A stretch of DNA of 52,946 bases from assembly GCA_023249475.1 (NCBI GenBank), contig JAHFCO010000013.1, positions 1-52,946 of the forward strand. Direction: 5' to 3'. The notes under the pieces are model-generated. The model was given only the letters and a program-made list of their open reading frames with translations, ran no database searches and was not told where the DNA came from. The DNA comes from Bacillota bacterium (GTDB lineage Bacteria > Bacillota_I > Bacilli_A > Erysipelotrichales > Erysipelotrichaceae). How positions within the stretch are numbered: the stretch's first letter is position 1; every line of letters begins with the position of its first letter. Shown piece by piece: positions 1-52,946 of the stretch. A program made the position numbers and the translations under genes.

Positions 1-111
1 TTGGTTAAAAAGCTGATGGACCGTACGATCCATGACCGCAACGATGCGGAAACGCTCTTGAACCTGCCGGTGCTTGGCGAGATGATGTACTATGAAGACG
101 GGATTCGTTGA
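1..111 (+). CDS. C-terminal end of a Wzz/CpsC-type polysaccharide chain-length modulator (partial)
   Basis: The window opens inside this reading frame, and only the last 36 residues and the TGA at 109-111 are visible. The tail has an acidic stretch (RNDAETLL) followed by NLPVLGEM, which resembles the ED...LPVLG motif just after the last membrane helix of CpsC/YveK-type chain-length regulators. The family works with a BY-kinase to set capsule or exopolysaccharide length. The following phosphatase gene starts 20 bases before this stop, so the two are translationally linked. A BY-kinase C-terminus is the alternative, because two tyrosines occur near the end. The identification rests on a short stretch. 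Confidence 0.55.
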   Translation: MVKKLMDRTIHDRNDAETLLNLPVLGEMMYYEDGIR

Positions 112-892
112 TTTTCACAGCCATGGCTGCTGGGGGATCGATGACGGAGTCCAAACAAAGGACGAAGCCGTCCTTTTTCTTCAGACCGCGCAGTCGACCG
201 GAATGAAAACGATCTTCTGCACACCCCATATGATCCCCCAAGGGAAGTACGATGCCTCGATCGAGACGATCCGTAGCGCCGTCGATGGATTGATGGAACT
301 TGCCTTATCCCTTGGATTCGATCTGGATATCCGGGAAGGGTCCGAACTCTATCTCAACGAGTTCGCGGTGGATCGCATTTCGAAGCAAGGGTTCGTCTTG
401 CTTGAAGGCGTGGACGGGTTGCTTGTGGAATTCTCGCGCAGCGGGGCGGATTGGCGCGAAATCAACGAGCGCTTGTATGAAATTTCGCTGGTTGTCGACA
501 CGATCGTCATCGCCCATCCCGAACGTTATTTCCGCGACGAGAACGAGATGATTCAAATCGTCGACGAATGGTTGGGCAACGGATATTTGCTTCAATTGAA
601 CTCGACCAGCCTGTTGGGGGCGCACGGGGAGAACAATTATCGCAACGCGTGGAACTTGCTTGAGTCCGGAAAGGTCCATTTGGTCGCCAGCGATGCCCAT
701 GCGGGGGAAGGCGGGCGTACCTGCCGGTTGGACGACGTCCATGCGGTTGTCTTGAAGCGGCTGGGGGAGAAGCGGACGCATCAACTCTTTTTCACCAATC
801 CGCAGGAAGTCTTGGCGCGTCGCAAGCCCGATCCCGTGACCGCGAAACGATCCCTGACAAAGCACATCAAACGATGGATATCCCGCATCTAG
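92..892 (+). CDS. CpsB/YwqE-type protein-tyrosine phosphatase (PHP domain)
   Basis: This 266-residue protein has the metal-binding PHP fold of bacterial Mn-dependent tyrosine phosphatases, which dephosphorylate BY-kinases in capsule and exopolysaccharide synthesis. Visible motifs are DFHSHG with H9 and H11, then GIDDG, CTPH, GSELYL, HPERY, LNSTSL and ASDAH, in the order expected for CpsB. Length matches the family (about 250-260 residues). It overlaps the end of the chain-length modulator, which supports a role in polysaccharide assembly. No BY-kinase follows, so a kinase would have to lie upstream of the window. It is cytoplasmic, with no signal peptide. Confidence 0.9.
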   Translation: MKTGFVDFHSHGCWGIDDGVQTKDEAVLFLQTAQSTGMKTIFCTPHMIPQGKYDASIETIRSAVDGLMELALSLGFDLDIREGSELYLNEFAVDRISKQGFVLLEGVDGLLVEFSRSGADWREINERLYEISLVVDTIVIAHPERYFRDENEMIQIVDEWLGNGYLLQLNSTSLLGAHGENNYRNAWNLLESGKVHLVASDAHAGEGGRTCRLDDVHAVVLKRLGEKRTHQLFFTNPQEVLARRKPDPVTAKRSLTKHIKRWISRI

Positions 893-905
893 GATATCCT
901 TTTTC

Positions 906-934
906 TTGTTTGAAGCCCAAACTTTACGTATAAT
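906..934 (+). promoter_or_regulatory. Sigma-A promoter for the DUF853 ATPase gene
   Basis: TTGTTT at 906-911 and a perfect TATAAT at 929-934 are separated by 17 bases. An AGAGG ribosome binding site follows at 943-947, before the ATG at 955. Confidence 0.7.
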
Positions 935-954
935 AAAACCAAAGAGGTTGCACT

Positions 955-2454
955 ATGAACGAAATGTATCAGGATCGATTCGCCAAGGGGAAAGTCGAAC
1001 TTTCCTATTCTTCCAGAATGATGAACCGCCACGGGATCATCGCCGGCGCGACGGGGACGGGGAAGACCGTCACGTTGAAAGTGCTCGCCGAGTCCTTCAG
1101 CACCCACGGCGTCCCGGTTTTCCTCGCGGACATCAAAGGGGATCTCGCGAGCGTCGCGATTCCCGGGGTCAGCAATCCGAAACTCGAAGACCGCATCAAG
1201 ATGCTGGGCTTGGAGGGATTCCAATGGAAATCCTATCCGACCCGGGTATGGGATGTGTTCGGCGAGAAAGGTCATCCGATTCGCACGACCGTCAGCGAAA
1301 TGGGACCGTTGCTGATTTCTCGCTTACTCCAGCTTAACGAAACACAGATCGGCGTGCTCAACATCGTCTTCAAGAGCGCCGATGACGAGGGCTATCTTTT
1401 ACTCGACCTTAAAGATTTACGCGTGATGCTGAACTATGTAGGCGACCGGGCTTCCGAGTACACCACGCAGTACGGAACGATCTCGAAAGTCACGATCGGC
1501 GCGATCCAACGCGGATTGTTGACCTTGGAGAGCGAAGGCGCCGAATCTTTCTTCGGCGAGCCCGCCCTGGACATCCTTGATTTCTTTACCACGGATGCGG
1601 AAGGGAAAGGGGTCATCAACGTCCTCACTTCCGAACGGCTTTATCAATCGCCACGCGTGTATTCCACCTTCCTTCTTTGGTTGCTCTCCGAGTTGTTCGA
1701 GGAGCTACCCGAAGTCGGGGATCTAGATAAACCCAAACTGGTGTTCTTCTTCGACGAAGCGCATCTGTTGTTCAACGACGCCCCGAAAGCCTTGGTCGAA
1801 AAGATCGAACAAGTGGTTCGCTTGATTCGCTCCAAAGGGGTCGGCGTCTTCTTCGTCACGCAGAACCCGGGCGACATCCCCGACCGCATCCTTTCGCAAC
1901 TGGGCAATCGGATCCAACATGCCTTGCGTGCGTACACCCCCCACGAACAAAAAGGGCTGAAAACGGCGGCGGAAAGTTTCCGCGTTAACCCCGAACTCGA
2001 TACCATCACGGCGTTGACCGAACTCAAGACCGGGGAAGCGTTGGTTTCCATGTTGGATGAAGACGGTCGGCCTTCGATCGTACAACGCGTCTTCGTCTTT
2101 CCTCCGCACAGCCTGCTGGGCACCATCGACGAAGGCACACGGACACGCTTGATCCGGGAGTCCAAATTCGACGGGAAATACAGGGATGTCCGTGACCGCG
2201 AATCGGCGTATGAACTGATCACGAAACGGATCGAGCGGGAAGAAAAAGAAGAAGCCCGCGAGAAGGAACGTTTGGAACGGGAAAAACAAGAGCGCAGAAC
2301 GATGACGACACGAAGTGCCACGACGAGCCGCAGAACGGGTTCAAGGCGGACGACCGGGCTGGAAAAGGCGGCCAACAGCATGATGACCCAGATCGGCAGG
2401 ACGGTCGGACGTGAATTGATCCGCGGCGTCCTGGGTTCGTTGAAGAAGTTTTGA
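955..2454 (+). CDS. HerA-like ATPase of the DUF853 (YjgR) family
   Basis: The 499-residue protein is a cytoplasmic P-loop ATPase of the HerA/FtsK superfamily. Walker A is GATGTGKT at residues 31-38, Walker B is LVFFFDEAH with D267 and E268, and there is an [11 protein letters not shown] block typical of DUF853. The last 90 or so residues are highly charged and likely coiled coil ([16 protein letters not shown]), followed by a basic stretch. Length agrees with E. coli YjgR (about 500). The biological role of this family is not established. It has its own promoter at 906-934 and no obvious operon partner. It ends with TGA, which supports the standard code. Confidence 0.88.
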
Positions 2455-2502
2455 CCACTCGGGTTGAATTTTGACCAAGTAGCTAAAATCACAGGAAACC
2501 AC

Positions 2503-2630
2503 TTGTAGGAATAAGTTGACATGCTATAATGAGGACGGTTTAAAAGACCACTCAATTTGGGGTCAACGTGGGAAGTCTAGAATCGATTCGACAAGAGCAA
2601 AAAAAGTCTGATGGGGATCGGACTTTTTTT
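2503..2630 (+). ncRNA. Candidate small RNA of about 95 nt with its own promoter and terminator
   Basis: An extended -10 promoter (TGCTATAAT, 2522-2530, with a weak TTGTAG at 2503-2508) precedes a stretch with no convincing gene. This ends in a strong intrinsic terminator at 2599-2630. RNA would start near 2537. Inside it GACC at 2546-2549 can pair with GGTC at 2560-2563. I could not match it to SRP RNA, 6S, tmRNA, a T-box or a common riboswitch. The next gene has a separate promoter (2656-2684), so this unit looks independent. It could also be an attenuated leader. A 23-codon GTG frame at 2568 runs through the terminator and looks non-coding. Confidence 0.4.
2599..2630 (+). terminator. Intrinsic terminator of the candidate small RNA
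   Basis: AAAAAAAGTC (2599-2608) pairs with GACTTTTTTT (2621-2630). The stem extends inward through a U-G pair and GAT/ATC around a GGGG loop. Confidence 0.8.
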
Positions 2631-2655
2631 GTGTTTTGACGGAGTGCGGAAACCT

Positions 2656-2684
2656 TTGAAGAACACGGATGGAAACGATATAAT
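2656..2684 (+). promoter_or_regulatory. Sigma-A promoter of the sensory cassette
   Basis: TTGAAG at 2656-2661 and TATAAT at 2679-2684 are spaced by 17 bases, 25 bases ahead of the response regulator start. Confidence 0.7.
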
Positions 2685-2708
2685 GAACACAAGAAACGAG
2701 GGATATCT

Positions 2709-3350
2709 ATGATCCGGATCCTTGTGGTGGACGACCACGAACTGATCGTCGAATCGATGAAGGCGATCCTCTCTTCGCAGAATGACATGTTGGTCGTGGG
2801 CGGGGCGAATTCAGGCAACGATGCGCTGGTTTTGGCGCGTCAGTACAAACCGGATTTGATCATCACCGACGTCTATATGCCCGACGGCGACGGGATGATG
2901 CTGACAAGCAAGATTAAGGAAGAGTTCCCCGGGATCAAGATCCTGGCTTTGACGATTTTCGACGACGATAAGACCGTTCGGGCGATGTTGGATGCCGGGG
3001 TGGATGGCATCATCTCGAAGGACTTGCGGAAAGACAACCTGATCCTCGCCATCAAGAACACGATGTCCGGGATGTCGGTGATGGATGCCAAAACCTTTGC
3101 GAAGTTCAAGGATATAGTACAAAGCCCTGCCTATAAAGACCAACAGATCATGACCAAGTTCGAAATCAACATGACGGAGCTGTCGATCATCCGTTGTGTC
3201 TCCCAAGGATTAAGCAACCAGAGCATCGCCGATCAACTTTTCATCAGCGAGAGCACCGTCAAACATCGCTTGGCTTTACTCATGGAACGCTTCGGTGTCC
3301 AGGATCGTGTCCAGCTCGCCGTCCTGGCCGCGAAGAACGGTATCCTTTAA
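2709..3350 (+). CDS. NarL/FixJ-family response regulator
   Basis: This 213-residue protein has an N-terminal receiver domain and a C-terminal LuxR-type helix-turn-helix. In the receiver the acidic pair is D8-D9, the phosphoacceptor is D54 (TDVYMP), the switch residue is T83, and the conserved lysine is K105 (ISKD). The HTH near residues 155-205 reads MTELSIIRCVSQGLSNQSIA and continues with STVKHRL. It should be a DNA-binding transcription factor phosphorylated by a NarX/DesK-type kinase. The matching kinase gene begins 3 bases downstream but is frameshifted. The receiver looks fully functional. Confidence 0.92.
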   Translation: MIRILVVDDHELIVESMKAILSSQNDMLVVGGANSGNDALVLARQYKPDLIITDVYMPDGDGMMLTSKIKEEFPGIKILALTIFDDDKTVRAMLDAGVDGIISKDLRKDNLILAIKNTMSGMSVMDAKTFAKFKDIVQSPAYKDQQIMTKFEINMTELSIIRCVSQGLSNQSIADQLFISESTVKHRLALLMERFGVQDRVQLAVLAAKNGIL

Positions 3351-3353
3351 ACC

Positions 3354-4584
3354 ATGCTTTGGTCCGATCTGTATATCGTCATCGCCGTCGCCGAACTGGG
3401 TCTGGGTTTCGTCATCATTTCGCTCTTGATGACGGAAAGAAGCCGCTCCTTTTATTTTAAATTCCTCTACATCCAGCAAACCGTGGCGAATGTGTTGGCC
3501 TTGTTCGTTTTTTTGATGCGCTATATCGATTTCGCTTCCCGGTATTATGAAATCGAAGGGGTTCTGAAGGATGTCATGGACATCTTCTCCGAACACGAGG
3601 CGATCAGCCAGTCGTTGCTTGTGGTGACCATCGCCTTGACCATCATGGTCACGATGATCTATTTTTCCATGCGGTCGACCGAGAAACAAACGATCGGGAA
3701 TCTGTTTTATTCCAACACGACACCGATCGCCATCCTCAACGACACCGACTTGTTCGATTCCAACACGGCGTTCCGGGAAGTCCTCGACCAAGTCCCGCTG
3801 ATGGACTTGCGTACAAAGGAAAAGATAAGCATCGGAAACAAGACCTACCTGATCAAACGATATCCGATTTCGACGATGATGCGCAGCTATCATGTGGAGA
3901 CTTTGGTATTGCTGGATGTCAGCGAGCAAGAGTACGCACTGAAACGTCTGAATCTTTTGGACCAGCGTCTTTCGATGATTTCGATGCTGCTGAAAAACAA
4001 ACTGAACCTGCTTGAGAAGTTGATCGAGTTGAAAAGCAAGAACCGGATCGCCATCGAACTCCACGATGAAATCGGACACAACCTGACCTTGGCGGTCTCG
4101 GTATTGGATCGGATGCATGACGAGAAGTTGCGTGAAAGCATCCCCGATCATTCCATCGAACGTCTGTCGAAAGAACACCGTGACCGGGAAATATCTCGAA
4201 GAAATGTTGGAGAGTTACATTCTTTATTTGAAATGGGTCGGCATCCACGTCACGCTGAATGTATCGACCCAACAACTCAAACTGAAACAAGAAAGCATTT
4301 TAACCTTGTACGCGATTTGTAAAGAAGCGTTCTCGAATACCGTGAAATATGGAAACGCCGGTGAAGTGTTGGTTACGCTCAACGTGAGCGAGAACGGTGA
4401 AACGCTTGTACTGAACATCAAAGACAATGGCAAAGGGTGCCGGATGGTGAAAGAGGGGAACGGGTTGAAAGCGATCCGGGCCAGGGTCGAGCGTAACCAA
4501 GGGGCGTTTAGCTATCATGGAAACGGCGGGTTCGAACTCACATGTCTTCTTCCCTTGATCCGGATGACGGAGGGGGATGTATGA
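3354..4584 (+). pseudogene. NarX/DesK-type sensor histidine kinase, broken by a frameshift
   Basis: The first frame (3354-4322) encodes two N-terminal membrane segments, a PAS-like region and a HisKA_3 box, IAIELHDEIGH, with the phosphoacceptor H237 (codon 4062-4064). The ATPase part continues only in the +1 frame up to 4584. There the N-box is KEAFSNTVKYG, the G-box is IKDNGKG, and the ending is FELTCLLP. The break lies around 4160-4200. The His-to-Asn spacing is about 91 residues against about 105 in DesK, so a small out-of-frame deletion is likely, though an assembly error is possible. If real, no intact kinase is made unless recoding occurs. Its stop overlaps the next start as ATGA. Confidence 0.8.
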
Positions 4585-6188
4585 ACCTTCAAAACCTGTG
4601 GATCCTGGTCGTACCGCTCAATGTGGTCTTCCTGATCCAGATCATCGTACGGCTTCAGTCCTATGTCAAGAAAACGAATTTCATCAAGTTCGCGATCCTT
4701 TTTCATCTTCTTGAACTGATCTGGCATATTTCGGCGCTTTTCAACGGGATTCCGGAAACGGCGGAAGCCTACATCCTCTTGAAAATGATGCGCTATACCA
4801 TGGTGTTCATTCCTTCCGCGTTGTTGATGGTCGCGCTTTCCATCGATGAAACCTATGTGGTGAAGCGTTCTGTTCTATGGATGGTTTTCTTTCCTCCGTT
4901 GGTCTTCTATGTCGCATTGAATCTCGCACAAACGAGCTATCTTCTATATGATAATTTCTTTCTCGCCCTGACGACCACTTCACGTTTCTACACGTTTAGC
5001 GTCCTGCTCAACATGATCTATTATTTCACGTTCGTCTTGGTCATGTTGATGAACATGGACCGCTTCTACCGTCTTTCCAAACGCAGGAACCTCTATTTCA
5101 TCCTCAGTTTCTTCGGTTCGACCGTCCCCTCCTTGGTCGCCTATCTGATCGGGTTCAACATGGTGTCGACCAACGTGGATACCTTCTCGCTCTTTGTCCC
5201 GTTATTGACGATCGGCTTGTATTTCACGATGATCCTGCCTCGCCTGCGTTTCTTCGACTCCGTCCAGCTATCCAACATGATCAACAACATCGATTATCCG
5301 ATCGCCATCTTCGATATGAAGGGCCGGCGTCTCGGCTTCAACATCGCCTACCGCGATGACATCTATCCCCACACCGATTTCAACCTTTTGGAGAAACTCC
5401 ACCTGAGGCAGCGCAACGAACCGATCCTTCTCATCAAGAACCGGTACTACCAGGCGATCCAGGAAGAGTTGTACAATGAAGGGAAGAACTATGCGACGGC
5501 GGTCTATTTCAACGATGTGACATCCTTGCGTAAAAGCATCCTCGAGAGCGAGGAGAAAGTCCGGAAACTGGATGAATTGAACGACCAATTGCTGGAGGAC
5601 ATGGTAATCCAGGAGAAATTGATCCAGGAAACCAACCGTCAGGAAGTGTTCGATGCCATCCAGCAGGATTTGGTCGCCAGCTACCAACACGCCCTCGACC
5701 GGTTGACGAAAGAACATTCGGACGAGACCTTGAACGAAGTGAAAGCGGACTTGCAAGGGACCTTGATGATGCTGCGGCGGATCGTGAAGGAACTTCGTTC
5801 GCAGGCGGAGGAGATCATGGATATCGGCCGATTGATCGAGACCTGTGTCACGCTTTACGATCCCCAACGTCTTGAAATCAAAATCACGCCTTCACCGGAC
5901 TTGACGGTGTTGACCTTCGCCCAAGCGTCCGCGATCTACCTGGCCGTCCGTCAGATTCTGGATTTCGCCTCGATGCAGCCGCAATGCCATGCGGCGGACA
6001 TCGTCCTGCGAAAAGAAGCGGGACGTCCGATCCTTGTCACCGGTCTGCGTTGTTCTCGCAAGATCGAAGACAACGTCGTTTCGGAATTCGAACGCAACGT
6101 CTTCTATCGCGGATCCAAGAAAACCGCCGGCTTGAACATCATGAATTCGGATGACGGATGCATCATCTACGCCGTGCTTGAACCCTAA
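4581..6188 (+). CDS. Membrane 7TM sensor with a degenerate histidine-kinase core (pseudokinase)
   Basis: The start at 4581 follows a strong GGAGGGGG site and overlaps the previous stop, giving 535 residues. About seven hydrophobic segments fill residues 1-220, as in the 7TM sensor region of some histidine kinases. A PAS-like domain (about 225-330), a coiled coil and a kinase-like tail follow. Aligned to the neighbouring kinase, NRIAIELHDEIGH becomes NRQEVFDAIQQDL, so the phosphoacceptor histidine is gone. The N-box reads VRQILDFASMQPQ, without the Asn, and no DxGxG box is seen. I infer a non-catalytic partner that could regulate the upstream two-component pair. A diverged but active enzyme is less likely. 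Confidence 0.7.
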   Translation: MNLQNLWILVVPLNVVFLIQIIVRLQSYVKKTNFIKFAILFHLLELIWHISALFNGIPETAEAYILLKMMRYTMVFIPSALLMVALSIDETYVVKRSVLWMVFFPPLVFYVALNLAQTSYLLYDNFFLALTTTSRFYTFSVLLNMIYYFTFVLVMLMNMDRFYRLSKRRNLYFILSFFGSTVPSLVAYLIGFNMVSTNVDTFSLFVPLLTIGLYFTMILPRLRFFDSVQLSNMINNIDYPIAIFDMKGRRLGFNIAYRDDIYPHTDFNLLEKLHLRQRNEPILLIKNRYYQAIQEELYNEGKNYATAVYFNDVTSLRKSILESEEKVRKLDELNDQLLEDMVIQEKLIQETNRQEVFDAIQQDLVASYQHALDRLTKEHSDETLNEVKADLQGTLMMLRRIVKELRSQAEEIMDIGRLIETCVTLYDPQRLEIKITPSPDLTVLTFAQASAIYLAVRQILDFASMQPQCHAADIVLRKEAGRPILVTGLRCSRKIEDNVVSEFERNVFYRGSKKTAGLNIMNSDDGCIIYAVLEP

Positions 6189-6203
6189 CCTTTGGAGGTA
6201 CCC

Positions 6204-6767
6204 ATGAAGAATCTGCCTGAACAACCCTTGATCCCCGTTTTGACGACCATGAAACAAGTCGAATTGTTTCTCGAAACCCCCTTATCCCTCTGCTTGCTTC
6301 AGGACATGCATTTCAGCCTCCTTAAAGAAGTCGTACGCATTTTACACGAAAACCAACGCTTCGGCTTGGTCCATATCGAATTGATCCACGGGATCTCCAA
6401 CGATGAGTTCGGAGCGCAGATCCTGACCCAGCAACTGCGGGTCGACGGGATCATATCCTCCAAACCCAAGATCATCGAGACGGCGAAGAAGAACCACGCC
6501 TTCGCGATCCAACGCGTTTTCTTGATCGATAGCAAGTCCTTGACCCGGGGACTGGCGTCGGTCAATGAAACCAATCCTGATGCGATGGAAGTCATGCCGG
6601 CACTGACGTATCCTTTGTTTGCGATGATCCGCGAAAAGACCGCGGTGGAACTATGGGCGGGTGGGCTGGTGAAGAACGAGGACATCGCGAAAACCATCCT
6701 TGAAAGCGGGGCGAAACGGATCACGGTCAGTGATCTTGCCCTCTGCGTAAAAATGAAGCAGTCATAA
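6204..6767 (+). CDS. glpP: GlpP-family glycerol-3-phosphate responsive antiterminator
   Basis: The ATG at 6204 sits 6 bases after GGAGG, and a TTG at 6192 lies before that site and is not the start. The 187-residue protein shows the GlpP pattern: an IPVLTTMKQVELFL start, then VHIELIHGISNDEF, DGIISSKP, QRVFLIDSKSL, EVMPALTYPL and AGGLVKNEDI. In B. subtilis GlpP binds glycerol-3-phosphate and the leader RNA of glp transcripts to stop termination. No glpF, glpK or glpD lies in the window, so targets would be elsewhere. It is 15 bases from the pseudokinase gene and may share its transcript. Confidence 0.85.
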   Translation: MKNLPEQPLIPVLTTMKQVELFLETPLSLCLLQDMHFSLLKEVVRILHENQRFGLVHIELIHGISNDEFGAQILTQQLRVDGIISSKPKIIETAKKNHAFAIQRVFLIDSKSLTRGLASVNETNPDAMEVMPALTYPLFAMIREKTAVELWAGGLVKNEDIAKTILESGAKRITVSDLALCVKMKQS

Positions 6768-6770
6768 GTT

Positions 6771-6799
6771 TTGAAATGCATCCTCTTCTGCATTAAAAT
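6771..6799 (+). promoter_or_regulatory. Sigma-A promoter for the nitroreductase gene
   Basis: TTGAAA (6771-6776) and TAAAAT (6794-6799) are spaced by 17 bases, 21 bases before the ATG at 6821. Confidence 0.65.
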
Positions 6800-6820
6800 G
6801 AACAGGAACGTGAGGTTACC

Positions 6821-7411
6821 ATGGATTTCAATACACTCATCCAACAACGCAGAAGCCATTATGACTACGTCAAGTCAGCGATTCCGGACGAAACGCTGAT
6901 TCAATTGACGAAAGATTTACTCGCGACAACGCCCAGTGCGTTCCACTCCCAAAGCCAACGCATCGTTTTACTTTTGGGGGATCGACACGATACCTTCTGG
7001 GATCTTGTGTTGGAGCGGCTCCGCTCTGAAGTCCCCGAAGAGAAATTCCCGCGGACCCGGGCCAAGATCCAAGGTTTGAAGAACGGGCAAGGAACGTTCC
7101 TGTTCTACGACGACACGGACGTGACGAAACAGATGGAAGAGCGGTTCCCCCTGTATGGCGAAAGCGCACAGCTTTGGGCGTATGAGTCCAACGCGATGCT
7201 GCAATACGCGACCTGGTTGGGACTCACCCAACTCGGGCTTGGCGCATCGCTTCAACACTATAATCCTCTGATCGACCAAGCGACCCAAGACGCCTTCCAC
7301 CTTCCGACACAGTGGAAACTCATCGCCCAGATGCCCTTCGGATCGGCGGTCGACAGCGCGAAAACCAAGATTTCGCAACCCGTCGAAGATCGGATGATCC
7401 TGAGAAAATGA
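6821..7411 (+). CDS. Nitroreductase-family protein
   Basis: This 196-residue cytoplasmic protein matches the short, Frm2/YdgI-like branch of the FMN-dependent nitroreductase family. Signs are an early QQRRS motif for phosphate binding of FMN, the TPSAFHSQSQRIVLL block, a central WAYESNAMLQYATWLGLTQLG helix, GLGASLQHYNPLID, and a C-terminal MPFGSAV. Such enzymes use NAD(P)H to reduce nitro compounds or quinones, but the natural substrate is not readable from sequence. It is transcribed alone from 6771-6799. A short GC-rich repeat and T-run at 7414-7435 may end its transcript. Confidence 0.82.
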   Translation: MDFNTLIQQRRSHYDYVKSAIPDETLIQLTKDLLATTPSAFHSQSQRIVLLLGDRHDTFWDLVLERLRSEVPEEKFPRTRAKIQGLKNGQGTFLFYDDTDVTKQMEERFPLYGESAQLWAYESNAMLQYATWLGLTQLGLGASLQHYNPLIDQATQDAFHLPTQWKLIAQMPFGSAVDSAKTKISQPVEDRMILRK

Positions 7412-7434
7412 ACGACCCGTGAGGGTTTTTCTTT

Positions 7435-7461
7435 TTAGCACTCACCACTTGACAGTGCTAA
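7435..7461 (+). promoter_or_regulatory. CIRCE operator (HrcA binding site)
   Basis: TTAGCACTC, nine bases, then CAGTGCTAA: 17 of 18 positions match the TTAGCACTC-N9-GAGTGCTAA consensus. It covers the -35 box (7449-7454) of the hsp20 promoter, so HrcA would block RNA polymerase. Confidence 0.88.
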
Positions 7462-7476
7462 AAAATGTGCTATATT
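7449..7476 (+). promoter_or_regulatory. Sigma-A promoter of hsp20
   Basis: TTGACA (7449-7454) and TATATT (7471-7476) are spaced by 16 bases, with an extended TGC just before the -10 element. Confidence 0.8.
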
Positions 7477-7483
7477 AGGGTTA

Positions 7484-7499
7484 GGGAGAACGATCTCCC
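7484..7499 (+). other. Hairpin at the 5' end of the hsp20 mRNA
   Basis: GGGAGA and TCTCCC pair around an ACGA loop. It lies close to the expected transcript start and about 8 bases ahead of the AAAGGAGG site. It may stabilise the mRNA and does not cover the ribosome binding site. Confidence 0.5.
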
Positions 7500-7519
7500 G
7501 CAGAAAAGGAGGAAATCGT

Positions 7520-7921
7520 ATGAGAAACAGTTTAATCCGGCGTCCGAATTCGTTGCTTGAAGACTTCTTCAATGACGACTTCTTCTATCCGCGCACTTTG
7601 GGATCGCATCTGGATGTGTATCAGGAAAACGACAACTATGTCGTCGAAGCCGATCTTCCCGGATTCAAAAAGGAGGAGATCGAATTGCAGTATGAAAACG
7701 ACCTTCTCACGATCCGTGCGCAACATAAAGAAGAATCCAACGAAGAAAACAAGAAGTATGTCTATCGTTCCCGCTCCATGGCTTCCTATGTGAAACAAAT
7801 CCGCTTCACCAACATCGATCCGGCGAAGATCGATGCGAAGTTCGATGACGGTGTACTCAAGGTCACCCTTCCTTCAAGGGACCACATTCCGGAAGAAACG
7901 AAACGGATCGAAGTCAAGTAA
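7520..7921 (+). CDS. Hsp20/alpha-crystallin small heat-shock protein
   Basis: The 133-residue cytoplasmic chaperone carries the alpha-crystallin domain at about residues 30-120. Its strands read LDVYQENDNYVVEADLPGF, KKEEIELQYENDLLTIRA, and the family GVLKVTLP motif (DDGVLKVTLPSRD). A short flexible N-terminus (LIRRPNSLLEDFFNDDFF) and an IEVK tail complete it. Small Hsps hold unfolding proteins for refolding by DnaK/ClpB. A strong AAAGGAGG site precedes the start. CIRCE over the promoter implies HrcA control, and a terminator at 7929-7953 makes it monocistronic. Confidence 0.95.
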   Translation: MRNSLIRRPNSLLEDFFNDDFFYPRTLGSHLDVYQENDNYVVEADLPGFKKEEIELQYENDLLTIRAQHKEESNEENKKYVYRSRSMASYVKQIRFTNIDPAKIDAKFDDGVLKVTLPSRDHIPEETKRIEVK

Positions 7922-7928
7922 CCCCTAA

Positions 7929-7953
7929 GGGCGGCGACAGCGCCGCCTTTTTT
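7929..7953 (+). terminator. Terminator after hsp20
   Basis: GGCGGCG (7930-7936), loop ACAG, CGCCGCC (7941-7947), then six T. Confidence 0.9.
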
Positions 7954-8053
7954 CATACAGTAAGAGAGCCGATCCATCGATCGACACGACCACCGACTTC
8001 GACAAGTTCAGTTTGTGGGAAGAAAAATGTTGATACCGCTTTCATTTGTGAAG

Positions 8054-8062
8054 TGATATAAT
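8054..8062 (+). promoter_or_regulatory. Extended -10 promoter of the FCD gene
   Basis: TGATATAAT is an extended -10. A TTGATA at 8030 is 21 bases away, too far to be a normal -35. CGGAGG at 8071-8076 is the ribosome binding site. Confidence 0.55.
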
Positions 8063-8083
8063 AAATTTGACGGAGGACTGATT

Positions 8084-8527
8084 ATGGAAAACAAACTGCG
8101 GCTTGATCTCGGTGTCGACAAAATCATCGAATCGTTTGAAGTACGTTCCGTTCTGGAAGGGAATGCGGCGTTCCGGGCGGCACTGACGAAACCGGATACC
8201 CAAAAACTCGAAGAGTATGTGAAGTTGATGGACCGTTGCAAAACCGGTCCTGAATTCCTTGAAATCAATTTGAAGTTCCACAAAGAATTGTTCAGACTTT
8301 CCAACGCCACCACGCATGCCGAACTGGTCGAAATCCTTTGGGATCGGATTCCTTTGGAGAATGTCGCGACCACCCAGGAAGACCGTCTGCGGATCAACGA
8401 TGAACACAAAGCCATCGTCGAAGCGTTGAAGGACGCGGATGCCAACCGCAGTGAATTGGTCGCGAAACAACACGTCCTGCATGTCATGGCGGATTGTGTC
8501 GACCACATCTACGAAATCAAACAATAG
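8084..8527 (+). CDS. Stand-alone FCD ligand-binding domain without a DNA-binding domain
   Basis: The 147-residue protein is an all-helical FCD domain, the effector-binding half of FadR/GntR regulators. Residues 13-32 (IIESFEVRSVLEGNAAFRAA) match the usual first helices. The metal-binding set is plausible, with N62, H66 (FHKEL), H108 (EHKAI) and H130 (KQHVLHV). The normal winged helix of about 70 residues is absent. The 130 bases upstream hold the hsp20 terminator and this gene's own promoter and ribosome binding site, so it has not been cut off from an adjacent HTH. It may sense a small carboxylate and act through protein contacts, but its function is unknown. Confidence 0.75.
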   Translation: MENKLRLDLGVDKIIESFEVRSVLEGNAAFRAALTKPDTQKLEEYVKLMDRCKTGPEFLEINLKFHKELFRLSNATTHAELVEILWDRIPLENVATTQEDRLRINDEHKAIVEALKDADANRSELVAKQHVLHVMADCVDHIYEIKQ

Positions 8528-8553
8528 AGAGAAAAATAATGCGTAGGACGACG

Positions 8554-8580
8554 ACGGACTTGAAAAAGTCCGTTTTCATT
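8554..8580 (+). terminator. Terminator after the FCD gene
   Basis: ACGGACTT (8554-8561) and AAGTCCGT (8566-8573) pair around GAAA, followed by TTTT. Confidence 0.8.
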
Positions 8581-8672
8581 TGGAAGGATATTCCGTCAAG
8601 CTGGGAAGATCCGCGGTGAATGCGAAACGGATTGCCAAACGTGTCAAACGGAGATTCATCCTATTTCCATTG

Positions 8673-8681
8673 TGCTATAGT
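8673..8681 (+). promoter_or_regulatory. Probable extended -10 promoter of the HAD phosphatase gene
   Basis: TGC followed by TATAGT, 30 bases before the ATG at 8712. No good -35 is visible. Confidence 0.4.
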
Positions 8682-8711
8682 AGCGTGGAAGCATACTGGA
8701 AAGAGGTACGA

Positions 8712-9524
8712 ATGGAAAAAATCGATCTCATCGTCGCGGATCTCGACGGAACCTTGTTGGACGCCAAAGGGAAGATCTCGGATGCGACGAAACGGATGTT
8801 GGTTACGTTGAAGAAGAAAGGGATCCCGTTTGCGATCGCGACCGGACGGCCGTTCTTCACCGTGAACCCGAAACTCAAGGAGTGGGGGATCGAGGATCTG
8901 GTTTCCGCCTTGTTCTGTTCCAACGGAAACCATAGCCACGATTTCATCCGCGATAAGGAAGACCACATCGGCTATTTCGACCCGACGCTGATCGGGGAGA
9001 TCGTCGCGACCTACAAGCATTTCGACGCCAATCCGACGGCCTATATGGATGACTATTTCGTCGCGACCAAGCACGACGACTTCGTGAAGCGCTTGGTCGC
9101 CAAAAACAACATGACCGTGGTTTTCGGCGACTTGGTCGAACTGGTAAACCGTCCGATCGAGAAGGTGATCCTGGCGGCGGACTTCGATGTCATCACACGG
9201 ATGGAGAAATTCCACGCGGAGAATCCCAGTCCGCACTATCGCGCGTTCCGTTCGCAGAAGGACTTGTTCGAATTCATGGACCCCAGGGTATCGAAGAGCG
9301 CGGCCATCCAATCCTTTTGCGCCAACCACGGGTTATCGATGAAAAACGTCGTCGCGTTCGGCGATACGGGGAACGATGTGGAGATGGTCAGGGATGCGGG
9401 CTTGGGGGTCGCGATGGCCAATGCGACGCCGGATGTCCTAAGCGTCGCCAACGTCGTCGCGAAACACCATGACGACGACGGCGTGGCGAGATTCGTTTTC
9501 GACTTGTTGGGGGAATCATGGTAG
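8712..9524 (+). CDS. Cof-type HAD-superfamily phosphatase
   Basis: The ATG at 8712 after AAGAGG is chosen because the protein then begins MEKIDLIVADLDGTLLD, placing the catalytic DLDGTL motif at the expected N-terminal spot. Upstream in-frame codons are not protein-like. The product is 270 residues. It has HAD motif II in AIATGRP, a C2B-type cap (about 85-195), the conserved lysine near K207 (PRVSKSAAI), and motif IV GDTGNDVEM. Cof-like enzymes hydrolyse sugar phosphates and FMN with broad specificity. The downstream cre and GH4 gene point to sugar metabolism, but the true substrate cannot be read. Confidence 0.88.
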   Translation: MEKIDLIVADLDGTLLDAKGKISDATKRMLVTLKKKGIPFAIATGRPFFTVNPKLKEWGIEDLVSALFCSNGNHSHDFIRDKEDHIGYFDPTLIGEIVATYKHFDANPTAYMDDYFVATKHDDFVKRLVAKNNMTVVFGDLVELVNRPIEKVILAADFDVITRMEKFHAENPSPHYRAFRSQKDLFEFMDPRVSKSAAIQSFCANHGLSMKNVVAFGDTGNDVEMVRDAGLGVAMANATPDVLSVANVVAKHHDDDGVARFVFDLLGESW

Positions 9525-9538
9525 ATAATTCCAGTGAA

Positions 9539-9554
9539 ATGGAAACGATTTCAA
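9539..9554 (+). promoter_or_regulatory. cre catabolite-repression site
   Basis: ATGGAAACGATTTCAA matches the CcpA consensus WTGNNARCGNWWWCAW at every position. It lies 118 bases before the GH4 start. A possible CATAAT -10 is at 9615-9620, so the site is upstream of that promoter. Confidence 0.7.
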
Positions 9555-9671
9555 CTTTCCCTGAAAAGACGTTTCTAAACATCGGGGAAGTATGGTAATG
9601 CGGGCTATTTTTGGCATAATGGTAACGTACGGAATCGGCGGTTAAGATTCCGCCATTCAAAGGAGAACAAG

Positions 9672-11045
9672 ATGAAACAAATCAAGATCGTCACTATCGG
9701 CGGCGGAAGCAGCTACACGCCGGAACTCATCGAAGGATTCATCAATCGTCAGGCTCAACTCAACATCAAGGAAATCTGGTTGGTCGACATCGAAGAAGGC
9801 AGGGAAAAATTGGAAATCGTCGGAGCGATGGCCAAACGCATGGTCGAAGCCGCTGGGTTGCCATGGGAAGTCCATCTCACCTTGGATCGCCGCGAAGCGC
9901 TGAAAGACGCGGACTTCGTTACGACTCAATTCCGTGTCGGATTGTTGGATGCGCGGATCCGCGATGAAAGAATTCCGTTAAGCCATGGCTTGATCGGACA
10001 AGAAACCAACGGAGCCGGCGGGATCTTCAAAGCGTTCCGTACCATCCCGGTCATCCTGGCCATCATCAAGGATATGAAGGAACTTTGCCCCAACGCGTGG
10101 TTGGTCAACTTCACCAATCCCTCGGGCATGGTGACGGAAGCCGCCATCAAGGTCGGTGGATGGAAGAAGACCATCGGTTTGTGTAACGTTCCGATCGGTT
10201 TGGTGAAGATGGCCAACGCCGTCATGGGCGTCGCCGAAGATTCGGAAGAACTGTTTACGAAATTCGCCGGGTTGAACCATTTCCATTGGCACCGCGTTTG
10301 GGATAAGGACGGCAACGAAGTCACCGCCCACATCATCGACGAGGTCTACAAACCGGAAAACAAAGGCAAATATGCCGGCGTCAAGAACGTCCGCGACTTG
10401 GCGTTCAACTTCGAGCAAGTCAAGGACACGGGTTTGCTGCCGTGTTCCTACCACCGTTACTACTACATCACCAACGACATGCTGAAGAGCGAAATGGAAG
10501 AATACGCCGAAGGCAAGACCCGTGCCGAAGTCGTGAAGAGAACCGAAGCGGAATTGTTCGAACTCTACAAAGACCCGGCCCTCAACTACAAGCCGGAACA
10601 ACTGACCAAGCGTGGCGGTACCCATTACTCCGACGCGGCGTGTGAAGTCGTCGCCTCGATCGTCAACGACAAGCGTACCCAGATGGTCGTCAGCACCCAA
10701 AACAACGGTGCGATTTCCGATCTGCCGTACGATTGCGTCGTCGAAGTCTCCGCATTGATCACCTCCCACGGTGCCGAAGCGCTGAACTGGGGATCCTTCC
10801 CGCCGGCGACCCGCGGTATCCTGCAGGTTCAAAAAGCGATGGAAGAAGTCGTCATCGACGCGGCGGTATCCGGCGATTACGGGAAAGCGCTCCAAGCCTT
10901 CACCGTCAATCCCTTGATCCCCTCGGGTGCGATCGCACGCGACCTGCTCAACGAAATGTTGGTCGCAAACAAGAACTACCTCCCGCAATTCAGCGCGAAA
11001 ATCGCCGAATTGGAAGCGGCCGGCGTCACCTACGTCGCAAAGTAG
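9672..11045 (+). CDS. GH4 6-phospho-beta-glucosidase (LicH/CelF type)
   Basis: This 457-residue cytoplasmic enzyme belongs to glycoside hydrolase family 4, which uses NAD+ and a divalent metal in a redox-elimination mechanism. The N-terminal Rossmann motif is IVTIGGGSSYTPELI. The family block VNFTNPSGMVTEA and the metal/catalytic region LCNVPIG followed by GLNHFHW are present, with C182 and H212 as likely metal ligands by position. Substrates in this branch are 6-phospho-cellobiose and related phosphorylated beta-glucosides delivered by PTS. A cellobiose-type EIIC gene follows after a terminator. The start follows AAAGGAGAAC. A cre site upstream implies catabolite repression. Confidence 0.92.
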   Translation: MKQIKIVTIGGGSSYTPELIEGFINRQAQLNIKEIWLVDIEEGREKLEIVGAMAKRMVEAAGLPWEVHLTLDRREALKDADFVTTQFRVGLLDARIRDERIPLSHGLIGQETNGAGGIFKAFRTIPVILAIIKDMKELCPNAWLVNFTNPSGMVTEAAIKVGGWKKTIGLCNVPIGLVKMANAVMGVAEDSEELFTKFAGLNHFHWHRVWDKDGNEVTAHIIDEVYKPENKGKYAGVKNVRDLAFNFEQVKDTGLLPCSYHRYYYITNDMLKSEMEEYAEGKTRAEVVKRTEAELFELYKDPALNYKPEQLTKRGGTHYSDAACEVVASIVNDKRTQMVVSTQNNGAISDLPYDCVVEVSALITSHGAEALNWGSFPPATRGILQVQKAMEEVVIDAAVSGDYGKALQAFTVNPLIPSGAIARDLLNEMLVANKNYLPQFSAKIAELEAAGVTYVAK

Positions 11046-11056
11046 ATACCAATACG

Positions 11057-11084
11057 AAACCGTCGGAGCACGACGGTTTTTCTT
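11057..11084 (+). terminator. Terminator after the GH4 gene
   Basis: AAACCGTCG and CGACGGTTT pair around GAGCA, followed by a T-rich tail. Confidence 0.82.
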
Positions 11085-11239
11085 TTGTTTCTCGTTTTTC
11101 TTGAATATTTTACCAGGCTTAACGCGATTCCTAGGAGCCGACGGCGAATGCACGGTAATGTTTGCCAATGTCTTGACGGCATCTTGTTTTACCCCGTTCG
11201 TCCCGATAAAGTGTGGTTAACGAAGGGAAAGGGGATCTC

Positions 11240-12577
11240 ATGAAAGAAAGATTGCTGAATCTCGTTTTACGTCTGGCGAAGAAGCTCCAGACCCAACGCC
11301 ACATGGTTTCCATCCGCAACGCGTTTTCCACGATGTTGCCGATCATCATCGCGGGGGCGTTCTGCACCTTGATCCTGAACGTCGTCGTCTCGACGACCTC
11401 GACCGGGATCAGCCTTGCGAAACTTCCCGGCATGGCTTGGCTGGCCCATTTCGCGCCGATGTTCAACGCGGCCAACTATGCGACGATGAATTTCTTCGCG
11501 ATCGGCATCGTCTTCTTGATCGCGATGGATCTGGCACGGGGCTATGGCATCAAGGACAATGTCGTGTCGATGGTCGCCATCGCGGGCTTCGTCTCGCTTT
11601 GTTCCACATCGGCCACCCTGGTCGTCGACGGACAACTGCATACGGTCTTCAACGTCCTCCCGCGCCAGTTCACCAACGCGCAGGGTTTGTTCATGGGGAT
11701 GTTCGCGGCGATCGCGTCGACGGAAATCTACTGTCGAATGGTGATGTCGCGGAAATTGGAAATCATCATGCCGAGCAGCGTGCCGTCCAACGTCGCCCAG
11801 CCGTTCAACGTCATGTTCCCGGCGATTTTGACGATCTTGATCGTCTCCGGGTTCGGGATGGCGTTCGAGATGGCGAGCGGACGAACGGTCTACGATGCCA
11901 TCAACGTCTTCATCCAAACGCCGTTGCAAGGCATTCTGACCGGGTTGCCGGGCTATCTCGTCCTCTTTGTCTTGGCGACGTTGCTTTGGTCGATCGGCAT
12001 CAACGGAACCATGGTGTTGCGTCCGATCTACGAGTCGACGATGCTGGGGGCCCTGGCGGCCAACCTGGACGCCGTGACGGCCGGACATCCCGCACCCAAC
12101 ATCCTCAACACGACCTTCACCACGGTGTTCATCAGCGGGACCGGGGCGGGGATGACCGGCGGACTGGTCGTCGCCTTGCTTCTGTTTTCAAAACGGGACG
12201 ACTACAGGACGATCGCGAAGCTTTCGCTGGTCCCCGGTTTCTTCAACATCAACGAGACGATGACCTTCGGACTGCCGATCGTCATGAACCCGATCCTCAT
12301 CATCCCCTTCGTGCTAGCACCGATCGTGTCCGCGACCTTCGGATACTTCATGACGCTCATCGGCGTCGCGACGCCGATGGTCTACCTGGTTCCCTGGACC
12401 ACGCCGCCCTTGATCAAATCATGGTTGGCGACAGGCGGGCATCTTGGCACCGTCGTCACCGAACTGCTCGCCTACGGCTTGGTTTTCCTTGTGTATCTGC
12501 CGTTTGTCTTCATCACCAACCGGCAGGTCGAAAGCGTAGAAAGCGGCGAAGCGCCACTCGTCGCCGTTCAATCGTGA
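11240..12577 (+). CDS. PTS cellobiose/lichenan-type permease EIIC (first copy)
   Basis: The ATG at 11240 lies 5 bases after AAGGGG, while a GTG at 11213 precedes that site. The 445-residue membrane protein has about ten hydrophobic segments and the signature of the lactose/cellobiose EIIC family: MLPIIIAGAF early, WSIGINGT in the middle, then GFFNINETMTFGLPIV with the sugar-binding NINE motif, and PWTTPPLIKSWLATGG near the end. It transports and helps phosphorylate a beta-glucoside. No EIIA or EIIB gene is in the window, so it must borrow them from elsewhere. It is a close paralogue of the protein at 21183-22508. A weak promoter (TTGTTT 11184, TAAAGT 11207) precedes it. Confidence 0.92.
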   Translation: MKERLLNLVLRLAKKLQTQRHMVSIRNAFSTMLPIIIAGAFCTLILNVVVSTTSTGISLAKLPGMAWLAHFAPMFNAANYATMNFFAIGIVFLIAMDLARGYGIKDNVVSMVAIAGFVSLCSTSATLVVDGQLHTVFNVLPRQFTNAQGLFMGMFAAIASTEIYCRMVMSRKLEIIMPSSVPSNVAQPFNVMFPAILTILIVSGFGMAFEMASGRTVYDAINVFIQTPLQGILTGLPGYLVLFVLATLLWSIGINGTMVLRPIYESTMLGALAANLDAVTAGHPAPNILNTTFTTVFISGTGAGMTGGLVVALLLFSKRDDYRTIAKLSLVPGFFNINETMTFGLPIVMNPILIIPFVLAPIVSATFGYFMTLIGVATPMVYLVPWTTPPLIKSWLATGGHLGTVVTELLAYGLVFLVYLPFVFITNRQVESVESGEAPLVAVQS

Positions 12578-12601
12578 ACGACGAACCGAATCTTCACGAA
12601 A

Positions 12602-12636
12602 CAAGGGCTTTCACCATGAAAGTTTGGAAACCCTTG
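12602..12636 (+). other. Bulged hairpin in the EIIC-rpiR intergenic region
   Basis: CAAGGG (12602-12607) pairs with CCCTTG (12631-12636) and CTTTC pairs with GAAAG inside. There is no T-run, so it is not a standard terminator. The rest of the 242-base gap holds only the rpiR promoter region. Confidence 0.4.
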
Positions 12637-12786
12637 CCAATCCCGACGCATCCGATTGTGTGTACAAATTCCGCAAGGTAAACTACGTTCAACGGGGACG
12701 CCCGGGTCGAAATCGAAAAGCGGACGCAGGGGTAGCGTATTTCATGACGAATCTTACGATGTATGTGCAAAATCCGAGAATCTTGA

Positions 12787-12801
12787 TTACAATGAATGTA
12801 A
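12787..12801 (+). promoter_or_regulatory. Inverted repeat over the rpiR -10 region
   Basis: TTACA, five bases, TGTAA. It overlaps a TACAAT -10 candidate (12788-12793), 19 bases before the ATG. This would be a natural autoregulatory operator, but the arms are short. Confidence 0.4.
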
Positions 12802-12819
12802 CCGATAAAGGAGTGCACC

Positions 12820-13674
12820 ATGATCGTAGATCGACTGAAAAACCTGGAACACCTGACGACGCAAGAAGAAGCCGTTGTCGATTACATTCTGAAAAATCCG
12901 AGATCGCTTTTGAAGATGAGCATCAACGACTTGGCGTTGGCGAGCTATACGTCGGCGTCGACCGTGGTGCGGCTCTGTAAAAAAGCCGGGACCAAAGGCT
13001 ATGTGGATTTCAAAATGATCTACATTTCCGAGTATCCCGAATTGATGCGCCTGAACGAAAGCCTGAAGCAGGTCCCCTTTGACAAAACGTCCAACATCGA
13101 CGATGTCATCCATACCTTGCCTTTGATCTTCAACAAGACCATCGACTACACCAAAAGCATGATCGACCGGGCGACCATCGTCCGTGTCGTCAACCAGATC
13201 AAAGGATGCAAGTATCTCAACATCTATGGCGACGGGATCAATTTCGACGTCGCCAACATCGCCGCGTATAAGTTCGAGGAAGTCGGGATCAACGCCAAGG
13301 CCTATTCAAGCACGCATTGGCAGCACATCGCCCGCCTCGGGATGAACCACATCCCGGCGTTCGCCATCCTCCTCTCGCATACCGGCAAAAACCCCAACAT
13401 CCTCGACGCGGCGAAACGCCTCAAGGAACACAACATTCCGACCCTGGCGATCTGCGGCAAGTCCGATCGCCGGTTAAGCAGCCTCTGCACGGAAACCCTT
13501 CAAATCATGACGTCGACCAGCACGCTGGAGATGTCCAATACGTTGTTCACGCTCTCGACGCTTTATGTCTTCGAGGTCCTGGTGATGGCGATGTACATCC
13601 AGAATTTCGAATCGGTCGAACAGGTCGCCAAGAAACTGTTCGGTTCAAGGGATACCTGGAATCTGGAGGAATGA
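12820..13674 (+). CDS. RpiR/MurR-family transcriptional regulator
   Basis: The 284-residue protein has an N-terminal RpiR-type helix-turn-helix (about residues 1-77, with LTTQEEAVVDYILKNP and TSASTVVRLCKKAG) and a C-terminal SIS sugar-phosphate isomerase-like domain (about 115-255). The SIS part includes LNIYGDGINFDVA and LLSHTGKNPNILDAAKRL. Such regulators sense phosphosugars, often amino-sugar or glucoside phosphates. It stands 18 bases before a GH1 phospho-beta-glucosidase and so probably controls this two-gene unit, and perhaps the GH4 and EIIC genes. The start follows AAAGGAG. Confidence 0.9.
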   Translation: MIVDRLKNLEHLTTQEEAVVDYILKNPRSLLKMSINDLALASYTSASTVVRLCKKAGTKGYVDFKMIYISEYPELMRLNESLKQVPFDKTSNIDDVIHTLPLIFNKTIDYTKSMIDRATIVRVVNQIKGCKYLNIYGDGINFDVANIAAYKFEEVGINAKAYSSTHWQHIARLGMNHIPAFAILLSHTGKNPNILDAAKRLKEHNIPTLAICGKSDRRLSSLCTETLQIMTSTSTLEMSNTLFTLSTLYVFEVLVMAMYIQNFESVEQVAKKLFGSRDTWNLEE

Positions 13675-13683
13675 CTTGCTTAA

Positions 13684-15171
<1,488 letters not shown>

Positions 15172-15174
15172 AAA

Positions 15175-15206
15175 GAGGCTCCGGGAAATCCCCGGAGCCT
15201 TGTTTG
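15175..15206 (+). terminator. Bidirectional terminator between GH1 and the serpin gene
   Basis: GGCTCCGGG and CCCGGAGCC pair around AAATC. TTGTTTG follows on the plus strand and TCTTTTC on the minus strand, serving two convergent genes. Confidence 0.8.
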
Positions 15207-15207
15207 T

Positions 15208-16425
15208 CTATTCTTTCGCGCTGACATCCTGGATGATCCCGTTGAACAGGATCAACTTGTTTTCCAAATCGACGATGAAGATCTGGTACGGACGATCCAC
15301 CGTCATCTCAAAATCCCCGATTTCGATCGAAGTTTCGCGGATGTCGATGACCGTGACGGCCGCGGCTTCGGTGCCTTTCTCGTCGATCATCAACCGCGCC
15401 TTATGCAAGACCTCGGCGATGTACAGGTCGCCGTCTTCACTGAGTTCCGAAAAGTCCGCCACCCCGCCGATGAAGGCGTCGCTCAAGCCCAATGCGATCA
15501 ACTTGTCGTTGAGGATCTCCTTGGTCGCAAGGTCGACTTTGGGCAGTTTCAAGGTGACGGATGCGGTTCGCATGTCGGCCAACAGTCGGTCCAACATGTC
15601 GCTCGAGGCGACCGGGGCGGTTTCGTTCTTGCCCAGGACGACGACCATCCCGGTTTTTTGGCCTTTGTAGGGAAGCAAGATCGCCTGCATCGCATCGTCT
15701 TCATAGTAGTTGAACGAATTCGTCTGGTTCATGTAGGAAACGGTCACGTCGGCTTTCCCATGGAAGATCCCGTCATGGGTCTCCGCCTTGTCGAATTGAT
15801 TGAGCCAATCCGCCTTAAAATAGATCGTGTTGATCAAAAACATGACTGTGCTCGGATCGATCTTGTCCAACGTTTTCTTGATCAGGTGGTTGGTGTTCTT
15901 TTCGACCCACCCGTTGATTTCATCCAAGGCGCTGTCTTTGGCGAAATCCATCGCCGCGATCATCGCCCCGAAAAAGTCCTGGTTCCGCTGCAAGAACGCC
16001 GGTTTCACCTTGTCCTTGAAATCCTCCCGCATCCAGAGGCTGTTGGCCAGTTTGATGATGACGGGGTCTTGGACGTTCAGGTTCCCCTGGAGTGCCCGCA
16101 ATTGTTCGAACCATCCGGTTTGGTCGACCCCCGCCGGGATCAAAAGGTCGGCGAATTGTCGATAGGTGTCGCCCGCGGTGCCGTGGGAAGCCATGGCCAG
16201 GGCGACGTAGATGCTGAGGGACGACATGAACACGTTCTTGTCGCTGGTTTCATCCTGGATCAGAAACGCCAGGTCGTTGATGTTCTGGACCAAGCCCGCA
16301 TCCAGGATCGCCGCTTCCTTCAGTGAAAGCGAACCGGTGGTATTCGATAGTTTGTGGATCGATGATGTCGTACATGCACTCAGCAACATCGCCGAGCACA
16401 CAAAAGACAGGAATTGTTTTTTCAT
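15208..16425 (-). CDS. Lipoprotein serpin (serine protease inhibitor)
   Basis: Starting at 16425, after a strong GGAGGTGG site, the protein is 405 residues. It has a lipoprotein signal peptide with lipobox LLSAC, so C18 should be lipidated and the protein displayed on the membrane surface. The rest is a full serpin fold: SPLSIYVALAMAS is seen here as MSSLSIYVALAMAS, with FLINTIYFKADW, and the hinge EKGTEAAAV at 349-357. The reactive bond should fall near residues 362-366 (IRETS). Ala-rich hinge residues suggest a true inhibitor. Bacterial serpins block host or competitor serine proteases, and the target here is unknown. It converges with the GH1 gene. Confidence 0.92.
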   Translation of the reverse strand: MKKQFLSFVCSAMLLSACTTSSIHKLSNTTGSLSLKEAAILDAGLVQNINDLAFLIQDETSDKNVFMSSLSIYVALAMASHGTAGDTYRQFADLLIPAGVDQTGWFEQLRALQGNLNVQDPVIIKLANSLWMREDFKDKVKPAFLQRNQDFFGAMIAAMDFAKDSALDEINGWVEKNTNHLIKKTLDKIDPSTVMFLINTIYFKADWLNQFDKAETHDGIFHGKADVTVSYMNQTNSFNYYEDDAMQAILLPYKGQKTGMVVVLGKNETAPVASSDMLDRLLADMRTASVTLKLPKVDLATKEILNDKLIALGLSDAFIGGVADFSELSEDGDLYIAEVLHKARLMIDEKGTEAAAVTVIDIRETSIEIGDFEMTVDRPYQIFIVDLENKLILFNGIIQDVSAKE

Positions 16426-16501
16426 GATTCCACCTCCAAAGATAGGATAGCACAATCCATGTTAAGTGAAGCTTAAGATGTTCATGAACCTCGATGTAGC
16501 G

Positions 16502-16530
16502 TTGCCAAATCCAATGACGGGGGGTACAAT
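16502..16530 (+). promoter_or_regulatory. Sigma-A promoter of uppP
   Basis: TTGCCA (16502-16507) and TACAAT (16525-16530) are spaced by 17 bases, and the ATG is at 16554. Confidence 0.7.
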
Positions 16531-16553
16531 AAGATGGAATGTGAGGGAAAATC

Positions 16554-17369
16554 ATGCAAAACCTAGTCGAATTACTTAAAGCATTGATCTTGGGGATCGT
16601 CCAGGGCATCACCGAATGGTTGCCGATCAGCTCGACCGGACATTTGATCCTGGCCGAGAACTGGATGCCGTTCACCTTGTCGGAAACGTTCGTCGAGACG
16701 TTCTTCGTCATCATCCAGGTCGGATCGATCTTCGCGGTCATCCTGCTTTTCTTCAATAAGCTCAATCCGTTCAGTCCGCAGAAGAACGAAACGCAGAAAA
16801 AGGACACCTTGGTCTTGTGGTCCAAGATCGTCGTGGCTTCCATCCCGGCCGGGATCATCGGGATTCTGTTCGATGATCTGATCGATGAAGTGCTCTACAA
16901 ACCCGTCGTCGTCGCGTTGATGCTTGTGGTCTATGCGATCGCCATCCTTTGGGTGGAGCGCAGAGGGAAGAAGCCGGCGATCTCGACATTGAATCAGGTA
17001 AGCTATCAGACGGCGGCGTTGATCGGCTTGTTTCAGGTGTTGGCCTTGGTTCCGGGTACCTCGCGCAGCGGCGCGACCATCCTTGGCGGGATCCTGCTTG
17101 GCGCATCGCGCGTCGTCGCTTCCGAATTCTCGTTCTTCATGGCGATCCCCGTCATGTTGGGGGCGGGAGGGTTGAAACTGATCAAAGCCGGTTTCGATTT
17201 CACTCCGATCGAATGGGCGGCGTTGGCCACCGGGTTCGTCACGGCCTTCGTGGTCTCGCTCTTCGCCATCCGTTTCCTGATGAACTATATCCGTAACCAC
17301 GACTTCACCGTCTTCGCGTATTATCGGATCGCCTTGGCGGCGTTGGTCCTGACGCTGCTGTTCATCTGA
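16554..17369 (+). CDS. uppP: Undecaprenyl-diphosphatase UppP (BacA)
   Basis: The 271-residue integral membrane enzyme removes a phosphate from undecaprenyl pyrophosphate to recycle the lipid carrier for peptidoglycan and other wall polymers, and its overproduction gives bacitracin resistance. Both family signatures are intact: GIVQGITEWLPISSTGHLIL near residues 15-34 and VPGTSRSGATILGG near 160-175. The catalytic Glu and Arg/Ser residues are present, and about eight hydrophobic segments are seen. Presence of UppP indicates a cell wall or related surface polymer. The next gene starts on the last base of this stop. Confidence 0.95.
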   Translation: MQNLVELLKALILGIVQGITEWLPISSTGHLILAENWMPFTLSETFVETFFVIIQVGSIFAVILLFFNKLNPFSPQKNETQKKDTLVLWSKIVVASIPAGIIGILFDDLIDEVLYKPVVVALMLVVYAIAILWVERRGKKPAISTLNQVSYQTAALIGLFQVLALVPGTSRSGATILGGILLGASRVVASEFSFFMAIPVMLGAGGLKLIKAGFDFTPIEWAALATGFVTAFVVSLFAIRFLMNYIRNHDFTVFAYYRIALAALVLTLLFI

Positions 17370-18121
17370 TGATCTTCTACTTCACCGGGAGCGGAAACTC
17401 CTTGTCCGTCGCCTCGCAGCTGATCCGCGACGAACCCTTGGTGTCGATCTCCGAAGCGATGCGTGATCGTACGTACACCTTCGACCCCGGCGAATCCGTC
17501 GGGTTCGTGTTCCCGATCTATTTCTACACCTTGCCGACGGTCGTGGAAGCGTTTCTTGAGCAACTCCGTTTCTCCAGTCCTCCCGACTATGTCTATGCGG
17601 TCGCGACCTGCGGCGGGACGACCGGGGCGGCGATGGAGAAGGTTCGCCGAATCCTGAGCCGGAAGGGCGTCCGTCTTTCCGCTTCGTTCTCCGTCTTGAT
17701 GCCGGACAATTACATCCTGCTCTACAACCCGCCAAGCGAAGAACAGGTGCATCAACGCTTAATGCGATCGAAAACCGCGATCGGCGACATCCGGCGATTG
17801 GTCCAGTCCCAAGAAAGAGGGGATTTCAACCTTCTTAAGGGACCCTTGCCCCAGGTCGTTACGCTTACCGCGGCGACCCTCTACCGATTCAGCCGGGGAA
17901 CCGTCAAATTCAGCGTGGACGATGCCTGCATCTCTTGCGGCTTGTGCGCGGCGATCTGTCCGACGCGGACGATCGCGATGGGCGAAACGAAACCGAAGTG
18001 GGTCAATCCGACCTGTTCCCATTGCCTCGCCTGCATCCACCGCTGTCCGGTTGAAGCCATCCAATATGGCAAGGGGACGCAGAATCGAAGACGCTACCAA
18101 AACCCCGAAGCGAAATTCTAA
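17369..18121 (+). CDS. EFR1-type flavodoxin/ferredoxin fusion protein
   Basis: The 250-residue protein combines a flavodoxin-like N-terminal domain with a C-terminal pair of [4Fe-4S] clusters. The FMN phosphate loop is FTGSGNS at residues 5-11. Two ferredoxin motifs follow near 190-230: CISCGLCAAICPT and CSHCLACIHRCPV. Proteins of this build (EFR1 family) are taken as internal electron carriers in anaerobes, with no assigned partner. It overlaps uppP by one base (TGATG), giving translational coupling, though no functional link is obvious. A terminator follows at once. Confidence 0.88.
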   Translation: MIFYFTGSGNSLSVASQLIRDEPLVSISEAMRDRTYTFDPGESVGFVFPIYFYTLPTVVEAFLEQLRFSSPPDYVYAVATCGGTTGAAMEKVRRILSRKGVRLSASFSVLMPDNYILLYNPPSEEQVHQRLMRSKTAIGDIRRLVQSQERGDFNLLKGPLPQVVTLTAATLYRFSRGTVKFSVDDACISCGLCAAICPTRTIAMGETKPKWVNPTCSHCLACIHRCPVEAIQYGKGTQNRRRYQNPEAKF

Positions 18122-18126
18122 AAAAG

Positions 18127-18170
18127 ACCCGTACGATATCCAGAAATGGAGTCCGTACGGGTTGTTTTTC
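18127..18170 (+). terminator. Terminator after the uppP operon
   Basis: ACCCGTACG (18127-18135) pairs with CGTACGGGT (18154-18162), followed by TGTTTTTC. Confidence 0.8.
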
Positions 18171-18180
18171 TATAATTTAT

Positions 18181-18885
18181 CTAGAGATAGGAAGCCATCT
18201 TCAAGAATTTCGCATCCTGGTAATGATAGGTCCCCCGGTTGAAATACGCGATCTCGCCTTTGCGGTTCATCCCGAAGTTCTCCGTCCTGAAGCCGGGATC
18301 GCCTTCGTTGAGCTCAAGCAGGTCCGCTTCGTACTTGGTGATCTTCACGGCCCGCAAGACATAGTCGTTGAAGGTCATCTTCATCCCGGGTTGCGTCCGG
18401 AAGTAGCTTAGGATCGAAGTCGATACGATGTTCTCGGTCAAATGGATCAGGTCTTTTCGATAATACATCCGCTCCAGGCTATAGGGTTTCTTATCGATGA
18501 GCCGCAAACGTTCGATATAGTAGAGGGTGCTGCCGACGGGGATCTCGAATTTCTCGGCCAGATCGGCGTCGGCGGGGATTTCGATGAACGAAATCAGATT
18601 CGTCGAAACCTCGCGGGGAGCGAAATCATGTGTCAGACCGCCGATGTTTTCAAGATTGATGCATCCGTCCATCAGATGCTTGCGAAGGAAGATGCCTTTC
18701 CCCTGGACCGGGTAGCAATACCCTTTGCGGATCAGGGTGTCGATGGCGCGACGGACGGTATTGCGGCTGACGTTATAGAGGGCGATGTATTCGTCTTCCG
18801 TCAACAGTTTGCGCGTCGTGCGGTAGGTTCCGGCTTTGATGTCTTTTTCCATCTCGCGGAAGACTTCTATGTATTTCAGTTCCAT
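18181..18885 (-). CDS. GntR/UTRA transcriptional regulator, paralogue 3 of 3
   Basis: The start at 18885 follows GGAGGAG and gives 234 residues. Upstream in-frame codons run into the neighbouring gene and are not used. The N-terminal winged helix (about 1-75) contains YNVSRNTVRRAIDTLIRKG and QGKGIFLR. The rest is a UTRA effector domain (about 90-230) with IPVGSTLYYIERLRL and SLERMYY. It ends LKMASYL. HutC/NagR-type regulators of this class bind phosphosugars or other small ligands and repress transport genes. It is the last of three same-strand paralogues and lies 14 bases from the previous one. Confidence 0.9.
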   Translation of the reverse strand: MELKYIEVFREMEKDIKAGTYRTTRKLLTEDEYIALYNVSRNTVRRAIDTLIRKGYCYPVQGKGIFLRKHLMDGCINLENIGGLTHDFAPREVSTNLISFIEIPADADLAEKFEIPVGSTLYYIERLRLIDKKPYSLERMYYRKDLIHLTENIVSTSILSYFRTQPGMKMTFNDYVLRAVKITKYEADLLELNEGDPGFRTENFGMNRKGEIAYFNRGTYHYQDAKFLKMASYL

Positions 18886-18899
18886 CGATCTCCTCCTTT

Positions 18900-19604
18900 C
18901 TAGAGGTAGGACGCCATCTTCAAACTCCGTATCTTCTGATAGTGATAGACGGTCCTTCCATAATGGACGACTTTCCCGCGGCGATCCATGCCGAGGTTCT
19001 CGAACTGGAACCCCGGATCCCCTTCGCATAGCGAGAGGAGTTCCGCTTCATGAGGGGTCAGTTTCACCGCTTCGATGACATAATCGATAAAACATAATTT
19101 GATCCCCAACTTGGACTGGACATACTCGTAGATCGAACCCAGGCACGCATCCGGCGTCAGAGGGACTTTCTCGCTGTTATAGTACAGTCTTTCAAGGCTG
19201 ATGGCTTGTCCGTCGGCGAAACGTTGGCGTTCGATGAACGTTAACGGTGTATCGACCGCGCAATCCAGTTTATCGGCCAGGAAGGCATCGGCCGGGATGT
19301 TCTGAAAGGAGATGATTTTACTTGTGACGACCTGAGGGGATAAATCGTGGGTCAGCCCGCGGATGTTTTCCAGGTTGGTCGCGCCGGCGATCTTGTGGCG
19401 ACGCAGGAACACGCCTTTTCCTTGCACGGGATAACAATACCCCCTACGGATCAACTGGTCGATCGCATGCCGCACGGTGACGCGCGAAACATCGTACAAC
19501 GTGACATACTCGTCTTCCGTTTTCAACTGCCTCGTCTGGTCGTACTTCCCTTGACGGATGTCTTGTTCGATCCGTTCATAGATCTCTTTGAATTTCGCTT
19601 GCAT
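18900..19604 (-). CDS. GntR/UTRA transcriptional regulator, paralogue 2 of 3
   Basis: This 234-residue paralogue starts at 19604 after GGGGGG. The winged helix includes YDVSRVTVRHAIDQLIRRG and QGKGVFLRR. The UTRA domain carries LTFIERQRFADG, SLERLYY and DPGFQFENLGMDRRG, and the protein ends LKMASYL like both neighbours. Recognition-helix residues differ from the other copies (VSRVTVRHA versus VSRNTVRRA and VSRNTIRNA), so DNA targets may have diverged. It sits between the other two copies, 14 and 20 bases away, in one transcript. Confidence 0.9.
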   Translation of the reverse strand: MQAKFKEIYERIEQDIRQGKYDQTRQLKTEDEYVTLYDVSRVTVRHAIDQLIRRGYCYPVQGKGVFLRRHKIAGATNLENIRGLTHDLSPQVVTSKIISFQNIPADAFLADKLDCAVDTPLTFIERQRFADGQAISLERLYYNSEKVPLTPDACLGSIYEYVQSKLGIKLCFIDYVIEAVKLTPHEAELLSLCEGDPGFQFENLGMDRRGKVVHYGRTVYHYQKIRSLKMASYL

Positions 19605-19624
19605 GCCGATCCCCCCGGATGGTT

Positions 19625-20332
19625 TTAGATATACGATGCCATTTTCAACGCCCGTGCGTTTTCATAATGGAAGACCCCCGTGCTTAACTGGATGACCTCG
19701 CCGGTCCGTATCATGACGAATGCTTCGATTTTCAGCCCCGGATCATTCTCGACCAGTTCCAGTTTCTCGGCTTCCTCCCGATTGAGCTTGACGACGCTAA
19801 GGACCGTGTCGATGAAGGAAATCTGGAGATCCTTGTTTTGATTGATGTAGGCGAAAATCGAGGTCCGTGCCGTTTTTTCATCGAGTCCGGGTAAAAGCAA
19901 TAAATTAAAGAAATTGTATTCATAGACATAGGGTTTATTGTCGACCCGCCGGATCCTCACGAGATAAAGCAAAGGTGAACCGACCGGCACTTCCATTTTC
20001 GTCGCGAGATCTTCATCCGCTTCCACCCGGTCGAAATGCAACAGATCGCTGGTGACCGGCAGGGGCGCCATGTAATAGGTCAGGCCGTAGATGTTTTCAA
20101 GATTCAGACTGAAGGCGGGTTTCGTGCGACGCAGGAAAACGCCGCTGCCTTGGATGGGGAAACAATACCCCCGCTTGATCAGCAGGTCGATGGCGTTGCG
20201 TATTGTATTCCGGCTAACCTTGTACTCGGCGATGTAGGCATCTTCGGTGAGAAGCTTGCGCGTGCCGTTATACCGTCCGTCCAGAATGTCCTTCTCGATC
20301 GCCGAGAAAACTTCTCGATACTTCGTGGCCAT
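19625..20332 (-). CDS. GntR/UTRA transcriptional regulator, paralogue 1 of 3
   Basis: The ATG at 20332 is preferred to one at 20350 because AAGGGGG lies 6 bases before it, giving 235 residues. The HTH shows YKVSRNTIRNAIDLLIKRG and QGSGVFLRR. The UTRA part has PVGSPLLYLVRIRR and ends LKMASYI. It is the promoter-proximal copy of the three-gene run and the most diverged in its effector domain, where an aromatic FFNLLLL replaces the usual SLER-YY element. A TATAAT promoter and an inverted repeat lie just upstream. Confidence 0.88.
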   Translation of the reverse strand: MATKYREVFSAIEKDILDGRYNGTRKLLTEDAYIAEYKVSRNTIRNAIDLLIKRGYCFPIQGSGVFLRRTKPAFSLNLENIYGLTYYMAPLPVTSDLLHFDRVEADEDLATKMEVPVGSPLLYLVRIRRVDNKPYVYEYNFFNLLLLPGLDEKTARTSIFAYINQNKDLQISFIDTVLSVVKLNREEAEKLELVENDPGLKIEAFVMIRTGEVIQLSTGVFHYENARALKMASYI

Positions 20333-20361
20333 GACGTTCCCCCTTGTCATTCGCTACTTTC

Positions 20362-20391
20362 ATTATACACCGTTATCTAAAAAGAAGATAA
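20362..20391 (-). promoter_or_regulatory. Promoter and candidate operator of the three GntR genes
   Basis: On the minus strand TATAAT is at 20367-20362. The -35 area is covered by an inverted repeat, TTATCT, seven bases, AGATAA (20373-20391), well placed for autorepression. Confidence 0.5.
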
Positions 20392-20409
20392 GTGGTGAAA
20401 ATTGCGAGA

Positions 20410-20853
20410 TTATCGTCCGGAATTCCGTTTTTCCATATGCCGGTGACGAATCCCCGCATCCAGGAAAATTTCTCCCGATGCGATGTATCCGCATTTCTCA
20501 TAGAAGGGGATGGCGTGTTCCTGCGCATCCAGTGCGAAAGTCATGATTTTCGGAAACATTTTTTCGACCAGGTCCATCATTTCTTTTCCGATTCCACCCC
20601 CGCGGGCTTCTTTCAACACGGCGACCCGACCGATTTTCAACACGTTATCGCCTTTTTTCAGGCAACGGATGGTACCGACCGGTAAACCGTTTTTCAAAAA
20701 TAAGAAATGATCGGCAACCGGGTCGCCCAGATGGTCGTGTCCGTCGATCTCCTCGGTTTCAGGAACTTTTTGTTCTTCGATGAAGACAGTGCGCCGGATT
20801 TTCATGCATTTGCGCAAATCGTCCTCCGTTTTTACCTTGATGCATGTGATCAT
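20410..20853 (-). CDS. GNAT N-acetyltransferase (YjcF/ElaA-like)
   Basis: The start at 20853 (MITCIKVKTE) has GGGGA six bases upstream, while the ATG at 20859 abuts that site. The 147-residue protein opens with a block typical of this GNAT group, RKCMKIRRTVFIEEQKVPE. It carries the acetyl-CoA motif KIGRVAVLKEARGGGIGKEM, with the pyrophosphate loop ARGGGIG, and the tail ALDAQEHAIPFYEKCGY. Substrate is unknown. It has its own promoter at 20907-20879 and ends 78 bases before the GntR run. Confidence 0.88.
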   Translation of the reverse strand: MITCIKVKTEDDLRKCMKIRRTVFIEEQKVPETEEIDGHDHLGDPVADHFLFLKNGLPVGTIRCLKKGDNVLKIGRVAVLKEARGGGIGKEMMDLVEKMFPKIMTFALDAQEHAIPFYEKCGYIASGEIFLDAGIRHRHMEKRNSGR

Positions 20854-20878
20854 ATCCATTCCCCGTTTCTTAATTTCT

Positions 20879-20907
20879 ATGATAGAGGGGCTTTCCCCTT
20901 GCGTCAA
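20879..20907 (-). promoter_or_regulatory. Promoter of the GNAT gene
   Basis: On the minus strand TTGACG (20907-20902) and TATCAT (20884-20879) are spaced by 17 bases. Confidence 0.65.
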
Positions 20908-21182
20908 TAGACAAATGAAGTCGCCATGAGTGATCCTTTTCGTACCGATTTCTGAAAATGGGATGTCGAAAAACCGCGAATCGTTTTCAGAATGGAGCCG
21001 ATTTCACATATTCATGAACTGAATTTTCAGTTAACCCCAATCCATGGTCCGTTTCGTTGGAAAGACTTACCAAAGCAGGATGAACCCCTATGAGAGTCAA
21101 TTGTAATCGATTACAATGGCGTCAGATTATTCCACATCTTCAAGGGGAGAGGAATAACACACAGAAAGAGGAGGAAATCTTA
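20908..21182 (+). promoter_or_regulatory. Control region upstream of the second EIIC gene
   Basis: No gene is visible between the GNAT start (20853) and the EIIC start (21183). The stretch holds several symmetric elements: AACTGAA-TT-TTCAGTT (21017-21032), CTGAAAA/TTTTCAG arms around 20952-20989, and an 18-bp perfect palindrome at 21100-21117. A promoter candidate (TTGTAA 21101, GATTAT 21125, spacing 18) overlaps the palindrome. GAGGAGG just before the ATG is the ribosome binding site. Confidence 0.55.
21100..21117 (+). promoter_or_regulatory. 18-bp perfect palindrome, candidate repressor operator
   Basis: ATTGTAATCGATTACAAT is perfectly symmetric with a CG centre. Its TTGTA...TACAA arms resemble operators of GntR-type sugar repressors such as TreR and AraR, and the CG centre recalls LacI-type sites. 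It overlaps the likely -35 of the EIIC gene, so binding should repress. Confidence 0.7.
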
Positions 21183-22508
21183 ATGAAAGACAAGTTTATT
21201 AACGGTCTACTCATGGTCGCTTCGAAGCTCCAGATGAACCGTTACATGTCTTCGATCAAGCATGCGTTCACCGCGAACATGCCGATCATCATCGCCGGGG
21301 CTTTCGGAACCTTGGTCGCCAACGTTGTAACATCGACGACGACCACGGGCTTGAGTCTCGCAAAACTTCCGGGCATGGCATTCTTAGGTGAATTGACGCC
21401 GATCTTCAATTCCATCAACTACGCCACCATCAATTTCTTCGCCATCGGTATCGTTGTACTGATCGCCATCGAATTGGGTAAGTATTATGGACATGAAGAA
21501 ACGATGTTGCCGGTTGTCGTCTTGGCATCCTACATCGCTGTCGTTCAACCGTTCACCACGTTCAAGTACGTGGATGCCGCCGGTGCGGACGTCATCGCGA
21601 CCATCAACAACGTTCTACCGCGTAACTTCACCGATGCCAGAGGCTTGTTCCTCGCCATGATCATCGGGATCGTCGCGACCGAATTGTACGTCAAATTGGT
21701 CGACAGCCACAAGCTGGACATCAAAATGCCGGAACAAGTTCCGACGAACATCGCGAAATCCTTCAGCGTATTGTTCCCGTCCATCCTGACGATCCTCATC
21801 GTCGCGGTCTTCGGATTCGCCTTCTTCAAACTGACCGGATTGTACTTGTACGATGCGATCTTCAAATTCATCCAAGAACCGATGAAGGGCTTACTCACGG
21901 GTCTGCCGGGTTACTTGGTCCTCGTTTGGATGACCACGCTGTTATGGTCCGTCGGTATCCACGGTACGCAGGTTCTGCAACCGATCTACCAGGCGACCTT
22001 GCTTCAAGCCTTGACTGAAAACATGGATGCGGTAAACGCCGGTGCGACCGGAAGCCAAATCCCGAACATCCTGAATACCAGCTTCATGCAGGTCTTCTCC
22101 ACCGGTTCCGGTGCAGGTATGACCGCCGGCTTGATCGTCGCGATCCTGTTGTTCTCCAAGCGCGACGACTACAAGACGATCGCGAAGTTGTCGATTCCGA
22201 TCGGTTTGTTCAACATCAACGAAACGATGACCTTCGGTTTGCCGATCGTTCTCAATCCCTTGCTGATCATCCCGTTCATGGCTGCCCCGGCCGCTTCCGC
22301 GACCTTCGGTTACTTCATGACCAAGATCGGCGTCGCCATCCCGATGGCCTACACCGTTCCTTGGACCACGCCTCCGCTGTTGAAGTCCTGGTTGTCGACC
22401 GGTGGACATCTTGGTACGGTTTTGGTAGAATTAGGTGCCTATGTCATCGCATTCCTGATCTACATCCCGTTCGTATTGATCGCCAACAAACAACAAGTCT
22501 CGGAATAG
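21183..22508 (+). CDS. PTS cellobiose-type permease EIIC (second copy)
   Basis: Starting at 21183 after GAGGAGG, the protein has 441 residues and about ten membrane segments. Signature blocks mirror the copy at 11240: MPIIIAGAF, LLWSVGIHGTQV, GLFNINETMTFGLPIV, PWTTPPLLKSWLSTGG. The GINGT of the first copy is GIHGT here, a position close to the sugar site, so specificity may differ. EIIA and EIIB must come from other loci. It lies under a control region with an 18-bp palindrome and next to three GntR regulators. A small membrane protein gene follows 25 bases downstream. Confidence 0.92.
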   Translation: MKDKFINGLLMVASKLQMNRYMSSIKHAFTANMPIIIAGAFGTLVANVVTSTTTTGLSLAKLPGMAFLGELTPIFNSINYATINFFAIGIVVLIAIELGKYYGHEETMLPVVVLASYIAVVQPFTTFKYVDAAGADVIATINNVLPRNFTDARGLFLAMIIGIVATELYVKLVDSHKLDIKMPEQVPTNIAKSFSVLFPSILTILIVAVFGFAFFKLTGLYLYDAIFKFIQEPMKGLLTGLPGYLVLVWMTTLLWSVGIHGTQVLQPIYQATLLQALTENMDAVNAGATGSQIPNILNTSFMQVFSTGSGAGMTAGLIVAILLFSKRDDYKTIAKLSIPIGLFNINETMTFGLPIVLNPLLIIPFMAAPAASATFGYFMTKIGVAIPMAYTVPWTTPPLLKSWLSTGGHLGTVLVELGAYVIAFLIYIPFVLIANKQQVSE

Positions 22509-22533
22509 TCTGATTCCCCAAGGAGGTGGATGA

Positions 22534-22824
22534 ATGTCGAAGAAAACCAAAACGGTAAAACCTAAGAAAGAACTGACCGAGATGCAGAAACGCAACCTCG
22601 CGTTGCGCAAGGAACTCAACAGCTATGTCGATCCCCATGCGATCCGTCCTTTCTCTCCCGGCAAACCGTTGACCTATCTGATGCTATTCCTCTTGCCTCC
22701 GTATGGACTCTACCGTTTATGGAAGATGGACCTGGGGTTCACCCGGAGTGAAAAGGTCGTCCAGACCATGATCTCCGTGCTCTTCGTCTACTTCCTGATC
22801 GAAACGTTCCTGCTTGTGAAGTAG
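22534..22824 (+). CDS. Small membrane protein of unknown function
   Basis: The 96-residue protein has a strong AAGGAGGTGG ribosome binding site. Residues 1-30 are highly basic and charged (KKTKTVKPKKELTEMQKRN). Two hydrophobic segments follow, about 47-63 (YLMLFLLPPYGLYRLW) and 76-95. I do not recognise a family. It is co-transcribed with the EIIC gene 25 bases upstream and ends at a terminator, so it may be an accessory to that permease, but this is only context. Confidence 0.75.
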   Translation: MSKKTKTVKPKKELTEMQKRNLALRKELNSYVDPHAIRPFSPGKPLTYLMLFLLPPYGLYRLWKMDLGFTRSEKVVQTMISVLFVYFLIETFLLVK

Positions 22825-22836
22825 CATAAGGATATC

Positions 22837-22868
22837 ACGTACTTGGTTCATTCCAAGTACGTTTTTTT
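22837..22868 (+). terminator. Terminator after the second EIIC operon
   Basis: ACGTACTTGG (22837-22846) and CCAAGTACGT (22853-22862) pair around TTCATT, then a T-run. Confidence 0.9.
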
Positions 22869-22906
22869 ATGCTTTTCACAAGCAACGTGCATTTTCCTTG
22901 ATCTTT

Positions 22907-22922
22907 CGTGATGTACGTCACA
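22907..22922 (+). promoter_or_regulatory. CRP/FNR-type binding site upstream of pflB
   Basis: CGTGA, TGTACG, TCACA: one base from the TGTGA-N6-TCACA pattern shared by the CRP/FNR family. It lies about 100 bases before the expected transcript start, a typical activator distance. Confidence 0.45.
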
Positions 22923-22952
22923 GAAAAAACCAGGTCGTGAAAAAGTTTTCGG

Positions 22953-22966
22953 TGTAAGCGTTTACC
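22953..22966 (+). promoter_or_regulatory. cre-like site upstream of pflB
   Basis: TGTAAGCGTTTACC matches TGWAARCGYTWNCW except at the last base. It lies just upstream of the -35 region. Confidence 0.5.
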
Positions 22967-22979
22967 CCTGGGGATAACG

Positions 22980-23009
22980 TTAGAAACACAGAAACGAATG
23001 TGATACAAT
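22980..23009 (+). promoter_or_regulatory. Promoter of pflB-pflA
   Basis: The extended -10 TGATACAAT (23001-23009) has a TTAGAA (22980-22985) at 18 bases as the likely -35. ACAGGAGGAAC follows as ribosome binding site. Confidence 0.6.
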
Positions 23010-23036
23010 AACTACGCTTTAACAGGAGGAACAAAC

Positions 23037-25262
23037 ATGAGCAAACCTTGGGAAGGATTCATCGAAGGAAACTGGCAGAAAGACGTGGATGTCGATGATT
23101 TCATACAAAAGAACTTCACCCTCTACGAAGGGGACGATTCATTCTTGGCTCCGATCAGCGCCAACACCGAAAAAGTGTGGGCACGATGCGAAGAACTGTT
23201 GACGGAAGAGAGACGTCTTGGGGTATTGGACATCGATACCGACGAGATTTCAGGCATCGCCAATTTCAAACCGGGTTACATCCTGAAGGACTACGAGTCG
23301 ATCGTCGGTCTTCAATCGGACGCCCCGTTGAAACGTATCATCAACCCTTACGGCGGGATCAAGCTCGCCGCATCGATCGTAAAACACTACGGTCGCGAAA
23401 TGAAGCCGGAATACGACCGGATTTTCAACGAATACACCAAGACGCATAACCAGGGCGTGTTCGACGCGTACACCAAGGAAATGCGCAAGGTGCGACACAC
23501 CGGGCTGTTGACAGGATTGCCGGATGCCTACGGCCGCGGCCGGATCATCGGGGACTACCGTCGTGTCGCGTTGTATGGGATCGATTATCTGATCAAGATG
23601 AAAGAAGCCGACAAAGAAGCAATCATCGACATCACGGAAGAAACCATCCGACTCAGGGAAGAAGTCAGCGACCAGATCAAGGCGCTCAAAGCCATCAAGA
23701 CGATGGCGGCGAGTTACGGGTTCGATATTTCGCGTCCGGCCGAAACCGCGCAGGAAGCCGTCCAATGGTTGTATTTCGCCTATCTCGCGGCGGTTAAGGA
23801 AAACAACGGGGCGGCCATGTCATTGGGCCGTACTTCGACCTTCCTGGACATCTATATCCAACGCGATTTGGATCGTAACCTGATCGATGAAACGTTGGCG
23901 CAGGAATACATCGACCAATTCATCATCAAACTCCGCTTGGTCCGTCATCTGCGCTCCCCGGAGTACGACGAACTCTTCGCTGGCGATCCGACCTGGGTCA
24001 CCGAATCCATCGGGGGCGTCAGTTCCGCCGGGATCCCCTTGGTCACGAAAAACTCCTTCAGATACCTGCATAGCCTCACCAACATCTCCCCGGCACCCGA
24101 ACCCAACATGACCGTCCTTTGGTCGCAACGCCTGCCGGAGAACTTCAAGAAATACTGCGCCAAGATGTCGATCGAAACCGGCGCGATCCAGTATGAAAAC
24201 GACGACTTGATGGAACCCTTGTATCAAGGCGACTACGCGATCGCGTGCTGCGTCTCCGCGATGTCGGTCGGGAAACAAACCCAGTATTTCGGCGCTCGGA
24301 CCAATTTGGCGAAAGCGCTGTTGTACTCGCTCAACGGCGGACGCGATGAGAACTACAAAGAACTCGTTTTGGCCGGCATCCCTCAATACGAAGGGGACGT
24401 CCTGGAGTACGACAAGGTCATGGAACTTTACCTTCTGACCCTTGAGAAAACCGCGAAGCTGTATGTGGATACGATGAACATCATCCACTTCATGCATGAC
24501 AAATATGCCTACGAAAAGAGCCAGTTCGCCCTGCACGACACCTGGATCACCCGTTTGATGGCGTTCGGGGCAGCCGGCCTGTCCGTCGTCGCCGATTCGC
24601 TTTCCGCCATCAAATATGCGAAAGTCACCCCGATCCGCGATGAACACGGGATCGCCGTCGACTTCAAGATCGAAGGGGATTTCCCCAAGTTCGGCAACGA
24701 CGACGACCGCGTCGACCAGATCGCCGTCGAGATCATTTCGAAGTTCAGCGCGATGCTGAAGCAACACCCGCTCTACCGCGACGCCGTCCACACGCTCTCC
24801 ATCCTGACCATCACGTCCAACGTGGTCTACGGGAAGAAGACGGGATCGACGCCCGACGGCCGCAAAGCCGGCGAACCCTTCGCCCCCGGGGCCAACCCGA
24901 TGCATGGACGCGACAATTCCGGAGCCTTGGCTTCGCTCAACTCGGTCGCCAAACTCCCCTATGAGGAAATCTGTCAGGACGGGGTGTCCAACACCTTCAC
25001 GATCCTGCCTTCCACCTTAGGGAAAACGGCGGAAGAGCGGATTTCCAACTGCGTCAGCATTTTGGACGGCTACTTCAAACTCAAGGCGCATCACCTCAAC
25101 GTCAACGTCTATTCGCGCGAAACCTTGATCGCGGCGATGGAAAACCCGCAACTGTATCCGAACCTGACCATCCGTGTTTCAGGATACGCGGTCCGTTTCA
25201 ACCGACTGACCAAAGACCAACAATTGGAAGTTCTCGAACGGACTTTCCATGATCAAGTCTAA
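23037..25262 (+). CDS. pflB: Pyruvate formate-lyase (formate C-acetyltransferase)
   Basis: The 741-residue glycyl-radical enzyme converts pyruvate and CoA to formate and acetyl-CoA under anaerobic conditions. The active-site pair C404-C405 lies in [11 protein letters not shown]. The radical glycine is G716 in [11 protein letters not shown], 25 residues from the end. The N-terminal W-GF--G-W start and full length match true PflB rather than glycerol dehydratase or choline lyase relatives. pflA overlaps its last 14 bases, giving tight coupling. The upstream region has an extended -10, a cre-like element and a CRP/FNR-like site. This is the main indicator of a fermentative anaerobe. Confidence 0.97.
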
Positions 25263-25995
25263 CCTCGGGTATTTCAGTAAAATCGAACCGTTCGGGACGG
25301 TGGATGGTCCGGGGGTCCGCACGGTGTTTTTCCTTGCGGGCTGTCCGCTCCGTTGCCTGTATTGCCACAACCCGGAAACCTGGGCGTATCAAAACGGGAA
25401 CTCGCTGACCAGCGACGAAGTGTTGAAGATGGTGAAACGATATCAGTCGTATTATGGGAAGGAAGGCGGCGTGACGTTCTCCGGCGGAGAACCGCTCGCC
25501 CAGTCGGAATTCCTGATCGAAACCTGTTCACTCCTGCGATCCAACGGGATCCACGTGGCCCTGGATACTTCCGGGGTCGGCAACCCGCTCTACCACGAGA
25601 AAGTGCTCGACCAGGTCGATTTGGTCATCTACGACCTCAAGGCGGCCGACAGCGACCTGTATCGCCGGATCACCTCCCAACCCATCGACCCCACCGAAGT
25701 CTTCCTATCGACCCTCCAGAGGGTCGGTACGCCGATCTGGATCCGCCAGGTCATCGTCCCCAAGATCAACGACACCGAGGAAAACCTCGAAGCGACCGCA
25801 CAGAAGATCGCGACCCTTCGAAACGTCTTGAAAGTCGAGTTGCTGCCGTATCATACGATGGGGAAGGCGAAGTACGATAAACTGCACATCGCCTATCCTT
25901 TGGAAGACACGCCGGCGATGGACCTTGAACGCTGCCGTCGACTCAATGAATCCCTGATCAGGCGCATCGAAGAAATCCGTAACACGAACCGTTGA
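25249..25995 (+). CDS. pflA: Pyruvate formate-lyase activating enzyme
   Basis: The 248-residue radical SAM protein has the CxxxCxxC cluster motif [12 protein letters not shown] with C32, C36 and C39. The SAM-binding GGE motif is VTFSGGEPL. It abstracts hydrogen from G716 of PflB using S-adenosylmethionine and reduced flavodoxin or ferredoxin. The start overlaps the pflB end by 14 bases. Electron donors could be the flavodoxin at 45356 or the EFR1 protein at 17369, but that is speculation. A terminator overlaps its stop codon. Confidence 0.96.
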
Positions 25996-26015
25996 AAAAC
26001 GGTTCTTCTTTATTT
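25986..26015 (+). terminator. Terminator after pflA
   Basis: GAACCGTT and AACGGTTC pair around GAAA, followed by TTCTTTATTTT. The stem begins within the last codons of pflA. Confidence 0.8.
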
Positions 26016-26042
26016 TGACAGTTACGTTTCGTGGGCTATAAT
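26015..26042 (+). promoter_or_regulatory. Near-consensus sigma-A promoter for the PfkB kinase
   Basis: TTGACA (26015-26020) and TATAAT (26037-26042) are separated by 16 bases. Confidence 0.85.
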
Positions 26043-26067
26043 AAAGGTAACAATACAGGAGAGTTCC

Positions 26068-26964
26068 ATGAACATCACGGTCATCGGTACGGCTTCCAAA
26101 CACTTCACGTTCCATGTCGACCAACTTCCTTCGCCCAATGAAAGCAGACGCGCGAAGACCCTTTCGTCGTCCGTCGGCGGACGGGGCATCATGCAGGCGG
26201 TGCAAAGCGCACGTCTGGGTGCCAGCGTCACGCTGCTTTGCCGTTTCTCGGAAGACACCGAATCCGCCGATCTGATTCGGATGTTGCTGAACGAAAACAT
26301 CCGCGTCTTGACGATCGAGCGAAGCCCGCTTGAAACCTCCGTCAATTTCGGGGTGTTCGACGAGGAGAAACGTCATTATTTCCTGACCGGCGGCCAAGCT
26401 TCCTTCGACCTTCGACCCAACGACATCGAGCCCTACGCCGCTCGGATCCGGGAATGCGAAGTCCTGTTGCTTGAACAAAACATCCCCTCCGACACGATGG
26501 CGTCGATCCTCGCCCTCACCGCCCTTCATAACCCTTTCGTGATTTTGAACCCCGCCCCTCCGTATCGTCTTCCCGCCAATCTCTACGCCTATGTTTCATG
26601 CATCACGCCCAATGCGGACGAACTGTCCAAATTGACGGGAAGCGCCGACCTTGAGGAAGGGGTTGCGATCCTGTTGAGTTGGGGTGTCAAGCATGTCGTG
26701 GTGACTTTGGGCGACCGCGGATGTTTCTATGCGAAACAGGATGAATCGTATTTCGTCGAGCCGTTCTCCATCATCCCGACCGATTCCAGCGGGGCGGGGG
26801 ATGCGTTCAACGCAGCCCTTGCCGTCTCCGTCGCCAAGGGTAAATCCATGAAGGAAAGCTTGATCTACGCCAATGCGGTCGCCGCCCTCTGCGCGACCAA
26901 GAGCGGATGCGTCGAATCGCTTCCCTATCTCAGCGACGTGGAAAATTTCATCCGGGAATACTAG
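26068..26964 (+). CDS. PfkB-family carbohydrate kinase, ribokinase-like
   Basis: The 298-residue protein fits the ribokinase family. It has an N-terminal VIGTASKHFTFHVDQLP strand, a SVGGRGIMQAVQSARLG sugar-binding motif replacing the usual GGKGANQA, LNPAPPYRLP and TPNADELSKLTG. The C-terminal catalytic motif is DSSGAGDAFNAAL with the base D245. The GGRGIMQA variant departs from ribokinase GGKGANQA, so the substrate may not be ribose. It is transcribed alone from a near-consensus promoter. Phosphorylation of a pentose, nucleoside or related sugar is likely. Confidence 0.85.
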   Translation: MNITVIGTASKHFTFHVDQLPSPNESRRAKTLSSSVGGRGIMQAVQSARLGASVTLLCRFSEDTESADLIRMLLNENIRVLTIERSPLETSVNFGVFDEEKRHYFLTGGQASFDLRPNDIEPYAARIRECEVLLLEQNIPSDTMASILALTALHNPFVILNPAPPYRLPANLYAYVSCITPNADELSKLTGSADLEEGVAILLSWGVKHVVVTLGDRGCFYAKQDESYFVEPFSIIPTDSSGAGDAFNAALAVSVAKGKSMKESLIYANAVAALCATKSGCVESLPYLSDVENFIREY

Positions 26965-27218
26965 ACCGCCGCGGCTTCCGGGAAACTTTCGGAACACAGT
27001 AAAAGATGGATGTAAAATGTTGAAAATTCATGTAAATATGTAACACAAGATGGAAAAAGCGAGTATAATAGTTTCAAACCCATCGTCATTTCACAAGATT
27101 CATGAGTCGTCGTTGTACGTCTTCGATTCACTTTAACCGCTTTCCATCGAAACGCTTTTTTGTACAATCGTCATGAAGATGACACGGGAAACCGAATCGT
27201 TCTTGAAAGGAGCACTTT
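26965..27218 (+). promoter_or_regulatory. Upstream region of the subtilase gene with ATGTAA repeats
   Basis: No gene is seen in these 254 bases. A TATAAT at 27064-27069 is the best -10. Upstream of it ATGTAA occurs at 27010, 27030 and 27038. A second -10 candidate, TACAAT, is at 27163-27168. GAAAGGAG precedes the ATG at 27219. Confidence 0.45.
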
Positions 27219-28592
27219 ATGAAACGTCTCGTCTACAGCGCACTTCTCTCCCTTGCTTTGGTATTTGCTCTACTACCTGTCGGTGCCGCAAGCGCCACGG
27301 GATCCATCGGGATCAACGTTCTCTTGAAGTCGGATGTCAGTTCAAGTTTTCTCACCGAATTAGCCAAACATGGAACGGTCTTGACCGTTCTCGATGAGAT
27401 CGATGCCTTGACGATGCGTGTCAAAGCCGCCAAAGTCGCGACCATCAAAGCCCTGCCTTTCGTCGCCGCCGTTTCGACGGATGCCGTCCGTAACGGTGCA
27501 CCGGTCGATGCGGTGCTGGCGGAGGATTTCTCCGATGGTTTGAATTCATGGGATTTGGATGCCGTCAACGTCACCGAATTCGGCGCGACGGAACGTCAAG
27601 TCGATTTTGACGGAACCGGCGTGTACGTCGCGGTTCTCGACACCGGCTTGGTTGATGCCTGGCGTCAATACTTCCCTGAAGAAAGAATCGCCGAAGAATA
27701 CGCGATTTCCTTCAGCGGCGGCGGCGGTGAAGTCGGAACGGTTTCCTCTCAGAAAAACAAATGGGAACACGACCAGAACTCGCACGGAACCCATGTCACC
27801 AGTTCGATTATTGGCTACAATATGGGGACACGCGTTATTAACGGGGTCGCCCCGATGGCGAAAATCATTCCCGTCAAAGTCCTCAACCAGAACGGTTCGG
27901 GTTGGTCCTCGGTCATTGCGCAAGGCATCATGTATGTGGCTGATTTGAAAAAGGGTCCTCTGGCGGATTTCCCCGTCGTCATCAATATGAGCTTGGGTGG
28001 ATCCAGACTCGATGTCGTTGAAAAAGCCGCGATCGATTATGCGATCGAAGCGGGTGTCATCATCGTCGCTTCCGCCGGCAATGAAGGCGAAGCAGGCATG
28101 GGGTATCCCGGTGCCTATGAACCGGTCATTTCCGTCGCCGCTTCCGGATGGGTCGGCGAATGGACGGCTCCCGGCTCGTGGTGGAGAACGCTGAATGTCG
28201 CGGATCCTACCAACATCGAAGACTTCTATATCACCGATTTCTCCAGTCGTGAACTAGATGGTCAAGACCTCGACGTCGCGGCGCCGGGTTCCTGGATCGT
28301 CGGTCCCTATCAAAACAATAGCGGACAGACAAGCTTCTACTTCCTCGGCGGCACATCGATGGCCAGTCCGCACGTCGCGGGCATCGTCGCCTTGATGGTT
28401 CAAAAGAATGCATCGCTGAGTGCGTCCGAAGTCGAAGATATCCTTGAAGGATCTGCGATTCCTCTGCCTGCCGGATCTCGTACCATTACCAATTCGGATA
28501 AATCTACCTCTACGGTAAGTTGGGGCGATGACGCGAGCGGGTGGGGTCTAACGACCGCCGATGGCGCATTAGCTGCGACACCTCTAGAATAA
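27219..28592 (+). CDS. Secreted subtilisin-like serine protease (S8)
   Basis: The 457-residue protein has a Sec signal peptide (hydrophobic to about residue 20, GAASA cleavage site) and an inhibitor-I9-like propeptide (about 27-90). The subtilase domain follows, with the catalytic triad D141 (VLDTGL), H189 (HGTHV) and S380 (GTSMASPHVAG), plus the oxyanion region ASAGNEGEAG. No sortase motif, repeat or membrane anchor is visible, so it should be released. It probably supplies peptides from extracellular protein. A bidirectional terminator separates it from the convergent esterase gene. Confidence 0.95.
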   Translation: MKRLVYSALLSLALVFALLPVGAASATGSIGINVLLKSDVSSSFLTELAKHGTVLTVLDEIDALTMRVKAAKVATIKALPFVAAVSTDAVRNGAPVDAVLAEDFSDGLNSWDLDAVNVTEFGATERQVDFDGTGVYVAVLDTGLVDAWRQYFPEERIAEEYAISFSGGGGEVGTVSSQKNKWEHDQNSHGTHVTSSIIGYNMGTRVINGVAPMAKIIPVKVLNQNGSGWSSVIAQGIMYVADLKKGPLADFPVVINMSLGGSRLDVVEKAAIDYAIEAGVIIVASAGNEGEAGMGYPGAYEPVISVAASGWVGEWTAPGSWWRTLNVADPTNIEDFYITDFSSRELDGQDLDVAAPGSWIVGPYQNNSGQTSFYFLGGTSMASPHVAGIVALMVQKNASLSASEVEDILEGSAIPLPAGSRTITNSDKSTSTVSWGDDASGWGLTTADGALAATPLE

Positions 28593-28608
28593 CTATCCAT
28601 AAACAAAC

Positions 28609-28640
28609 AAAGCCCTAACCTTCATCGGTTAGGGCTTTTG
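28609..28640 (+). terminator. Bidirectional terminator between subtilase and esterase
   Basis: AAAGCCCTAACC (28609-28620) and GGTTAGGGCTTT (28627-28638) form a 12-bp stem with T-rich tails on both strands. Confidence 0.88.
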
Positions 28641-28654
28641 TCTGCTTGGTTGAT

Positions 28655-29566
28655 TTACCTTGGTTTTCCTGGTTTGACCGGAACCGTCGACGCATTCACC
28701 AACAGATCATAGATCATTTGATGACCGGCATCGGTCGGATGGGGGTCGTAGGTCGGCGGGACGGCGGTCATGTTGAAGCCGACCAGTGGAACCGTTCCCG
28801 TATAGGATGCATAGGCGGCATAGACGTCGACGACCGTGTATCCGTAGGTCGATGCCCTCGCCTTCAACTCGTTGTTGATTTGTACGATGTACGAATCGAT
28901 AAAGTTGTGCAATTGCGAATTGCCATAGACCGGATTGAAGACCGTCAGGAAATAAATCTTGGCGTTGGGGGCCAATCCTTTGATCCCCGTGATCATCGCG
29001 GGAAGATCCGCCTTGAAGTCGGCGACACCGGCGGCGAAGGCGACTTTCAGTTCGCTTCCCGGAAGTAGGATCTGCCAGAACAGTGCGGTTTCCAATCGGC
29101 CGGGATCCGCATTGACCGCAAGGGTCAGCTTGTTGAGGAAGTCCGGATCGTCAATGGCGACGCCATACATCGCCGCAACGTAACCGATGAACGGACCCAA
29201 GAGGTTGTTTCCACCGATGCTGACGGTGACGACGCTTGAACCCGGAAGGGCGGCGCGTGTCGACGTCAAGAGGGTGGTCCCGTTGATTTCATCCAACAAT
29301 TGCGACGACGTCAAGCCGGGGAGCGCGGAATTGACACCGGAGTACGGTGCACCTGCACTGACGGCTTTGGCTTGAAGATAAGCGGAGTACTTGGTGAAAT
29401 AATCGTTGCCGGGCGTGGCGCTCATTCCATATCCGATCGAATCCCCCGATCCGACATAACGGACGGCGACCGCCGGTTTGACCGGTCTGCCGGCCGCGAC
29501 GGAAAGCGGGAACGCGATGAGAAGAAACAGGCTGAGAAACAGAGTGAATCCACGACGAAGTTTCAT
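28655..29566 (-). CDS. Secreted SGNH/GDSL-family esterase or lipase
   Basis: With the start at 29566 after GGGAGG, the protein is 303 residues. It has a Sec signal peptide (hydrophobic 8-24, cleavage near VAAG). The SGNH blocks are present: block I GSGDSIGYG with the nucleophile S43, block III SIGGNNLLG, and block V DPHPTDAGH with the Asp/His pair. Its insertions are typical of B. subtilis YpmR-like secreted GDSL proteins. Lipids, acetylated glycans or wall polymers are possible substrates. It has its own promoter and converges with the subtilase gene. Confidence 0.9.
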   Translation of the reverse strand: MKLRRGFTLFLSLFLLIAFPLSVAAGRPVKPAVAVRYVGSGDSIGYGMSATPGNDYFTKYSAYLQAKAVSAGAPYSGVNSALPGLTSSQLLDEINGTTLLTSTRAALPGSSVVTVSIGGNNLLGPFIGYVAAMYGVAIDDPDFLNKLTLAVNADPGRLETALFWQILLPGSELKVAFAAGVADFKADLPAMITGIKGLAPNAKIYFLTVFNPVYGNSQLHNFIDSYIVQINNELKARASTYGYTVVDVYAAYASYTGTVPLVGFNMTAVPPTYDPHPTDAGHQMIYDLLVNASTVPVKPGKPR

Positions 29567-29626
29567 GTTTCGACCTCCCTTAGGTACGAAAACCTCCATG
29601 ATAATCAACATCCAATCTCTACCCAT

Positions 29627-29655
29627 ACAGTAGTCCCGAAATCGTTAAATGTCAA
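29627..29655 (-). promoter_or_regulatory. Promoter of the SGNH esterase gene
   Basis: On the minus strand TTGACA (29655-29650) and TACTGT (29632-29627) are spaced by 17 bases. Confidence 0.65.
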
Positions 29656-29725
29656 CTTTTTGGAGTACATGGTCTGAATTAAGACAATGCCAAACGACGA
29701 TAAAAAAAGACAAGCACGGCTTGTC

Positions 29726-30292
29726 CTAGAAGATGAAGTACGATGCCAGACCAATGAGCCCGCCGATCGTCACGATCCCCAGGGTGTCGACCTTCGTTTT
29801 TGAACTGATGAGGAGTCCGACAAGGAAGGTCAGGATCGCGACGACGTTGAAGGAAGAACCTTCCATCCCCGGCCACGCCCCGTTGAACAATGAAGTTTGG
29901 ATCAAAGCGAGGGAAGCGATCAGGATCAGTCCGACGATCGCCGGACGAAGTCCGCTCAGGATCGCTTGGATGAAGGCCAGGTCGGAATGTTTGAAGAAGT
30001 AGTATCCCAAGATCAGAATGAGGATGAACGAAGGAAGGACGGAACCCAGGGTCGCGACGACGCCCCCCATGAACCCTGCCATCTTGACCCCGACGAAGGT
30101 CGCGGAGTTCAGAATGATCGGACCGGGTGTCATTTGCGAAATCGAGGTGACATCCGCCAATTCGACGATCGTGATCCACTGTCTTTCTTCGACGACATAC
30201 CGCGTGATCAAGGGCATGACCGCGTATCCGCCCCCGAAGGCGGTCGAACCGATCGTCAGGAAGGTGACGAACAAATCCCAAAGCATCGCCAT
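29726..30292 (-). CDS. Chromate-transporter (CHR) family protein, second half
   Basis: The start at 30292 follows GGAGG and gives 188 residues with five or six membrane segments. The CHR-domain signature is present: TIGSTAFGGGYAVMPLI near the N-terminus and ISQMTPGPIILNSATFVG near 50-70. It forms a split transporter with the gene just upstream, one base away. Full ChrA proteins carry both halves in one chain. Despite the name, such pairs in Bacillota may carry other oxyanions, and chromate export is only one possibility. Confidence 0.87.
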   Translation of the reverse strand: MAMLWDLFVTFLTIGSTAFGGGYAVMPLITRYVVEERQWITIVELADVTSISQMTPGPIILNSATFVGVKMAGFMGGVVATLGSVLPSFILILILGYYFFKHSDLAFIQAILSGLRPAIVGLILIASLALIQTSLFNGAWPGMEGSSFNVVAILTFLVGLLISSKTKVDTLGIVTIGGLIGLASYFIF

Positions 30293-30293
30293 G

Positions 30294-30863
30294 TCAGAGA
30301 CCTCCTTTAAGGACCAAGGTCTTGAAGACTCTGAAGTAGAAGAAACCGATCGCACCCGCCGATAGAATCAAGGCGACGGTCGGGACATCGGTAAAGTAAC
30401 CGATCAGGAAGATGGAACTCATCATCAAAAGTGAGAATATCTTGTTGCTTTTCAATGCCCCTTTGGCCATATTGAACGTCGCATACAGCATGATGGCGCT
30501 GACGGCGCCGCGCATTCCGTTGAGGACGGCCTGGATGATTTGGTTGGACTGGAATTCGGCGTAGAAGTAGAAGACCGCCGTGATGATGAACAAGGGGGGG
30601 AGGATGGCTCCGATGAACGAAACGAGCGCGCCGGTTTTACCGCGTAGGCGATACCCGACCAAGACCGATGCGTTGACCGCCATGGCGCCCGGGACGGAAG
30701 GGCAAAGCGCGATCAGGTTCAGCATTTCTTCTTCGCTGAGATAGCCCCACTTTTCCACGTAGGTTTTCGAAATGACGGGGATGATCGAATACCCGCCGCC
30801 GAAGGTCACCATGTTGATTTTGAAGAAGGAGGAAGCTAGACGGAATAAGCTTGGTTTTTCCAT
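30294..30863 (-). CDS. Chromate-transporter (CHR) family protein, first half
   Basis: The 189-residue membrane protein carries KINMVTFGGGYSIIPVI and a proline-rich LCPSVPGAMAVNASVLVG block, the CHR-domain marks, with five or six hydrophobic segments. Only one base separates its stop from the next start, so the two halves are made together. It is divergent from a LysR regulator at 30961, and the shared 97-base spacer contains a perfect palindrome. Confidence 0.87.
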   Translation of the reverse strand: MEKPSLFRLASSFFKINMVTFGGGYSIIPVISKTYVEKWGYLSEEEMLNLIALCPSVPGAMAVNASVLVGYRLRGKTGALVSFIGAILPPLFIITAVFYFYAEFQSNQIIQAVLNGMRGAVSAIMLYATFNMAKGALKSNKIFSLLMMSSIFLIGYFTDVPTVALILSAGAIGFFYFRVFKTLVLKGGL

Positions 30864-30885
30864 AGAATCACCTCAGGGTTATTGT

Positions 30886-30900
30886 ATATGAAATTCATAT
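30886..30900. promoter_or_regulatory. Palindromic LysR-type operator between chr genes and lysR
   Basis: ATATGAA-A-TTCATAT is a perfect palindrome containing the T-N11-A pattern of LysR sites. The AT-rich bases around it supply -10 elements such as TATAAT on the plus strand (30905-30910 and 30915-30920). Confidence 0.6.
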
Positions 30901-30960
30901 GATTGTATAATAAGAATATAATAAAATAAATATATAAAAATCTTATGGAAAGGAAGAACG

Positions 30961-31833
30961 ATGAGGAAACTACGGATTTTCAAAGAGGTCGCGGACAGCG
31001 GAAGCGTCTCCCTGGCCGCCAAGCGATTGCATATGGCGCAGCCGGCAGTCAGTTTGGCGATCAAAGAGTTGGAAGAAGAATACGGTTGCGCATTGTTCGA
31101 GCGGCTGGCGCGTCGCTTTTATATCACGCAGAGCGGAAGGGTGCTGCTGGGTCATGTGAATGAACTGGTCCGCGAGTACAACGCGATGGAACAAGCCATG
31201 AAGCAACCCGTGCGGGATCAGGAAATGAGGGTCGGCGTCGGGGTCGCCAGTTCCCACGGACGCTTCATCGATGCGATGAAGTGGATCCAGAAGAACCATC
31301 CTCAATGGCACATCCGGGTCGATGTCCACATCTCCCCCGTGATCCAGAAAATGGTGTTGGAGAACGAAGCCGACGTGGGGATCATCGAAGGCCAGTCGAC
31401 GTATCCGCAACTGCTGACCCGCACCCTTTTTACGGAAGACGTGGTGCTTCTGGGAAGCATGGCGTCGACGGTGGAGTCGATCCACGTGAAGGGGTTGGCG
31501 GAACTCCCGATGATCCTCAGGGAAGCCGAAAGCAGCAACCGGGCTTACATCGATGAAATGATGGCGCAGAAAGGCATCCATCTGAATGTGGTCTGGAGCA
31601 GCTCGTCGATCGAAATCATCAAGCGGGCGGTCTCGGAAGGGTTGGGCTACACCTTGTTGCCCCGGGGTGTCGCCTTGGAGAACATCCAAAGCGGACAGCT
31701 TAAACTAATCAGACTGGACGGCATCGAACTGAAACGAACGGTCAGTTGGGTCATGCATCGCGACAAGGCGATGACCTTACCGATCGAGACGTTGCTGAAA
31801 CGAATCGAGGAAAACGAAGATGAAAGCAAGTAA
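30961..31833 (+). CDS. LysR-family transcriptional regulator
   Basis: The 290-residue regulator has the LysR winged helix at residues 1-60 (FKEVADSGSVSLAAKRLHMA, QPAVSLAIKELEEEYG) and a periplasmic-binding-like effector domain (about 85-285). It is divergent from the chr transporter pair, the usual layout for a LysR gene and its target. The effector is unknown. The start follows GGAAAGGAAG. Its last 14 bases overlap the nuclease gene, so both are on one transcript. Confidence 0.92.
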   Translation: MRKLRIFKEVADSGSVSLAAKRLHMAQPAVSLAIKELEEEYGCALFERLARRFYITQSGRVLLGHVNELVREYNAMEQAMKQPVRDQEMRVGVGVASSHGRFIDAMKWIQKNHPQWHIRVDVHISPVIQKMVLENEADVGIIEGQSTYPQLLTRTLFTEDVVLLGSMASTVESIHVKGLAELPMILREAESSNRAYIDEMMAQKGIHLNVVWSSSSIEIIKRAVSEGLGYTLLPRGVALENIQSGQLKLIRLDGIELKRTVSWVMHRDKAMTLPIETLLKRIEENEDESK

Positions 31834-32326
31834 GGGCATCCTGACACTCTGTATCGTCTTGTTTCTTAGCGCATGCACCCTGACCCAATCGGTCGTGGAG
31901 CGCGCGACCTTCATCCGTGTGGTCGATGGCGACACGATCGTGGTCGATCGCGGGAAGGGGAGTGAAACCGTGCGGTTGATCGGGATCAACGCACCGGAAT
32001 CCGTCCATAACAATCCCGACTATAATACCGAAGACGGAAGGAAGTCCTCCGCGTTTTTGAAGCAACGGATGGAAGACGTCGCCTTCGTCTATCTTGAGAA
32101 AGATGTCAACGAGACGGACAAGTACGGAAGACTGCTGAGATATGTGTGGATCATGGAACCGAAAGCGTTCGACGAAGACGAAATCCGGGGAAGGATGCTG
32201 AACGCGATCATCCTGCTTGAAGGATATGCGCAAGGGGTGACCTATCAACCCGATGTCCAGTATCAAACCTACTTCACCGAATTCACGCAAGAAGCCAGGG
32301 AAAACAACAAGGGTCTATGGGAATAG
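31820..32326 (+). CDS. Lipoprotein thermonuclease (SNase-like)
   Basis: The 168-residue protein has a lipoprotein signal with lipobox LFLSAC (C19) and a staphylococcal-nuclease OB-fold. The catalytic set is present: VVDGDTIVV, VRLIGINAPE with the Arg and Glu, and DKYGRLLRYVW with the second Arg. It would degrade DNA or RNA at the outer face of the membrane, perhaps for nucleotide salvage. It overlaps the LysR gene by 14 bases, so a single promoter serves both. A weak hairpin and T-run sit at its end. Confidence 0.9.
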   Translation: MKASKGILTLCIVLFLSACTLTQSVVERATFIRVVDGDTIVVDRGKGSETVRLIGINAPESVHNNPDYNTEDGRKSSAFLKQRMEDVAFVYLEKDVNETDKYGRLLRYVWIMEPKAFDEDEIRGRMLNAIILLEGYAQGVTYQPDVQYQTYFTEFTQEARENNKGLWE

Positions 32327-32407
32327 ATCCTTTTTTATACCGAATTTATAGGGTGCTTTCCGTCTTAACATCTTTTTTATACCCAAAAAGATACAATATT
32401 CCCTGTG

Positions 32408-32423
32408 AAGGACAACCGTCCTT
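32408..32423 (+). other. Hairpin in the trkA leader
   Basis: AAGGAC-AACC-GTCCTT pairs just before the AAGGGAG ribosome binding site. The CCTT arm could alternatively pair with that site, so a small RNA switch is conceivable. Confidence 0.3.
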
Positions 32424-32437
32424 TTAAGGGAGATACC

Positions 32438-33082
32438 ATGTATATCGTAATCGTAGGATGCGGGAAGATCGGATCCATCGTCGCCAAAGAATTGGCGAAC
32501 CAGAATCATAACATTTCCGTCGTCGAACGCGACGGGGATAAGTTGTACGCCTTGGGTCAGGGGTTCAACGGTTTCATCACCAAAGGCATCGAATTCGACC
32601 ATGACAATCTGATCGGGGCCGGGATCGAAAAAGCCGACGCGGTGTTGGCGCTGACCGACGACGACAACATCAACATCACCGTTTCCTTGGTGGCGACCAA
32701 GATTTTCAACGTGAAACGGGTCATCGCCCAAGTGGTCGATCCGGGACGCCGCCATGTCTACGACGCCCTCAACATCGAAGTGATCAGTCCCATCCGCATG
32801 GGTGTCAATTCGTTGCTGGGTCGGATGGCGCTCGCCACCACCGAGAAACTTTCCCAATTGGGGCAAGGGTATGAAGTCGTCCGCGTCGTGAACCATCGCG
32901 AGCCCAACTTTTCGGTCGAGGAACTGGAAAGCAAGACGGAATCAATCGTTTCCGCGATCGAAAGGGACGGCACGGTCATTCTTCCCGTGCTCAAACACAG
33001 TAAAATCAAGGAAGGCGACGGACTCGTCGTCACCCTGCATGTCAAGAACCGTCAAAAACTACATGACTACGTGAAGGAGTAA
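32438..33082 (+). CDS. trkA: TrkA-type potassium uptake regulatory subunit (first)
   Basis: The start at 32438 follows AAGGGAG, and an upstream in-frame GTG lies before that site. The 214-residue cytoplasmic protein has an RCK/TrkA-N Rossmann domain, with the nucleotide loop GCGKIGS at residues 7-13 and the acidic end of strand two in VVERDGDKL. A TrkA-C domain follows (about 130-214). Such subunits bind NAD(H) or ATP and gate TrkH. It starts the trk operon, 3 bases from a second TrkA gene. Confidence 0.92.
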   Translation: MYIVIVGCGKIGSIVAKELANQNHNISVVERDGDKLYALGQGFNGFITKGIEFDHDNLIGAGIEKADAVLALTDDDNINITVSLVATKIFNVKRVIAQVVDPGRRHVYDALNIEVISPIRMGVNSLLGRMALATTEKLSQLGQGYEVVRVVNHREPNFSVEELESKTESIVSAIERDGTVILPVLKHSKIKEGDGLVVTLHVKNRQKLHDYVKE

Positions 33083-33085
33083 AAC

Positions 33086-33745
33086 ATGAAAGCAATCATC
33101 GTCGGTGGCGGGAAGGTCGGCTATTATCTGGTCAAGACCCTCAATGAGAAGGGGATGGAAATCACCCTGATCGAGAAGGACCCGCTGACCGCCCAGCGGA
33201 TTTCCGAAGAGTTGAATATCGAAGTGCAATGCGGCGATGGTTCTGACATCGACGTTTTAAACGACGCGGGGATTCAGAAGGTGGAGTTGGTCGCGGCGGT
33301 GACAGGGAGCGACGAGGAAAACCTCGTGGTCTGCCAGATCGCCAAAGCCAGTTTCAACGTGGCGAAAACCATCGCCCGCATCAACAATCCGAAGAACATC
33401 GAAATGTTTAAGGCGTTGGGCGTCGACAAGACGGTCTGCAGCACGGAAGTCATCGCCGACCTGATCGAATACGAAGTGGACAACGACTCGGTGAGAATCG
33501 TCCAAACCTTCGAAATGGGTTCGATGGTGTTGGCCGAAGTCCACATCCGACCGACCTCGAAATGGTTGGACCTCCCCATCAAGGCCATCAATCTTCCCTT
33601 GGACTGCGTCGTCGTGTCGATCGTCCGCAACGGTAAAGTCATCTATCCGCGCGGGGATTCGGAACTCCACCTCAACGACGAAGTATTGGTCGTCACCGAC
33701 AAAGAAAGCATGCAGACGCTCCGTAAGAGCGTATGCAAGGGATAA
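33086..33745 (+). CDS. trkA: TrkA-type potassium uptake regulatory subunit (second)
   Basis: The 219-residue protein repeats the RCK layout: VGGGKVGYYL at residues 6-15, IEKDPLTAQRI at the ribose-binding acidic residue, AAVTGSDEENLV, and a TrkA-C domain ending near VTDKESM. Two separate TrkA chains may form a mixed gating ring, in place of the duplicated TrkA chain of enterobacteria. It is 3 bases from the first TrkA gene and 3 bases before a 44-residue membrane peptide gene. Confidence 0.92.
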   Translation: MKAIIVGGGKVGYYLVKTLNEKGMEITLIEKDPLTAQRISEELNIEVQCGDGSDIDVLNDAGIQKVELVAAVTGSDEENLVVCQIAKASFNVAKTIARINNPKNIEMFKALGVDKTVCSTEVIADLIEYEVDNDSVRIVQTFEMGSMVLAEVHIRPTSKWLDLPIKAINLPLDCVVVSIVRNGKVIYPRGDSELHLNDEVLVVTDKESMQTLRKSVCKG

Positions 33746-33748
33746 GCT

Positions 33749-33883
33749 ATGAAACGCTTTACTTTCAACAAGGCGACATTCAAGTCGGATGCGCTCGGTT
33801 ATGCCAGCGAGATCGGATGGATGGTCCTCTATACGATCGCCTTGTTTCTCTTGACCTGGATCATCTCGGTGATCCCATGGTAA
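33749..33883 (+). CDS. 44-residue single-span membrane peptide in the trk operon
   Basis: The frame starts MKRFTFNKATFK and ends SVIPW. Residues 1-22 are polar and basic, and 23-44 form one hydrophobic span (WMVLYTIALFLLTWIISV). AAGGG lies seven bases before its ATG. Its end overlaps the TrkH start by seven bases (ATGGTAA), so TrkH is likely coupled to it. TrkH itself has no strong ribosome binding site, which argues that the peptide is translated. I know no family. A small transporter subunit of the KdpF kind is a fair hypothesis. Confidence 0.65.
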   Translation: MKRFTFNKATFKSDALGYASEIGWMVLYTIALFLLTWIISVIPW

Positions 33884-35403
33884 AGGAAATCAAACACCCC
33901 ACCCTTGGGATCATTTCGTATTACACCGGCTACATCATCGTCGGTATGAGTCTGTTCATGATTTTCCCTGCGCTTGTTTCGACGATCTTCGGCGAATGGA
34001 ACGTCGTTCTCGACTTCCTGATTTCATTGTTCATCTCCTTGAGCCTAGGCATGACCATGGTGTTGTTCGGTCGCAATACCCGCCTGCAAAACGGTAAATT
34101 GATGTGGAAGCACGGATTCGTCGTGGCTTCCTTGTCTTGGTTCGTTCTGATGTTTCTTTGCGCCATTCCGTATCTGCTCAGCGGCCACATGAACTCGTTG
34201 CTTGACGCGACCTTCGACGTCATGAGCGGATTCACCACCACCGGCGTGTTCCTGCTTCAGGACCTCGACCATGTCTCCGTCGGTTTGAATCTCTGGCGTC
34301 ATATGCTGACGTTCATCGGCGGCCAAGGGATGGTGGTCCTTGCGCTTTCTTTCCTGGTTCGCGAAATGGCAGGGGCGTACAAGTTCTATGTCGGCGAAGG
34401 GAAGGATGTCGCCCTGGTCCCCAACGTTCGCGGGACCACGCAAATCATCTGGATCATCAGTCTGGTCTACCTGGTCATCGGGACGATTGTCTTGTTCATC
34501 AACGGGGTATTGATCGGATTGAATCCGACCAACGCCTTTTTCCATGGACTTTATATTTTCATGGCGGGTTGGAGTACGGGCGGTTTCGCACCGAATCTGC
34601 AGAACATCATGTACTATCACAGTTTCTCCTATGAAATCGTTACGATCGTCTTCTTCGTACTCGGTTCGATGAACTTCGGTCTGCATTACGCGATCATCAA
34701 GGGCAAGAAGATGGAGTTTCTGAAGAACATCGAAATGCAAAGTTTCATCATCTCTTCGTTTGTCGGATCCGCCATCGCGGCGGTCGCCTTGGCGAAGTCC
34801 GGACTCTATACGGATTCGATTTCCCTCTTCCGACGCGTCGTCTACAACATCGTTTCCGCCAACACCACGACCGGCTTCGGATCGATCTTCGCCCGCCAGT
34901 TCATCTTGGAATGGGGGCCGTTGGGCATGCTTGCGATCACCATCGTCATGTTGATCGGCGGAAGCGCCTGTTCGACCGCCGGCGGATTCAAAGGCTTGCG
35001 TGTCGGCATCGTCGTCAAAGCGTTTTTCGCGGATATGCGCAAACTTCTGACATCGGAACGCCGCGTCAAGATCGAAAAGTATCATCACATCAAAGACATG
35101 GTGTTGGACGACGCGATCGTGCGTACCTCAAGCATGATCATCTTTCTCTATCTTCTCATGTTCATCGGGGCGACGATGTTGGGGGCGTATTTCGGCTATC
35201 CCGTCGTCGATTCGATGTTCGAAGCGGCATCCATCAGCGGTAACGTTGGTCTTTCGGTCGGCATCACCGCGACGACCATGCCTTCGGCGATGAAAGTCTA
35301 CTATATTCTTGCGATGTATCTCGGCCGCTTGGAATTCCTTTCGGTGTTCGCACTGATCGGCGTCATGGCGCAAGGAGTGAAAACATGGTTAAAAAGAGCG
35401 TAG
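33877..35403 (+). CDS. trkH: TrkH/KtrB-type potassium transporter membrane subunit
   Basis: With the start at 33877 (MVKEIKHPTLG) the protein has 508 residues and the four-fold M1-P-M2 plan of Trk channels. Selectivity-filter regions with conserved Gly are visible: FDVMSGFTTTGVF, FMAGWSTGGFAPN, VSANTTTGFGSIF and EAASISGNVGLSVG. The length is near TrkH. The start overlaps the small peptide gene, and the stop overlaps the next gene by 19 bases. It imports K+ with the two TrkA chains. A KdpE/KdpD pair 2 kb away could supply potassium or turgor sensing. Confidence 0.95.
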   Translation: MVKEIKHPTLGIISYYTGYIIVGMSLFMIFPALVSTIFGEWNVVLDFLISLFISLSLGMTMVLFGRNTRLQNGKLMWKHGFVVASLSWFVLMFLCAIPYLLSGHMNSLLDATFDVMSGFTTTGVFLLQDLDHVSVGLNLWRHMLTFIGGQGMVVLALSFLVREMAGAYKFYVGEGKDVALVPNVRGTTQIIWIISLVYLVIGTIVLFINGVLIGLNPTNAFFHGLYIFMAGWSTGGFAPNLQNIMYYHSFSYEIVTIVFFVLGSMNFGLHYAIIKGKKMEFLKNIEMQSFIISSFVGSAIAAVALAKSGLYTDSISLFRRVVYNIVSANTTTGFGSIFARQFILEWGPLGMLAITIVMLIGGSACSTAGGFKGLRVGIVVKAFFADMRKLLTSERRVKIEKYHHIKDMVLDDAIVRTSSMIIFLYLLMFIGATMLGAYFGYPVVDSMFEAASISGNVGLSVGITATTMPSAMKVYYILAMYLGRLEFLSVFALIGVMAQGVKTWLKRA

Positions 35404-35903
35404 TCTTCGTATTCCTGATCCTATTGTTCACCGTACCCGTCCACGCCTCCAAGTGGACGATCAACGAACTGGTCGAGAACGCGGATCTGTTGGACGGGGT
35501 GGTCGTGACCATCGAAGCCGAGGCGATCGGCGAAGTGCTGGAACGCGGCGACTTCGCGTGGGTCAACATCAACGACGCGACCAATGCGATCGGGGTGTAT
35601 GTTCCGATCGCGGAAGCGAAGAAAATCAAGATTTTCGGAGACTACAAGCACACCGGGGATACGATCCGCTTCTCGGCGGTCTTTCATAACGCGTGTGTCG
35701 AACACGGGGGCGAAATGGACTTGCATGCCTCATCGATTTCGATCGTCAAGACGGGGTCGTCGACGGATCATCCGATCGATCCGATGAAAGTGGTTCTCTT
35801 TGGATTCCTGGCTTTTCTCACTCTGGGGATTGGTGTATACTTTTACCATACCGTCAAACCCAAACGGGTCCACGGCCATCAGAGCGAGGATGAAACGGAA
35901 TGA
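35385..35903 (+). CDS. Membrane-anchored OB-fold-like protein in the trk operon
   Basis: The 172-residue protein has a Sec signal (VVFVFLILLFTVPVHASK), a central domain (about 25-125) and a C-terminal hydrophobic span (about 135-155) before a short charged tail. The central part, LDGVVVTIEAEAIGEVLERGDFAWVNINDATNAIGVYVP, has the strand pattern of a small OB-fold as in tRNA-anticodon or NlpE-like domains (the segment is residues 36-74). AAGGAG precedes its start inside trkH, so it belongs to the same operon. Ligand and role are unknown. Confidence 0.72.
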   Translation: MVKKSVVFVFLILLFTVPVHASKWTINELVENADLLDGVVVTIEAEAIGEVLERGDFAWVNINDATNAIGVYVPIAEAKKIKIFGDYKHTGDTIRFSAVFHNACVEHGGEMDLHASSISIVKTGSSTDHPIDPMKVVLFGFLAFLTLGIGVYFYHTVKPKRVHGHQSEDETE

Positions 35904-36391
35904 TGATTGAAAAAATGTTGGATTCGGATTGGAAGGATGTCGCACGCATCTACACGCAAGCCATCGACCACGGCGGCGCCAGCGTTTTACTGGAATGCCC
36001 GGAATTTTCATCGTGGAGCGCCAAACAACACCCGGAGCTTCGTTTCGTGATGCGTAACGCGGGCGAAGTCGTCGGTTGGTGCACCTTGTCCCCCTTTTCC
36101 GACCGCCATGCCTATCGCGGGGTCGCGGAAGTCAGCATCTATGTCGACGACGACCATCAAGGTAAAGGGATCGGGAAAGCCTTGTTGACGCATGCGATCG
36201 AGGCGAGCGAGAAGGCGGGGTTCTGGACCCTGTATTCGAAAACCTTCGCAAGCAATCTGGCAAGCATCAAACTTCAGGAAGCCTGCGGGTTCCGTTTGGT
36301 CGGGATCCATGAGAAACTCGGCCATGACCGGTTCGGCGTTTTCCAGGACATCGCGATCCTCGAGCGAAGAAGCCACACGATTTTCTACTAA
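35900..36391 (+). CDS. GNAT acetyltransferase, phosphinothricin-acetyltransferase-like
   Basis: The 163-residue protein matches the Pat/MddA branch of GNAT enzymes: an N-terminal DSDWKDVARIYTQAID, then GWCTLSPFSDRHAYRGVAEVSIYV and the CoA loop HQGKGIGKALL, ending with NLASIKLQEACGFRLVG and HEKLG. Members acetylate phosphinothricin-like compounds or methionine derivatives such as sulfoximine. The physiological substrate is unknown. The start overlaps the preceding stop (ATGA), so it is likely the last gene of the trk transcript, ended by the hairpin at 36391-36411. Confidence 0.87.
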   Translation: MMIEKMLDSDWKDVARIYTQAIDHGGASVLLECPEFSSWSAKQHPELRFVMRNAGEVVGWCTLSPFSDRHAYRGVAEVSIYVDDDHQGKGIGKALLTHAIEASEKAGFWTLYSKTFASNLASIKLQEACGFRLVGIHEKLGHDRFGVFQDIAILERRSHTIFY

Positions 36392-36411
36392 CGGACGATG
36401 TCCGTTTTTTT
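36391..36411 (+). terminator. Terminator of the trk operon
   Basis: ACGGAC-GAT-GTCCGT followed by a T-run. Confidence 0.82.
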
Positions 36412-36416
36412 GTGTC

Positions 36417-36440
36417 AAACAAAAAAACCGCTTGCGCGGT
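36417..36440 (-). terminator. Terminator of the TPR gene
   Basis: On the minus strand AACCGC-GCAA-GCGGTT is followed by six or seven T. Confidence 0.82.
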
Positions 36441-36778
36441 TATTTCGAATTCTCCATCCGTTGTTTCAGACTCAACACGTCGAGCCCATAATCGATGCTG
36501 GTTTTTTTACGTCCGAACTCGCCTAAGCGATAAAGGTTCGCCAACGCCGGACGATAGGTACCGTCAAGGTTCGCCGCGGCACGATAATGACGCATCGCGA
36601 CCGCTTCGTCGTTCTTCAATTCAAACATGATCCCTAAGAGGTTGTGGATCTGCGGGGCGTTCACATCGATGGCGAAGGCGAGTTGGATTTGTTCCTTCGC
36701 TCCCTGAAAATCCGCCGATTGGATGTATTCCACCGCTCTACCCAAGATCTCCTGTAAACTTCCGTATTTTTCTGTCAT
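36440..36778 (-). CDS. Small tetratricopeptide-repeat protein
   Basis: The start at 36778 (MTEKYGSLQEI) follows GGAAGGTGA and gives 112 residues. Two or three TPR-like helix pairs are visible, for example ADFQGAKEQIQLAFAIDVNA (residues 22-41) and NDEAVAMRHYRAAANLDGTY. TPR proteins act as docking surfaces, and no partner is evident. It is soluble, without signal or anchor. A TATAAT (36802-36797, minus) lies upstream. It sits between the trk operon and kdpDE, on the same strand as kdpDE. Confidence 0.75.
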   Translation of the reverse strand: MTEKYGSLQEILGRAVEYIQSADFQGAKEQIQLAFAIDVNAPQIHNLLGIMFELKNDEAVAMRHYRAAANLDGTYRPALANLYRLGEFGRKKTSIDYGLDVLSLKQRMENSK

Positions 36779-36857
36779 CGAATCACCTTCCGCAACTATT
36801 ATAGAAAATGGGATATAAAAACAGTGTAAAGAAGCGAAAAGCGATATAAAGAAGTTG

Positions 36858-37562
36858 TTAAGATGGATCTTCGCAGAATCGATAGCCGATTCCGATCTCC
36901 GTGACGATGTAGCTGGGACGCGCCGGATCGGCTTCAATCTTGCGTCGCAGGTTCGCCATGGTGACCCGCAGGGTCTGCGTATCGGATTCCAAAGCCACCG
37001 AACCCCAGACTTCCTTGACGATGAAACGATAGGTCAACACCTTCCCCTGATGCTTGATCAAAAGACGGAGCACTTGGTATTCAATGGGGGTTAAATGGAC
37101 TTCCTGTTGGTTGACGAGCACTTTACGCCGCTCGAAATCGACGGTCAAGTCTTTATAGACGAAGGTTTCCTCGACGGCGACATTCATCTCGGCCGTCGCT
37201 TTCTTATGCCGCAGGGCGACGCGGATGCGCGCCAGCAGTTCCTGCGCATTGAACGGTTTGGTGAGATAGTCGTCGGCGCCTTCATCCAAAGCGCTGACCT
37301 TGTCGTTTTCTTTTCCCCGCGCACTCACCACGATGATGGATGAATTCACATGGGGACGGATTTCCCGGATCACCGTCAAGCCGTCGTTGTCGGGCAATCC
37401 CAGGTCCAATAAAATGATATCGGGTTGGTTGGACAGGGCGAGGGTGATCCCGCCGTTGCCGTCCTCCGCTTCGATCACATGGTAGTTCTGCGCCGTCAGT
37501 AAGACACGCATGAAACTGCGGATCGAACGATCGTCTTCGACGATCAGTATTTTCTCATTCAT
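36858..37562 (-). CDS. kdpE: KdpE-type OmpR-family response regulator
   Basis: The 234-residue regulator has a receiver domain with acidic pair D10-D11, phosphoacceptor D53 (LLDLGLPD) and lysine K102 (LTKPF), and an OmpR winged helix (about 130-228) with LTPIEYQVLRLLIKHQGKVL and a C-terminal YRFCEDPS. Similarity is greatest to KdpE. It overlaps the kdpD-like gene by 8 bases, so the pair is made together. No kdpFABC genes are nearby. Control of the trk operon 1.1 kb away is a reasonable idea. Confidence 0.88.
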   Translation of the reverse strand: MNEKILIVEDDRSIRSFMRVLLTAQNYHVIEAEDGNGGITLALSNQPDIILLDLGLPDNDGLTVIREIRPHVNSSIIVVSARGKENDKVSALDEGADDYLTKPFNAQELLARIRVALRHKKATAEMNVAVEETFVYKDLTVDFERRKVLVNQQEVHLTPIEYQVLRLLIKHQGKVLTYRFIVKEVWGSVALESDTQTLRVTMANLRRKIEADPARPSYIVTEIGIGYRFCEDPS

Positions 37563-39000
37563 CGCTTACCCCTCCCTCCAATGGCAACACGACGCGAAAC
37601 AGAGAACCCTGGGGCGGATTGTCGTGTGCGGTGATCGACCCGTTGTGGGCTTCGACGATCGCTTTACAGATGGACAAGCCCAAACCCAAGCCTTTGCGTT
37701 TGGTTAGATAGCCCACATCCCCGCTATAGAAGCGCTCGAAGATCTTCTCGTGCTGTTCCTTGGGGATCCCAAGACCATGATCACACACCTCGAACACGGC
37801 GGTCTTGCCTTTCCGGTACGCCCTGAGCGTGATTTCGCTCTCTTGCGGCGAATACTTCACCGCGTTGTTCAATAGGTTCAACAGTACCTTCTCCATCAAG
37901 GTGCCATCCATGGGGACCATGAGAAGTTCGTCGGGGACATCCAGGACGAACTTCTGTTTCGCCGTGGAAACCACGTGCGAAACCAGATCCCCGAACAAGT
38001 CCTCCACCGACTCCATCTGTTTGTTTAGCTTCAACTTCCCGTCCTCGACCCGGGTGAAACTGAGGATGTTCTCGACCGATTCGATCAGCCATTCCGCATC
38101 GTCGCGGATGTTGGTGAGGAGCTCCTTCTTGATCGGTTCGTTGAGTTGGTCGTAGTTCTCGATGATCGTATCGGTGGAACCGATGATGGTCGCCAACGGA
38201 GTACGCAGGTCATGGGAAATCGCCCCCAAGAGACTATTGCGTAGTTTCTGCTCCCGTATCTCGATCTGCGCCTGCGTCTGCGTCCGCAGAAGCGCCTCTT
38301 TCTCCAAGGCGGCGGAAATCTGGTTCGCCACGTTCAAGGTGAACTGCGCGGTTTCTTCCGTCAGGGGATGATGTGTCTTCAGTGAAAAACTACCCGACAT
38401 TTCGCTTTCCGTCGTCAAGGGATGGGTGATGATCGTGGGATCCGTTTCGGCGGTCTCGAAAGGGACGACGCTCTTAAACAACAACGGTCCGCCCTGGGTC
38501 AAGACGACGATTTTCACTTCGCCTTTGAAGTAGGAAGCGGAAAGGTCGGCGACCTTTCCCAGGGTATCCTGGATGGATACGGAATGGATGAACAAACGGT
38601 TGATTTCGTCCAAAAGGCGAAGGCGTTCTTGACGAAGGTTCGAGAGTTCGGTTTGATGGGTAAGGCGGGTGGTCAAGGAAGAGATCAGGATGGACGCCAC
38701 GAACATGACGATGAAGGTGACGAAATAGTCCGGATGGTTGATATAGAAGGTGAAGATCGGTTGGGTGAAGAAGAAGTTGAAGGAAAGGACGCTCAGGAAG
38801 GAAGCGAGGATGCCGAAGAACTTGCCGTGCGTTAACGCCGCGACGCCCATGACGCCCATCAGATAGGTGATCGTCAGGGTCGCGTCCTGGAATTCGAGCG
38901 ACTTGAAGAAAAGGGAAACCAGGGTCGTGAACGCGACCATCAAAAGAGAAATCGCGAAGTCTCGTCCCATCCTCTTTTTATCGGTGAATCGGAAATTCAT
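37555..39000 (-). CDS. kdpD: KdpD-like sensor histidine kinase lacking the N-terminal KdpD/Usp domains
   Basis: The start at 39000 is six bases after GAAGGA and gives 481 residues. Four membrane spans of the KdpD (DUF4118) type cover residues 10-110. Then come a GAF-like domain (about 130-245), a HisKA domain with H-box AISHDLRTPLATIIGS, and a HATPase with N-box LLNLLNNAVKYS and G-boxes VCDHGLGIP and GLGLGLSI. The 350 or so cytoplasmic residues before the spans in classic KdpD are absent, with the potassium or c-di-AMP-linked sensing they carry. All catalytic residues look intact. Confidence 0.88.
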   Translation of the reverse strand: MNFRFTDKKRMGRDFAISLLMVAFTTLVSLFFKSLEFQDATLTITYLMGVMGVAALTHGKFFGILASFLSVLSFNFFFTQPIFTFYINHPDYFVTFIVMFVASILISSLTTRLTHQTELSNLRQERLRLLDEINRLFIHSVSIQDTLGKVADLSASYFKGEVKIVVLTQGGPLLFKSVVPFETAETDPTIITHPLTTESEMSGSFSLKTHHPLTEETAQFTLNVANQISAALEKEALLRTQTQAQIEIREQKLRNSLLGAISHDLRTPLATIIGSTDTIIENYDQLNEPIKKELLTNIRDDAEWLIESVENILSFTRVEDGKLKLNKQMESVEDLFGDLVSHVVSTAKQKFVLDVPDELLMVPMDGTLMEKVLLNLLNNAVKYSPQESEITLRAYRKGKTAVFEVCDHGLGIPKEQHEKIFERFYSGDVGYLTKRKGLGLGLSICKAIVEAHNGSITAHDNPPQGSLFRVVLPLEGGVSDE

Positions 39001-39029
39001 CTTCATTCCTTCTTTCATTTACAATTGCC

Positions 39030-39038
39030 ATTATATCA
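39030..39038 (-). promoter_or_regulatory. Extended -10 promoter of kdpDE
   Basis: On the minus strand TGATATAAT reads from 39038 to 39030. No strong -35 is seen. Confidence 0.55.
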
Positions 39039-39114
39039 CTTTTTCGCGAGCTTGAACTTAGCGCATCTCACCCTTGCAACTTCCGCCCGCGAGGCGTATA
39101 ACGAAAGGAGAGGG

Positions 39115-39735
39115 TTACTTTACGACGATGCCCAAAAGACCCGCCAGCGCGACCGCCTGGTCGCTGTTGACGATCAGACCCCGAAGACAATGGGGACTGA
39201 TACGGATCTGATCGATTTTACAGTCGGCGATGTCCAAGTCTTTGAGCGGGGTATCGCTGAAGTCGGTAAAACTCAGATCGATGCCATGAAGTTGGATCCG
39301 TTGAAGATTCGAATTGAAGAAGGATCCCTGGGAGAAATCGCATTTCTTTACTACCATGTCCTGGAAATCCACGTCGGCGAATTCCCCGTAGTTCAGGATG
39401 GATTCTTCGATCGTGACATATTGCCCCTTGGACTTTGAGAAGCGGACACCCAACCCTTTGCATCCCGTCATCTTGACGCGATGGAACCGGCTGCCCTCGA
39501 GATCGATGTTGGAGAGGTCGCAGTGTTCCAGCAAGCAATCGATGAACTGGCATTTCTTGAAATCGCCGACGAACTTGACGCGTTCGAACACGCAACCGTT
39601 GAATTCGGCCGGGAAATCGACCGAAATCGTCCGATTCTCGAAGCGCAGGTCCATATACTTGGGTTGGGTAAGTCGGTCTTCGAAGGTTTCAAGTTCAGTT
39701 GAGAGGTAGAGTTCATACGGGTTTTTCTTCTTCAT
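39115..39735 (-). CDS. Pentapeptide-repeat-like protein
   Basis: The 206-residue protein shows runs of the A(D/N)LxX type repeat: CVFERVKFVGDFKKCQFIDC, LLEHCDLSNIDLEGSRFHRV, and FADVDFQDMVVKKCDFSQGS with further copies to about residue 165. Such repeats build a right-handed quadrilateral beta helix, as in Qnr and MfpA. The C-terminal segment LRGLIVNSDQAVALAGLLGI is shared by Bacillota members of unknown function. DNA-gyrase protection cannot be claimed. It is divergent from the hydrogenase gene. Confidence 0.8.
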   Translation of the reverse strand: MKKKNPYELYLSTELETFEDRLTQPKYMDLRFENRTISVDFPAEFNGCVFERVKFVGDFKKCQFIDCLLEHCDLSNIDLEGSRFHRVKMTGCKGLGVRFSKSKGQYVTIEESILNYGEFADVDFQDMVVKKCDFSQGSFFNSNLQRIQLHGIDLSFTDFSDTPLKDLDIADCKIDQIRISPHCLRGLIVNSDQAVALAGLLGIVVK

Positions 39736-39773
39736 GTGAAATAAGTCTCCGTTCTGTCATTGTATAGTATAAA

Positions 39774-39791
39774 TTGTAACCGCTTTAACAA
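39774..39791. promoter_or_regulatory. Rex-like operator upstream of the hydrogenase gene
   Basis: TTGTAACCGCTTTAACAA differs at two of 14 defined positions from the clostridial Rex pattern TTGTTAANNNNTTAACAA. It lies 20 bases before the hydrogenase -35 and overlaps the divergent promoter. It also partly resembles a cre site. Confidence 0.45.
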
Positions 39792-39811
39792 AGTCTTTTA
39801 CATTTTGTTTC

Positions 39812-39839
39812 TTGATTTCAATCCTGTTTGGACTATAAT
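39812..39839 (+). promoter_or_regulatory. Sigma-A promoter of the hydrogenase gene
   Basis: TTGATT (39812-39817) and TATAAT (39834-39839) are spaced by 16 bases. Confidence 0.75.
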
Positions 39840-39870
39840 TAATGTGAAATCGGTAACAAGGGAGGCAACT

Positions 39871-41370
39871 ATGAGAGGGATCGCTACACCAATCACGTAT
39901 CTGCGCAGGGAAGTCTTTAAGACGGTGGCCAAAGCCGCCTATGACGGTTGGTCGATCGAACAAATCGAACGGATCCCCTACCAAATCATCCAAGGGGACA
40001 TTCCGCAATACCGCGAATCGGTCGAACGTGAACGGGCGATCGTCCGCTCGCGCGTCCGCCTCGCCATGAACATGGATCTTTCCGACCTGAGCGAAGACGG
40101 CTATACGAAGGATTTCGACCTGGATTCGTTGGGGACCCAACAGGTCTCACGCGACCTTTTGAAAGTCATCCCCCACGCCTGCGAAGCCTGCGAAGAGAAG
40201 AGTTACTTCGTCACCAATACCTGCCACGGTTGTCTGGCCCATCCGTGCATCTCGGTCTGTCCGGTCGGCGCCACGAGCATGCAGAACGGACATTCCTTCA
40301 TCGACCAGGAGAAATGCATCAAGTGCGGCAAGTGCTTCGATGTCTGTCCCTATAATTCCATCGCCAAGAACGAACGTCCGTGCAACGCGGCCTGCGGCGT
40401 CAACGCGATCACCAAGGATGAAATCGACCGCGCTGTCATCATCCCGGAGAAATGCGTCGCCTGTGGGATGTGCATGGTGTCCTGTCCGTTCGGGGCGATC
40501 ATGGACAAGAGCGAAATCTACCAGGTCATCCATGCCTTCAAGAACCACGAAGAAGTTTCGGCGATCATCGCCCCGGCCTTCGTCGGGCAGTTCGGCGACA
40601 AGGTTTCGGCCGACCAAGTGATCGAAGGCTTGCTTCAACTGGGGTTCACCGACATCAAGGAAGTCGCCTACGGGGCGGACATCACCGCCGTCGAAGAAGC
40701 CGAACACTACCTGAAACACGTCCCCAACGATCAACCTTTCCTGGCGACCTCCTGTTGTCCGGCCTGGACGACGATGGCCATGAACGAACTCAAGGAAATG
40801 AACTACTGCGTCTCGCCCTCGTCGTCGCCGATGATCGAGACCGCGCGCGCCATCAAACGCAAACACCCCGCCACCAAGATCGTCTTCGTAGGGCCTTGTT
40901 CCGCCAAGAAACTGGAAGCGACCTACGGCGATGTGCATCAATATGTCGACTATGTCCTGACCTTCGAAGAAGTGAGCGCGATGTTCTATGCGAAGAACCT
41001 GGAACTGCAAACCTTGACGCCCAGTCGTAAACTCGACGACGCGTCGATGGACGGACGGGGGTTCGCGGTGAGCGGCGGCGTCCTCAAAGCCGTCGAGAAC
41101 GTCATCCGACGCATGGATCCCGATGCCATGGTCACCATCGAGCGGGCGGAGAACCTCACCAACTGCCGCAAAATGATCCTCTTGGCCAAAGCCGGGAAAA
41201 AGAACGGGTATCTGTTGGAAGGGATGGCCTGTCCGGGCGGATGTGTCGGCGGTGCCGGGACGATCGTCAATCAAAACAAAGCCAACGGACATGTCCAAGC
41301 GTTCGCCAGACAGTCCTCCAAGAATACCGCGTTGAAGACCTTCGATGAATTCAAGAAAGAGTCCCTCTAA
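39871..41370 (+). CDS. Group-B monomeric [FeFe] hydrogenase
   Basis: The start at 39871 follows GGGAGG, giving 499 residues. Many ferredoxin-type cysteines fill residues 104-205, including CIKCGKCFDVCP and CVACGMCMVSCP. The H-cluster motifs are L1 TSCCPAW (293-299), L2 GPCSAKK with C343, and L3 MACPGGC with C454 and C458. GPCxAKK rather than MPCxxKxxE marks the less-studied group B. It should reduce protons or oxidise hydrogen using ferredoxin, and a sensory role is also possible. Maturation genes hydE, hydF and hydG are not in the window. It is transcribed alone. Confidence 0.88.
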   Translation: MRGIATPITYLRREVFKTVAKAAYDGWSIEQIERIPYQIIQGDIPQYRESVERERAIVRSRVRLAMNMDLSDLSEDGYTKDFDLDSLGTQQVSRDLLKVIPHACEACEEKSYFVTNTCHGCLAHPCISVCPVGATSMQNGHSFIDQEKCIKCGKCFDVCPYNSIAKNERPCNAACGVNAITKDEIDRAVIIPEKCVACGMCMVSCPFGAIMDKSEIYQVIHAFKNHEEVSAIIAPAFVGQFGDKVSADQVIEGLLQLGFTDIKEVAYGADITAVEEAEHYLKHVPNDQPFLATSCCPAWTTMAMNELKEMNYCVSPSSSPMIETARAIKRKHPATKIVFVGPCSAKKLEATYGDVHQYVDYVLTFEEVSAMFYAKNLELQTLTPSRKLDDASMDGRGFAVSGGVLKAVENVIRRMDPDAMVTIERAENLTNCRKMILLAKAGKKNGYLLEGMACPGGCVGGAGTIVNQNKANGHVQAFARQSSKNTALKTFDEFKKESL

Positions 41371-41380
41371 ATTATAACGG

Positions 41381-41408
41381 AAAGAGAACGCCGGTCGTTC
41401 TCTTTTTT
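41381..41408 (+). terminator. Terminator after the hydrogenase gene
   Basis: AAAGAGAACG and CGTTCTCTTT pair around CCGGT, followed by T. Confidence 0.85.
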
Positions 41409-41475
41409 CATGCATGTTTCTAGTGAATGATGCAGGAAGAAACATGGTAGAATAACAGAAGTGGAGGAGAATTGA

Positions 41476-42393
41476 ATGAAACTCTTTTATTCCGATGCCC
41501 GGCCTTATCCGGTCGGCTTTGAAGATGAACTGAAGAAACGCGGCTTCGACGTCGTAGCCCCTACCCAAACTCCGCTGGATCATCCGGAATCCATCGAGCT
41601 GATGATCGGGTCCAACTATTTCGTCACCCATGATCCCGCCCCCTTCGTCAACCTCGCGTTCCTGCAACTCAATAGCGCAGGCTATGATAAAATCCCGGTC
41701 GCCAAACTCAAGGACATGGGCGTGGTCGTCTGTAACGCTCGTGGCGTCTATGGCCAACCGATCGCGGAATGGGTCGTGATGCATTGGCTCATCTCGCTGA
41801 AACAAGCGATCGAGGTCTATCGTATGCAGACTTCAAAAGTCTGGAAGAACCGTTCGGTAAAAGAAGCGCAGGACCAGGAAATCCTGATCCTGGGGACCGG
41901 CGACATCGCGAGCGAAATCGCGAAACGGATGCGTCCGTTCAACGTGAAGATCACGGGGGTCAACCGGGATGGACGAAGCGTCGAAAACTTCGATGCGACG
42001 TTCACGCTCAAGGAACTCAAGGACCGGATTTCAAACTATGATTGCGTCATCCTGACGCTCCCGCTCAATCCTGAAAGCAAGAACTTGTTTCATCGCGAGT
42101 TGATCGATGCGATGAAACCGGGGGCGACCCTCATCAATATCGGTCGCGGCGGAATCATTGATGAAGACGCATTGGCCTGTGCGCTCAATGAAGGAAGGAT
42201 CGGCTACAGCGCCCTCGATGTGTTCGAAACCGAGCCTTTACCGGCGGAAAGCCCGCTGTGGGACGCGAAGAACAGCGTCGTTTCCCCGCACATCTCCTAT
42301 AGCGGACAATACAGTAAAGAGCGATTGGCGAAGCTGACGCTTCGCAATCTGGAGAAATTCATCCATAAGCAAGAAACGGAGAACCGTTTATGA
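41476..42393 (+). CDS. D-2-hydroxyacid dehydrogenase family oxidoreductase
   Basis: The 305-residue protein has the NAD-binding Rossmann motif ILGTGDIASEIAKRM and the catalytic Arg/Glu/His set typical of the family: NIGRGGIIDE, DVFETEPLP, and SPHISYSG. Members reduce 2-keto acids to D-2-hydroxy acids, and this branch is usually annotated phosphoglycerate-dehydrogenase-like without proof. The start follows GTGGAGG, and TGGTAGAAT at 41445-41453 is a possible extended -10. The next gene overlaps its stop (ATGA), so its product may work with a NuoE-like iron-sulfur protein. Confidence 0.88.
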   Translation: MKLFYSDARPYPVGFEDELKKRGFDVVAPTQTPLDHPESIELMIGSNYFVTHDPAPFVNLAFLQLNSAGYDKIPVAKLKDMGVVVCNARGVYGQPIAEWVVMHWLISLKQAIEVYRMQTSKVWKNRSVKEAQDQEILILGTGDIASEIAKRMRPFNVKITGVNRDGRSVENFDATFTLKELKDRISNYDCVILTLPLNPESKNLFHRELIDAMKPGATLINIGRGGIIDEDALACALNEGRIGYSALDVFETEPLPAESPLWDAKNSVVSPHISYSGQYSKERLAKLTLRNLEKFIHKQETENRL

Positions 42394-42869
42394 TCAAGAC
42401 CGAAGCGCAGAAATCCGAATTCAAACGCATGTTGGACTATTACGACACGCCCTTCACATCCAACGACCAAGGGACCCTGATCACCATCTTGAAGGAAACG
42501 CAGAAAATCTTCGGATGCGTCCCCAACGAAGAGATCCTGGAAATCGCCCGGGTTATGAAATCCAGCGAAGGGATCTTGAAATCGATGATCCGTCGTTTCC
42601 CCAGCTTGTTGGGGGAGAGCGCGACGCATACGATCCTGATGTGCAACGGGGAGCGCTGCGAGAACCGCCAGAGTTTCAAACTCATCAAGGACATCGAGAA
42701 ATACCTGGATTGTCCGGTGGGGCAGACCACCAAAGACAAGAAGTTCGAACTCAAGACCCAACATTGCCTGCGCCGATGCATGGAAGGCCCCAACATAAAC
42801 ATCGATAGCGACCAATACGGGGCGATGACCTTGGAGAAGTTCAAAGACATCCTACGGAAATACAAGTGA
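42390..42869 (+). CDS. NuoE-like thioredoxin-fold [2Fe-2S] protein
   Basis: The 159-residue protein has the helical N-terminal part and thioredoxin-like [2Fe-2S] domain of NuoE/HoxE/HndA. Cluster ligands are C85 and C90 (CNGERC) and C126 and C130 (HCLRRC), matching C-x4-C and C-x3-C. In the family it accepts electrons next to a flavoprotein NuoF-like subunit, but no NuoF partner lies in the window. The start overlaps the dehydrogenase stop. It could serve electron bifurcation or a redox-sensing role with the hydrogenase 1 kb upstream. Confidence 0.87.
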   Translation: MIKTEAQKSEFKRMLDYYDTPFTSNDQGTLITILKETQKIFGCVPNEEILEIARVMKSSEGILKSMIRRFPSLLGESATHTILMCNGERCENRQSFKLIKDIEKYLDCPVGQTTKDKKFELKTQHCLRRCMEGPNINIDSDQYGAMTLEKFKDILRKYK

Positions 42870-42889
42870 GAAAAAATCTCACTTTTTTT
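42866..42889 (+). terminator. Terminator after the NuoE-like gene
   Basis: GTGAGA, five A, TCTCAC, then a run of T. The stem overlaps the stop codon. Confidence 0.82.
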
Positions 42890-42899
42890 ATTTTATGGG

Positions 42900-42947
42900 T
42901 TGACAGAAGAAAAATCTAGTGTATTATTGTATTAGGTACTTAATACA
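42900..42947 (+). promoter_or_regulatory. Promoter and palindromic operator of the ytrA-like ABC operon
   Basis: TTGACA (42900-42905) and TATTAT (42922-42927) are spaced by 16 bases. Directly after is TGTATTA-GGTACT-TAATACA (42928-42947), nearly fully symmetric, at the expected transcript start. It is an apt site for the GntR protein encoded next. Confidence 0.75.
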
Positions 42948-42968
42948 GTAGTACAGAACGGAGGAGAC

Positions 42969-43337
42969 ATGGATCAATTCCAATCCACCCAACCGATTTA
43001 TCTTCAGATCATGGCACTGATCAAGCGTCAGATCGCCACGGCCCAGCTTCGTCCGGGAGGACAACTGGGAAGCGTACGCGAATTGGCGATGAACTATCAA
43101 GTCAATCCGAACACCGTGCAGCGGGCATTGAGCGAACTCGAACGAGAAGGCTTACTCAAGAGCGACCGGACGGTCGGACGATACGTGACCGACGACTTGT
43201 CGATGATCGAGGCATTGCATCGAAGTCTGTTTCTCGAGGCGACATCCCGCTATGTGGATGAAGTCAATGAATTGAATGTGAGCGCCGATGAGGCGATCAA
43301 AGCTGTGAGAATCCAGTTGAAAGGGGAAAACACATGA
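42969..43337 (+). CDS. YtrA-subfamily GntR regulator
   Basis: The 122-residue protein has the short YtrA form of GntR: a winged helix (about 10-75) with PIYLQIMALIKRQIATAQLR, RELAMNYQVNPNTVQRAL and REGLLKSDR, and a short helical dimerisation tail. These regulators control ABC exporters that often respond to wall-active antibiotics. It is the first gene of an operon with an ATPase and permease, the usual YtrA context. A palindrome at 42928-42947 suggests autorepression. It ends with an ATGA overlap to the next gene. Confidence 0.92.
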   Translation: MDQFQSTQPIYLQIMALIKRQIATAQLRPGGQLGSVRELAMNYQVNPNTVQRALSELEREGLLKSDRTVGRYVTDDLSMIEALHRSLFLEATSRYVDEVNELNVSADEAIKAVRIQLKGENT

Positions 43338-44023
43338 TTGAAATCACCAACGTCACCAAGAAATACGCGGGGAACACCGCCTTGGACGATGTCAGCCTGT
43401 CCTTGTCCGCCGGTAAGATCGTCGGACTCCTGGGACCCAACGGTTCCGGGAAGACGACGCTGATCAAGATTCTGAATGGATTACTAAGGGATTATACGGG
43501 AGAGGTGCTGATCGACGGCCACAAGGTCGACGAACACACCAAAGGATTGGTTTCCTATCTGCCCGACCGGACCTATCTGCCCGATTGGACGGATGCGGAA
43601 GGGGCCATCAAGATGTTCAAGGACATGTACGCGGACTTCGATGAAACGAAGATGCGCAGTCTGCTTGAGAAACTGAACTTGAACCCGAAACAGAAGTTGA
43701 AGACGATGTCGAAAGGGATGAAGGAGAAATTCCAGTTGGCGCTTGTCATGAGCCGCAACGCGAAGATCTACATCCTGGACGAACCCATCGGAGGCGTCGA
43801 TCCCGCGGCGCGCGAGTTGATCCTGAATACGATCCTGCAGAACTATGCGAGCGATTCCTTGGTGTTGATTTCGACCCATTTGATCGCCGACATCGAGCAG
43901 ATCTTCGATTCGGTCATCTTTCTAAAAGAAGGGAAAGTCGTCTTGCATGACGATGTGGACAGTGTCCGGACGAAAAAAGGCATGTCCATCGAAGCATACT
44001 TCAAGGAGGTCTTCAGATGCTAA
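43334..44023 (+). CDS. ABC transporter ATP-binding protein
   Basis: The 229-residue nucleotide-binding protein has Walker A GPNGSGKT (34-41), a signature region TMSKGMKEKFQLAL with the Gly but an atypical SKG in place of SGG, Walker B IYILDEP and a switch His in LISTHL. It resembles drug/antibiotic exporters of the CcmA/YtrB kind. It lies between the YtrA regulator and a permease, with overlaps of 4 and 7 bases, so the three make one system, perhaps for export of a wall-targeting compound. Confidence 0.93.
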   Translation: MIEITNVTKKYAGNTALDDVSLSLSAGKIVGLLGPNGSGKTTLIKILNGLLRDYTGEVLIDGHKVDEHTKGLVSYLPDRTYLPDWTDAEGAIKMFKDMYADFDETKMRSLLEKLNLNPKQKLKTMSKGMKEKFQLALVMSRNAKIYILDEPIGGVDPAARELILNTILQNYASDSLVLISTHLIADIEQIFDSVIFLKEGKVVLHDDVDSVRTKKGMSIEAYFKEVFRC

Positions 44024-44862
44024 TCAAATTGATCAAACACGATCTACTCGCCACCTATCGCGAGTTCACCGGATTATATGTCGCCCTGATTTCGATGGCG
44101 ATCGTCGGACCCGTCGTCATCAGCACGAAAAACGAATGGCTGATCGCGATCCTGTTCTTCGGTCTCTTCGGATTCACCATCGCCACCTTGGTGGTCACCT
44201 TCATGACCATCATCAAACTCTACAGCCGCCGTCTGTTCAGCGATGAAGGGTATCTCACCTTGACCTTGCCGGTCAAGACCCGCGATACCATCGCTTCCAA
44301 AGTCGCGACCGGCGTGTTCTGGTCCTTCGCGACCATCGCGGTCTTCTTCCTCTCCTTCACGCTCTTCACCACGATCTTCTACTTCATCCTGACCGGGACG
44401 CAGTGGTACGACGTCAGCGTCGATATCGCCGCCATCCTTGGGCAGATTAGCGATACCGGCATCTTCAATGTCCTCTTCAACGCTTCGCTGCTGGGCTTCC
44501 CGCTGAGTTTCATGGATACCGTCTACTCGATGACCCTGCTCTTGTTCATCATCACCTTGGTCAACACCAGTCTGATCCGCAAGAACCGCGTCGCCGCGGG
44601 GGTTGCATTGTATCTTCTTGCAAGCATGATCCTGGGATCGATCTTGAGTAACCTGCATGGCGAATCGATCCTGTTCACGGAATTGATCCTGAAACTGAAT
44701 GAATCCAGCGGCATCGCGGATGTCGCAAACGCCCTGCGTGCATTCAACTTCACGTTCAACGGGATGGACTATGCGATCACTTTGGTCGGGAAACTGGTCT
44801 ACATCGTCGGATTGGGGTTCGGTACCCATTGGCTACTTGAGAATAAATTGGAAATCGAATAA
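44017..44862 (+). CDS. ABC transporter permease
   Basis: The 281-residue membrane protein has about six hydrophobic segments (for example 25-45, 50-70, 95-125, 160-195, 250-270) and the LFSDEGYLTLTLPV motif near residue 72 that is common in permeases paired with YtrA-type systems. It forms the membrane channel for the ATPase just upstream, overlapping by 7 bases. Substrate is unknown. The operon ends near 44862, where the adjacent hairpin also ends the convergent gene. Confidence 0.87.
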   Translation: MLIKLIKHDLLATYREFTGLYVALISMAIVGPVVISTKNEWLIAILFFGLFGFTIATLVVTFMTIIKLYSRRLFSDEGYLTLTLPVKTRDTIASKVATGVFWSFATIAVFFLSFTLFTTIFYFILTGTQWYDVSVDIAAILGQISDTGIFNVLFNASLLGFPLSFMDTVYSMTLLLFIITLVNTSLIRKNRVAAGVALYLLASMILGSILSNLHGESILFTELILKLNESSGIADVANALRAFNFTFNGMDYAITLVGKLVYIVGLGFGTHWLLENKLEIE

Positions 44863-44893
44863 AAAAAACAGGAGTCGCTCGCGCGGCTCCTTA
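44863..44893 (-). terminator. Terminator of the MazG-like gene
   Basis: On the minus strand AGGAGCCGCGCGAGCGACTC forms a hairpin (AGGAG/CTCCT with CGC/GCG) followed by eight T. Confidence 0.75.
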
Positions 44894-45241
44894 TTCGTAT
44901 TCGTCGTATTTGAGGTTCTTGCCCCGGACTTTCTCGGCCGGGTACTTCACGGCGTTCTTCACCATTTTGCGTCGCAGTTCATCGCCCAGGTCGAAGCCGT
45001 ACAGGTCGCTGAAACGGATGAGATGGAAAAACACGTCGGCGAGTTCGTCGCCGACCGCTTCGCGTTTCGCTTCCAGCGCGCTTAGCGATTCTTCCAGGTT
45101 TTTATATCGGAACAGTTCTAAAAGTTCGGCGGCCTCCCCGACCAAGCCGATGGCCAGATCCTTGGGGGTATGGAATTGCGTCCAGTCGCGTTCATCGCAG
45201 AACGTCCGGATCTCGCTTGTCAGTTCTTCAAGTTTACTCAT
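44891..45241 (-). CDS. MazG-like nucleotide pyrophosphohydrolase
   Basis: The start at 45241 (MSKLEELTSEIR) gives 116 residues. Metal-binding acidic motifs are GEAAELLELF and GDELADVFFHLIR, the EExxE plus ExxD pattern of all-alpha NTP pyrophosphatases of the RS21-C6/dCTPase type. The opening ERDWTQFHTPKDLAIGLVGE is typical. It would clear non-canonical or damaged dNTPs such as modified dCTP. It is a monocistronic gene convergent with the ABC operon. Confidence 0.9.
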   Translation of the reverse strand: MSKLEELTSEIRTFCDERDWTQFHTPKDLAIGLVGEAAELLELFRYKNLEESLSALEAKREAVGDELADVFFHLIRFSDLYGFDLGDELRRKMVKNAVKYPAEKVRGKNLKYDEYE

Positions 45242-45355
45242 GTGCATCACCGGTTTCATCATACGTTATCCGATCGCATCTGTCCATGCGTACCGATTTC
45301 GTTTTACTGTCAAATCACGGCGCATTACGATAAAATGGAAGAAAGAGGTGATTGT

Positions 45356-45793
45356 ATGCAAAAGATCCTCATGGTCTACTACAGCGGCGGCGGGAACACC
45401 AAAGCGATGGCGCGCGCGATCAAAGACGGGATCGCGAAGAATAAAAACATGGATGTGGAATGCGTCCAAGTCGGCATGATCCATCCCGACCGGGTCGGCG
45501 ACTATGACAAGATCCTTTTGGGCTGTCCGGCTTCCGGGATGGAAGAGCTGGAGCCGAATCATTTCGAACCGTTCTACGAAGCCTGCAAGAAACATCTCCG
45601 GGATAAACCCGTCGCCTTGTTCGGGTCGTATGGTCTGGGCGTGGGGCATTGGATGAAGAAATGGGAAAGACGATGCATCCTGGACGGGGCGATCCTTTTC
45701 GACGAGGGGTTCATTTGTCTCGGCACACCGGAAGGGGAGATGATCGACGATCTGATGGATTTCGGGCGTCGTTTCTCGGAATTCAACGTATGA
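45356..45793 (+). CDS. Flavodoxin-like protein
   Basis: The start at 45356 follows AAAGAGGTG, giving 145 residues. The FMN loop is YYSGGGNTKAMA near residues 9-20, and the second loop GSYGLGVGHWMKKW is near 90-103. The W in that loop would stack on the flavin. Short-chain flavodoxins pass electrons to radical SAM enzymes such as PflA. A promoter candidate (TGTCAA 45308, TAAAAT 45331, spacing 17) lies upstream. The next gene overlaps its stop (ATGA). Confidence 0.88.
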   Translation: MQKILMVYYSGGGNTKAMARAIKDGIAKNKNMDVECVQVGMIHPDRVGDYDKILLGCPASGMEELEPNHFEPFYEACKKHLRDKPVALFGSYGLGVGHWMKKWERRCILDGAILFDEGFICLGTPEGEMIDDLMDFGRRFSEFNV

Positions 45794-46452
45794 TCGTCCA
45801 TTTCATCCAACACAGCGGGGTGTTGATCGAATTCGAAGACAAAACCTTGCTTTTCGACTATTGGAAAGGGAAGCTGACCATCCCCTTAGAGAAGCCCCTC
45901 TACATTTTCATCTCCCATCGTCATAGCGACCACTATACAAAAGAAGCGCTGGATTTCGACGGCATCGTCATCGCGGACCAAGGCGTGCATCTTCCGCTCG
46001 ATCCGATGCATCATACGGTGGCTCCGGGCGACAAGATCCACATCGACGACGTCTTGATCTCCGTGTTCGGCTCGACCGACGAAGGCGTAAGTTTCTTGGT
46101 CGAAACCAATCAAAAAAAGATCTTCCATGCGGGAGACCTGAATTTATGGCATTGGAAGGATGAATCGACGCTTGATGAAATCGAAGAAGCGAAAATCCTT
46201 TTTGATCGTGAACTTTCCATGATTCCAAACGACGGCTTGGATTTGGCGATGTTTCCGGTGGACCCGCGCCTGGGGAGCGACTTCGACGAAGGCGCTCGCG
46301 TCTTCACCTTGAAAACAAACCCCGCCTATTTCCTCCCGCTTCATTTCAGCGGAAACCCTGATAAAGTACAGACGTTCGCGGACTGGATCCGCTCGACGGA
46401 TACGACCCTCTTACGCAGCGACCAAGGAATCACGACCTTCGAAATCAAATAA
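45790..46452 (+). CDS. Metallo-beta-lactamase-fold hydrolase (COG2220-like)
   Basis: The ATG at 45790 overlaps the flavodoxin stop, which sets the start and gives 220 residues. The metal motif HRHSDH and the later GDLNLWH support an MBL-fold hydrolase of the UlaG/YtkL group. A C-terminal HFSG keeps the last metal histidine. HxHxDH, rather than HxExDH, argues against a flavodiiron enzyme despite the flavodoxin next door. Substrate is unknown. A GC hairpin ends the operon. Confidence 0.87.
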   Translation: MIVHFIQHSGVLIEFEDKTLLFDYWKGKLTIPLEKPLYIFISHRHSDHYTKEALDFDGIVIADQGVHLPLDPMHHTVAPGDKIHIDDVLISVFGSTDEGVSFLVETNQKKIFHAGDLNLWHWKDESTLDEIEEAKILFDRELSMIPNDGLDLAMFPVDPRLGSDFDEGARVFTLKTNPAYFLPLHFSGNPDKVQTFADWIRSTDTTLLRSDQGITTFEIK

Positions 46453-46475
46453 CGACCGTCAATCCAAGACGGTCG
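46453..46475. terminator. Shared hairpin between convergent MBL and GNAT genes
   Basis: CGACCGTC and GACGGTCG pair around AATCCAA. The T tails are weak on both strands. Confidence 0.5.
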
Positions 46476-47013
46476 CTTCATTCGGGTTCAGTAAGCCGTA
46501 GATGGCATGGTCTTCCCATTGCCCGAAAACATTGATGCTTTTACGCAGAACGCCTTCCATGACGAAGCCGTTCTTTTTTAACAAGGCGACCGTGGCGAAG
46601 TTGGTCGGCATGACTTCCGCGCTCACCTTATGCAACTTCAAATCCTCGAAGGCATGCTTCAGTAATCGTTTGAGGATCTTGTCCCCGTAACCCACGTGCT
46701 GATGGCGGTAATCGACCAAGATCGAAATGTGCGCGTTATGGTAGTTCTCACGCAACACCCGATACAACGAGGCCCGGGCGATCATCTTGCGCCCTTTCCC
46801 GACCACGGCGAAATTATACGCATCCCCGCGTTCGAAATTCAACAGACTCTCCAACACATGACGCTGATGCGCTTCCAGCGTATAGAAATCCTTTTGCTTG
46901 GTCGGGAAATTCCGCTCGATATGAAAACGGTTCGCCCGGTTGAATTCCAACAACGTCGGCACTTTGATGGTATACATCGGTACAAGCATCACGTCATCGA
47001 TTTGAAGTTCCAT
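46459..47013 (-). CDS. GNAT acetyltransferase, RimJ/RimL-like
   Basis: The 184-residue protein starts at 47013 after GGGGGGAAACC. It has the RimJ/RimL form of GNAT: FHIERNFPTKQKDFYTLEAH, then VDYRHQHVGYGDKILKRLL for acetyl-CoA binding, HKVSAEVMPTNFATVALLKK and NGFVMEGVLRKSINVFGQWE. The family acetylates protein N-termini or small amines such as spermidine. The target is unknown. A TATAAT on the minus strand (47050-47045) is the likely -10. Confidence 0.87.
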   Translation of the reverse strand: MELQIDDVMLVPMYTIKVPTLLEFNRANRFHIERNFPTKQKDFYTLEAHQRHVLESLLNFERGDAYNFAVVGKGRKMIARASLYRVLRENYHNAHISILVDYRHQHVGYGDKILKRLLKHAFEDLKLHKVSAEVMPTNFATVALLKKNGFVMEGVLRKSINVFGQWEDHAIYGLLNPNEATVLD

Positions 47014-47192
47014 GGTTTCCCCCCATTAGCACTTAGGTAAACTTATTATAATAACTTTTCGTGAAAATTGCGACAACTATTGTGAAAAATCAATAGGTCT
47101 TTGCAAGGTTGTACGAAATTTCGGTCAAGTGCGGATGCAAAAAAAGAGGAAAGTAGAGTACAATAAGAGTGCGGACAAGAGGAGAACCCTAT

Positions 47193-48848
47193 ATGACCCT
47201 AATTCCGAAGGAAATCAACCGAATTTACGTGACCGGACACAAGCATCCGGACTCCGATTCAGTGTGTTCGGCGATCGCCTACGCACGTTTGAAACAGATC
47301 CAGGGCGTCGATGCCGTCGCATGCCGCCTGGGGGAATTGAATCGGGAGACCAAGTATATTTTAAACAAATTCAAGGTCGAAGAACCGATGATCCTGGATG
47401 ATGCCCGGATGACCTTGCAGGAGATCGAGATCGACAGCCCGATCGCCGTGTTGCCTGAAACCACCATCTACGAAGCGTGGCAACTCATGAATTCGACCGG
47501 TCGCCAAGCCTTGGTCATCACGGATGAAGATTCGCGTTTATTGGGGATGTTGACCAATTCGAACTTGTCGGCGGTCGCCATGGGCGATACCGCACGGTCG
47601 ATCGAACTGTTGAAACAAACGCCGGTCGAATACATCGCGAAGACCATCAAAGGGGAGTTGGTGTATCGTCCCGATCAGACGCGCCTCAACGGGAAAGTCT
47701 CGATCGTCGCCGTCGCGGAAAACAAGCTTGAACGCTATGAACTGAGCGACCGCACCGTCATCGTCGGCAACGATACCGAAGCGATGATCCAGGCGATCGA
47801 AAAGAACGCGGCCTGTCTTGTGGTGGTATGGTGCGATGAAATCCCCCAGGTCGTCATCGAACATGCCCGCGTGAAGGGATGCGTCATCATCAAGTCCGGC
47901 CACGGAACCTTGAACACCTCCCGTTACATCTATTACTCGACCCCGGTCAAACTGATCATGAGTCATAACTTAATCACCTTCAATAAGGCGGAATACGTGG
48001 ACGATGTCTCCAACAAGATCATCAAGACGCGTTTCCGCACCTATCCCGTCGTCGATGACAAAGACCGTGTCTTGGGTCTGGTCTCCCGTTTCCACTTACT
48101 CAATGCGAAACGGAAACGGATCATCCTGGTCGACCACAACGAAGTGTCGCAGTCGGTCGAAGGGATCCTGGAATCCGATCTGATCGAAATCATCGACCAT
48201 CATCGCATCGGGGACATCCAGACCAACAAACCGATCACCTTTAGGAACCAGTTGGTGGGCAGCACCTGTACGATCATCGCCAGTCTCTATGAAGAAGCAC
48301 GTTTGATCCCGGAGAAAGACATCGCGGGTCTCTTGTGTTCGGCGATCGTCTCGGATACGCTCAACTTCAAGTCGCCGACCACCACGCCGACCGACTTCTA
48401 TACCGCCCAGCATCTGGCCCAGATCGCCAACCTGAGCATCGCGGACCTGGCGAAGGAAATCTTCACCAACGGCGCGGCCTTGGGTGACAAGACGATGGAT
48501 CAGATCATCGAACACGACATCAAGGAATTCAACTTCAGCAACACGAAACTCCTGGTCGGGCAGATGAGCCTCTATGACATTTCCCAGTTGGAACCCCTCA
48601 AGGAAGAACTGGTCAAGGCGATGGAAGACTATGCGGCGCGCAAGAAGATCGATTTACTGTTGATGCTGTTTACCTCGCTCCAACAAAACGGATCCGCCAT
48701 GCTGTATGCCGGTAAAGAGGGATGGATCGCCGAGGAAGCCTATCCCGGCATCGACAACATCAACCTGCATATCTTCGAAGACATCGTTTCCCGTAAGAAA
48801 CAAGTCATACCGCGGGTTTCCGCCGTCATTCAGGAAAACAAACTGTAG
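47193..48848 (+). CDS. ppaC: CBS-domain manganese-dependent inorganic pyrophosphatase
   Basis: The start at 47193 follows GAGGAGA and gives 551 residues, against about 310 for a plain family II pyrophosphatase. The extra length is an insert of CBS, DRTGG-like and CBS regions at about residues 65-295. Catalytic motifs are GHKHPDSDS with H16, D20 and D22, the DHH motif in IIDHHRIGD, and a C-terminal SRKKQVIPR. It hydrolyses pyrophosphate, and CBS domains in this family bind AMP or ADP as inhibitors and diadenosine polyphosphates as activators. It leads a two-gene unit with an oxidoreductase. Confidence 0.93.
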   Translation: MTLIPKEINRIYVTGHKHPDSDSVCSAIAYARLKQIQGVDAVACRLGELNRETKYILNKFKVEEPMILDDARMTLQEIEIDSPIAVLPETTIYEAWQLMNSTGRQALVITDEDSRLLGMLTNSNLSAVAMGDTARSIELLKQTPVEYIAKTIKGELVYRPDQTRLNGKVSIVAVAENKLERYELSDRTVIVGNDTEAMIQAIEKNAACLVVVWCDEIPQVVIEHARVKGCVIIKSGHGTLNTSRYIYYSTPVKLIMSHNLITFNKAEYVDDVSNKIIKTRFRTYPVVDDKDRVLGLVSRFHLLNAKRKRIILVDHNEVSQSVEGILESDLIEIIDHHRIGDIQTNKPITFRNQLVGSTCTIIASLYEEARLIPEKDIAGLLCSAIVSDTLNFKSPTTTPTDFYTAQHLAQIANLSIADLAKEIFTNGAALGDKTMDQIIEHDIKEFNFSNTKLLVGQMSLYDISQLEPLKEELVKAMEDYAARKKIDLLLMLFTSLQQNGSAMLYAGKEGWIAEEAYPGIDNINLHIFEDIVSRKKQVIPRVSAVIQENKL

Positions 48849-48859
48849 GAGGAGAAGAG

Positions 48860-49852
48860 ATGAAAAAACTCGGATTGGCCGTGATCGGCACCAGCTGGAT
48901 CACCGCGGCGTTTCTCTCGGCGGCTCGCGAATGCGACGCCTACGATATTCGGGCCGTGTATTCCCGTACCTTGGACAAGGGGCAGACCTTCGCCGATGCA
49001 AACAACATCCCGAAAGTCTATACGGATTTGGATGAAATGCTGAAGGATGAAGCGATCGACGTCGTCTACATCGCTTCCCCCAACGACATGCATTACCCAC
49101 AAGCCAAACAAGCCATGTTGGCGGGGAAAGACGTGATCGGGGAAAAACCCTTGGTCTCGACCTTGCGTGAAATGGAAGATTTGGTCCGTACCAGCATCGT
49201 CACCGGCAAGTTCGTGGTCGAGGCGATCACCCTCCGCCATGTCCCCAATCTAGAAATCGTCAAACAAGCACTCCCGCGCATCGGCGCATTGAAGATCGTA
49301 CGCGCCGACATGAGCCAGTTCTCCAGCCGTTATCCCGCCCTCAAAGAAGGCAAGGTCACCAACGTCTTCGATCCGCACCATTCCGGCGGCGCCCTCTACG
49401 ACATCGGGATCTATCCGATTTCGTTGGTCGTCAGTCTTTTGGGCGAACCGCTCAATTTCACCTATACCGCCAACCTGCATGAAAACGGCGTCGATCTGTC
49501 CGGGATCTTCCTCTTGGAGTATCCCGAGACCAAAGCCGTCTGTAGTTTCACGAAGGATTCCTACGGACCCAACTTCACCGTCTTCGAAGGGGATCAAGGG
49601 TATCTTCAGATCGACGGGGCGCCCAGCCGCATCGGCAACGTCACCCTGGTCACACCGCAAGGCAAGGAAGAACTGGGCGTAGCCCAGGTCGAGAACAGTA
49701 TGGTCTATGAAGCCGGTGTGTTCGCGAACCTCTTCCGCACCCGCGACCAAGCGTTCTATGATTCATTAACCAAACATTCGCTGATTCTCGCCCGGATCAT
49801 GGAAGACGGACGGAAACATGCGGGGGTTCGCTTCGACGCAGACACACGATGA
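48860..49852 (+). CDS. Gfo/Idh/MocA-family oxidoreductase
   Basis: The 330-residue NAD(P)-dependent protein starts after GGAGGAGAAG. The Rossmann motif is LAVIGTSWITAAFLSAA, the Gly-rich loop here being GTSWIT. The family EKP motif is present in VIGEKPLVST. The C-terminal domain includes HHSGGALYDIGIYP, where the Asp and nearby His are the usual catalytic pair. Members oxidise sugars or related polyols. Distance from ppaC is 11 bases, so they share a transcript, though the link in function is not clear. A strong terminator follows. Confidence 0.9.
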   Translation: MKKLGLAVIGTSWITAAFLSAARECDAYDIRAVYSRTLDKGQTFADANNIPKVYTDLDEMLKDEAIDVVYIASPNDMHYPQAKQAMLAGKDVIGEKPLVSTLREMEDLVRTSIVTGKFVVEAITLRHVPNLEIVKQALPRIGALKIVRADMSQFSSRYPALKEGKVTNVFDPHHSGGALYDIGIYPISLVVSLLGEPLNFTYTANLHENGVDLSGIFLLEYPETKAVCSFTKDSYGPNFTVFEGDQGYLQIDGAPSRIGNVTLVTPQGKEELGVAQVENSMVYEAGVFANLFRTRDQAFYDSLTKHSLILARIMEDGRKHAGVRFDADTR

Positions 49853-49873
49853 CGATAACGTCATCGTTTTTTT
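49847..49873 (+). terminator. Terminator after the Gfo/Idh gene
   Basis: CGATGACG-ATAA-CGTCATCG followed by seven T. The stem overlaps the stop codon. Confidence 0.9.
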
Positions 49874-49929
49874 ACCTACACTTAACACAATCGAAAGTCA
49901 CGCATCTTTCATTTTCAACGACATATCAC

Positions 49930-49935
49930 TATAAT
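49930..49935 (+). promoter_or_regulatory. -10 element of the nagB promoter
   Basis: TATAAT lies 23 bases before the ATG. The -35 is weak (TTTCAT, 49907-49912). Confidence 0.5.
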
Positions 49936-49958
49936 AAAGTTACAAGGAAGGTGTCCGT

Positions 49959-50714
49959 ATGAAACTCGTCGTATCCAAAGACTCTTTTTTCACCAGCGCC
50001 ATGGCTGCGCATATCATCGAAGGCCAATTGCATCAGAAACCCGCATCGTTCATCGCCTTGCCTTCCGGACCCACGCCGCTGGCCATGTTTGAACAACTGG
50101 TCGACGCGTACAAGAAAAAGGAAGTCGATTTCAGTAAGGCGCATTTCATGGGGGTCGACGAATACCTGGGGTATGGCCACGACCATCCCGACAGCGTCGC
50201 CCATAGCCTGTACCAACGCTTCTTCATCCCTTGCGACATCCGTCCCGACCAAATCCATCTGATCGACGGTGCGGCGGATCCCGAGAAGGAATGCGCCGCG
50301 TTTTCCCGTTTCCTCGACGAAGTCGGAGGCTTGGACCTCATCGTCACCGGCATCGGTCTCAACGGCCATCTCGCCTACAACGAACCCGCGGAGTCCCTTT
50401 CCCCGCGCATCCACGTGAACGGTTTGGGGGAAAACACCCGCCTCAGTCTGATGAAAGACTTTAGCGACCAAACGGAAATCCCTTCCCAGATCATCACCCT
50501 GGGAATCGCCGATTTCCTCAACGCCCGTAAACTGCTGGTCGTCGCGACCGGTCCCAATAAATCCTCCGTCGTCCGCCGCTTGGTCCAAACCCGCGAAATT
50601 TCGACCTTTTTTCCCGCATCCTTCATGATCCTCCACAAAAACGCGATCCTCAGTGTCGATGAAGTCGCCGGGAAAGAACTCAACCCCGATTTCACATCGC
50701 AAAGCATCGGCTAA
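49959..50714 (+). CDS. nagB: Glucosamine-6-phosphate deaminase
   Basis: The 251-residue enzyme converts glucosamine-6-phosphate to fructose-6-phosphate and ammonia. Family motifs are ALPSGPTPLAMFEQL near residue 33, FMGVDEYLG with the catalytic Asp, and GIGLNGHLAYNEPAESL with the catalytic His. GLNGH, as in B. subtilis NagB, replaces GVDGH of E. coli. The short length is that of the non-allosteric Bacillota form. It allows growth on amino sugars, with RpiR and GntR regulators elsewhere in the window as possible sensors. A YciI gene follows one base after its stop. Confidence 0.92.
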   Translation: MKLVVSKDSFFTSAMAAHIIEGQLHQKPASFIALPSGPTPLAMFEQLVDAYKKKEVDFSKAHFMGVDEYLGYGHDHPDSVAHSLYQRFFIPCDIRPDQIHLIDGAADPEKECAAFSRFLDEVGGLDLIVTGIGLNGHLAYNEPAESLSPRIHVNGLGENTRLSLMKDFSDQTEIPSQIITLGIADFLNARKLLVVATGPNKSSVVRRLVQTREISTFFPASFMILHKNAILSVDEVAGKELNPDFTSQSIG

Positions 50715-50715
50715 T

Positions 50716-51021
50716 ATGGCCCAGTTCATCGCGTTTCTGACCTTGAGCGAAAGGATGCTTGAAAAGAAAGACTGGAACGAGACGGATGAAACCCTTGTGA
50801 TGGAACACTTCGCCCGCCTCCAGCGTTTCGCAAAACAAGGGAAAGTGATCATGGCCGGTCGGACCCAGGACGACCCTCCGGTCGGATTGGTTCTGTTCTA
50901 TGCGGATTCCATCGAAGACGCCAACGACTTCATCGAAGATGATCCCGCCGTGATGGGGGATGTGATGCGAGCCGTGGTGAGACCGTACAAAGTCGCGGTA
51001 TCCAATGCCCTGTTAAGTTAA
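50716..51021 (+). CDS. YciI-like protein
   Basis: The ATG at 50716 lies one base after the nagB stop, without a clear ribosome binding site, so it is probably translated by coupling. The 101-residue protein fits the YCII fold: MAQFIAFLTLSERML, a HFARLQRFAKQGKVIMAGRT helix-strand unit with the conserved His and Gly, FYADSIEDANDFIEDDPAVM, and RPYKV at the end. YciI-like proteins are small ferredoxin-like dimers with a few known lyase or dehydrochlorinase members. The reaction here is unknown. Confidence 0.88.
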   Translation: MAQFIAFLTLSERMLEKKDWNETDETLVMEHFARLQRFAKQGKVIMAGRTQDDPPVGLVLFYADSIEDANDFIEDDPAVMGDVMRAVVRPYKVAVSNALLS

Positions 51022-51048
51022 AAACCTTCCGATTCGGGAAGGTTTTTT
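51021..51048 (+). terminator. Bidirectional terminator after the nagB operon
   Basis: AAAACCTTCC (51021-51030) and GGAAGGTTTT (51037-51046) pair, with T-runs on both strands. It also serves the convergent operon ending at 51051. Confidence 0.9.
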
Positions 51049-51050
51049 CG

Positions 51051-51407
51051 TCAGGCTTTAATGTAGGCGTAGCCCAGGGTCTGCAGTTTCGCAAGTTGAC
51101 CGACCCCCGAGGGAACACTCTGGATGCCCTCGATCAAGTCGGCTTCACTGATGTGATGCAACTTCATCGCATTACGGCACGCCGTGACATCCACGTCGTT
51201 CGCGATCAGTTCAAGCAGATCGTCGTAATGGTCGCTCATCGGCGTACATAGCAGGATGGCCGGTCCGTTGATCACCAAGGAGACCCGCGACACCGTGACG
51301 CTTTCATCCGCGATGAGGTTCAGGATGTTCTTGAAGGTCATCTCGGCTTTTATTTTCTGACTTAAGTGGAAGACGACGGAGACTTCGACTTTTTCCGGAT
51401 CGATCAT
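51051..51407 (-). CDS. DsrE/DsrF-like small protein (COG1416 type)
   Basis: The 118-residue cytoplasmic protein matches the DsrE-like family by VSLVINGPAILLC, then IANDVDVTACRNAMKLHHIS with a Cys at the usual place, and the ending VPSGVGQLAKLQTLGYAYIK. Relatives with a similar Cys take part in sulfur-carrier reactions, but this branch has no proven task. It is the last gene of a three-gene minus-strand operon with a HIRAN-like membrane protein and a Nudix enzyme, overlapping the former by 4 bases. Confidence 0.87.
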   Translation of the reverse strand: MIDPEKVEVSVVFHLSQKIKAEMTFKNILNLIADESVTVSRVSLVINGPAILLCTPMSDHYDDLLELIANDVDVTACRNAMKLHHISEADLIEGIQSVPSGVGQLAKLQTLGYAYIKA

Positions 51408-51832
51408 GGTTTCACCTCGATTTCGATCAACAATTCGGTATGGTCCCCGCGCTCGCGTTTCCGTGCGACGGTGATTTCCCCGACCCGATGGTTGGCCAGG
51501 TAATTCTTCACCCGCTCGGTCGCCGACTTGGGCAGATACCCGACGGTTTTATTGAACGGGGTCAGGACTTCGATCTTCTTCTCGACGCTATCATACGAGA
51601 GTTGGAGACGATCGCTCGCGTTGAGGTGTTCGATCAGCGAAGGACGATAGGTCCCGTCGCTGTTGAACTCGTCGGTCTTGATGACGTAGAGCCGCCAGCC
51701 GTGCGGTTTCGGGAAACTGAAAAACGAAGGTTTCCGCGGGGCTTCATTGAAGTCGCGCGGTTTCTTGAGATAGAGGTAGAGCAGGGTGGAAACAACGATG
51801 AACAGCACGAAATACGGTAAAAAATCAGACAT
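51404..51832 (-). CDS. Membrane-anchored protein with a HIRAN-like domain
   Basis: The 142-residue protein begins with one membrane span (residues 5-22, PYFVLFIVVSTLLYLYL) and a linker. A domain at about 45-142 includes HLNASDRLQLSYDSVEKKIE and KTVGYLPKSATERVKNYL. The order RLQLSYD, a conserved GYLP, and a following helix resembles HIRAN domains, which are found in DNA-repair helicases and some stand-alone proteins. The usual HIRAN N-terminal glycines are not clear, so this is tentative. It sits in an operon with Nudix and DsrE-like genes, overlapping both. Confidence 0.65.
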   Translation of the reverse strand: MSDFLPYFVLFIVVSTLLYLYLKKPRDFNEAPRKPSFFSFPKPHGWRLYVIKTDEFNSDGTYRPSLIEHLNASDRLQLSYDSVEKKIEVLTPFNKTVGYLPKSATERVKNYLANHRVGEITVARKRERGDHTELLIEIEVKP

Positions 51833-52484
51833 GAGTGACCTCTTTTCTCATCTTGATGATATACGACGGTAGACCGATGTCGATATTGAGGGGCGCATAG
51901 AACTCGACGCCCTGATGGTGAAGGTGTTCGACACGTTCACGCAACGATTTATTCATGGGAAACAAAAGCGCATCGGAATGAAGGATGCATGAGATACGGC
52001 GGAACATCCCCCGGCTTTTCAGGTTATTGGCGAGATAGTCCAGGGTGTCGCGCAACTCTTCCAGGCTTTTCGGATTGAAACGGATATGCCCGACCTTACG
52101 GTCGCGCGAAAGGATCTCGCTGAGATCTTTCACGAACTCCCGGTTGGTTTCGATCCAATCCAGGGTCAAGAGTGAATCGTGGGCGACATAGTCATGGGCG
52201 TCATAGATTCTCGGCACGAACTCCTGTTCGCTGAACACGCGGAAAAGATGCAGGATCCGCTCTTCGGATTCGATCCTCGTCCAACGATAGATCTCACTCA
52301 ACTCGACGCCGCCTTCTTCCTTAAACTCGCGTCGCAGCGCCTGAAGAACCGTCTCGCCGTCTTCGACCTTGCCTCCCGGCATTTCCCATTTCCCCGCATA
52401 CGGATCCGACATCCGTCGACCGACCAGAAGCTTGCCTTCCGGATTGGTCAGGATACCGATCGCGACTTCGATCTTCTTCGCCAT
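51825..52484 (-). CDS. Nudix hydrolase (MutT-like) with a C-terminal extension
   Basis: The 219-residue protein carries a complete Nudix box from G38 to V60 (the pattern GxxxxxExxxxxxxREFKEEGG). The N-terminal AIGILTNPEGKLLVGRR and GKWEMPGGKV fit an 8-oxo-dGTP diphosphatase-type enzyme. Residues 125-219 form an extra region with SRDRKVGHIRFNPKSLEELR and GVEFYAPLNIDIGLPSYIIK that I do not recognise. Its role is sanitising oxidised nucleotides if MutT-like. It leads the minus-strand operon and ends 8 bases inside the next gene. Confidence 0.87.
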   Translation of the reverse strand: MAKKIEVAIGILTNPEGKLLVGRRMSDPYAGKWEMPGGKVEDGETVLQALRREFKEEGGVELSEIYRWTRIESEERILHLFRVFSEQEFVPRIYDAHDYVAHDSLLTLDWIETNREFVKDLSEILSRDRKVGHIRFNPKSLEELRDTLDYLANNLKSRGMFRRISCILHSDALLFPMNKSLRERVEHLHHQGVEFYAPLNIDIGLPSYIIKMRKEVTHV

Positions 52485-52518
52485 GGCATCACCTCTTGTC
52501 TACAGTATACTCAATCCA

Positions 52519-52547
52519 TTGCCTTTGGTCGATACCTGCCTTACAAT
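52519..52547 (+). promoter_or_regulatory. Promoter of the last HAD gene
   Basis: TTGCCT (52519-52524) and TACAAT (52542-52547) are spaced by 17 bases, 24 bases before the ATG. Confidence 0.6.
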
Positions 52548-52571
52548 GAAGGAAAGAAAGTGGTGAAAACG

Positions 52572-52946
52572 ATGAAGGTCGCCTTCCTTTATGATTTCGA
52601 TAAGACATTGTCGCCCAAGGATATGCAGGAATACGGGTTCATCGAGGCGATCGGGTTCGACGACGCGGGCCGTTTCTGGTCGTTGGTCGACCAAACGGCC
52701 AAAGAAGAAAAGATGGATCGCATCATGGCCTATCTTTACGAAATGGTCAGACAGGCGAAACGTCATGGCGTCGCATTGACGCGTGAGTTTTTGGCGGATT
52801 TCGGGAAGAACGTCGTGTTGTATCCCGGGGTCGAGACCTGGTTCAGTTCGATCAACGCGTATGCGTCGTTTTTAGGCATCGAGCTCGAACATTTCATTTT
52901 GTCGTCCGGTCTCAGGGAAATCATCGAAATGACATCGATCGCGAAG
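52572..52946 (+). CDS. HAD-superfamily phosphatase (partial, runs off the window)
   Basis: The frame opens MKVAFLYDFDKTLSPKDMQE and stays open to the window end, so 125 residues are seen. DFDKTL is HAD motif I with the nucleophile D9 and acid/base D11. A helical cap follows, then LSSGLREII at motif II. It resembles the phosphoserine-phosphatase-like group. The C-terminal half with motifs III and IV is missing here, so function cannot be refined. The ATG at 52572 is preferred because an upstream GTG at 52563 has no better site. It has its own promoter and is divergent from the Nudix operon. Confidence 0.82.
   Translation, partial: MKVAFLYDFDKTLSPKDMQEYGFIEAIGFDDAGRFWSLVDQTAKEEKMDRIMAYLYEMVRQAKRHGVALTREFLADFGKNVVLYPGVETWFSSINAYASFLGIELEHFILSSGLREIIEMTSIAK

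Follow-up and report, generated by a model that had tools for sequence, protein, structure and literature searches.

A 44-codon open reading frame at positions 33749-33883 of the window (the whole 52,946-nucleotide stretch of Bacillota DNA analysed here) is, on comparative sequence grounds, a real gene, and its product, a one-helix membrane peptide, is probably an accessory subunit belonging to a distinct kind of TrkA-TrkH potassium channel. The features of the locus are as follows:

32438..33082, + strand: first trkA-like gene, 214 aa from the ATG at 32438, with a TrkA_N domain
33086..33745, + strand: second trkA-like gene, 219 aa, with TrkA_N and TrkA_C domains
33736..33741 (approximate), + strand: AAGGGA, a moderate ribosome-binding site about 6-8 nt 5′ of the peptide ATG (-5.1 kcal/mol)
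33749..33883, + strand: peptide gene, 44 aa, one transmembrane (TM) helix, with Gly17 and Glu21 forming a G-x3-E signature
33797..33811, + strand: codons of G17-Y-A-S-E21, the near-invariant signature, from the peptide alignments and the motif census
33877..35403, + strand: trkH of a divergent subfamily, 508 aa, its start overlapping the peptide stop
35385..35903, + strand: exported OB-fold protein with a C-terminal TM helix; a homologue follows every subfamily trkH tested

As read from gene order, the operon of this subfamily is trkA1-trkA2-peptide-trkH-OB.

The peptide ORF runs from the ATG at 33749 to a TAA ending at 33883 and encodes MKRFTFNKATFKSDALGYASEIGWMVLYTIALFLLTWIISVIPW. The initial annotation had described a 44-residue frame with a single hydrophobic span whose stop overlaps the trkH start as ATGGTAA, and all of this was as described, the upstream trkA gene ending at 33745 and the trkH ATG lying at 33877. 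It had also credited the peptide with a good ribosome binding site; a site is present, but it is of moderate strength, and the accompanying claim that trkH would otherwise lack a convincing start signal did not hold, since the sequence GGTGATC just 5′ of trkH is complementary to the 16S tail (-11.2 kcal/mol). Mechanical extension of trkH in the 5′ direction to 33733 was rejected, as the extension is not conserved and a same-genus relative has a stop within it. The same-genus relative Erysipelotrichaceae MAG UBA12416 (L045) has a peptide with 91% identity, and in a different genus of this family (G008) a 30-aa peptide, MKRLNGYIFEIGFVMVMMSVYFLITWLISL, occupies the same position with ATGA overlaps with both neighbours. 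A relative (L017) has no such ribosome site ahead of its peptide gene, which starts within the trkA stop (ATGA) and ends within the trkH start (ATGA). Elsewhere in the family and order, the sampled TrkH loci showed no such ORF, and there trkA abuts or overlaps trkH.

The 508-aa neighbour is identified as TrkH by its Pfam score (PF02386, 118.9 bits against a cut-off of 27) and by a full-length fold. It nevertheless falls short of the curated NCBIfam TrkH cut-offs (130.6 vs 866 bits for NF008020 and 198.4 vs 331 bits for TIGR00933), which places it in a divergent TrkH subfamily. A second TrkH with a higher Pfam-model score is encoded elsewhere in the genome of the window (G000:C56), so that the locus studied here is a second Trk system. 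The predicted fold of the window TrkH (mean pLDDT 78) matched Vibrio parahaemolyticus TrkH with a Z score of 35.3, residues 8-499 of the model aligning with residues 2-483 (about 1-484) of the Vibrio protein, and KdpA was a more distant structural match (Z about 20). The model spans the whole of Vibrio TrkH, which rules out the idea that the peptide substitutes for a missing TrkH helix; as every helix of the Vibrio protein is present, the peptide would add one.

To follow this arrangement across genomes, TrkH proteins of three peptide carriers were used in a GTDB genome scan, which returned 31 loci. Nearly all of the complete loci among these had a one-TM ORF of 30-60 aa at the same position, the carriers belonging to Clostridia, Anaerocolumna, Clostridium pascui, Omnitrophota, Actinomycetota, Schekmanbacteria, Margulisbacteria and Caldisericia. 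Whole-genome searches covered the family and phylum of the window, Omnitrophota, a Lachnospiraceae-type family, the actinobacterial class of one carrier locus (L067), and the phyla of the Anaerocolumna, Margulisbacteria and Caldisericia loci, all searches together amounting to 1,744 genomes. Restricted to loci where sufficient sequence was available upstream of trkH, the census came to 198 distinct ones, 158 of the subfamily and 40 canonical; these are not independent observations, and many derive from metagenome-assembled genomes. Subfamily loci occur in Bacillota, Omnitrophota, Actinomycetota, Caldisericota, Margulisbacteria and Schekmanbacteria. By profile and inspection, a peptide of about 30-60 aa with one TM helix was present at 132 of the 158 subfamily loci and at none of the 40 canonical ones; profile misses were inspected by eye, which added four loci (L203, L230, L235 and L241). 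A model-free test, which required Gly, Ser or His followed by x3-Glu, then 15 uncharged residues with mean hydropathy above 1.5, within an ORF whose end lies close to the start of trkH, gave the same picture (126/158 subfamily loci vs 0/40 canonical). Its background was 6 passes in 3960 shuffled upstream regions and 4 in 1463 anchors placed inside trkH, rates so far below that at subfamily loci that the peptide must be far more than chance. Short hydrophobic ORFs are common, and a chance ORF or a toxin-like hydrophobic peptide might have been suspected for that reason; with chance refuted by the shuffles, with selection acting on the amino acids (below) and with one strong match per genome, we regard this as practically out of the question. 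In 24 of 25 genomes a profile built from 32 peptides had a single strong match, which fell at the trk locus, the 25th (G646) carrying a locus that has no peptide (L071); one extra weak match was seen (G637:C11:105914, E 0.009). The window peptide, itself one of those 32, scored 53.7 bits against this profile, and a profile made later picked up the majority of 54 loci that were new to it. As a one-TM ORF 5′ of a subfamily trkH with a G-x3-E motif, the window peptide belongs to this TrkH-associated family.

Phylogenetic trees placed every peptide-bearing TrkH in one clade with 100% support, and the peptide label changed 5 and 7 times on the trees, against about 46 and 38 times in shuffles. The peptide is absent from 26 subfamily loci, 15 of which keep trkA 5′ of trkH (12 from the Margulisbacteria search, L126, L127 and L071), and some lineages can thus do without it; at L126 and L127 trkA directly overlaps trkH. 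A TrkH clade in one actinobacterial class (L160-L166, L184 and L185) has neither an adjacent trkA nor the peptide and retains the OB protein.

The initial annotation had proposed a conserved frame in relatives and purifying selection as the test of this gene, and both were found. Beyond the counterparts in the census, the peptide frame gave a pN/pS of 0.32 (bootstrap 0.26-0.38) when pooled over 16 close pairs and 636 codons; the two alternative frames of this DNA gave 0.79 and 1.58 and contained 67 and 24 stops. The frame is under purifying selection, and the constraint is looser than that on TrkH, for which pN/pS was 0.12 over nearly the same pairs. In the alignment of 32 peptides the only invariant positions are the start Met, one Gly and a Glu four residues on (Gly and Glu each 32/32); in a larger alignment the Gly was found in 89/89 and the Glu in 85/89 peptides, and over the whole census the Gly was found in 121 of 126 motif-defined peptides and the Glu was missing from 5 of 132. 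A few copies from the Caldisericota search have Ser or His in place of the Gly and retain the Glu. Outside G-x3-E the sequence is loosely conserved, the residue after the Gly being Ile in 61/89 and Phe or Leu predominating at +16. Over the 22 residues from the Gly onward the sole charge is the Glu at +4 (with one exception among 89 peptides); it sits one turn inside the N-terminal end of a hydrophobic core of about 24 residues, of which it is the only charge, and most peptides terminate 25-28 residues past the Gly, i.e., just outside the membrane. Being four residues apart, the Gly and the Glu lie on one helix face. Net charge averages +2.1 before the core and +0.8 after it (58 peptides with N>C, 12 with N<C). 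Under the positive-inside rule the more positively charged flank of a TM helix stays inside, and the N-terminus is therefore predicted to be cytoplasmic.

Five sister loci from one actinobacterial clade (L156, L158, L159, L182 and L183) keep the Gly and have the Glu replaced, and four of the five have no trkA in the sequence stretch examined. A dependence of the Glu on an adjacent TrkA was considered, as initially 0/5 Glu-less peptides had trkA just upstream; it remained only a hint, and was weakened by Glu-bearing peptides that have no trkA (L124, L169, L234-L236 and L240) and by the fact that the Glu-less ones come from a single clade.

The position of the gene raises the question of whether translation of the peptide serves solely to deliver ribosomes to the start of trkH, its amino acids being irrelevant. 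Among 126 peptides, 112 terminate within 25 nt of the trkH start and 43 do so with a 4-nt ATGA-type overlap, which makes coupled translation likely and speaks for such a leader role. The amino-acid-level selection, the near-invariant Glu and the otherwise uncharged core described above speak against it, as does the finding that at least 14 loci have an intact peptide 30-246 nt 5′ of trkH with no contact between the two. In Anaerocolumna sedimenticola (L051) the peptide is intact despite extra DNA before trkH; this insert of about 240 nt between the peptide gene and trkH (L051:2737-2979) appears repeat-like by eye and is absent in a close relative (L050). Since the peptide stays intact where it is detached from trkH, it would be more than a translational coupler. 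Moreover, trkH in the window has its own 16S complementarity, and in some peptide-less lineages trkA overlaps trkH directly, so that coupling needs no peptide. We therefore consider a pure leader peptide improbable.

About a dozen peptides precede trkH with no adjacent trkA, which makes TrkH a more likely partner than TrkA. The peptide tracks one TrkH subfamily and is kept where no trkA adjoins, and for these reasons a small TrkH subunit, as the initial annotation had supposed, is the leading explanation; the constant neighbourhood and joint inheritance point to contact with TrkH indirectly. One-helix peptides encoded beside large membrane complexes are often stoichiometric subunits, KdpF and CydX being examples. 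This background also bears on a role as an insertion or assembly factor that helps TrkH or the OB protein to fold or dimerise and stays outside the mature channel: its gene lies just 5′ of trkH, so the peptide would be made first, and it is bound to one TrkH subfamily, yet nothing specific favours such a role and we judge it unlikely. An accessory subunit is also the reading to which the KdpA precedent points, since that member of the TrkH superfamily has such a peptide in KdpF.

As an accessory subunit, the peptide would be inserted with its basic N-terminus in the cytoplasm, synthesised in step with TrkH through the overlapping stop and start codons, and packed beside TrkH as an extra helix. 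The small Gly and the Glu four residues from it may form the helix-packing face. In such an arrangement the Glu would come to lie close to the cytoplasmic membrane face, where TrkA gates TrkH; a helix with a buried Glu at that point could stabilise the complex or tune or bias its opening. Structural work has located TrkH gating at the intramembrane loop and pore helices, which TrkA moves from the cytoplasmic side (PMC6987127), and in KtrB, ATP-driven opening depends on the N-terminus, which is situated at the interface with KtrA (PMC12059179). On the TrkH side, residue 377 of the window protein is a Gly in 85/85 TrkHs with a Glu-bearing peptide and Ala, Ser or Asn in most TrkHs in which the peptide or its Glu is missing, these belonging to two other groups, with the orphan clade retaining Gly. 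The probable position of G377 is helix D3M2b, which PMC6987127 assigns to the TrkH dimer interface, and the residue is a candidate peptide contact, which we offer as a lead only.

The gene downstream of trkH encodes a second unannotated partner of the subfamily, an OB-fold membrane protein that the initial annotation had missed. The 35385-35903 product combines an OB domain with a signal or anchor helix and a TM helix at its C-terminus (pLDDT of the model 89); the best structural matches of the model were for the most part aminoacyl-tRNA synthetase OB domains (E about 1e-5), Pfam and NCBIfam gave no assignment, and a literature search on TrkH with OB-fold proteins returned nothing relevant. 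Most copies share a conserved C-x-x-H-G-G-D/E-x-D-x-H stretch. A homologue lies directly 3′ of trkH at 135/135 subfamily loci with more than 600 nt of downstream sequence vs 0/37 canonical loci, and it is retained where the peptide has been lost; by these counts the OB protein is tied to the TrkH subfamily even more tightly than the peptide is. The window also holds a KdpE-like response regulator and a short KdpD-like kinase (DUF4118 plus kinase domain) adjoining the trk operon on the minus strand at 36858-39018, and this pair suggests potassium control of a Trk, not a kdp, operon. KdpE relatives were seen at the trk loci of 11 relatives, most sampled loci being short stretches. A small TPR-like protein is encoded at 36440-36937 on the minus strand, with homologues 5′ of trkA at 23 sampled loci that include both subfamily and canonical TrkH. 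With a KdpD/KdpE-like pair beside the operon and an OB protein at every subfamily locus tested, the peptide might be imagined as a separate membrane regulator acting on the kinase or on the OB protein and not on TrkH. We hold this to be very improbable, since the OB protein persists without the peptide and the two are thus separable, and since a KdpE relative occurs at so few sampled trk loci, a weak point given how short most of those stretches are.

Studies of TrkH and KtrB have treated the system as a channel protein with a cytosolic RCK ring, and the papers found describe no small membrane subunit. If the peptide is a subunit of TrkH, a near-invariant buried carboxylate would offer a direct way to approach the possible tuning of such a channel inside the membrane, annotation in several phyla would have overlooked a likely component of a textbook transport system, and subfamily complexes purified or modelled with neither the peptide nor the OB protein may be incomplete. 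It is conceivable, though we lean against it, that this Trk branch, found in at least six phyla, is a multi-subunit machine with two membrane partners, a one-helix peptide whose membrane-embedded Glu participates in TrkA-driven gating and an exported OB protein that senses or binds something outside.

Comparison with known families and systems returned no described family for the peptide in Pfam, NCBIfam or PDB sequences, searches in which short profiles have limited power, and the peptide profile had no match among PDB sequences at E<=10. Single weak Pfam and NCBIfam matches of individual members (SMIM5, CrgA and others) look like composition matches and were set aside. Literature searches on small Trk subunits found nothing relevant, subscription papers and supplements being outside their scope, and the main text of the small-protein papers examined mentions neither a trk gene nor potassium. 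The nearest likeness is KdpF, the peptide of about 30 aa in the KdpFABC potassium pump, which is likewise a one-helix peptide encoded beside a gene of the TrkH superfamily (kdpA) and which, according to Gassel 1999 (cited in PMC11364881), stabilises the complex it belongs to. The window peptide shares the single short TM helix, with its core of some 24 residues and one Glu, but differs in its G-x3-E signature and in its neighbourhood, which consists of trkA-like genes, trkH and the OB-fold gene instead of kdpA, kdpB and kdpC. No match to a KdpF profile was found among the 32 members at E<=1, short profiles again limiting power, so that the comparison with KdpF drawn in the initial annotation stands as an analogy, and kinship, for which neither a profile match nor a kdp context speaks, is unsupported. 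The disordered N-terminal region of KtrB in Vibrio KtrAB (PMC12059179) is likewise short, lies on the KtrA/KtrB side of the membrane and matters for ATP-driven opening, but this region belongs to the channel protein as its N-terminus, has no gene of its own and is no TM helix. Vibrio parahaemolyticus TrkH-TrkA (3pjz, 4j9u, 6v4j-l; PMC6987127) matches the window TrkH in fold over its full length and in having an adjacent trkA; it differs in that PMC6987127 has TrkH and TrkA only, in a structure-based identity of about 23%, and in its TrkA, which in the window is instead encoded by two separate one-domain genes. CydX-type one-helix subunits are similarly short, overlooked, part of a large membrane complex and widespread in bacteria (PMC4325964), but belong to an unrelated complex (cytochrome bd) with unrelated sequence, the comparison covering profile scans. 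One-helix companion subunits are accordingly known in KdpF and CydX, and one for Trk/Ktr is, as far as could be tested, new.
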